Below are positions 1 to 29,075 of a DNA stretch of 29,075 nucleotides, piece by piece. The position numbers and the translations under genes were made by a program. Numbering within the stretch: the first letter of the stretch is position 1; each line of letters begins with the position of its first letter. The stretch is from a virus, in IMG/VR virus record IMGVR_UViG_3300031654_000017, positions 1-29,075 of that record; one strand, 5' to 3'. Below the pieces are notes generated by a model, which saw only the letters and a program-made list of their open reading frames with translations, made no database searches and had not been told where the DNA came from.

Positions 1-1
1 G

Positions 2-691
2 TTATATTATTTCACTCCTCAAGCGGTAGAAAATGTGGTGGCCGACCTTTTAGTAGAATCCGGGATATTAACTTTATCAGAGAAATTTTTGTGGTTGAAT
101 AATCCATTATTATGTACTCCAACCGGGAAACAGATAGACAGGGTATGGTTTGATAGCGGAACGGCTTATATCAGAGCAATAAATATGCTGACAGAGGTGG
201 TTATATATCGATTTTATATTAACGGAAACCATGAAGCATGCTTTAAGCCAATACCAGAATTAAGCGAAACTGTTAAGAGGATTAATGATCATGAGTATAT
301 TATCAAAAAGACAGAAGAGAGGCTGGATGAATTATATAACCAGATCATAATAAAAGGAGAGACCCGGGAAATGAAAAGAAATTGGTTATCAGTTATGGCC
401 TATTCTTCTGTCAGCGGGCTGGACAGCACCAGCGGGAAACTAAAAGGAGCGACAACTGATGATGGCGGGAACCTAATAATTAAGAGAGGATTTATTTGGA
501 AGATAGAAGGAGAAGCAGATATCGCATGGTATGAATCAGGCGGGGATCTGGGTATCGGATATTATGAACATATTATAACCGGACTTACACCAGGAACTGA
601 TTATAAATTCCAGGCCTATGCGGAAGATAACAAAGGGAATAAAAGATATTCTGCATGGTATTATTTTAGGACAGAAGAGGAGATATCATAA
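2..691 (+). CDS. Virion protein with C-terminal Fn3-like domain (5' partial)
   Basis: The reading frame is open to the left edge, so the gene begins outside the window; the GTG at 35 is only an internal codon. The visible part has a mixed N-terminal region, a charged probable coiled coil around base 270-360 and a C-terminal beta-sandwich with the Fn3 signature GLTPGTDYKFQAYAEDNKG. It abuts the next large virion gene (stop at 689-691, ATG at 692), which carries similar modules. This suggests a tail or baseplate surface protein exposing Fn3/Ig-like domains; the exact virion position is unknown. Confidence 0.75.
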   Translation, partial: LYYFTPQAVENVVADLLVESGILTLSEKFLWLNNPLLCTPTGKQIDRVWFDSGTAYIRAINMLTEVVIYRFYINGNHEACFKPIPELSETVKRINDHEYIIKKTEERLDELYNQIIIKGETREMKRNWLSVMAYSSVSGLDSTSGKLKGATTDDGGNLIIKRGFIWKIEGEADIAWYESGGDLGIGYYEHIITGLTPGTDYKFQAYAEDNKGNKRYSAWYYFRTEEEIS

Positions 692-2944
692 ATGGCCGAA
701 CCGATAGAAGTAACTTTTTACGGATATAATAATTGGGATGGAGAATTAAAAAGTAGCAATGGCACATATTCAGTGGCACGTGCTGGAAATGATATTGAGA
801 GAGAAGCAGAAGATGATAATATGATGGTGGGTCAGAGCCATGTATATGGAACCCCCTTTCCTCCAAACCCACCATACCATTTTTATTTTATATGGAGAGG
901 TTTTTTATTTTTTGATACATCCGAAATTCCTACGAATGCTGTAATTGTAAGTGCAACTCTTAGATTGCATGATAGTGGATATATTAGTAATCCTCCAACT
1001 GTCAACTTTGACTTAGTTATTCAAAAGTTTCCTGATTGGACTGGATTTTCTATTGATGACTGGGGAGAAGAAAATTATGAAGGAGACGGTGGTTCACTTA
1101 ATACATCATCTTGGGTGTCAGATTATTGGAATGAAATAGAGTTAAATGAAGACGGTTTAAACATGATACTTAAAGGAGAAATAACAAGTTTAAGCCTTAG
1201 AAGCAGCAAAGATATAAGTTCTACTGCACCCACTGCAAATCCTTCATCCGATTATATAAGTATATTCACTCAAGAAGCAGAAGAAGGATACCGACCTGAA
1301 TTGATAGTTACTTATACAATGATGGGAATAGAGAATATCAAAGCAGAGCCAGACTCAACACAGGGAGCAATAAAATTATATGGAGAAATAACAGAAGGAG
1401 GCAATATAACTGAAAAAGGATTCGAATATATAATTCAAGATGAAGAGCCATCACCAGAGGACACCGGAATAGAAGTCATAAAGACAAAACCTGCTTATCA
1501 GGAATATTGGGATATAGGTGAATATTGGGCCTACGAATACGAAGGGAATGAAGTAGCTTTTGGAGATAGGTTATATCGTCTTTCAAGAGATGAAGAATAT
1601 GAGCATACTACAATCTGGTGGTTTAGAGCATATTTTAAAATTGGAGAGGATAAATATACAGCAGATTCATGGATGAAAAACGTACCGACAGTTACAACGA
1701 GTGAATGCACCGAAGTAGGAGCACAGCAAGCCAAAGGGAATGGAGAGTTAACCGACAAGGGAGCGAATATCGTAGAGAGGTTAGGATTTAGAATTATAAA
1801 AGAATACAGCGGAGATTTAATGGGAGCTCAATTTTATTGTAATATATTAAGCGGTTTTAAGGTAGCGGAAGAACTTGAAGAACATACACTTTATGATACA
1901 GAAGGGATTTATATAACCGGATATTATTGGGCCGGGATATTTTACAGGGATGCATTTTTCCCAAAATCACAAACACCAGGAGATTTTGAATTAGGAATTT
2001 ATTCGTATGTTTTAGGAGGCGGATTGTTAGGAGAAGAATTGGGGATTTATCTGAAACCGAATGATACCTTAAAAATTCAGGCAATAGCTAAAAACGATTT
2101 AGGGATAGGATACGGAGCAGATGATGATATCGTAACCGTAAACACAAGTCAGAATTTTCTCTTTGAGGAAGATGAACCGGTTATCTCTCCAACATCAGTA
2201 GAAAAGACAGTTACTATAAGAGATATTCCAGAAGGATCGGTAGCGACCAGGGTAGGAATAAGATTAGGAAGAACTACAGGATGTAATGAGATAGATGTTT
2301 TCATGGATGGAGAATGGGGAAACGAAGAAAAGGTAACCTTTTTTATTAAGGATTTAGTTCCCGGGAAGAAATATTATGAAGAGCCATATATGGTATTAAA
2401 GCATACTGATATCGACCCGGAAACAGAAGAAGAGGTAGAATGGGAAGAAGAAATTATTGATGATGAGGAAGAAGAATTTGAAATGGAAGAATTAGAAGAT
2501 GAAGACCTGGACGATATAATACCGACCTATGAAGAGTATAATTACAAAACGATCATCAGAGAGATTGGTTGCGAAAAGATATCAGACCAGAGTTTTATTG
2601 ATAAAGCTGGAAGGAGAAGGAGCGGGACGATAACAAATCATCTCATACAGGACAGAGCAACATGCCAAACGGTAATTGTAGATTATTTAAATAAGTTCCA
2701 AACGATAAAATTAAAGGTAGAAATAGAATATGATATCCCGATACCATTCGAAAGACAGGACAGCATATTAATAGATGATGGGGTAACATCCTTTAAAGCG
2801 AATGGAGAAGGCGAAATATTGTTCAAAGAGGATGGAGAAGGAGAGAGCCCAATGGCCACTACTATATTGGCAAAGATAAGGAAAATAGATAGTAATTTTA
2901 TATCAGGATCAGAATCAATATTTAATTTAGAATTGGAGGTATAA
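692..2944 (+). CDS. Large multi-domain virion protein (DNRLRE-like and Fn3-like modules)
   Basis: 750 residues. Residues about 68-209, from RGFLFFDTSEIP to RPELIVTYT, have the look of DNRLRE / carbohydrate-binding-type beta-sandwiches found in surface proteins. Several Fn3-like repeats follow (about 212-560, e.g. the ITEGGNITEKGFEY and LTDKGANIVERLGF repeat pattern). Residues about 572-610 form a strongly acidic Glu/Asp tract. The last 120 residues return to a compact alpha/beta region with paired cysteines. A ribosome site GAGGAGA lies 10 bases upstream, inside the preceding gene. Probably a tail tip, baseplate or fibre-scaffold protein that touches the host surface. Family calls rest on motif appearance; the virion location is inferred. 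Confidence 0.75.
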   Translation: MAEPIEVTFYGYNNWDGELKSSNGTYSVARAGNDIEREAEDDNMMVGQSHVYGTPFPPNPPYHFYFIWRGFLFFDTSEIPTNAVIVSATLRLHDSGYISNPPTVNFDLVIQKFPDWTGFSIDDWGEENYEGDGGSLNTSSWVSDYWNEIELNEDGLNMILKGEITSLSLRSSKDISSTAPTANPSSDYISIFTQEAEEGYRPELIVTYTMMGIENIKAEPDSTQGAIKLYGEITEGGNITEKGFEYIIQDEEPSPEDTGIEVIKTKPAYQEYWDIGEYWAYEYEGNEVAFGDRLYRLSRDEEYEHTTIWWFRAYFKIGEDKYTADSWMKNVPTVTTSECTEVGAQQAKGNGELTDKGANIVERLGFRIIKEYSGDLMGAQFYCNILSGFKVAEELEEHTLYDTEGIYITGYYWAGIFYRDAFFPKSQTPGDFELGIYSYVLGGGLLGEELGIYLKPNDTLKIQAIAKNDLGIGYGADDDIVTVNTSQNFLFEEDEPVISPTSVEKTVTIRDIPEGSVATRVGIRLGRTTGCNEIDVFMDGEWGNEEKVTFFIKDLVPGKKYYEEPYMVLKHTDIDPETEEEVEWEEEIIDDEEEEFEMEELEDEDLDDIIPTYEEYNYKTIIREIGCEKISDQSFIDKAGRRRSGTITNHLIQDRATCQTVIVDYLNKFQTIKLKVEIEYDIPIPFERQDSILIDDGVTSFKANGEGEILFKEDGEGESPMATTILAKIRKIDSNFISGSESIFNLELEV

Positions 2945-2945
2945 T

Positions 2946-3305
2946 ATGGCAAATCATAAATTTACACAAGGAACTTCCGGTAGGGTAACCACAGCAGATT
3001 ACATGGATGAACTAAATATTATAAACGAATTAAGGCAAATCGTAGAAGACCTTGCCACGATTGTAGGCCAGGTAAAATTAGGGGATAATTTATACCCAGC
3101 CAACGGAAGCATAGGAATATTGGCCACAAATGTAGTTAAAAACAATTTTGCAGCGGAAACATATCCATTGGTAACCGATGACGAAACAGAAGGATACAGC
3201 AAGGGAAGCCTTTGGATTTATGATGTGGATGCCTGGATATGTACGGATGCGACAGAAGGATTCGCAATATGGAGGGAAATAACAAACGAAGAACCAATAT
3301 CATAG
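2946..3305 (+). CDS. Small virion-associated protein, fibre-module type
   Basis: 119 residues, ribosome site TTGGAGGT just before the ATG, one base after the previous stop. The N-terminal half is helical (ADYMDELNIINELRQIVED). The C-terminal half carries TEGYSKGSLWI followed by AWICTDATEGFAIWREI, a module common in phage tail-fibre proteins that recurs in the 7377-8789 gene (TEGYSVNSHWI, then AVWTEV). This links the gene to the adhesin machinery, perhaps as a collar or attachment piece. No enzymatic signature. Confidence 0.7.
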   Translation: MANHKFTQGTSGRVTTADYMDELNIINELRQIVEDLATIVGQVKLGDNLYPANGSIGILATNVVKNNFAAETYPLVTDDETEGYSKGSLWIYDVDAWICTDATEGFAIWREITNEEPIS

Positions 3306-3324
3306 AAAGGAGATGAATTAAAAT

Positions 3325-3777
3325 ATGAAGAAATTAATTTTAATAATTTTAGCAGTATTGATATTTAGCGGAATAGGGTATGCACAAGATAATCCCTTAA
3401 CCGACAGGGAACGGCTCGTTCAGTTATGTGAAAGAATGGCAAATATAATGGCTATAGTAAATAGGATAGAAACTAAAACTGATTTTATAACAGACAAAGT
3501 TAATATTTTAGAAAATAGGATAGTCGGCATAGAAGGGCAAATAGATGGTTTGGTAAGAAGGGATGTTATTAATACAGATAAGGCTAATAAACTTGAAATA
3601 AGAACACAGAAAAACGAAAAAGATATTGCTGTATTTATGGATAAAGTAGATACATTAGTGGAAAGGTGGAATATCTTATTAGGATTATTTGCTACTTTAC
3701 TTTTAGGTATGTTTGTTTATATGTGGAAAGAAGTAACCAGAAGGAGAGAAGGGAAAAGCGAAAGCGAAACAGCATGA
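3325..3777 (+). CDS. Membrane protein with signal sequence, coiled coil and C-terminal TM
   Basis: 150 residues. It starts with a classical signal sequence (KK, then LILIILAVLIFSGIGYA), with possible cleavage after GYA. A long heptad-rich coiled coil (about 35-110) follows, then a transmembrane helix ILLGLFATLLLGMFVYMW and a basic tail. Ribosome site AAAGGAGATG. It overlaps the next gene by ATGA and sits two genes before the endolysin, so a role in lysis or its timing (antiholin- or spanin-like) is plausible but not shown. Confidence 0.7.
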   Translation: MKKLILIILAVLIFSGIGYAQDNPLTDRERLVQLCERMANIMAIVNRIETKTDFITDKVNILENRIVGIEGQIDGLVRRDVINTDKANKLEIRTQKNEKDIAVFMDKVDTLVERWNILLGLFATLLLGMFVYMWKEVTRRREGKSESETA

Positions 3778-4094
3778 TAGAAGAGAAAATAATAAAATTA
3801 ATTAAATCACTTGACCGGATCATGGACACTTGGGATAAATTAACCTTACGAAGGTCTATTATTAACATATTCTCGATATTGATATTTGTGCAGGTAATTA
3901 TTTTTATAATAATTTTAATAATAGGAAGGGAAATCGAAACCAATACTTTGGGAGTCATGGGTTTGGAATTTACAGCCTGGGGAACGATGGTAGCCTTTTA
4001 TTTTAATAACCGAGGGAAAGACGATAAAAGAGATTTTCAAAAAAGTATTAATAAAACTGTCCAGGGAGAAGAGGAGCAAGGGCATGGAGAATAA
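3774..4094 (+). CDS. Putative holin (two-TM membrane protein)
   Basis: 106 residues from the ATG at 3774, which overlaps the preceding stop (ATGA). An in-frame upstream extension from 3666 lies wholly inside the previous gene and was not used. A basic amphipathic N-terminus precedes one very hydrophobic helix (ILIFVQVIIFIIILIIG) and a second segment, LEFTAWGTMVAFYFNNRG, followed by a charged tail. The arrangement and the 11-base overlap with the M15 endolysin gene are typical of a holin-endolysin pair. The holin call is inferred from topology and position. Confidence 0.65.
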   Translation: MIEEKIIKLIKSLDRIMDTWDKLTLRRSIINIFSILIFVQVIIFIIILIIGREIETNTLGVMGLEFTAWGTMVAFYFNNRGKDDKRDFQKSINKTVQGEEEQGHGE

Positions 4095-4557
4095 TATATA
4101 TAAATATTTGAGCCAAAATTTTATGGAAAAAGAATTTGCCTGCAAATGCGGTTGTGGGAAAAAAGGACCGATAGACCCGGAGCTTATACGTTTATTGCAG
4201 AGCTTAAGAAACAAACTTAATAAACCTATTCATGTTTTAGAAGGGGTAAGATGTAAAAAATATAATAAAGAAATAAATGGATTCATCGATAGCCCTCATC
4301 TAAAAGGGAAGGCAGCAGATATATATGTAAGTGGTATGGATATAATTACCCTTGCTAAAACAGCTAAAAAAATAGGGTTTAACAGAATTGGCCTATATCC
4401 CTATAATAATTTTATACATGTTGATACGGTTATCCCATATCCTTCTGAAGCGTGGGTAAGAACTGGGTTAAAATCTAAAGATTGGGTTTACCATTATTTT
4501 AAGACATTAGAAGAAGCAATTAAATATATAAAGAAAGGAGATGATAAGAATGCCTAA
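4084..4557 (+). CDS. Endolysin, peptidase M15 (D-Ala-D-Ala carboxypeptidase-like)
   Basis: 157 residues, the usual size for a single-domain M15_3 phage endolysin. The N-terminal CKCGCGK cluster (residues 20-26) is typical of the family. The zinc-site signatures are SPHLKGKAADIYV (H72 and D79) and FIHVDT (H112, D114). These enzymes cleave peptide cross-links in peptidoglycan for lysis. The gene overlaps the putative holin by 11 bases and the next small gene by 8 bases. No signal peptide, so release through a holin is expected. The C-terminus (about 125-157) is a short basic helix-rich tail. Confidence 0.9.
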   Translation: MENNIYKYLSQNFMEKEFACKCGCGKKGPIDPELIRLLQSLRNKLNKPIHVLEGVRCKKYNKEINGFIDSPHLKGKAADIYVSGMDIITLAKTAKKIGFNRIGLYPYNNFIHVDTVIPYPSEAWVRTGLKSKDWVYHYFKTLEEAIKYIKKGDDKNA

Positions 4558-4681
4558 AAAAGATGGCACTGGACCACCAAAAGGAAGTCAAGGACCGCGG
4601 AATGGCCGAGGTGGAGGAAGCGGAAGAGCTCCAGGAAGAGGATCAGGTTCAAGAACAGGCGGGAAAAAAGGAAACTGTTAA
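4550..4681 (+). CDS. Gly/Pro/Arg-rich 43-residue small protein
   Basis: Starts inside the end of the endolysin gene with AAAGGAG 10 bases upstream. The peptide opens MPKKDGTGPPKGSQGPRNG and continues as a Gly-Arg-Ser-rich chain ending GKKGNC. The DGTGP start, repeated GRG blocks and terminal cysteine resemble small conserved Gly-rich proteins seen in phages and in the DUF5320-type family; the resemblance is by eye only. The low-complexity, basic composition suggests a disordered protein. Function unknown. Confidence 0.65.
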   Translation: MPKKDGTGPPKGSQGPRNGRGGGSGRAPGRGSGSRTGGKKGNC

Positions 4682-4686
4682 TAAAA

Positions 4687-4762
4687 AGGCCGAACCTCCG
4701 CATGGTTAAAATAAAGTTATTTGCGGACTTTATGCCTAAAGGCCTAAACGGAGGGGAGGCCT
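4687..4762 (+). ncRNA. Structured intergenic RNA element (closed by an 11-bp stem)
   Basis: The gap between the 43-residue gene and the next TM protein is closed by AGGCC (4687-4691) with GGCCT (4758-4762) and CCTCCG (4695-4700) with CGGAGG (4749-4754), separated by a 3x3 internal loop. Inside lie a 7-bp hairpin, ATAAAGT (4711-4717) with ACTTTAT (4727-4733), and a small GCC-TAAA-GGC hairpin (4734-4743). The result is a three-way-junction-like fold ending about 20 bases before the next start codon. No U-tract follows, so it is not a standard terminator. It could be a leader-RNA element or a processing site. Confidence 0.5.
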
Positions 4763-4781
4763 AAAAGAAAGGAGGACAGAT

Positions 4782-5186
4782 ATGGATACCACATGGATAT
4801 ATTTATTATTAATGGCAATCATTATTCCACTTATAACATTATATTTTATCAACCGGGGGAAACAAAAAGAAACCAGCATCGAACCAAATTTTGTACATAT
4901 ATTCCCGGATTATTCCAGAGAAAATCCATACAATGCGATTCCAGGGGAAATTATAAAATTTACAGTAAAGGGATATACAGATGAAAAACAGATAGAAGAG
5001 ATACCATTAATAGAAAAAGATATTACCTGGAAATACCAGAATTATGTTGGAAACATTATCCTAAAAGAACCGAATTCAATAACCTACAGATTACCAATAG
5101 CAAAAGAGAAGCAGGGCAAAATATCTTACGTATCAGTTTATTATCATAAATTAAAAGATACATCCTGGATGAGAATATCGATTTAA
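4782..5186 (+). CDS. Membrane-anchored Ig-like protein A
   Basis: 134 residues, ribosome site AAAGGAGGA. An N-terminal transmembrane helix (YLLLMAIIIPLITLYFI) precedes a beta-rich domain with FTVKGYT, KDITWKY and ISYVSVYYHK strands, the appearance of a bacterial Ig-like fold. It has the same architecture as the protein at 5310-5732 (LTVKGFD, NKITWNH, VWVKYGN), so the two look like diverged duplicates. The domain would face the periplasm or outside. Function unknown; near lysis and fibre genes. Confidence 0.65.
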   Translation: MDTTWIYLLLMAIIIPLITLYFINRGKQKETSIEPNFVHIFPDYSRENPYNAIPGEIIKFTVKGYTDEKQIEEIPLIEKDITWKYQNYVGNIILKEPNSITYRLPIAKEKQGKISYVSVYYHKLKDTSWMRISI

Positions 5187-5292
5187 ATTGATTTTAAGAG
5201 GGGTCTCCGGGGAATAAGGTAAAAAGATACCAGCAAGCCAAAGGGGAAAAGCGTAGATGGGTCACAAAGAGAAAATGATGGGTAAATAAAAC
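5187..5292. other. Non-coding gap, no clear feature
   Basis: About 105 bases between the two Ig-like genes. The only open frame is a 10-codon ATG at 5256 without a convincing ribosome site. A small GGTA/TACC hairpin and GC-rich GGGGTCTCCGGGG are present, but I see no extended fold comparable to the element at 4687-4762. Confidence 0.4.
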
Positions 5293-5309
5293 GAAAGGAG
5301 GTGAAAAAT

Positions 5310-5732
5310 ATGACAGCCGTAATAATTATTATATTAGTAGCCTTATTTTTAACAATAGGCATAACAAAAAAGCAAAAGGACAAAAAAAACAAAGAGGATA
5401 TCGAGCTTAAAAATAGTGAATCTCTCGGGAGCGATACGGATTTGAACAAATTGCAAGTTTACTATAATGGTGGAATAAAAATAACAGCGGGCGAAACCAT
5501 AGTGACAGCAGAGGAGCTAACGTTAACCGTAAAGGGATTTGATATCAAAGGCAAAGAAGTATATTTAAACCCGAACAAAATAACCTGGAACCATAGCTGT
5601 CAATGTGTTAAATTTGGAAACAATACCGGGATAGTAAATACAGTGAATTGTTCGATAAAAGGAAAGCTCAAGAGAAATGTCTGGGTAAAATACGGAAATA
5701 GAACATTTTCGTGGAAAATACAATTTAAATAA
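5310..5732 (+). CDS. Membrane-anchored Ig-like protein B
   Basis: 140 residues from the ATG at 5310, 6 bases after AAAGGAGGTG; the in-frame GTG at 5301 lies within that ribosome site and was not chosen. An N-terminal TM helix (VIIIILVALFLTIGI) and a basic linker precede an Ig-like beta domain with LTLTVKGFD, NKITWNH and NVWVKYGN. One part, FGNNTGIVNTVNC, resembles BIG2-type strands. Two cysteines (SCQC) could be structural. Paralogue of 4782-5186 in layout. Function unknown. Confidence 0.65.
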   Translation: MTAVIIIILVALFLTIGITKKQKDKKNKEDIELKNSESLGSDTDLNKLQVYYNGGIKITAGETIVTAEELTLTVKGFDIKGKEVYLNPNKITWNHSCQCVKFGNNTGIVNTVNCSIKGKLKRNVWVKYGNRTFSWKIQFK

Positions 5733-5747
5733 AAGGAGGAATGGAAG

Positions 5748-5927
5748 ATGAAATTATTAGAATTAATATTCATGATTCTATTGGTAATGGCAGCGATTTA
5801 TGTTATTTTCAATATTCTGGACTTTTTAAAAAGCTGGTATCGATGGATTATTTTATTAGCAAAAGGAATCTGGAAAATTATCGTCTGGCTGTGGAAGAAA
5901 ATAATAGGCATATTTAAAAAGGAGTGA
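5748..5927 (+). CDS. Small hydrophobic Trp/Lys-rich membrane protein (59 aa)
   Basis: ATG at 5748 after AAAAGGAGG (an ATG at 5741 is out of frame). A first helix, LELIFMILLVMAAIYVIFNIL, is followed by a second amphipathic or TM segment with many Trp and Lys (WYRWIILLAKGIWKIIVWLW) ending in KKIIGIFKKE. This pattern is typical of small phage membrane peptides, and a second holin or lysis accessory is conceivable. It is tightly coupled to the next gene. Confidence 0.65.
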   Translation: MKLLELIFMILLVMAAIYVIFNILDFLKSWYRWIILLAKGIWKIIVWLWKKIIGIFKKE

Positions 5928-5933
5928 AAAAGG

Positions 5934-6068
5934 ATGGATGGAAATATTATAATATATGCAGAGATATCAACTACAGATGGCGATAAGTATTATTTAGGTT
6001 ATGAAGAATGCAAGAAATATTCCTATACAAACGATGTTATTGTGATTAGAGAGGATGATAAGGAATGA
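5934..6068 (+). CDS. 44-residue hypothetical protein
   Basis: ATG at 5934 lies 9 bases after AAGGAG, and the stop overlaps the next start as ATGA at 6065. The peptide (MDGNIIIYAEISTTDGDKYY, then LGYEECKKYSY) looks like a small beta-rich domain. Placement inside an unbroken chain of coupled genes supports it being real. Function unknown. Confidence 0.6.
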   Translation: MDGNIIIYAEISTTDGDKYYLGYEECKKYSYTNDVIVIREDDKE

Positions 6069-6877
6069 AAACAGCTTTAAAAGTAATTGCAATAATTATT
6101 TTAATAGGGATATTAATCTTTGCCGGATACGAGGGGTATTTATTATACCAGAAGTGGAAAGGCCAGAGGATTGATAAAAGCAAAGAATTGGAGATCATTG
6201 AATTATTACAGAAGCAGCAAGGTACAATCTTGACCTTACGAACCGAGATAGCGGAAATAGAGAAGAAGGTAGTAGTAAATACCCTGAAGGAAACAACCGT
6301 AGTCAAAGAAGAAGCTCCAACATACGAAGCCAAAAAGGAAGAATTAATTGAATTGGAAAAAGAACCGGAAGTCAATGCTGAAAAGATAGAAGTGGCCAGA
6401 GCAGAATTTGAAGAGCGGATAAATGAATTCCAGGCCAGCCCGGACAAGATACTTATTAACACCGGGGAAGATAAGATCGTCATATATGAAGATGATCAGG
6501 GGAACCTGGTATCACTCGAGAGCGGAGTAACCATAACCAGACACCGCAAAGCGAAAGAAGTAATAAACGAATTAAAGGCCGGAGCACCGATACAGAAGGA
6601 AGTGGACAAGAAATATGCTATGGCATTTAGTATGGTTTATGACCTGGAAGATAAATACTATTCCCCGGGGTTAAGTTATCAATTATGGGATTGGAAAGAT
6701 TTAAGTTTAAATATTACAGGGTACGATTTTGAGGACATCAAGGCAGGCATGGATTTATGTTATAATATTAATAAGAATATCGTAGTAGGAATAGGAGCAA
6801 GGATATTCACATTGGAAGATTACGAATTTAGCTTTGATAAATATTATATAAAAGCCGGAGTGGAATTCGAATTCTAA
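6065..6877 (+). CDS. TM-anchored coiled coil with barrel-like C-terminus; possible spanin
   Basis: 270 residues. An N-terminal TM helix (KVIAIIILIGILIFAGYEGY) is followed by a long Glu/Lys coiled coil (about 38-125), a mid domain (DKILINTGEDKIVIYED), and a C-terminal set of alternating beta strands (YSPGLSYQLWDWKDLSLNI, GIGARIF, IKAGVEFEF) ending in Phe, like the terminal strands of outer-membrane barrels. Inner-membrane anchor plus periplasm-spanning coil plus outer-membrane-like end is what a spanin needs in a diderm host, and the gene follows the lysis region. Both the barrel resemblance and the spanin role are inferences; a plain structural protein is an alternative. Confidence 0.65.
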   Translation: MKTALKVIAIIILIGILIFAGYEGYLLYQKWKGQRIDKSKELEIIELLQKQQGTILTLRTEIAEIEKKVVVNTLKETTVVKEEAPTYEAKKEELIELEKEPEVNAEKIEVARAEFEERINEFQASPDKILINTGEDKIVIYEDDQGNLVSLESGVTITRHRKAKEVINELKAGAPIQKEVDKKYAMAFSMVYDLEDKYYSPGLSYQLWDWKDLSLNITGYDFEDIKAGMDLCYNINKNIVVGIGARIFTLEDYEFSFDKYYIKAGVEFEF

Positions 6878-6894
6878 AAGAGAGGAGATGACAT

Positions 6895-7350
6895 ATGGCA
6901 AAAAAACAAGCGAATTTCCCAGGTACACTTGATGAATTAACCGTAGACAGACAACCGGAACAAATAGTAACTTCCGATAGTTATGATGTAATAGAAAATG
7001 CTATATCTAAAATAGAAGCCGAGCTCCGGAGGATAACTGAAAAATCCGGAGCATGTGTTTTGACGATAAGCGAATCCGGAGTAATAAAATTAACAGCTTC
7101 CGAAGATTGGACTCTTACCTTGCCAGATACAACCGGGATAACAAAAGGATTGCCTTTTTTGATTTATAAAGCAGATGATAATAATCATAGGATAACAATC
7201 GTTCCAGCAGCAGGCCAAACCATAGCAGGGGAAGCATCGTATACAGAATTAAATTATAAAAATAGTTGGGTTTATTTAAAATCCGATGTTGGAGGTTGGA
7301 ATATAATTTTTAAATCAAAATCTTTAGATATGGGAGAATGGGAAAGTTAA
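6895..7350 (+). CDS. Fibre-associated protein with fibre beta module
   Basis: 151 residues, ribosome site GAGAGGAGATG. Short helical N-terminus, then a beta module with LTISESGVIKLTAS, WTLTLPDTTGITKG and ITIVPAAGQTIAG. The same module forms the C-terminal half of the 9433-10008 gene (NIAESGLITVIAAS, YTILLPTA, ITIDGDGTETIDG). Such modules occur in phage tail fibres and in caps that bind them. No catalytic motif. It precedes three fibre genes and probably belongs to the same adhesin complex. Confidence 0.7.
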   Translation: MAKKQANFPGTLDELTVDRQPEQIVTSDSYDVIENAISKIEAELRRITEKSGACVLTISESGVIKLTASEDWTLTLPDTTGITKGLPFLIYKADDNNHRITIVPAAGQTIAGEASYTELNYKNSWVYLKSDVGGWNIIFKSKSLDMGEWES

Positions 7351-7376
7351 TAAAAAAAAGAAAGGAGATGAATTAA

Positions 7377-8789
7377 ATGTCAAATGTAATTCAATTTAAG
7401 AGAGGAGCAGTAGCAAGTATTCCTAACGGAGTAGCGGGAGAACCTTTATTTGCAACCGATACAAAAAAACTTTATATTAGTGATGGTTCAAATCCCCTGG
7501 GAGTGATCATGGATTCTTTATTAGGAGCACATTCTATTATTGCAGCAGTTTCTGATGATACCCCGGCTAAGGTAGATGTAGCAGAACAAAGAATATTAGG
7601 AAGAAAAACCGGAGGGAATATCGCAGCATTAACCGCAGCGGAGATTTTGACTATAATAAGTGTGGAATCCGGAGCAGATGTAACGGACTGGACAAATGTG
7701 GCAGCAGCTCTGGCAGCAGCAACCGGAGATGTAGCAATTAATTCTCAAAAAATAACAGGGATGGCAGATCCTGCAGCAGCGCAAGATGGAGCAACAAAAG
7801 CATATGTTGACAGCGTGGCCCAGGGGCTAAATGTTCATACAGCCTGTGTTATAGCGACAACAGAGGATATAACATTAGAAGATGAGCAAACTATCGATGG
7901 GGTATTATCTTCGGCAGATAGGATTCTGGTAAAAGATCAGACCGATCCTAAGAAAAATGGAATTTATGTATCGCAAGTGGGAGCATGGTCCAGGGCAGAA
8001 GATATGGATGCAGCCGCGGAAGTGGCGGGATCTTTTGTCTTTGTTACAAGTGGAACAGTCAACTCTAATACCGGTTGGGTCTGTACTAATGAGCCGGAAT
8101 CTGTTGTAGTAGATACGGATAATATTACTTTTAGTCAGTTTTCTGATGCAGGGTATATTGATGCAGGTACAGGACTGACTAAAACTGGAAATGTTTTGAG
8201 CGTTGTAACCGTACTTGAGGATTTAATCACTTTAGGAGCAGCTGAATCCGATGGACAATTTATTGTAGCCACCGGAGCGGGAGCATTTGCTTATGAAAGC
8301 GGAGCAACAGTTCTAGCATCCCTGGGATTAGATAATATAGTAAATACAAAAAATAAACTTGATGCAACCGTAGCACCAGTAGGAACAAATGATACTACTG
8401 AAGGATATAGTGTAAATTCGCATTGGATAGATGTTACAGCTGATAAAGCATATATTTGTCTTGATGATACAGAAGATAATGCAGTATGGACAGAGGTAAC
8501 ACAAGCTGGGAGTGTTATTGATACTCTTTTAGAATTAACAGATTTTCCGGCTAATTATACAGATGATGGAGGGAAAATACTTCGAGTAAATGTAGGAGAA
8601 GATGCCGTTGAGTTTGTGGAATTTGCAGCTACCTATTTAGAAGGAGCACCAACACAAGACCTGGCAACCAAAGCACCGACTTCTGAATGGGCTTATGATC
8701 ATGATGTAGCGACAACCGGAGTACATGGAGCTGGAGCAAATACTTTGTTACATTCAGCTTCAACCATTGATGGGGGAGCTTTTGCATAA
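7377..8789 (+). CDS. Tail fibre protein 1 (Mtd-N-like N-terminus, repeat-rich)
   Basis: 470 residues. The N-terminus has IQFKRG followed by GEPLFATDTKKLYISDG, matching the trimerising N-terminal module of major tropism determinant-type fibres; the next two fibre genes begin the same way. The middle has widespread phage fibre motifs: DGATKAYVDSVAQGLNVH, DRILVKDQ, NGIYV, AWSRAEDMDAAAEV, AGTGLTKTGN. Residues about 338-377 hold the TEGYSVNSHWI/AVWTEV module also present at 2946-3305. It ends GVHGAGANTLLHSAS. It lacks a lectin-fold variable region. A terminator hairpin follows. Confidence 0.85.
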   Translation: MSNVIQFKRGAVASIPNGVAGEPLFATDTKKLYISDGSNPLGVIMDSLLGAHSIIAAVSDDTPAKVDVAEQRILGRKTGGNIAALTAAEILTIISVESGADVTDWTNVAAALAAATGDVAINSQKITGMADPAAAQDGATKAYVDSVAQGLNVHTACVIATTEDITLEDEQTIDGVLSSADRILVKDQTDPKKNGIYVSQVGAWSRAEDMDAAAEVAGSFVFVTSGTVNSNTGWVCTNEPESVVVDTDNITFSQFSDAGYIDAGTGLTKTGNVLSVVTVLEDLITLGAAESDGQFIVATGAGAFAYESGATVLASLGLDNIVNTKNKLDATVAPVGTNDTTEGYSVNSHWIDVTADKAYICLDDTEDNAVWTEVTQAGSVIDTLLELTDFPANYTDDGGKILRVNVGEDAVEFVEFAATYLEGAPTQDLATKAPTSEWAYDHDVATTGVHGAGANTLLHSASTIDGGAFA

Positions 8790-8798
8790 CATTTAAAA

Positions 8799-8829
8799 AG
8801 GGGGAGTGAAAACTTCCCCTAATATTTTT
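8799..8829 (+). terminator. Rho-independent terminator after fibre gene 1
   Basis: AGGGGGAG (8799-8806) pairs with CTTCCCCT (8813-8820), 8 bp with one G-T, around loop TGAAAA, and is followed by AATATTTTT. It would stop or attenuate transcription before the coiled-coil gene and the DGR fibre, so those may be made at lower level than fibre 1. Confidence 0.8.
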
Positions 8830-8848
8830 AAAAAGGATGGGAAATAAA

Positions 8849-9418
8849 ATGGAAAAAGAACTTGATGGTGGCTCTTTTACAGCCAAAAAAGAAAATACAG
8901 TAAACCAAAAAGTAGAGGAGAATAAATTTATCACCGGTGAACCGAGCATGATAACGACTGATGAAGTTTTCGCTTTATTGGGGGAGCAAATGGTAAAAGC
9001 AAAGAATTGGTCAAAAATAGCTTTGGCCTGGAATAAGAATTTTACCGCTTTGAATAAAGGCATAACCCAAAGGGAACTACAAACAGCTTCGTTAAATAAA
9101 GAGAACCAGGGCTTAAAGGATTCTAATTCGAAGTATGTTTTGACTAACCAAAATCTGGATAAAAGAATAACAGAATTAAATTTACAGTCAAAAGAGAAGG
9201 ATAACAAACTTTATCTTTGTGAAAAATCCTATTCAGAATTAGAGAGAAAATATGATTTACTTGTAGGGCAAGAGGAAAATAGAAAAAAAATTATTTTAAA
9301 TTTGACAAAGGATAATAATAAATTAATAGGGGTTATAAAAGAGTTTGAAAGAGAACAGGATATACTAAAAGAAAAGTTATCAGCCAAAAGAAAAAAAGCT
9401 AAAAAAGTAAAGTCATAG
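8849..9418 (+). CDS. Coiled-coil protein between fibre genes
   Basis: 189 residues from the ATG at 8849. The in-frame ATG at 8837 has the terminator T-run and no ribosome site in front of it, while AAGGATG can serve the later start. A disordered N-terminus leads into FITGEPSMITTDEVFALL, then almost continuous coiled coil (about 70-180) and a lysine-rich tail. Position between two fibre genes suggests a fibre stalk, linker or folding chaperone. Function unproven. Confidence 0.65.
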   Translation: MEKELDGGSFTAKKENTVNQKVEENKFITGEPSMITTDEVFALLGEQMVKAKNWSKIALAWNKNFTALNKGITQRELQTASLNKENQGLKDSNSKYVLTNQNLDKRITELNLQSKEKDNKLYLCEKSYSELERKYDLLVGQEENRKKIILNLTKDNNKLIGVIKEFEREQDILKEKLSAKRKKAKKVKS

Positions 9419-9432
9419 ATTGGAGGTTTTAA

Positions 9433-10008
9433 ATGTCCAATATAATAAAATTTTTAAGAGGAGCGGAAGCGGATATCCCGGTATTAAACCAAGGTGAGCC
9501 AGCCTTCACAACCGATACTCATAAAGTATTTATAGGGGACGGAGCAGCGAATTATCAACTCGCTATGGTGGCAGATAAATTATCTGTCTTTGCCGCAACC
9601 ACTTCTGCCGAACTTGCAGGAGTTATAAGTGACGAAACAGGAAGCGGGTTATTGGTGTTTGGGACAAGTCCGACTATAACCACTCCAGTCATTAACCATA
9701 AAGTTACAGCAAAAACAACGACTGCAACTTTAAATATAGCGGAGTCGGGGCTTATTACCGTAATTGCTGCAAGTGGCTATACTATACTTTTACCGACCGC
9801 TGTAGGCAATTCTGGAATTGTTTTTACTATAAAGAAAACTGATGATAATGCCAATCTTATCACTATAGACGGTGATGGAACAGAAACTATAGATGGAGCT
9901 TTAACATATACAGATATTAACTATCAGTATGCGTATGTAATTATTGTTTCAGATAATGCTAATTGGCTAATCATTGGAGAATCAACTGTGAAAGGAGGTA
10001 CTTTTTAA
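9433..10008 (+). CDS. Tail fibre protein 2 (Mtd-N-like module plus beta module)
   Basis: 191 residues, ribosome site TTGGAGGT. N-terminus MSNIIKFLRGAEADIP then GEPAFTTDTHKVFIGDG is the same module that starts genes 7377 and 10008. The C-terminal half (NIAESGLITVIAAS to IDGALTYTDINY) is a relative of the module in the 6895-7350 protein. The stop overlaps the next start as TAATG. It is probably a short fibre or an adaptor that co-assembles with the DGR-diversified fibre. Confidence 0.75.
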   Translation: MSNIIKFLRGAEADIPVLNQGEPAFTTDTHKVFIGDGAANYQLAMVADKLSVFAATTSAELAGVISDETGSGLLVFGTSPTITTPVINHKVTAKTTTATLNIAESGLITVIAASGYTILLPTAVGNSGIVFTIKKTDDNANLITIDGDGTETIDGALTYTDINYQYAYVIIVSDNANWLIIGESTVKGGTF

Positions 10009-11651
10009 TGGGTAAAATAATATTTAAACAAGGGCTTGAAATTAATCTACCAGTGTTAGATAGCGGTGAAGGTGGCTGGCTTACTGATAAACATAAATTT
10101 TATATTGGCGATGGGAGTATAAATCATTTAATTGGTGGTAGTGCTGTAAATTTAATTGGCGTTGCTGGTGCTGCTGGATTTGGAGTAGGAATTGCTCCAG
10201 CAGGGAACGTACCTGTAGGCATGATACCATTAGCGGGTTATCAAGACCCTCTTGACGATAATTACGGGAATTATCAATATCGTGATGGTAGCGTAATGGT
10301 GTGGATACCTAAATTCTATTACAAAATTTCTACTAATACAATAACTATAAAAGGAATAGATACTTATTCGACTACCACACTTGCTAACGCAGATGGGTAT
10401 GCTTTACATCGTGTCTTTATAGATGGTGGAGTAGAAAAAGACGGATTTTTTGTAGATAAATATATGATTTCTAAAAATGCTTGGGGATCAGGATATATTG
10501 GAAGTTCTCTCAAAAATGGACTACCTATATCAACTGCCTCAGCTCATAATCCTATAGCAGATTTAACCGCTTGTGCAGGAAATTACTATTACGAAATGAT
10601 AAAGGCTGCCCATGCTCGAGACGGTGTGGATGGAGCTGAAAACGCAAATTCAATCTTCTTTTGTTGTTCAAGATTTATTTATGCGGCGCTGGCTGTGTTG
10701 GCGCTTGCTCACGCTCAGGCTTCGAGTGCTACTACTTATTGTGCTTGGTATAACGCTACTTATAATTATCCGAAAGGTTGTAATAATAATGTTCTAAAAG
10801 ATGTTGATGATAATGAAGTGACCTACATAACTGATGGTTATAGCAATTGTGGTAAGACTGGTTCAGGGACTCCTTTTGCCAAAACTACTCATAACGGACA
10901 GAATTGCGGAGTAGCAGACCTAAATGGTTTAATGTATGAAATTTCTATTGGAGCAACCTGTATAGCAGCAACAATGGCAATAACAGGAGCTTCCAAAGCT
11001 GACCCTTGTGTTATCACGGTAGCTAATACAGCTGCACTTACTACAGGCGATATGATAATGATAACTGCTGTAGTCGGAATGACACAATTAAACTATAAAT
11101 TATATAAGATTACTGTCATCGATGGGACAACATTTTCCCTTGACGATATAAATTCAGGTGGATATACAGACTATGGTTCAGCCGGGACAATAACTTATGG
11201 AACTTTTTATGTGGCAAAATCTGCAACCGCAATGAAAAATTTTACTTCTGGAAACGCTGCAGCAACTGACCATTGGGGAGCAACAGGATGTGCTGCTATG
11301 ATGGACGCTTTATCTGCCGCAACAGTAGCAAGTATGTTTAAGTCTGGAAATGTTCTTGGAATGAAATATGGAAGTGGTGCTAACCAGGTATTAGACGAGG
11401 CAATCAGTGGTGAAAATTGGGTGAAAACAGGGTTAGGTGCAATAAAATCTGGTGCTGTTGTTGACGAAACTGGGACTAACCAATTCGGGAAAGATTATTA
11501 CTATCAATTTATAAAGAATGAACTCTATTTGCCCTCTTGCGGCCACTGGGCTAACTCTACGCTTGCGGGAGTTTGGGCTATTGATTGGAGTGACGCTCGG
11601 ACGGACTCTAAAGATTATGTCTCGGGTCGCTTTGCCTGCTACCCTGCGTAA
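10008..11651 (+). CDS. DGR-diversified tail fibre / receptor-binding protein (C-type lectin fold)
   Basis: 547 residues from the ATG at 10008 (AAAGGAGGT 9 bases upstream; a longer frame from 9963 overlaps gene 9433 and was rejected). Residues 1-45 are a short Mtd-N-like module (GEGGWLTDKHKFYIGDG). About 90 to the end is a formylglycine-generating-enzyme-type lectin fold: VMVWIPKFYYK, FFVDKYMIS, SRFIYAALAVLALAHAQAS, CAWYN, YPKGCNNN, TTHNGQNCGVADLNGLMYE. It is interrupted at about 322-398 by a phage FCCH-like beta insert (CVITVANTAALTTGD). The final 40 residues (506-545) are the variable region, ending VSGRFACYPA. Adenine-directed mutagenesis by the downstream reverse transcriptase would vary receptor specificity. 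Confidence 0.9.
   Translation: MGKIIFKQGLEINLPVLDSGEGGWLTDKHKFYIGDGSINHLIGGSAVNLIGVAGAAGFGVGIAPAGNVPVGMIPLAGYQDPLDDNYGNYQYRDGSVMVWIPKFYYKISTNTITIKGIDTYSTTTLANADGYALHRVFIDGGVEKDGFFVDKYMISKNAWGSGYIGSSLKNGLPISTASAHNPIADLTACAGNYYYEMIKAAHARDGVDGAENANSIFFCCSRFIYAALAVLALAHAQASSATTYCAWYNATYNYPKGCNNNVLKDVDDNEVTYITDGYSNCGKTGSGTPFAKTTHNGQNCGVADLNGLMYEISIGATCIAATMAITGASKADPCVITVANTAALTTGDMIMITAVVGMTQLNYKLYKITVIDGTTFSLDDINSGGYTDYGSAGTITYGTFYVAKSATAMKNFTSGNAAATDHWGATGCAAMMDALSAATVASMFKSGNVLGMKYGSGANQVLDEAISGENWVKTGLGAIKSGAVVDETGTNQFGKDYYYQFIKNELYLPSCGHWANSTLAGVWAIDWSDARTDSKDYVSGRFACYPA
11522..11641 (+). repeat. DGR variable region (VR)
   Basis: 120 bases aligning without gaps to the template at 12077-12196 (offset 555). 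There are 25 mismatches: 22 at template adenines (10 to C, 8 to G, 4 to T; 22 of 39 adenines changed) and 3 elsewhere. The longest identical block near the 3' end, ATGTCTCGGGTCGCTTTG (11617-11634), is where the initiation-of-mutagenic-homing site is expected. The VR stops 8 bases before the stop codon of the lectin-fold gene. Confidence 0.95.
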
Positions 11652-11677
11652 TTGTGTGAGGTGAGTGATAACGAACG

Positions 11678-12070
11678 ATGAAAATAGCAAAAGGTGAGGT
11701 GGTGTTTTATAGGAAATATATCGAGCTTGTAAAATTGCTGAATATATATCTGAATCATTTTCCAAAGTTTGAAAAGTATGCTCTGGCAAACAGAATGAGA
11801 AATACAGCATACGAAATATACGATTTAATTGTAGAAGGTGAAAAAAGATATTACAAAAAAACAGCATTAACGAAATTAGACATAACACACGAGCAGTTAA
11901 GAATGCAATTATTTCTTGCTTACGAATTAGGATATTTCAGATTTAAAGACGGCAAGGAAGAGGACAAAGACCCTACAATATTAGAAGGACATAGATATTC
12001 AGCAATCAGTTTATTAGTAGATGAACTTGGTAAGATGATAGGTGCTTGGATGAAAAAGATAGATGGGTAA
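11678..12070 (+). CDS. avd: DGR accessory variability determinant (Avd)
   Basis: 130 residues, all-helical, the right length for Avd. Family-like features are an N-terminal YRKYIELVKLLNIYLNHFPK helix, a second helix with RMRNTAYEIYDLI, LDITHEQLRMQLFLAYELGY, and the closing LGKMIGAWMKKI, comparable to the end of phage BPP-1 Avd. Avd forms a positively charged barrel that binds the reverse transcriptase and template RNA. The gene lies between the VR and TR, the classic order. The ribosome site for 11678 is weak; GTG at 11699 or 11702, after AAAGGTGAGG, is an alternative start. Confidence 0.85.
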   Translation: MKIAKGEVVFYRKYIELVKLLNIYLNHFPKFEKYALANRMRNTAYEIYDLIVEGEKRYYKKTALTKLDITHEQLRMQLFLAYELGYFRFKDGKEEDKDPTILEGHRYSAISLLVDELGKMIGAWMKKIDG

Positions 12071-12076
12071 TATATT

Positions 12077-12196
12077 AAAATGTTTGCAATCTTGCGGCAA
12101 CTGGAATAACTCTACGAATGCAGGAGTTTGGAATATTAATTGGAATAACTATCGGACGAACTCTAACGATAATGTCTCGGGTCGCTTTGACTACAA
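12077..12196 (+). repeat. DGR template repeat (TR)
   Basis: Begins 6 bases after the avd stop. It is the invariant copy of the VR with 39 adenines. Read in the VR frame it holds a dozen AAY asparagine codons (SCGNWNNSTNAGVWNINWNN), the hallmark of templates built so that adenine mutagenesis gives many residues without stop codons. Transcribed, it is the RNA copied by the reverse transcriptase at 12316-13332. The 64-codon frame through it (12063-12257) is treated as non-coding. Confidence 0.95.
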
Positions 12197-12249
12197 TTTC
12201 ACCTCAAAACCCTTAAAGGGTACAGTGGAATTGCAGGGATATATTATCC
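12195..12249 (+). ncRNA. Structured spacer RNA 3' of the TR
   Basis: Directly after the TR, AATTTCAC (12195-12202) pairs with GTGGAATT (12225-12232), 8 bp with one G-T, enclosing ACCCTT-A-AAGGGT (12209-12221). A second hairpin, GGATA-TAT-TATCC, lies at 12237-12249. In phage BPP-1 the spacer downstream of TR is required for template-primed cDNA synthesis with the RT-Avd complex; this conserved placement suggests the same role here. Helices were read by eye. Confidence 0.55.
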
Positions 12250-12315
12250 AGCCTTAGGCGAAATATTAAAGTATCTTCTTTTTAGTAGGAGAAGACCGAA
12301 AATCAGGAGTTATAT

Positions 12316-13332
12316 ATGAAAAGAATCGGAAAATTATTTGAAAAAGCATTCAGCAGAGAAAATCTATATGAAGCATATCTTGATGCCAGAAAAGGCAAAC
12401 GCAAAAAATGTGCTTGCTTTTTATTTGAGAAAAATCTCGGAGCAAATTTAGAAGAACTATACCAAAACATACATAGTAACAGTTATGAACCAGAACCTTA
12501 TTTTAAGTTTTATGTTTACGAACCTAAAAAGAGGATTATATATGCTCCTGCCTTTAAAGACATTGTAGTACAGCATGCTATTTATAGAATAATACGCCCT
12601 ATATTCGATAAGACTTTTATAAACACGTCTTTTGGTTGCAGGAAGGGATACGGAACGCATAGAGCAAGTAGGTATGCTCAAAAGGCACTCAGGCAATACG
12701 ATAAAGAACTTTATACTCTAAAACTTGATATAAGAAAATATTTTTATTCAATCAATAGGGGAATATTAAGAAAATTAATTGAGAGAAAAATAAAGGATAA
12801 AAAATTTGTGGATATATTGATGACATTTGCAATCTATGAAGACCCGATAGGGATACCAATAGGGAATTTACTTAGCCAAATTTATGCCCTGATATATATG
12901 AATCCACTTGACCATTATGTTAAGAGGATACTAAAAGTTAAATATTACGTTAGATATGTTGATGATTTTATTCTGTTTGGCTTAACAAGGGATAAGTGTT
13001 TTGAATATAAATATTTAATAATTATTTATCTAAAAGATAATTTGCATCTTATTCTATCGAAATTCACTATACAAAAGATAAAAAAAGGAGTTAACTTCGT
13101 AGGATACAGAACCTGGCAAAGTTATAAATTAATAAGAAAATATAGTTTATGTAATTTTAAGAGAAGTGTTAAGAATGGAAAATTACAATCTATTATATCG
13201 CTTTTGGGACACGCTAAAGATACTTTATCTTTAAAGCATATGTTAAAGATTATAAAGGAGATGAATAAATATGCCAAAAATATACAAATACCGAAAAGTT
13301 ACCTCAAAATATACAACCTATACAGCCATTGA
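12316..13332 (+). CDS. DGR reverse transcriptase
   Basis: 338 residues, ribosome site CAGGAGT. RT motifs in order: KRIIYAPAFKDIVVQHAIY (about 72-90), LKLDIRKYFYSI with catalytic D138 (motif 3), GIPIGNLLSQIYA (179-191) with the IGxxxSQ form that distinguishes DGR enzymes from retron and group II RTs (QGxxxSP), YVRYVDDFILFG with D216/D217 (motif 5), and VNFVGYRTW (259-267). It copies TR RNA with low fidelity at adenines. No maturase or nuclease domain. Its last 62 bases overlap the next gene. Confidence 0.95.
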   Translation: MKRIGKLFEKAFSRENLYEAYLDARKGKRKKCACFLFEKNLGANLEELYQNIHSNSYEPEPYFKFYVYEPKKRIIYAPAFKDIVVQHAIYRIIRPIFDKTFINTSFGCRKGYGTHRASRYAQKALRQYDKELYTLKLDIRKYFYSINRGILRKLIERKIKDKKFVDILMTFAIYEDPIGIPIGNLLSQIYALIYMNPLDHYVKRILKVKYYVRYVDDFILFGLTRDKCFEYKYLIIIYLKDNLHLILSKFTIQKIKKGVNFVGYRTWQSYKLIRKYSLCNFKRSVKNGKLQSIISLLGHAKDTLSLKHMLKIIKEMNKYAKNIQIPKSYLKIYNLYSH

Positions 13333-13720
13333 TAATGGAGAAGAGGATAAGAAGATTACTGAGCTTTGTACTATCAATGGTGATACTTATATATCCGTTC
13401 CTGATGATTTAGTTTTACCTGGACAACCTAAACAAATATCTTTAACTCCTGTAATTACGACAGACGAACTAAAAGGACAGATAGAAAAGGTATCTCCACA
13501 TATACAACTAATAAAAAAACGTGTAAGGGAAAAGATAATGGAGAAATATTCTATCGAAGATGAACTAAAGATTATACGGAATAAGATTAATGGTGTAGAT
13601 GTAGAAAAGTATACAGAATATAACGCTTATGTTGAGAGTTGTGTTGTAGAAGGGAAAGTTAAAAAAGCAGAGCTAATTACAGAGAAGGTAGTAGAGCCGA
13701 TTAAGGAGGAGATAATATAA
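13271..13720 (+). CDS. Accessory virion protein after the DGR (unknown)
   Basis: 149 residues, starting inside the RT gene with AAAGGAG 10 bases upstream, so translation is probably coupled to the RT. It contains VPDDLVLPGQPKQISLTPVI, then SPHIQLIKKRVREKIMEKYS and DELKIIRNKI, then a YNAYVESCVVEGK segment near the end. The overall look is that of small conserved tail or fibre-accessory proteins. The 62-base overlap suggests the DGR genes were placed into an existing structural operon. Function unknown. Confidence 0.7.
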   Translation: MPKIYKYRKVTSKYTTYTAIDNGEEDKKITELCTINGDTYISVPDDLVLPGQPKQISLTPVITTDELKGQIEKVSPHIQLIKKRVREKIMEKYSIEDELKIIRNKINGVDVEKYTEYNAYVESCVVEGKVKKAELITEKVVEPIKEEII

Positions 13721-13950
13721 CAATAATTTGTAGATTCGATAAAGTGGGAGCGGGATTCGATGTAGGGGTATTTGATTATATATTTCTGCAGGCCACGCTC
13801 GGAATCATAAGTACCGAAACAGCTTTAAGAATTATAGAAAATATGACAGGTTTAGATATTACCAGGAATCAGAGCAACCTGGGAATAATAGAAAACCAGA
13901 CAGAACCGGGGATTATAAGAAATAATACCATTTTGAATATTATAAGATAA
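13717..13950 (+). CDS. Small phage protein, probable AUA start
   Basis: The frame is open from within the preceding gene. A strong AGGAGG (13704-13709) stands 7 bases before an ATA codon at 13717 that overlaps the previous stop as ATAA. Starting there gives TIICRFDKVGAGFDVGVFDY; the first ordinary start, GTG at 13744, would cut this off and has no ribosome site. The C-terminus has repeats of I-I-x-N (LRIIENMTG, LGIIENQTE, PGIIRNNT). 77 residues from ATA, 68 from GTG. Function unknown; likely virion-associated. Confidence 0.6.
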   Translation: MTIICRFDKVGAGFDVGVFDYIFLQATLGIISTETALRIIENMTGLDITRNQSNLGIIENQTEPGIIRNNTILNIIR

Positions 13951-13962
13951 GGAGAGAATAAA

Positions 13963-14259
13963 ATGACAGAAAAGTATTTGATTAGGGATACAATAAGATT
14001 TACTGCTTCTATTGTCAATCTTGATGGAGAAGTGGATATTCCAGATGTAGTCACCGTTACAGTTTATCAACGAGATGGCACAAAAATATTAGATAAGGCA
14101 AATGCAATAGCATCTGATGTTTTAGGTGAATATTATTATGATTGGAAAATTGATGGGACAGAAGAAACACCATTGGTTAAGGCTTGCGATCTTATTGTGG
14201 TTTGGGATTTTGCTGAACAGAAAAAAAGAATGGAATTTCTTGTGATTCCAGAAGTATAA
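13963..14259 (+). CDS. Small Ig-like/beta-sandwich virion accessory protein
   Basis: 98 residues, ribosome site AAGGAG. The strands (DTIRFTASIVNLDGEVDIPD, VTVTVYQRDGTKILD, GEYYYDWKI, CDLIVVWDF, RMEFLVI) make one compact beta-sandwich, like the N-terminal domains of BppU-type baseplate or head-fibre accessory proteins. Last gene of the late block before the promoter at 14261. Confidence 0.7.
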   Translation: MTEKYLIRDTIRFTASIVNLDGEVDIPDVVTVTVYQRDGTKILDKANAIASDVLGEYYYDWKIDGTEETPLVKACDLIVVWDFAEQKKRMEFLVIPEV

Positions 14260-14260
14260 T

Positions 14261-14289
14261 TTGATAAAGAAGTCTTTATATGGTATAAT
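14261..14289 (+). promoter_or_regulatory. Strong sigma70-type promoter for a small RNA
   Basis: TTGATA (14261-14266), a 17-base spacer, and a perfect TATAAT (14284-14289) preceded by TGG, an extended -10. This is the closest to consensus I see in the window. Predicted start of transcription is about 14296, with no open frame before the terminator ending at 14421. Confidence 0.8.
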
Positions 14290-14295
14290 TATTGA

Positions 14296-14421
14296 AGAAA
14301 AAAGCAAACAGAATTAATGGTCTATTTTTATTTTAAATATATAGACAGGGAAAAGAGAATAATTTCTAAACAAAATTAGACCTTTGTTTAGCTGTTTGCT
14401 ACTCTTTTCCCTGTTTTTTTT
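14296..14421 (+). ncRNA. Autonomous pseudoknotted small RNA (about 125 nt), undescribed
   Basis: Between its own promoter and a U-tract lie four perfect helices: A, AGCAAACAG (14303-14311) with CTGTTTGCT (14392-14400); D, GGTCTA (14319-14324) with TAGACC (14377-14382); B, ACAGGGAAAAGAG (14345-14357) with CTCTTTTCCCTGT (14402-14414); C, CTAAACAAA (14366-14374) with TTTGTTTAG (14383-14391). B crosses A, and D pairs into the loop of C, so the fold is interlocked or the helices are alternatives. The 3' strands of C, A and B are consecutive, suggesting coaxial stacking. No coding frame. It may be a regulatory RNA, a protein-binding RNA, or a switch controlling the HNH gene. Confidence 0.75.
14345..14421 (+). 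terminator. Intrinsic terminator of the small RNA
   Basis: A 13-bp perfect stem, ACAGGGAAAAGAG with CTCTTTTCCCTGT, runs into eight Ts (14414-14421). The loop is unusually long (44 bases) because it contains helix C and the 3' strand of helix A. It separates the small RNA from the HNH gene 15 bases downstream. Confidence 0.75.
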
Positions 14422-14435
14422 ATAGGGGTAAACTT

Positions 14436-15089
14436 ATGGCTGATAGAAGAAAATATTTTAAGGAATATAAAATAAATAATAAAGAAAGAATAATTGAATC
14501 TAATAAACAATATAGAAAAAATAATAAAGAAAAATGTTTAAATGCTAATAAAAAATGGTGGAGTAATAACCCGAACTATATGAAAAAATGGAGAAAGCTT
14601 AACATTGATTATAATAGTAAATATTATGAAGTACATAAAGAGGACATTAAAGAACGGCATAGAAAATATTATAAAGTTCATTGTGAAGAAATAATGAAAT
14701 ATCGTAACAAATATGAAAAGGTTAAACGTAAAACAGATATGAAATATAATCTAAATAATAGAATACGTATATTAATATGGAAATCATTAAAAGGTAATAA
14801 AAATGGTAAGCATTGGGAAAATCTTGTAGGGTACAAATTAGATGATTTAATCAAACATTTAAAAACAACGATGCCAGAAGGCTATACCTGGGAGGATTAT
14901 TTAAAAGGTAGACTTCATATAGACCATAAAATCCCTGTTACTGCTTTTAACTTTACAAGACCAGAACATATCGATTTTAAAAGATGTTGGGGTTTAAAAA
15001 ACCTTCAGTTGCTACCAGTAAAAGAGAATTTAGTTAAACATAATAAATTATCTAAACCATTCCAACCTGCATTAAAACTGGGTTTTTAA
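14436..15089 (+). CDS. HNH homing endonuclease (free-standing)
   Basis: 217 residues. The N-terminal half is Lys/Asn/Tyr-rich repeats (KYFKEYKINNKERI, KYYEVHKEDIKERHRKYYK), probably DNA-contacting helices. Then comes a phage HNH signature: SLKGNKNGKHWENLVGYKL, WEDYLKGRLHIDHKIPVTAF (H-I-D-H core), and WGLKNLQLLPVKENLVKHNK. Such enzymes make site-specific cuts and spread by homing. It is more AT-rich than its neighbours, which fits insertion. It sits just after the pseudoknotted RNA; I see no interrupted gene or group I intron core around it. The weak AGGGGT ribosome site suggests low expression. Confidence 0.85.
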   Translation: MADRRKYFKEYKINNKERIIESNKQYRKNNKEKCLNANKKWWSNNPNYMKKWRKLNIDYNSKYYEVHKEDIKERHRKYYKVHCEEIMKYRNKYEKVKRKTDMKYNLNNRIRILIWKSLKGNKNGKHWENLVGYKLDDLIKHLKTTMPEGYTWEDYLKGRLHIDHKIPVTAFNFTRPEHIDFKRCWGLKNLQLLPVKENLVKHNKLSKPFQPALKLGF

Positions 15090-15113
15090 TAAAAGATATA
15101 CAAACCAGCGGAG

Positions 15114-15186
15114 CTTTTCTTTTTCTTTTGTTAGTGTTTTTCTTTTTCTTTTATTATTTTTTTTGTTTTTCTTTTTCTTTTTCTTT
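15114..15186. other. Polypyrimidine (T/C) tract
   Basis: A 73-base run, about 90 percent T or C on the + strand, built of repeated CTTTTT units with few purines. It is not coding. Possible roles: unwinding or triplex-prone DNA, a primase or packaging signal, or a transcript-release region after the HNH gene. It lies at the late/early boundary. Confidence 0.6.
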
Positions 15187-15188
15187 GT

Positions 15189-15233
15189 CGATAACCTATC
15201 CTTCCAGAAACATAGCCTATATATAGGGTATCG
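15189..15233. repeat. Inverted repeat before the boundary terminator
   Basis: CGATAACCTAT (15189-15199) pairs with ATAGGGTATCG (15223-15233), 10 of 11 positions, around a 23-base loop that includes the palindrome CCTATATATAGG (15215-15226, overlapping the 3' arm). Could be a hairpin in RNA or a protein-binding site in DNA. Together with the tract before it and the terminator after it, this fills the 303-base gap at 15090-15392. Confidence 0.5.
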
Positions 15234-15269
15234 AAAAGGGCATATCATAATGGATATAGCCCTTTTTTT
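15234..15269 (+). terminator. Rho-independent terminator at late/early boundary
   Basis: GGGCATATC (15238-15246) pairs with GATATAGCCC (15253-15262) with one bulged A, loop ATAATG, flanked by AAAA before and seven Ts after (15263-15269). It ends late or HNH transcription before the early promoter at 15332. Confidence 0.85.
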
Positions 15270-15331
15270 ATTAAATAAATAAAAAAATATAAAAAAAAAG
15301 TGATTTATTTTAACATTTCTTATAAATATAT

Positions 15332-15360
15332 TTGACAAAAAGGTAAAAAGGGTATATTAT
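15332..15360 (+). promoter_or_regulatory. Early promoter 1
   Basis: TTGACA (15332-15337), 17-base spacer, TATTAT (15355-15360); an overlapping TATATT at 15-base spacing is also possible. The stretch from TTGACA to GGAAGG closely resembles early promoter 2 at 17961, including an AAAAAGGGTATA block. It stands in front of the whole replication block. Confidence 0.75.
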
Positions 15361-15392
15361 GTAATTAGGATAAGGAAGGAAGGAGAAAAGGA

Positions 15393-15770
15393 ATGAGAGA
15401 ATTTAAAGAAAACCTCAACAAAAACCATGGTAGGAAGCTCTTGAATTTTAGCTACAATGGCCGGGATTTTGAGATAAGAACTACCGACCACACCTACGAT
15501 CACCTGGAAAGAAAATATGACATGAATGTAGTCTGCGGAGATATAGTAGCCCTGGGGAAAGAAAGACTTTATAGATATGCAGACCAGGGAGACGATGTTG
15601 CAATCATAGACAAAGATCACGACTTAACCGTTATTATCACTTTTGAAGGAAAAGATTTAGGAGCGAATCAAATCAGGATCAGAACAGTCATTGATAAAAG
15701 CGATGTTTGGGTAAAAAGCGGAACCAGGATTTTTGAATTAAAAAATTATAGAGGAGGATTTTTGGAATGA
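15393..15770 (+). CDS. First early gene, hypothetical (125 aa)
   Basis: Ribosome site AAGGAG 7 bases upstream. Contains FEIRTTDHTYDHLERKYDMN, ALGKERLYRYADQGDDVAII and VIDKSDVWVKSGTRIFEL. The spaced His/Arg pattern and beta-rich second half are reminiscent of small RNase-like (BECR/DUF4258-type) folds, but this is weak. As the first gene after an early promoter it could be a host-takeover factor. Not recognised with certainty. Overlaps the next gene by 4 bases. Confidence 0.7.
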   Translation: MREFKENLNKNHGRKLLNFSYNGRDFEIRTTDHTYDHLERKYDMNVVCGDIVALGKERLYRYADQGDDVAIIDKDHDLTVIITFEGKDLGANQIRIRTVIDKSDVWVKSGTRIFELKNYRGGFLE

Positions 15771-15967
15771 AAATTGATCCGAATATAACACAACCAGATT
15801 ATACGACCATAAAAGGAAAATCACTTTGGATAGATACAGAACATTATGATGATTACTCTTCTGCTTGCAACTGCAAAATGTTAATCGGAGCAGATGGTAA
15901 ATTTTGGGGATATTCAGATGATGGGAGATTAATTAATCGAGATTATGGACATGGGATATTAAAATAA
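15767..15967 (+). CDS. Hypothetical small protein (66 aa)
   Basis: Starts as ATGA over the previous stop, with GAGGAGG upstream. It has a small beta-rich sequence with GKSLWIDTEHYDDYSSACNC and GKFWGYSDDGRLINRDYGHG. One CxC pair. Translationally coupled to the first early gene, so possibly a partner of it. Function unknown. Confidence 0.6.
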   Translation: MKIDPNITQPDYTTIKGKSLWIDTEHYDDYSSACNCKMLIGADGKFWGYSDDGRLINRDYGHGILK

Positions 15968-15992
15968 AGGAAGGGGATGAAGGAGAAAAGAA

Positions 15993-16130
15993 ATGTCAAA
16001 AACAGAGCTAAAAAAACTTGAGGCCTACACCAGGCACTTATTCATTTACAGACAGAAGGACAGGAAGCCAAAGGGAAATAAATCAAAGAAGGAAGGAGGA
16101 GCCCATGGAACTAAAAATATCCACATTTAA
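15993..16130 (+). CDS. Hypothetical basic peptide (45 aa)
   Basis: ATG 7 bases after AAGGAG. The peptide, MSKTELKKLEAYTRHLFIYR then a Lys/Gly-rich tail, is strongly basic and could bind nucleic acid. Its end overlaps the start of the next gene (16105) by 26 bases. Good ribosome site and operon spacing support it; no family recognised. Confidence 0.5.
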   Translation: MSKTELKKLEAYTRHLFIYRQKDRKPKGNKSKKEGGAHGTKNIHI

Positions 16131-16299
16131 AATTAAAATATCAAAACATGAAAAGGAAGTGGTTATGTTTACCGGAGGATTTGCATCACATACGGATTAC
16201 AGAGTAGTAGAAGGAGCGATCATGAGACGGCCGACCAGCTATGAATACCAGAAGATTTATAAGAAATTAAGAAACAGGCAGGGAAACCCTCTTATATAA
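16105..16299 (+). CDS. Hypothetical small protein (64 aa)
   Basis: ATG at 16105, after GGAGGAGCCC; the longer TTG-start frame from 16018 lies over the previous peptide and was rejected. Beta-rich: ISTFKIKISKHEKEVVMFTG, RPTSYEYQKIYKKL. The EKEVV and YEYQK signatures reappear in the 56-residue protein at 20653-20823, so the two may be distant relatives. Function unknown. Confidence 0.6.
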   Translation: MELKISTFKIKISKHEKEVVMFTGGFASHTDYRVVEGAIMRRPTSYEYQKIYKKLRNRQGNPLI

Positions 16300-16317
16300 A
16301 AAAGGAAGGAGGAAAAT

Positions 16318-16578
16318 ATGAGAATAGGGAAGGAAGGATACGATGTACCGGAATTTAATCAGGAAAAAGAAGACCAGGTAAAACTACAGGACGAGGTAGA
16401 AAAGGATTGGCTGGAATGCGATAACAAAGAAGAGATCCTGGAAGATTACTACCCGGACAGAATCGGCATAGATGATATAGATGAAATGTATAACGGATTA
16501 TCATGGGAGCAGAAACTTGAAATATATCTGGACCGGAATCCAGAGAAGAACATGGACCCGGATGATTATCCGTATTAG
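16318..16578 (+). CDS. Acidic hypothetical protein (86 aa)
   Basis: Ribosome site GGAAGGAGG. Highly acidic (about a third Asp/Glu): KLQDEVEKDWLECDNKEEIL, RIGIDDIDEMYNGLSWEQKL. An acidic small protein next to a DNA-repair ATPase could be a DNA-mimic inhibitor or a partner, but nothing specific is recognised. Ends 35 bases before the ATPase gene. Confidence 0.6.
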   Translation: MRIGKEGYDVPEFNQEKEDQVKLQDEVEKDWLECDNKEEILEDYYPDRIGIDDIDEMYNGLSWEQKLEIYLDRNPEKNMDPDDYPY

Positions 16579-16613
16579 GATAAAACAAAATATAAAATAA
16601 AGGAGTAAATAGA

Positions 16614-17924
16614 ATGAAAATTATTAATTTAAAATCACAGAACTTCAAAGGAATCGTAGCGATAGATATTACCCCCAAGAGTAATACAGTAGTTATCTCC
16701 GGGAAGAACGGAGCAGGAAAAACGTCAGCCATGGACAGCATATGGTATACCTTATGTTGGAAAGCAGGGTCAAAAGGTACGCCAATGCCGATACGGAAAG
16801 GAGAAAAGTTTGCCGAAGTTACTTTAACATTATGTGAGGATTTAACGGAGGAGCAGATAAAGCAAGGGGTAAAGCCAAAACCATTATTTATCGTGAACAG
16901 GAAGTGGACCTCAAACGATAATACATATCTAAAGGTTACCAATGCGGAGGGTTTTGTACCACCTTTACCACCACAAAAATTGCTGGATGAGTTTATCGGA
17001 TACTTAAGTTTTGACCCTGGGGAATTCTTAAGGATGAGCGGGAAAGAACAGAAGGAATTACTCATTAAAATAACCGGGTACGACTACACCAGCATGGAGA
17101 ATAAGATAAATGATTTAAGAGAAAAGAGAAGGAAACAAGGCCAGGAAGTGAAATTATTATCCGGAGCCAGAGAAGAGATAACCATCCCGGATCTGCCAGA
17201 GCAGTTAATAGATACTTCAAAATTATCTGACAAATACGACCAGGCAATAACCATTAATAATCAGATTACAATTGAAGAGGGAAAAGCAAAGGATTCAAAA
17301 AGATTTATAGATGAAGCAAAAGAAGAAATAAAGCGATTAGAGGAAGATATTAAAAAAAGAGAAGAAGCTCTTAAGACAAGCGAATTATGGTTATTAAGCA
17401 ATAAAGCAACCGATACCGAAAGTATAAAAACAGAGATAAATAATGCTTATACTATTAACGACCAGATTAAAGCCAGGGAGAGAAACAGAGCAGCGGACCA
17501 GAAACAGAAAGAATCACAGGAAGTCTATGATAAGTTTACCGAAGAGATAGATAAAAATGTGCTTGAGATGGGAGCAGCATTGCTGGCATCCTGGAGCAAG
17601 ATCCCGGACCAGAAATTAAGCCTGACAGAAGATGGGATAGCTTATGAAGGTATACCATTCTCCCAGATAGCATATTCAGAACAGCTAAAGGTAGCGATAG
17701 GAATTGCCATGGCCTTGAATCCAAAATTGAGAGTAATATTTATATCAGATTATTCTCTCCTGGATAGCGAAAGCAAAGAGGCCGTTAAGAAAATGTCTGA
17801 TAAGGAAGGATACCAGGTATGGGCTGAATCAGTAGACACCGGGGAATTTGGATTCCTTATTGAGGATGGGAAAGTGAAAGAGGAAATATTGGAGCACAAA
17901 CAAGAGGGATATCCGAGAGATTAA
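16614..17924 (+). CDS. SMC/RecF/Rad50-like ATPase (AAA_23 type)
   Basis: 436 residues. N-terminal LKSQNFKGIVAIDI is the opening strand typical of RecF/SbcC-like proteins. Walker A is SGKNGAGKTSAMDSIW (29-44). A coiled-coil arm spans about 165-300 (IDEAKEEIKRLEEDIKKREE). The C-terminal lobe has Walker-B-like RVIFISD (373-379) and an SxxLxxAIGIAMALNPKL region. Short arms and lack of a nuclease domain match phage ATPases that sit beside exonuclease/RecT modules; it probably helps recombination or end processing. Ribosome site AAGGAG. Confidence 0.85.
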   Translation: MKIINLKSQNFKGIVAIDITPKSNTVVISGKNGAGKTSAMDSIWYTLCWKAGSKGTPMPIRKGEKFAEVTLTLCEDLTEEQIKQGVKPKPLFIVNRKWTSNDNTYLKVTNAEGFVPPLPPQKLLDEFIGYLSFDPGEFLRMSGKEQKELLIKITGYDYTSMENKINDLREKRRKQGQEVKLLSGAREEITIPDLPEQLIDTSKLSDKYDQAITINNQITIEEGKAKDSKRFIDEAKEEIKRLEEDIKKREEALKTSELWLLSNKATDTESIKTEINNAYTINDQIKARERNRAADQKQKESQEVYDKFTEEIDKNVLEMGAALLASWSKIPDQKLSLTEDGIAYEGIPFSQIAYSEQLKVAIGIAMALNPKLRVIFISDYSLLDSESKEAVKKMSDKEGYQVWAESVDTGEFGFLIEDGKVKEEILEHKQEGYPRD

Positions 17925-17927
17925 AAG

Positions 17928-17947
17928 AGGCCGGGGAAACCTGGCCT
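17928..17947 (+). other. GNRA-loop hairpin after the ATPase gene
   Basis: AGGCCGGG-GAAA-CCTGGCCT, 8 bp with one G-T and a GAAA tetraloop, three bases after the stop codon. No T-run follows, so it may stabilise the mRNA end or act as a weak or factor-dependent terminator in front of early promoter 2. Confidence 0.6.
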
Positions 17948-17960
17948 GGTGAAAATACAT

Positions 17961-17989
17961 TTGACAAATTGACAAAAAGGGTATAGTAT
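17961..17989 (+). promoter_or_regulatory. Early promoter 2
   Basis: TTGACA (17961-17966), 17-base spacer, TAGTAT (17984-17989), or TATAGT at 15-base spacing. A second TTGACA (17969) lies in the spacer. Near-copy of the promoter at 15332 through GGGTATA and into GGAAGG, pointing to a duplicated promoter or operator unit driving the exonuclease-RecT operon. Confidence 0.7.
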
Positions 17990-18022
17990 TGTTAATAGAA
18001 TAGGAAGGAGGAGGATAACGGA

Positions 18023-18241
18023 ATGAGAACAGTAAAGAAAACATGGTTCACACATAATATCCCACACCAGGAAAGAATAAGCTACAAAGAAGCCTTAAGT
18101 GAATTAGTATTAATCTTCAGTAAATATTCCAGAAAAATCATAGACCAGAAATTAAGCCAGGGAGTAAAGCTGGGTAACGGAAGGGGAATGTTATACCAGG
18201 TATTAGTCATAACCAAGAAAGGAGGGAAAAAACAATGTTAG
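18023..18241 (+). CDS. Hypothetical protein (72 aa)
   Basis: First gene after early promoter 2, ribosome site AAGGAGGAGG. Basic, helix then strand: NIPHQERISYKEALSELVLI, SRKIIDQKLSQGVKLGNGRG, LYQVLVITKKGG. Overlaps the RHH gene by 7 bases. Function unknown; position suggests a regulator or an accessory of the recombination operon. Confidence 0.65.
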   Translation: MRTVKKTWFTHNIPHQERISYKEALSELVLIFSKYSRKIIDQKLSQGVKLGNGRGMLYQVLVITKKGGKKQC

Positions 18242-18411
18242 AAAAAAAGGATTACTGGAAAGACAGAAAGACGGTACGCATAGGGAAGAAACTACATACA
18301 AAATTAAAAATAATGGCATCCCAGAAGAACATGAAAATGGAAGCGTTGATAGAAGAATTAATTAATAAATCATTGGAAGAAAAAGGAGAGAAGAAAGATG
18401 GCAGTAACTGA
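18235..18411 (+). CDS. Ribbon-helix-helix DNA-binding protein (CopG/Arc type, 58 aa)
   Basis: ATG at 18235, 6 bases after AAAGGAGGG. The pattern KTVRIGKKLHTKLKIMASQK then MKMEALIEELINKSLEE is strand-helix-helix with a polar strand, as in small RHH repressors that bind operators as dimers. It could control early promoters 1 and 2. Overlaps the exonuclease gene by 14 bases. Confidence 0.7.
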   Translation: MLEKKDYWKDRKTVRIGKKLHTKLKIMASQKNMKMEALIEELINKSLEEKGEKKDGSN

Positions 18412-19360
18412 AGCTTATAAAAAATTAGTATATACCGAAGGGCTATCTAAACTTGAATGGTTAAATTGGAGACAAAAAGGGATAGGCGGATCAGATATAG
18501 CCTCCGTCTGCGGAATCAACCCATGGAAATCATCCCTGGCACTTTACTACGAGAAAACACAGCAGATTAAAGAGGATGGCCAGGAAAACCTTCCAGCGGA
18601 ATTGGGAACTTATCTTGAACCATTTATGAAAAGAAAATTTGAAAAGTGGTTTAATGAAAATGAAGGAACAGTTATAGAGGCAATATCTATGCCATGGCTA
18701 TTGCAAAGTTTAGAGAACCCAATAATGCTTGCGAATATAGATGGCTGGAGTAACCATCCCACAATAAAGGTAAATATTGTAATAGAATACAAAACTACTT
18801 CAGAGCGAAATTACAAAGAATGGCAAGAAGACAACCTACCCGATTATTACTATTTACAAGCTCAACATTATTTATATGTTACCGGAGCGCATTTGTGTTA
18901 TTTACCATTTTTAATTGGGAATAGAAAATTTGATGTAAAGATAATACAAAGGAACGAAGAGGTTATAAAGCAGATAGTAGAAAAGGCAAATTACTTCTGG
19001 AATAATTTTGTAATACCTAAAATACCACCAGCACCGGATGGAACAGAATCATCTGGAGAAGTATTATCAATGCTATACCCGAAAGAAGAAGAAGGTAAGA
19101 TTATAACATTAGAAGGAGAAGAATATCTTAAAGCTATAAATGATTTAGAAGAATTAAAACTAAAGAAAAAGGAAGCTGAACTGAATATAGATAGAATCAA
19201 CCAAATATTTAAAGCAAAAATGGGAACTGCTGAAATTGCGATATGTGGTAGTAAAAAAATAACCTGGAAAGAACAGGAAAGAAAGGAGTATATAGTAAGG
19301 GCAAGTAAATCAAGAGTATTTAGAATTTCAAATTATAAAGGAGGAAATGGGAATGACTAA
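18398..19360 (+). CDS. YqaJ-family phage exonuclease
   Basis: 320 residues. Signatures of the YqaJ/lambda-exonuclease PD-(D/E)XK nucleases: WRQKGIGGSDIASVCGINPW (25-43, with GGSD), GTYLEPFMKRKFE (E74), NIDGW (D115), VIEYKTT (E130-x-K132) and YYLQAQHYLYVTGA (Q154/Q156). These degrade one strand from double-strand ends to make 3' tails for annealing. It overlaps recT by 8 bases, the usual exonuclease/annealase pair. The C-terminal coiled coil (about 245-280) is an extra region common in phage members. Confidence 0.9.
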   Translation: MAVTEAYKKLVYTEGLSKLEWLNWRQKGIGGSDIASVCGINPWKSSLALYYEKTQQIKEDGQENLPAELGTYLEPFMKRKFEKWFNENEGTVIEAISMPWLLQSLENPIMLANIDGWSNHPTIKVNIVIEYKTTSERNYKEWQEDNLPDYYYLQAQHYLYVTGAHLCYLPFLIGNRKFDVKIIQRNEEVIKQIVEKANYFWNNFVIPKIPPAPDGTESSGEVLSMLYPKEEEGKIITLEGEEYLKAINDLEELKLKKKEAELNIDRINQIFKAKMGTAEIAICGSKKITWKEQERKEYIVRASKSRVFRISNYKGGNGND

Positions 19361-20264
19361 TACAAAGGGAACGCAAGTTTTGGAAAAGTTAAATGGAGTA
19401 AAGAAACAAGAAACATTAATGGAATGGGTACAGAAAATGAGACCACAATTAGAGAAAGCATTGCCAAAGCATATATCACCAGATAGGATATTAAGGATCG
19501 TAATAACCACGCTCCGAACAAATCCAAAATTGGGTAGTTGTGATAAAATGAGTTTTATAGCAGCGGTCATGCAGTCTGCCCAATTAGGGCTGGAACCGAA
19601 TACACCATTAGGAGAAGCATATATAATACCTTACAATTCTAAAAAGGGAATGATGGCACAATTCCAAATAGGCTATAAAGGGATCATAACTTTATGCCAG
19701 AACACCGGGCAATATAGGAGCATTTATGCCCACGAGGTTTTTAAGAATGATAAATTCTTTTACCAATTAGGATTACATAAGGATTTAGTTCACGTTCCCA
19801 CAGATGAACCCGAAGGAGAACCTATATATTTTTATGCAGTTTACCACCTTCTAAATGGCGGATATGATTTTGCGGTATGGAGTAAAAAGAAGGTAGAAAA
19901 CCATAGAGATAAATACAGCAAATCGGCTGATTACGATTCATCATCTTGGAAAACATCACCTATACCTATGTCATTGAAAACCGTATTGAAAGCAGCCTTA
20001 AATTATGCACCAAAGAGCATAGAACTAACCAGGCAGCTATCCATGGATGAAACGGTCAAGAAGGAAATTGCTCCTGATATGTCAGAAGTACCAGCAGAGG
20101 AATTTGATATTACACCAATAGAAGAAAAACCTAAAGAGGCAGTCAACAAGAAGACAAGGGAAGTAACCCAGGAAGAATTAAATAAAGTAGAAGAAGCAGT
20201 TAATGAAAAATATGACCCATTAGAATCTGGTTCGGATTCCGGAGAGGGTAGTACTATAAATTAA
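19353..20264 (+). CDS. recT: RecT-family single-strand annealing protein
   Basis: 303 residues from ATG 19353, 8 bases after AAAGGAGG (ATG 19347 is too close to the ribosome site). RecT features: RILRIVITTLRTNPKLGSCD, SFIAAVMQSAQLGLEPNTPL, GEAYIIPYN, FQIGYKGIITLCQNTGQYRS, PIPMSLKTVLKAALNYAP. It coats the 3' tails made by YqaJ and anneals homologous strands. The C-terminus (about 235-303) is acidic and disordered, as in many annealases that recruit SSB. Confidence 0.92.
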   Translation: MTNTKGTQVLEKLNGVKKQETLMEWVQKMRPQLEKALPKHISPDRILRIVITTLRTNPKLGSCDKMSFIAAVMQSAQLGLEPNTPLGEAYIIPYNSKKGMMAQFQIGYKGIITLCQNTGQYRSIYAHEVFKNDKFFYQLGLHKDLVHVPTDEPEGEPIYFYAVYHLLNGGYDFAVWSKKKVENHRDKYSKSADYDSSSWKTSPIPMSLKTVLKAALNYAPKSIELTRQLSMDETVKKEIAPDMSEVPAEEFDITPIEEKPKEAVNKKTREVTQEELNKVEEAVNEKYDPLESGSDSGEGSTIN

Positions 20265-20272
20265 AAATAAAA

Positions 20273-20428
20273 TTATGCCTGCCTGACACGCCTTTCTTGG
20301 AGGCCAGGCCTACGTAGGCCGAAAGGATGATAGTCAGCTAAGAATAGCATGGCAACCGGTTATCAAGATAATCCCGGTTGAGTACTGATGGGTTGCTGGA
20401 GTGGGGTATACCAGCCAGGCAGGCATAA
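20273..20428 (+). ncRNA. Multibranched structured RNA downstream of recT, undescribed
   Basis: 156 bases closed by a perfect 13-bp stem, TTATGCCTGCCTG (20273-20285) with CAGGCAGGCATAA (20416-20428). Inside: CCTTTC (20291-20296) with GAAAGG (20321-20326) enclosing GGCCT-ACGT-AGGCC (20307-20320); GCTA-AGAA-TAGC (20337-20348); CAACCGG (20353-20359) with CCGGTTG (20374-20380) capped by TTAT-CAAG-ATAA; and GCTGG (20395-20399) with CCAGC (20411-20415). This is a four-branch junction with no open frame and no U-tract. It resembles a stable functional RNA rather than a terminator; I cannot assign it to a family. Confidence 0.7.
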
Positions 20429-20455
20429 AATAAAAAAGGAAGGAGAAAAAAGAAA

Positions 20456-20656
20456 ATGGAAAAGAAAGAAACAGAAGGGAAGGTAATTATACAGCAGGCA
20501 GTAGACCATAAAAAGTTATATATTTATCATAGATTGAGAGAAGCAAAAGAACTGATGGATGAGATTGATAAGGTAAACAGAATGACAGAAAAGGAATTTG
20601 AAGATTATGAGAATAGAATTGGAATAAATACATATTATATGGAGGAGAAATTATGA
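20456..20656 (+). CDS. Hypothetical helical protein (66 aa)
   Basis: Ribosome site GGAAGGAG upstream of ATG 20456, first gene after the structured RNA. Charged helical sequence: VDHKKLYIYHRLREAKELMD, RMTEKEFEDYENRIGI. Overlaps the next gene by 4 bases. Function unknown; typical small early phage protein. Confidence 0.6.
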   Translation: MEKKETEGKVIIQQAVDHKKLYIYHRLREAKELMDEIDKVNRMTEKEFEDYENRIGINTYYMEEKL

Positions 20657-20823
20657 GAATTAAAAGATACGATACCATAACCAACAAAGAGAAGGAAGTA
20701 GTATTCGGGGAGGTTGTAAAGAGTTTTGAAGGGAAATTAAAAAACATTGAAATAACTTATAAATTATTAGGGAATAAGACTCTCAAAAATGGCAGATACG
20801 AATACCAAAAGAAGGTAAATTAA
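20653..20823 (+). CDS. Hypothetical small protein (56 aa)
   Basis: ATG 20653 with GGAGGAG upstream, coupled to the preceding gene. Beta-rich: MRIKRYDTITNKEKEVVFGE, IEITYKLLGN, GRYEYQKK. Shares EKEVV and YEYQK patterns with the 64-residue protein at 16105-16299. Function unknown. Confidence 0.6.
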   Translation: MRIKRYDTITNKEKEVVFGEVVKSFEGKLKNIEITYKLLGNKTLKNGRYEYQKKVN

Positions 20824-20824
20824 T

Positions 20825-20899
20825 ATGGCAGCAACATTTATTCAATACATTTTAGGAAGTATAGGAATGGTAATATTTTATTTAATATTTTCAAGATAG
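20825..20899 (+). CDS. Single-TM microprotein (24 aa)
   Basis: ATG one base after the previous stop, AAGAAGG 12-15 bases upstream. The peptide MAATFIQYILGSIGMVIFYL plus IFSR is nearly all one membrane helix with a final Arg. Its stop merges into the ribosome site of the next gene (TAGGAGGG). Could be a small membrane regulator or noise; operon fit favours a real microprotein. Confidence 0.45.
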   Translation: MAATFIQYILGSIGMVIFYLIFSR

Positions 20900-20908
20900 G
20901 AGGGAAGT

Positions 20909-21136
20909 ATGGATAACCTGGAATATTTAGAGAAAAACAAGAGAAGAGATGAGGAATGGTTTAAGAATAATGGTTTTGAATTGGACCAGATGTTGAGCAA
21001 TTTTAATTTTACTTATAGAAACATGAAAGCCATGGAAATTATAGCAGAGGAACTTTGTAGGTTAAAAAATATAATGCTCGATGTAGTGGAAAACGGAAGC
21101 CATACAATGCCGAGCATAAGAGTAAGAATACAATAA
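20909..21136 (+). CDS. Hypothetical helical protein (75 aa)
   Basis: Ribosome site AGGAGGG. Helical, charged: NLEYLEKNKRRDEEWFKNNG, NMKAMEIIAEELCRLKNIML, ending in a short strand SIRVRIQ. No family recognised. Seventeen bases before the RNase H gene. Confidence 0.6.
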   Translation: MDNLEYLEKNKRRDEEWFKNNGFELDQMLSNFNFTYRNMKAMEIIAEELCRLKNIMLDVVENGSHTMPSIRVRIQ

Positions 21137-21152
21137 AATAAGAGGAGGAGAG

Positions 21153-21566
21153 ATGACCACATTAGCAATCCAGACAGACGGTTCATGCATGCCGAATCCA
21201 GGGGAAATGGGGATCGGAATAGTTATATATGAAGATGGGAACGTAAAGGACACCATCAGCGAATACATAGGGGAAGGTACAAACAATATAGCGGAATACC
21301 AGGCTATGATAAGAGGCCTGGAGGAAATAAAGAAAAGAAAAAAACCAGGAGACAAAGTGATGGTATTCGTAGACAGCCTGTTAATATTAAGGCAAGCCAA
21401 AGGAAATTGGAAGGTAAAAAAAGAAGAGCTTAAACTATTTTGCGAAAGAGCGAAGGAACTAATAAAAGAAATAAAAGATATTGAAATAATATGGAATGGC
21501 CGGGAGGAGAATGGTATAGCAGACAGACTGGCAAAGGAAGCGATCGTATTAAAAAAAGGAAAATAG
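21153..21566 (+). CDS. RNase HI-like ribonuclease
   Basis: 137 residues, ribosome site AGAGGAGG. RNase H fold with catalytic acids in place: TDGSCMPNPGEMGIGIVIYE (D9), NNIAEYQAMIRGLEEI (E48), VFVDSLLIL (D74), and GIADRLAKEA (D124). It resembles the compact RNase HI-like family lacking a basic protrusion. It degrades RNA in RNA-DNA hybrids, here probably removing replication primers or R-loops. Confidence 0.88.
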   Translation: MTTLAIQTDGSCMPNPGEMGIGIVIYEDGNVKDTISEYIGEGTNNIAEYQAMIRGLEEIKKRKKPGDKVMVFVDSLLILRQAKGNWKVKKEELKLFCERAKELIKEIKDIEIIWNGREENGIADRLAKEAIVLKKGK

Positions 21567-21577
21567 GAGGAAGGAAT

Positions 21578-21814
21578 ATGATACCATTAACCACAAAGGA
21601 TAGAGATTTTAAAAAGTTTAAAGAAAAGAACCAAAAAGACATCAGGAGAACATACGCGATCCCGGAAGAGAGAACATTGACTTTATGTTTTCACTGCGGG
21701 AGGATAAGCTACGGATGGGGATATAGATGCAGGTACTGCATGAAGGACACCAGGGTAGATTTAAGCGAAGCATATTATAAGATAAAAGAATATGAAGGAG
21801 GGAATGAGGACTGA
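21578..21814 (+). CDS. Zinc-ribbon small protein (78 aa)
   Basis: ATG at 21578 after GGAGGAAGG; a longer frame from 21491 is inside the RNase H gene and was not used. CFHCGRISYGWGYRCRYC is a CxxC-x11-CxxC zinc ribbon, preceded by a basic helix (DFKKFKEKNQKDIRRTYAI). Likely nucleic-acid or protein binding in early metabolism. Stop overlaps the next start as TGATG. Confidence 0.7.
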   Translation: MIPLTTKDRDFKKFKEKNQKDIRRTYAIPEERTLTLCFHCGRISYGWGYRCRYCMKDTRVDLSEAYYKIKEYEGGNED

Positions 21815-22338
21815 TGGAAATATGGGAAAGCGAAAGAGACTATGGAGGGATCATGAGGAAACTTATTATTGTGATCGAGATAATAACCATTATATTATTA
21901 ATCGCAGCAGCACCAGGGGAGCAAGCCAAAGGATTAAAAGAGATAAAAGGACAGCAGCAGATTACAATAAAGGGAACAAAGGGAGAAATTCCGGAAGAAG
22001 ATTATTTTATAATGACCACAACAGCCTATACAAAACATCCTAAATGTATATCAAACAAATGGAATGATGGTTATACTGCAATGATGACACCAATAAGAGA
22101 AGGGGTTGTTGCTATTAATGTAGATTATATTAATGGAGAATGGAAGGTAAAATCCCCATTAAAATTAGGGGATAAAATATACATTGAGGGAATGGGATAT
22201 TATTCAGTAGAAGACACCGGAAGATTCGCGGAATGTGACCAAAGGCAAGATATATGGACTCTTGATATATATGTAAATGATTATCAAAGTGCTTTAGAAT
22301 ACGGAAGGAAACTCAAGAAGGTTTATGTTTTAAATTAG
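21814..22338 (+). CDS. 3D-domain (double-psi barrel) cell-wall protein with TM anchor
   Basis: 174 residues from 21814. An alternative start at 21853 (after GGAGGGATC) gives the neat anchor MRKLIIVIEIITIILLIAAA. The C-terminal domain has the 3D pattern: TTTAYTKHP, GVVAINVDYI, SPLKLGDKIYIEGMGYYSVE, EDTGRFAE (D134) and LDIYVNDYQSALEYG (D151). These domains occur in MltA/YuiC/Rpf-type peptidoglycan-active proteins. Being among early genes instead of beside the endolysin, it may act on the wall early in infection. Overlap with the zinc-ribbon gene suggests coupling. Confidence 0.8.
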   Translation: MEIWESERDYGGIMRKLIIVIEIITIILLIAAAPGEQAKGLKEIKGQQQITIKGTKGEIPEEDYFIMTTTAYTKHPKCISNKWNDGYTAMMTPIREGVVAINVDYINGEWKVKSPLKLGDKIYIEGMGYYSVEDTGRFAECDQRQDIWTLDIYVNDYQSALEYGRKLKKVYVLN

Positions 22339-22348
22339 GAGGAGAACC

Positions 22349-22461
22349 ATGGCATACCAACCAAGGCAATATTAAAACTAAAGACCGGAAAACAATACCG
22401 GAAGTGGGAAAAGAAACAAAGGAAGGCAAAGAAGGATCGGAAAGGAGTGGAGCAAAAATGA
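22349..22461 (+). pseudogene. Eight-codon ORF with possible frame change
   Basis: AGGAGG stands 6 bases before ATG 22349, but the frame ends after MAYQPRQY. The -1 frame then stays open to 22461 as a very basic chain (LKLKTGKQYRKWEKKQRKAK). This may be a small gene broken by a one-base change, a minimal leader peptide, or chance. Low confidence. Confidence 0.3.
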
Positions 22462-22799
22462 TGATGGAAACCACAATAAGAAACCGGGATGGAAAACATA
22501 TAAGGACAGGATTTTATGACACCGAAGCAAAGGCCTGGATAGTAGAGAGGAATAAGAAAAAGCATTATATGAAAATGCTCCGGGGTTGGGGATTGGATAA
22601 CTGGACGTTTGAAATGCTAAAAGACAAATACAAACTTGAGAGCGTTATACTAACCGAAACCAGCAGAGGGAAAGTTTATAAATGTAGCAGGGAAACAATC
22701 GACAAGAATAAGATTTTCAAAACGTTCCATCCACACCGAATACAGATATTTGTACCGATAGTATATTGGGAAATGATAGATGATGGGAAGGATAGTTAA
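22458..22799 (+). CDS. Hypothetical protein (113 aa)
   Basis: ATG 22458 (next ATGs at 22461 and 22464) after AAAGGAG; a GTG frame from 22404 only adds low-complexity sequence. Contains KHIRTGFYDTEAKAWIVERN, GWGLDNWTFEMLKDKYKLES and IFVPIVYWEMIDDG. Basic, mixed alpha/beta. Function unknown; just upstream of the methyltransferase. Confidence 0.6.
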   Translation: MMMETTIRNRDGKHIRTGFYDTEAKAWIVERNKKKHYMKMLRGWGLDNWTFEMLKDKYKLESVILTETSRGKVYKCSRETIDKNKIFKTFHPHRIQIFVPIVYWEMIDDGKDS

Positions 22800-22802
22800 A
22801 AT

Positions 22803-23381
22803 ATGATACCATTCCCGAATAAGAAATATCAGATAATCTATGCAGACTGTCCCTGGAGTTATAAAGTATGGTCAGAAGATAAAAAGGTAGCACAAGGGAC
22901 AGCTAAAGCACATTACCAAACAATGAAGTTAGAAGATATATGTAATCTACCAATACAAAGTATAACAGGTGAGAATTGTAAATTATTCTTATGGGCTACT
23001 CCACCTTGCCTACAAGAAGCATTAGAAGTGATGGAAGCATGGGATTTTGAATATAAAACTATAGTTTTTTGTTGGGTAAAAACAAATCCTAAAAGCGGGA
23101 CTCCATTTTTTGGTATAGGCCATTGGACTGCAAGTAATTGCGAATTAGTATTAGCAGGATTAAAAAAAGGAGGTAAGTTAGATAGAAAAAGTAAAAGTAT
23201 AAGCCAAATAATAATGTCACCAAGAGGGGAACATAGTAAAAAACCATCAATTATTAGAAATAATATTGTTAAATTGTGTGGCGACCTACCACGAATAGAA
23301 CTTTTTGCCCGACCACCTAAAGACAGGTTATTTGAAGATGAAAGTTATAAGGGTTGGGATGTGTGGGGGAATGAATGTTAA
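22803..23381 (+). CDS. MT-A70 family adenine-N6 methyltransferase
   Basis: 192 residues. Opens with IIYADCPWSYKVW: the catalytic DPPW of the family is here DCPW (15-18). Further family features are AHYQTMKLEDICNLPI, LFLWATPPCLQEALEVMEAW, TIVFCWVKTN, GHWTASNCELVLAGLKKGG, SPRGEHSKKP and RIELFARPP. Likely modifies phage DNA at adenine, for protection from host restriction or for regulation; no cognate restriction enzyme is nearby. Weak ribosome site AAGGA. An early promoter follows directly. Confidence 0.9.
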   Translation: MIPFPNKKYQIIYADCPWSYKVWSEDKKVAQGTAKAHYQTMKLEDICNLPIQSITGENCKLFLWATPPCLQEALEVMEAWDFEYKTIVFCWVKTNPKSGTPFFGIGHWTASNCELVLAGLKKGGKLDRKSKSISQIIMSPRGEHSKKPSIIRNNIVKLCGDLPRIELFARPPKDRLFEDESYKGWDVWGNEC

Positions 23382-23387
23382 AAATTT

Positions 23388-23416
23388 TTGACAAAAAGAA
23401 ATAAATAAGATAATAT
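23388..23416 (+). promoter_or_regulatory. Early promoter 3
   Basis: TTGACA (23388-23393), exactly 17 bases, TAATAT (23411-23416), six bases after the methyltransferase stop. Predicted start near 23423. Drives the structured leader and the DNA replication genes. Confidence 0.78.
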
Positions 23417-23440
23417 GATAGCAATCAGGGAAGGGGAAAA

Positions 23441-23551
23441 AGGAATGAAGACAATTTATCAAATTAAAAAAATATCGGGATTAAAAGAGCTGTCAAAGCT
23501 GGTTTCCTTCCATTTCTCATTCCTACCAGTTAAGGCAGCTTTTTTAATCCC
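23441..23551 (+). ncRNA. Structured leader RNA with loop-to-start-codon pairing
   Basis: Main stem GGGATTAAAAGAGCTG (23477-23492) with CAGCTTTTTTAATCCC (23536-23551), 16 bp with one G-T. Apical stem AGCTGGT (23497-23503) with ACCAGTT (23525-23531), with a 21-base loop. Its loop segment TCATTCCT (23517-23524) is the exact complement of AGGAATGA (23441-23448), which contains the ATG of a 36-codon frame. It could be a pseudoknot or switch that hides that start, or a self-contained RNA. No strong U-tract follows. Confidence 0.6.
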
Positions 23552-23555
23552 TTAG
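23445..23555 (+). CDS. Possible 36-aa leader peptide
   Basis: ATG 23445 follows AGGGAAGGGG at slightly long spacing. The peptide MKTIYQIKKISGLKELSKLV and its hydrophobic end (SFHFSFLPVKAAFLIP) run through the hairpin described for this region. Either a translated leader coupled to RNA folding or a chance frame; the RNA signal is stronger than the coding signal. Confidence 0.3.
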   Translation: MKTIYQIKKISGLKELSKLVSFHFSFLPVKAAFLIP

Positions 23556-23576
23556 TTTTAAGAGAGGAGGGATGCG

Positions 23577-23750
23577 ATGATTAAGGTTATAAAAGATGAT
23601 ATAATATCAGCAGGGATAGATAAAAGAGTGAAGGGAATCCTGGAACCAAAAATAGGAGAGAATGCCTACAATATAACCAGAAGCCTGCTGGTAGGATATA
23701 CAAAGGTACTTTTAAAATGGGCTCAAAGGAATGAATTTAAAATAGAATAA
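23577..23750 (+). CDS. Hypothetical small protein (57 aa)
   Basis: ATG 23577 after GAGGAGGG (the ATG at 23572 meets a stop at once). MIKVIKDDIISAGIDKRVKG, NITRSLLVGYTKVLLKWAQR: helical and basic. The first full gene of the replication operon behind promoter 3. Function unknown; small DNA-binding protein possible. Confidence 0.6.
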   Translation: MIKVIKDDIISAGIDKRVKGILEPKIGENAYNITRSLLVGYTKVLLKWAQRNEFKIE

Positions 23751-23771
23751 GAGGGATTATAAAGGAATGCC

Positions 23772-24464
23772 ATGAGTAAAAAACGATACATAGATACTAA
23801 ATTTTGGGATGACAATTATATAATAAATAAAGATACGATAGAAAAACTTCTATTCATATATCTATTAACAAATACACTTACAAATATTATAGGTATTTAT
23901 GAAATATCTTTAAAACGGATTGCTTTTGATACCGGGTTAGACAGCGAAATGGTAAAAAAGATATTAGAAAGATTTGAAGCAGATGATAAAATAAAATATG
24001 AGAATAATTGGATAGCTATAAAGAATTTTACAAAGCATCAATTAAATAATCCTAAAATTAATACTGGTATGGAATCACTACTGAAAGAAGTGCCGGAACA
24101 TTTAATCGAATGGGTAAATATAGACTATGATAGACTATCGCATCTTAATACTAATACTAATACTAATTTAAATATTAATTTAAATCTAATTGCAGATAGC
24201 AAGAGTGATGATTTTAAAAAAACCTGGAAAGATTTCATAGAAATGAGAAATAAAATTAGGAAACCGATGACAGTAAGAGCAGGAGAAATGATTATTAATG
24301 AATTAAATAAAATGAGTAATAATGAAGATGAGCAAATCTCAATCCTTAACCAAAGCATTATGAATAGCTGGCAAGGAGTATTCCCTATAAAAAACAAAAC
24401 CACCACAACACCTATTAAACGTAATACCGAAGAAGAGATATTAAAAGCGATAGGAGGAATTTAA
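23772..24464 (+). CDS. Phage replication initiator (DnaD/lambda-O-like)
   Basis: 230 residues. N-terminal winged-helix domain: DTKFWDDNYIINKDTIEKLL, FIYLLTN, IIGIYEISLKRIAFDTGLDS, WIAIKNFTKHQLNNPKI. A low-complexity linker NTNTNTNLNINLNL (about 126-140) follows, then a DnaD-type C-terminal helical domain FKKTWKDFIEMRNKIRKPMT, QSIMNSWQGVFPI. Such proteins bind the origin and recruit the helicase loader, here probably the 24638 product. As in lambda O, the linker DNA is repeated and AT-rich and could be the origin. Confidence 0.82.
   Translation: MSKKRYIDTKFWDDNYIINKDTIEKLLFIYLLTNTLTNIIGIYEISLKRIAFDTGLDSEMVKKILERFEADDKIKYENNWIAIKNFTKHQLNNPKINTGMESLLKEVPEHLIEWVNIDYDRLSHLNTNTNTNLNINLNLIADSKSDDFKKTWKDFIEMRNKIRKPMTVRAGEMIINELNKMSNNEDEQISILNQSIMNSWQGVFPIKNKTTTTPIKRNTEEEILKAIGGI
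24121..24190. repeat. Iteron-like direct repeats and AT-rich DNA (candidate origin)
   Basis: Inside the initiator gene, TAGACTATGA (24121-24130) is followed by TAGACTATCG (24131-24140). Three-fold TAATAC repeats and TAATTTAAATATTAATTTAAA, almost all A/T, follow from 24145. Direct repeats next to an unwinding-prone stretch in the linker of a replication initiator is the lambda O/ori arrangement. Repeats seen directly; origin function inferred. Confidence 0.5.
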
Positions 24465-24465
24465 G

Positions 24466-24619
24466 ATGAATAAAAAAAATAACACTATATACTATTACAG
24501 ATGACAAACCATCCAAATTGTCAATTGAGCAGAGAATAAAAAGATTAGAGAAAATAGTGGCTAAATTGATAATAGAAAAACATTATAAAGAGTTAATTAA
24601 AAATGGGGTTATTAAATAA
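24466..24619 (+). pseudogene. Small gene broken (or slipping) at an A8 run
   Basis: From ATG 24466 (GGAGG upstream) the frame stops after 12 codons. If one A of the run at 24472-24479 is skipped, the frame reads MNKKITLYTITDDKPSKLS, then IEQRIKRLEKIVAKLIIEKH to a stop at 24617-24619: a sensible 50-residue helical protein. Either a decayed gene, an assembly indel, or expression through polymerase slippage on A8. It lies between the initiator and the loader, and shares an MNKK start with the loader. Confidence 0.5.
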
Positions 24620-24637
24620 AAACAACTGGAGAAGACC

Positions 24638-24973
24638 ATGAATAAGAAAAATTTCTCTCTTATGATAAAGACATTTTCTGAAGTATTCGAGAAGAATCTA
24701 AATCCTTATGTTATAGGAATTTACTTTGATATATTCCAGGAGATACCAGATGATCAAGTACAAGCCATTACAAAATCATGCCTGCGTAAGTGTAAATACT
24801 TCCCCAGGCCTGCCGATGTGTTTGAGCAGTTAAGTGAAATACCGGAGAAGTATACCATGAAGCAAGAGCAGAAATTAACCAAAAAAGAGATTGAGAAAAA
24901 CAAAGCAGAGGCGAAAGCGATAGCGGATAAGTTAAAAGGTAAATTTGATATACCGGAAGAAGATACAAAATGA
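24638..24973 (+). CDS. Putative helicase loader/inhibitor (G39P-like)
   Basis: 111 residues. The helical N-terminal domain (SLMIKTFSEVFEKNLNPYVI, YFDIFQEIPDDQVQAITKSC, KYFPRPADVFEQLSEIP) has the arrangement of phage SPP1 G39P-type helicase loaders, including the FP-containing turn. The C-terminus is a charged, likely disordered tail (KKEIEKNKAEAKAIADKLKG), as in that family. Position after the initiator supports the role. No helicase gene is visible in the window, so it may recruit the host DnaB. Confidence 0.65.
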   Translation: MNKKNFSLMIKTFSEVFEKNLNPYVIGIYFDIFQEIPDDQVQAITKSCLRKCKYFPRPADVFEQLSEIPEKYTMKQEQKLTKKEIEKNKAEAKAIADKLKGKFDIPEEDTK

Positions 24974-25425
24974 AAGACGGATATAATCCATATAGTAATG
25001 CCAGAGGAGGGAAGAGAGAAGATATCGGGATATATGTTCGGTCCAGGATGGAAGCGAATTATTTAAGATACTTAAACTTTATAAAAATAAAATGGGAATA
25101 TGAACCTAAAATATTTTATTTTGAAGGAGTGAAGAGGGGAACGTTATCCTACACACCAGACATATATTTGCCGGAAGAAGATAAATGGATTGAGATAAAA
25201 GGATGGTTTACAAAAAGGGCAAAAACATCACTCAAAAGATTTAAAAAGCAATATCCAGATGAATTTAAAAAATTAATAATTGTTATTTATGATCCTTTCG
25301 GGCGTACAAAAGGGGATGGAGAAGCGATGGGATACCTGAAAGAAATTGGGATAGGATTGGATAATATTGAAAGTTATAAAGAAATAAAAAATAAATTATC
25401 AAAATTAATTCCTAATTGGGAATAA
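24970..25425 (+). CDS. PD-(D/E)XK nuclease (DUF1064-like)
   Basis: 151 residues, overlapping the loader by ATGA. RSRMEANYLRYLNF (E28), WEYEPKIFYFEG, LSYTPDIYLPEEDKW (D64) and IEIKGWFTKRA (E75-x-K77) make the restriction-like active site. It matches phage DUF1064-type nucleases placed in replication modules and sometimes proposed as Holliday-junction or branched-DNA nucleases. The C-terminus carries a Rossmann-like IIVIYDP and a short helix. Confidence 0.82.
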   Translation: MKDGYNPYSNARGGKREDIGIYVRSRMEANYLRYLNFIKIKWEYEPKIFYFEGVKRGTLSYTPDIYLPEEDKWIEIKGWFTKRAKTSLKRFKKQYPDEFKKLIIVIYDPFGRTKGDGEAMGYLKEIGIGLDNIESYKEIKNKLSKLIPNWE

Positions 25426-25443
25426 AAGGGGGATATATAGGAT

Positions 25444-25596
25444 ATGAAAAATAAGAACAAAAGGAAAAGGGATACATTTGATAAGAGGGTAAAATTAAAA
25501 ATAAAGGAGTTTAAAAAAGAAAAGGAAAACGAAATTAATAAAAAGGATGGAAAGAAGAAGAAACCTTATGAATTAATAGAAGAGGATTTATTTTAA
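25444..25596 (+). CDS. Lysine-rich basic peptide (50 aa)
   Basis: ATG 25444, weak AGGGGG site upstream. MKNKNKRKRDTFDKRVKLKI and KKDGKKKKPYELIEEDLF: very basic with an acidic end, suited to nucleic-acid binding. Operon position supports it moderately. Function unknown. The 78 bases after it hold only the palindrome TTTGAATTCAAA at 25597-25608. Confidence 0.5.
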   Translation: MKNKNKRKRDTFDKRVKLKIKEFKKEKENEINKKDGKKKKPYELIEEDLF

Positions 25597-25674
25597 TTTG
25601 AATTCAAAGGGGAATTGGGTAAATCACCAAAAACATGTATAGAGGTACAGGAAATAAAATAAAGGAGGAATATA

Positions 25675-25938
25675 ATGGCAAAAATATTAATGAAAGATTT
25701 AGTAGAGGATACAATAACAGGATTCAAGGGAACGGTTATAGGAATGGCTCAATATTTGAATGGCTGTTCCAGATGTGAAGTTAAACCGAAAGGGCTAAAA
25801 GATGGAAAAACTATTGAAAGCGAATGGATAGATGAAGGACAGCTTGAAGTGATAGCAAGGGAGAGAAATGGGGTACAGGAATTTATACCGACTGGCGGGC
25901 CAATAGAAAGGCCAAAAGGATTTAATAATCCAAAATAA
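25675..25938 (+). CDS. Conserved-type phage protein, SH3-like (87 aa)
   Basis: Ribosome site AAAGGAGG. DLVEDTITGFKGTVIGMAQY, LNGCSRCEVKPKGL, ESEWIDEGQLEVI: a small beta barrel pattern (D-x-I-T-G-F-K-G, N-G-C) I associate with a widespread small phage protein of unknown function. The tail FIPTGGPIERPKGF is flexible. Confidence 0.7.
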   Translation: MAKILMKDLVEDTITGFKGTVIGMAQYLNGCSRCEVKPKGLKDGKTIESEWIDEGQLEVIARERNGVQEFIPTGGPIERPKGFNNPK

Positions 25939-25943
25939 AATAA

Positions 25944-26002
25944 GGGAGCAAAACCATATAGCGGGGATTAGTTGGTAGCTCTGTCTAATTCCCGCAGCTC
26001 CC
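25944..26002 (+). ncRNA. Structured intergenic RNA hairpin element
   Basis: Outer stem GGGAGC (25944-25949) with GCTCCC (25997-26002). Inner stem GCGGGGATTAG (25961-25971) with CTAATTCCCGC (25985-25995), 11 bp with one G-T. The 13-base loop holds AGCTC, which could alternatively pair with the outer 5' strand. Part of the loop side reads AGTTGGTAG as in tRNA D-arms, but no anticodon or T arm exists. It ends 17 bases before the next ATG, so translation control is possible. Confidence 0.55.
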
Positions 26003-26019
26003 GAAAAAAAGAGGGAATA

Positions 26020-26298
26020 ATGACGAAAGGGATATATAAACGTAGAAGCCCAATACAAGAGAAATTGGCAAGAATAAAAGATGTTGTTTTAAAAGACGCT
26101 TCTTATGAGTCACTTCTTAAATATTACAATAACAGCGGAATAAAGAAAAAGAGAAAATATATAGAATATAAATCCGGATATACAAGGGGTAATTATAAGA
26201 GTCAAAAGAAGAGCCAGATAGAAGATATTAGGAATTATATTAAAGAAAATAATATTACCAAAGAAGAGGTTATATCAGCTCTTTGTATAAAGGACTAA
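26020..26298 (+). CDS. Hypothetical basic helical protein (92 aa)
   Basis: ATG 26020 after GAGGGA; the longer frame from 25972 runs through the RNA hairpin and was rejected. RRSPIQEKLARIKDVVLKDA, YESLLKYYNNSGIKKKRKYI, DIRNYIKENNITKEEVISAL: basic with possible helix-turn-helix at the end. DNA binding possible. Function unknown. Confidence 0.6.
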   Translation: MTKGIYKRRSPIQEKLARIKDVVLKDASYESLLKYYNNSGIKKKRKYIEYKSGYTRGNYKSQKKSQIEDIRNYIKENNITKEEVISALCIKD

Positions 26299-26315
26299 AA
26301 GGAAGGAGGAATAAG

Positions 26316-26573
26316 GTGAAAACTGCAGAAGCGACATTTTTTGTTAAAGCAAAATATGACCTGGAATATTGGCAAGAAAATAATGCAGATAGAAATAAGT
26401 CAAGGGAAGTTATCGAACTCCTTGAACAAGGCGAGGCGTATCGGCAATTAGTGAAAGAATTAAAAGAATTTTACGGAAACGGTATTGTAGAAAATGAATG
26501 CGGGTTAGGTGTGAAACTTTTTAATCTTATTGAAATACTGGAAGGTAAATACTTCCCGAAGGAGGCGAAGTGA
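26316..26573 (+). CDS. Hypothetical protein, GTG start (85 aa)
   Basis: GTG at 26316 follows AAGGAAGGAGG at good spacing; the ATG-start frame from 26283 has none. ATFFVKAKYDLEYWQENNAD, REVIELLEQGEAYRQLVKEL, GLGVKLFNLIEILEGKYFP: helical. Stop overlaps the next ATG (TGATG). Function unknown. Confidence 0.6.
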   Translation: MKTAEATFFVKAKYDLEYWQENNADRNKSREVIELLEQGEAYRQLVKELKEFYGNGIVENECGLGVKLFNLIEILEGKYFPKEAK

Positions 26574-27040
26574 TGAAAATTAAAAAAGCAATTAAAAATA
26601 TAGAAGATACTTATAACTGCCATTCCAATGATAGAGCTTGCAATAATAAAGAAAGAATGAAAATAGAAAAGGAAAAGAATGAGATAATCGAATTGCTCCA
26701 GGGAATAGGGGATTATCCGGAGATAGAAAAAATATTTATAGATTTTGATGTTCGTATCCATAAAATGAGGGATGGCGAAGAAATAGGGAAGGCATACCCA
26801 TTATATGCAAAATATTATGATGGATACAAAGAATGTTATAATGATATAAGGGACCGGATAAGAGAATTGATAAGAAATGGGGAAAGTATGGAAGAGGCGA
26901 GGGGAAAAAGAGAAGAGCAAAAAGCAATAGAAGCATTGAAAAAAATAAAGCATTCAGAAGATGGTATAAATGAAAGAGGTAAAGATGAAGGAAGAAAAAA
27001 ATTAATTGATAAGGTAGTGAAAGATAATGGCAGGAAATAA
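26573..27040 (+). CDS. Hypothetical helical protein (155 aa)
   Basis: ATG 26573, 8 bases after AAGGAGG. IKNIEDTYNCHSNDRACNNK, EIIELLQGIGDYPEIEKIFI, DGYKECYNDIRDRIRELIRN, and a charged C-terminal helix rich in Lys/Glu. No family recognised. It overlaps the terminase small subunit gene by 14 bases, so it belongs to the same operon. Confidence 0.6.
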   Translation: MKIKKAIKNIEDTYNCHSNDRACNNKERMKIEKEKNEIIELLQGIGDYPEIEKIFIDFDVRIHKMRDGEEIGKAYPLYAKYYDGYKECYNDIRDRIRELIRNGESMEEARGKREEQKAIEALKKIKHSEDGINERGKDEGRKKLIDKVVKDNGRK

Positions 27041-27605
27041 TAAAGTAGATAGTGTAGAAAAAGATAAAAGAGTATATCAGGTAGCCTTGATGTTAAGAAG
27101 GAAACCAATACCTTTTATAGTGGATTATATTAAACGTGAGTGGGGTCTGGAAAGAACGCAAGCCTATAACTATATTAAAGAAGCAAAGAATGAGTGGAAA
27201 AAATATCTCACTAATGTTAAGAGATGGGGAATGGGTTATTACATCTCTCAATTAAGGGATTTAAAAGACCAAGCATATAGCCGAAAAGTTATCATGGGCA
27301 GGGGCGACAATAAGGATACTGTAACTATTGCTGATTTAAATTTAGTCTTTGAGATAACCAAAGAAGAAGCTAAACTAATGGGAATTTACCCTGCTGATAA
27401 ATCAGAAATAGACGTAACACACAAAGGGTTGGATTATGAAGAGTATAAACGTATTAAAGGAATGACAAAAGATGAAAGAGCAGCTTTTATCAGTGAACTC
27501 CGAGAAATTATCAGATGCGGAAGTAATGGAAACATTAGAGCAGGCAAGGGAAGCGATAAGAAAGGACCCATGGCTATTAAGGAAGATAATATTCCCAAAC
27601 TATGA
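27027..27605 (+). CDS. terS: Terminase small subunit
   Basis: 192 residues. N-terminal helix-turn-helix region (VALMLRRKPIPFIVDYIKRE, WGLERTQAYNYIKEAKNEW), central helices (MGYYISQLRDLKDQAYSRK, VFEITKEEAKLMGIYPADKS) and an end typical of small terminases (KRIKGMTKDERAAFISELRE). It recognises phage DNA for packaging. It is called from this pattern and from its position before terL. The last 134 bases are shared, in another frame, with terL; the final 30 residues look unstructured. Confidence 0.75.
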   Translation: MAGNNKVDSVEKDKRVYQVALMLRRKPIPFIVDYIKREWGLERTQAYNYIKEAKNEWKKYLTNVKRWGMGYYISQLRDLKDQAYSRKVIMGRGDNKDTVTIADLNLVFEITKEEAKLMGIYPADKSEIDVTHKGLDYEEYKRIKGMTKDERAAFISELREIIRCGSNGNIRAGKGSDKKGPMAIKEDNIPKL

Positions 27606-28914
27606 ATTTAAATGGTTTCATGAAGATTGGTTCAGGATGGAACAGGAGAATAACGATGATTTATGCCTGGGGCCAAGGGGATATGCAAAGTCAACCGTTA
27701 GAGTGGTTATTTTTACCATAGCCAGCCTGATAAAAGATCCGAATGACTCGATATTAATAACATCAGATACCGGATTTCAATGCGTAAAATTCATGAGCGT
27801 CATTAAATCGACCCTTGAAAATAACATGGAATTGAGGACCTTATTCCCGCATCTCACTCCCGGAGAGAAGAAATGGACAGAGAAGGAACTGACCATAATA
27901 GGCATGACAGAATATGCCAGAATGGAAGCAAGCGTAACAGCCTTAAGTTACGGAGGCGGTTTAACTGGGTTGCATTTTAAAAAGATTATTGTAGATGATG
28001 TAGTAGACTTAGAAAATAGTAGAACCCACCTACAGAGAGAAAAATTATTAGATTGGATAGGAAACGTTTTAAGGCCTATGTTAAAGAAGGGAGGAGAAAT
28101 CCACTGGAACGGAACTCGTTATCATCCACAGGATTTATATAGTAAGCAATTAAATGCAGGGTTTAAGACGAATGAGAACAGCCACAAAGCGATCATAGAC
28201 TATGATAAGAAAACAACCTTATGGCCGGAGATGAAAACCTTTGATGAATTGATAGCAATAAAGTCAAAACCAGAAGTAGGCTCAATGAGATTCGATGCAC
28301 AATACCAGAATGATACAGAACTTATGGCAGCAGGGAAAATCTTTAAAAGGGAATATTTTCAATACTTCCAGCTTACACCGACAGGGGATTATGTGACCAG
28401 TACCGGAAGAAGATTTAATATAACGGACCTGCAGATGTTCCAGACAGCGGACCTGGCAGTAAGTAAGAAACAGACAGCGGATTTCTTTGCGATATTAACT
28501 TTTGGAATAGATAAGGAAGGGAACTTTTATATATTTGATGTATACCGGGCCAGACTATCATATGGAGAACAAGAGGCATTCTTAATAAATAATTTCTTAA
28601 GATGGAAGGCCTTGAGGATCGGGATAGAATCCACTCAATACCAGGTAATGCTACAGCAGCAGGTAGACAAGAGGACTAATGTATTTGCCAGAGCAATATA
28701 CCCTCATCTGGATAAGGTGACCAGAAGCATACCTATGCAGACAAAATATGAGAATTATAAAGTATTCCATTTTCAAGGGATACCGATATTAAGCGACTTT
28801 GAAGATGAACTAACCATGTTTAACGAAGGGGAGCATGACGACATGGTAGACTGCGTGACCTGCATGCCGGACATTACCGTAGCACAAAAAACAAAGATAT
28901 ACGTGAATCGATAG
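27472..28914 (+). CDS. terL: Terminase large subunit (packaging ATPase/nuclease)
   Basis: 480 residues. Walker A variant LGPRGYAKST (66-75), ITSDTGFQC, Walker B IIVDDVVDL (172-180), WNGTRYHPQD (coupling region), then an RNase H-like nuclease with QTADLAVSKKQTADFF (D327), LRIGIESTQYQ (E386) and GEHDDMVDC (D457/D460). It drives DNA into the prohead and cuts concatemers. From ATG 27472 it overlaps terS by 134 bases; ATG 27526 is a shorter option. Ribosome site AAAGGA is weak, so coupling is likely. Confidence 0.93.
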   Translation: MKEQLLSVNSEKLSDAEVMETLEQAREAIRKDPWLLRKIIFPNYEFKWFHEDWFRMEQENNDDLCLGPRGYAKSTVRVVIFTIASLIKDPNDSILITSDTGFQCVKFMSVIKSTLENNMELRTLFPHLTPGEKKWTEKELTIIGMTEYARMEASVTALSYGGGLTGLHFKKIIVDDVVDLENSRTHLQREKLLDWIGNVLRPMLKKGGEIHWNGTRYHPQDLYSKQLNAGFKTNENSHKAIIDYDKKTTLWPEMKTFDELIAIKSKPEVGSMRFDAQYQNDTELMAAGKIFKREYFQYFQLTPTGDYVTSTGRRFNITDLQMFQTADLAVSKKQTADFFAILTFGIDKEGNFYIFDVYRARLSYGEQEAFLINNFLRWKALRIGIESTQYQVMLQQQVDKRTNVFARAIYPHLDKVTRSIPMQTKYENYKVFHFQGIPILSDFEDELTMFNEGEHDDMVDCVTCMPDITVAQKTKIYVNR

Positions 28915-28924
28915 GAGGAATAAA

Positions 28925-29075
28925 ATGTTTTTATCGAGAAAAGTAGAGGAGCAGATTAAAAAGTTAATAGTGGAAGGATATGGGAAAGAAGATATCATAG
29001 AAAAGATAACCAGAGATTATGGACCACTTCAAGGATTATCTTTTTTTTATGATTGCTGTTATAATACTATATGTA
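28925..29075 (+). CDS. Partial gene after terL (3' truncated by window)
   Basis: ATG 28925 after AGGAGG; frame open to the edge (50 codons). MFLSRKVEEQIKKLIVEGYG and KEDIIEKITRDYGPLQGLSF resemble a helix-turn-helix opening. Position suggests a small structural or portal-adjacent protein. Too short to assign. Confidence 0.6.
   Translation, partial: MFLSRKVEEQIKKLIVEGYGKEDIIEKITRDYGPLQGLSFFYDCCYNTIC

Follow-up and report, generated by a model that had tools for sequence, protein, structure and literature searches.

Between the DGR operon and an HNH endonuclease gene of a phage lies a short segment that carries a promoter, several pairs of complementary arms and a run of Ts, and the question arises whether this segment is an RNA gene in its own right and what such a gene would do at this place. 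The locus belongs to IMG/VR virus record IMGVR_UViG_3300031654_000017, of which positions 1 to 29,075 were analyzed; this whole stretch of 29,075 nt is referred to as the window. A first-pass annotation, made from the sequence alone, had described a TTGATA-17-TATAAT promoter, four perfect helices with an unusual order of arms and eight Ts, and all of these are present as described (Table 1).

Table 1. Features of the RNA element and its surroundings in the window, and related elements in other contigs.
Feature	Position	Strand	Sequence	Remark
-35 box of the element promoter	14261-14266	+	TTGATA	
Extended -10 box	14284-14289	+	(TGG)TATAAT	17-nt spacer from the -35 box
Predicted transcription start	about 14296			
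Helix A, 5' arm	14303-14311	+	AGCAAACAG	outer half of the predicted long stem
Helix D, 5' arm	14319-14324	+	GGTCTA	inner half of the predicted long stem; a T-rich linker comes next
Helix B, 5' arm	14345-14357	+	ACAGGGAAAAGAG	putative terminator stem; crosses A and D
Helix C, 5' arm	14366-14374	+	CTAAACAAA	
Helix D, 3' arm	14377-14382	+	TAGACC	within the 8-nt loop of C; D has 6 bp
Helix C, 3' arm	14383-14391	+	TTTGTTTAG	C has 9 bp
Helix A, 3' arm	14392-14400	+	CTGTTTGCT	A has 9 bp
Helix B, 3' arm	14402-14414	+	CTCTTTTCCCTGT	B has 13 bp
T8 tract	14414-14421	+		intrinsic-terminator tail, predicted 3' end of the RNA
Ribosome-binding site of the HNH gene	14424-14428	+	AGGGG	3' of the T tract, outside the four helices
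HNH endonuclease gene	14436-15089	+		ATG at 14436; 217 aa
G001, contig 3300047201_000122	21008, 25457, 32540			T tracts of three elements
G002, contig 3300044799_000335	15173, 17425, 19050, 24961			T tracts of four elements
G003, contig 3300022858_000738	5763, 9631			T tracts of two elements

An interlocked fold in the window

All four helices are perfect Watson-Crick pairings, and their arms follow each other in the order A-D-B-C-D'-C'-A'-B'. The 3' arms D3, C3 and A3 are contiguous and separated from B3 by 1 nt, so that 14377-14414 forms one almost fully paired strand. As judged from the arm sequences, A and D together make up one long predicted stem, which is crossed by B to give an H-type pseudoknot; C takes up, or competes for, the central part of the 3' strand of this stem. 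Taken by itself, the nested part has a folding energy 4.0 SD below that of its dinucleotide shuffles, none of 200 being as low, and the nested MFE fold omits helices A and D. With a descriptor of all four helices, the element scores 91.5; the best chance scores were 67 in 1.74 Mb of Markov-shuffled window sequence and 71 in 1000 dinucleotide shuffles of the element itself.

Related elements in other phages

Relatives of the RNA were reached through relatives of the HNH protein, by reading the DNA upstream of their genes and scanning it with the descriptor. Beyond the window and its 100% copies, nine further elements were found in three other phage contigs (G001 to G003, Table 1), giving ten elements in four phages, all of them metagenomic. 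The search route through the upstream gene led to one further phage. Searches with the RNA sequence itself returned identical contigs or chance matches only, and pattern searches with the cores of subfamilies II and III and with the promoter of subfamily I gave already known contigs and chance matches only. A covariance-model search for relatives had been proposed with the first-pass annotation; a model built from six elements and applied to 77 loci recovers known members only, with the window as its best further match at the correct place (26.5 bits, E 0.2). The first-pass remark that no phage RNA family of this layout was known is supported by a scan of all 4227 Rfam families, in which the RNA had no family match and a permissive threshold added only chance matches. 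Most of the retrieved loci of the HNH family lack the RNA. In terms of proteins, the window shares 22 matches with G001 and 17 with G002, G001 and G002 share 44, and G003 is more distant.

The strict arm order is found in eight of the ten elements, including that of the window. The other two, G003:5763 and G002:24961, constitute a variant class, in which B contains an additional helix and the partner of D is ambiguous; the descriptor score of G002:24961 (67.0) was reached by 2 of 1000 shuffles. At the variant-class loci L152:5830-5985 and L154:5632-5790, the extra helix within B is accompanied by a retained core, CACGTT-CCTAT ... TCACG, and one of the downstream genes codes for a DUF559/REase-fold protein, while the other, rich in repeats, has CTG as its possible start codon.

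The long stem is a common property of the strict class, since the duplex of A5-D5 with D3-A3 has an energy of -20 to -26 kcal/mol in all eight members, which also have a U-rich linker after D5. In the six elements of subfamily II the A/D stem is nearly continuous, with 17-19 bp, and both C5 and the A-D junction read TAAG or close to it, so that the two compete for C3; helix C is weak in this six-member subfamily. In the window and in G001:21008, the middle of the A/D stem is open and C forms beside the stem. Alternative states, suggested at first pass, are thus plausible in the six relatives and less so in the window.

Promoter, terminator and extent of the RNA

A perfect TATAAT stands upstream of helix A in all ten elements, at a distance of 5-7 nt from the start of the helix in eight and of 13 nt in two; only 8 of 2000 random positions fit this spacing. 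In nine elements a -35 box joins it at a spacing of 17 nt, and the two boxes together match at least 10 of the 12 promoter positions. A T tract follows helix B in every element, and in the elements compared the T tract, a ribosome-binding site and an ORF succeed one another within about 30 nt. From the position of the promoter before helix A and from the terminator it follows that the RNA should start at or near the first helix and end at the terminator, and by its sequence the element is judged to be a discrete RNA gene of about 125 nt.

The putative terminator is unusual. Its 13-bp stem B directly abuts the T8 run, as in intrinsic terminators, but B encloses 44 nt including hairpin C in place of a small loop of 3-8 nt, and the structure is absent from the output of a standard terminator scan. 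The RNA contains a 20-codon ORF (14317-14379) with neither a Shine-Dalgarno sequence nor a counterpart in the related elements, so that the label "non-coding", given to about 125 bases at first pass, is correct. Attenuation by a leader peptide or a translating ribosome is unlikely, as no conserved leader ORF lies upstream and a ribosome site is missing from the ORF at 14317.

Covariation of the helices

The eight strict elements were compared in a helix register, in which every one of the 25 pairs has changed at both partners and all 200 cells are paired. The covariation score is 1.08 compared to 0.34 in shuffles, with none of 500 shuffles reaching it, and pairing falls to 35-52% when the partners are slid by 1-3 columns. 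As the arms of this register were chosen for pairing, these values are partly circular, and an independent check was made on six elements aligned by plain MAFFT, one of which supplied the structure. In this alignment pairing reaches 89.5% and 12 of 24 pairs show changes on both sides, with a covariation score of 0.52 versus 0.27 (0 of 500 shuffles). The plain alignment thus supports helices B, C and D independently; since it shifts A3 by one column between sub-branches, helix A was counted in the helix register only. In subfamily III, D may pair with either of two CACG copies, and its two elements were therefore excluded from the pair counts.

Clear examples are seen between G001:32540 and G002:17425, where GAGAG/CTCTC stands against GGGAG/CTCCC in helix A and GCGG/CCGC against GTGG/CCAC in helix D. 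Among the elements as a whole the helix sequences have turned over almost completely, with the pairing retained. The discrete interlocked RNA proposed at first pass is thus borne out by compensatory changes in homologues and by a promoter in each of the ten elements.

Downstream genes and genomic sites

The HNH protein of the window combines basic N-terminal repeats with a C-terminal HNH motif (LHIDHKIP...NLQLLP); its relatives match the PHROG endonuclease VII and, weakly, HNH_4. Nine of the ten elements precede a proven or probable nuclease gene, and seven are located upstream of HNH genes of the same family. G003:5763 precedes a protein that shares the basic N-terminal repeats and has a different C-terminal part, G002:24961 a DUF559/REase-fold protein, and G002:17425, which keeps all helices, a small protein weakly matching BhlA holins. 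A connection with HNH genes, considered at first pass, is supported, but it is not a strict one, as the holin-like and DUF559/REase-fold cases show.

At the site of G002:17425, which follows an AAA-ATPase gene, the window phage has promoter and gene without RNA. In G002, the end of the orthologue of window gene 13963-14259 is bare, with promoter, RNA and HNH gene all absent. Consequently, the promoter, RNA and HNH gene of the window look like one inserted unit.

Some further observations concern the surroundings of these genes. Shortly past the HNH stop codon, the window has a pyrimidine tract of about 12 TTTTCT units (15115-15186). The load of homing-endonuclease-like genes is high in the other carriers, with eight HNH-profile matches in G001 and five each in G002 and G003; they include a second family related to G002 36323-36970. 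Another HNH gene, in the same phage as genes with the knotted RNA and adjoining them, has its promoter inside an inverted repeat (L017:2741-2797, CTATTCTC/GAGAATAG), which would mask the ribosome site on long transcripts only, as in the I-TevI/mobE type. Two phage contigs (L006:5994 and L061:1816) have in common a block ACAACGTCC-N-ATAATATATC, which is followed by a long hairpin, nested and terminator-like; in L061 block and hairpin lie upstream of an HNH gene. Finally, L149:10076-10204 (IMGVR_UViG_3300047201_000122) matches the Rfam tmRNA model over a length of just 129 nt, at 53.6 bits against a gathering score of 47. This miniature tmRNA-like RNA has full tRNA-like ends (GGGGGCGACAGGTTTCGA ... 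CGGGTTCGATTCCCGACGCCTCCACCA) and lacks most of the mRNA-like part; it received no ARAGORN call, and the match was not repeated for a 401-base stretch at the gathering threshold.

A predicted mode of action

We lean towards the view that the elements are small phage RNA genes of a family not described before, which travel with homing-endonuclease genes, and whose leaky terminator would keep the nuclease scarce. RNA polymerase would use the promoter that the element itself carries, and the transcript would begin at helix A or a few nucleotides upstream of it. In the emerging RNA, the long A/D stem and hairpin C would form first, and B3 would then pair back into the loop between them, closing the interlocked H-type pseudoknot. 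This second stem, B, would abut the U tract and act as an intrinsic terminator. Most transcripts would stop at this point, leaving a compact RNA of about 125 nt whose two ends are held in helices, and a minority would read through into the nuclease gene, with its ribosome site just past the T tract, so that the endonuclease would be made sparingly. The promoter, the helices with their arm order and covariation, the T tract and the place upstream of nuclease genes are shown by the sequence, and from these transcription, termination, leakiness and its purpose are inferred. That the conserved knot, and not a plain hairpin, may be recognized by a protein, either the endonuclease or a host factor, goes one step further.

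The case for premature termination with rare read-through as the most likely course is built on the layout, which is that of RCd22-abiF and type III operons, and on the known restraint of phage homing endonucleases. Deletion of the RNA in RCd22-abiF raised abiF expression 17-fold in an operon of the same logic (PMC12373285), and the same promoter-RNA-terminator-gene logic has been described for type III toxin-antitoxin operons (PMC5086642). Phage homing endonucleases are restrained at several levels, by promoters, terminators and RNA structure (PMC2988022). Several points count against this explanation: leaky termination by itself would call for no four-helix knot, the terminator with its 44 enclosed nucleotides is unusual, only four phages carry the RNA, and helix C is weak in one subfamily. 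Control of a nuclease as the only role is also at odds with G002:17425 and its holin-like gene, unless the nuclease was recently lost.

Comparison with known systems

RCd22, the abiF RNA (RF03085) of a Clostridioides difficile prophage, resembles the present element in its SigA-type promoter, its structured RNA of about 130 nt, its location on a phage and its intrinsic terminator with read-through to the downstream gene, which is predicted here. However, abiF motifs are hairpins in contrast to the interlocked fold, and AbiF is an Abi_2/HEPN RNase; neither a match to the RF03085 model nor a downstream Abi_2 protein was found. Type III toxin-antitoxin systems (ToxIN, CptIN, TenpIN) likewise consist of a single promoter, a pseudoknotted RNA, an intrinsic terminator and a protein gene, in the order observed here. 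Their antitoxin RNA is made of tandem short pseudoknots and their toxin is an endoribonuclease, whereas the phage element has one long knot and a DNA-endonuclease-like protein: there are no tandem repeats in 14290-14421, and the downstream protein has no ToxN, CptN or TenpN domain match.

Control of the T4 type (I-TevI, segB, mobE) restricts a homing endonuclease by RNA structure and a dedicated promoter, as is predicted here. In those cases long transcripts have a hairpin that masks the ribosome site; the present RNA is predicted to end upstream of a ribosome site that lies outside the helices, and termination is the likely means. PeSL cassettes of T4-type phages are mobile units of promoter and terminator at gene boundaries, as in the present case, but are simple stem-loops with a promoter and no pseudoknot.

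In the order of helices, A, B and C correspond to the nested double pseudoknot of HDV-like ribozymes (P1-P2-P3-P3'-P1'-P2' against A-B-C-C'-A'-B'). The short P3 and the J1/4-P4-J4/2 segment are missing, as the equivalent of P3 is far longer (C, 9 bp) and the gap between A3 and B3 measures 1 nt; in addition, there is an extra helix D and no Rfam match. The HEARO or omega RNA of IscB is alike in being structured and in preceding the gene of an HNH-containing nuclease. The protein of the window differs in having 217 aa with only the HNH motif and basic repeats, and no matching domain for the PLMP, RuvC and HNH set of IscB; there is no guide-like segment outside the fold and no HEARO match in the Rfam scan.

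Alternative explanations

The RNA might instead act in trans on the endonuclease, binding the protein as an inhibitor, in the manner of a type III antitoxin or of RCd22 on AbiF, or as a cofactor, with the terminator setting the ratio of RNA to protein. This is possible, though we regard it as rather unlikely. It would fit the retention of the fold despite nearly complete sequence turnover, the locking of both RNA ends in or near helices, the layout common to type III systems and AbiF-RCd22, the divergent RNA that each nuclease has for its own, and the basic N-terminal repeat region, which is common even where the C-terminal part differs (G003:5763). The proteins, however, resemble DNA endonucleases and not ToxN/CptN/TenpN or Abi_2, the RNA has no repeats, most HNH relatives have no RNA, and one RNA lacks a nuclease and another precedes a DUF559 protein. 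More specifically, and unlikely enough to be offered only tentatively, the knot may bind the nuclease via the basic repeats and inactivate or direct it, in a mobile module of RNA and DNA endonuclease in which the U-rich linker possibly forms a triple helix with the stem. Binding of the nuclease or of a host factor is the most interesting candidate answer to why a knot was retained over a plain hairpin.

A free-standing, trans-acting phage small RNA, beside which homing endonuclease genes insert repeatedly, appears quite improbable. The site after the AAA-ATPase gene speaks in its favor: G002 has promoter, RNA and next gene without HNH, and in G001 the HNH gene stands between the RNA and the next gene. 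The RNA's own promoter and terminator would also fit. Yet nine of ten copies lie directly before nuclease genes, at varied genomic places and several per phage, which favors co-mobility, and no conserved single-stranded seed is found across all members.

For a relation to the DGR or a ligand-sensing riboswitch there is hardly any probability left, in spite of the adjacent DGR region and the switch-like situation of six members, in which C5 competes with the A-D junction for C3. The DGR connection raised at first pass was rejected, as the DGR relatives L006-L014, both L006 (RT 95% identical) and the more distant ones, have no RNA and neither RT nor Avd is detectable in the three other carriers; moreover, no strongly conserved unpaired core is common to both main subfamilies. 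An ordinary terminator with a coincidental promoter, in which A and D have no role, is very improbable and strongly disfavored. B with its T tract is indeed terminator-like and the nested MFE fold excludes A and D, but A and D occur in each of the eight strict elements, with compensatory exchange of both partners at every pair, and shuffles fall short of the descriptor score.

Implications

The elements represent a pseudoknotted RNA family that is backed by covariation, has no entry in Rfam and all but escapes sequence search, and they connect this family with homing endonucleases. Control of homing endonucleases by a unit of promoter, RNA and terminator was not found in the open-licence papers searched. 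The arm order together with the promoter in ten of ten elements provides a concrete descriptor for finding more members. Should the nuclease be bound by the RNA as well, this would be a new type of RNA-controlled DNA endonuclease, and a module with such an RNA partner would fall outside the known toxin-antitoxin and IscB/TnpB kinds.
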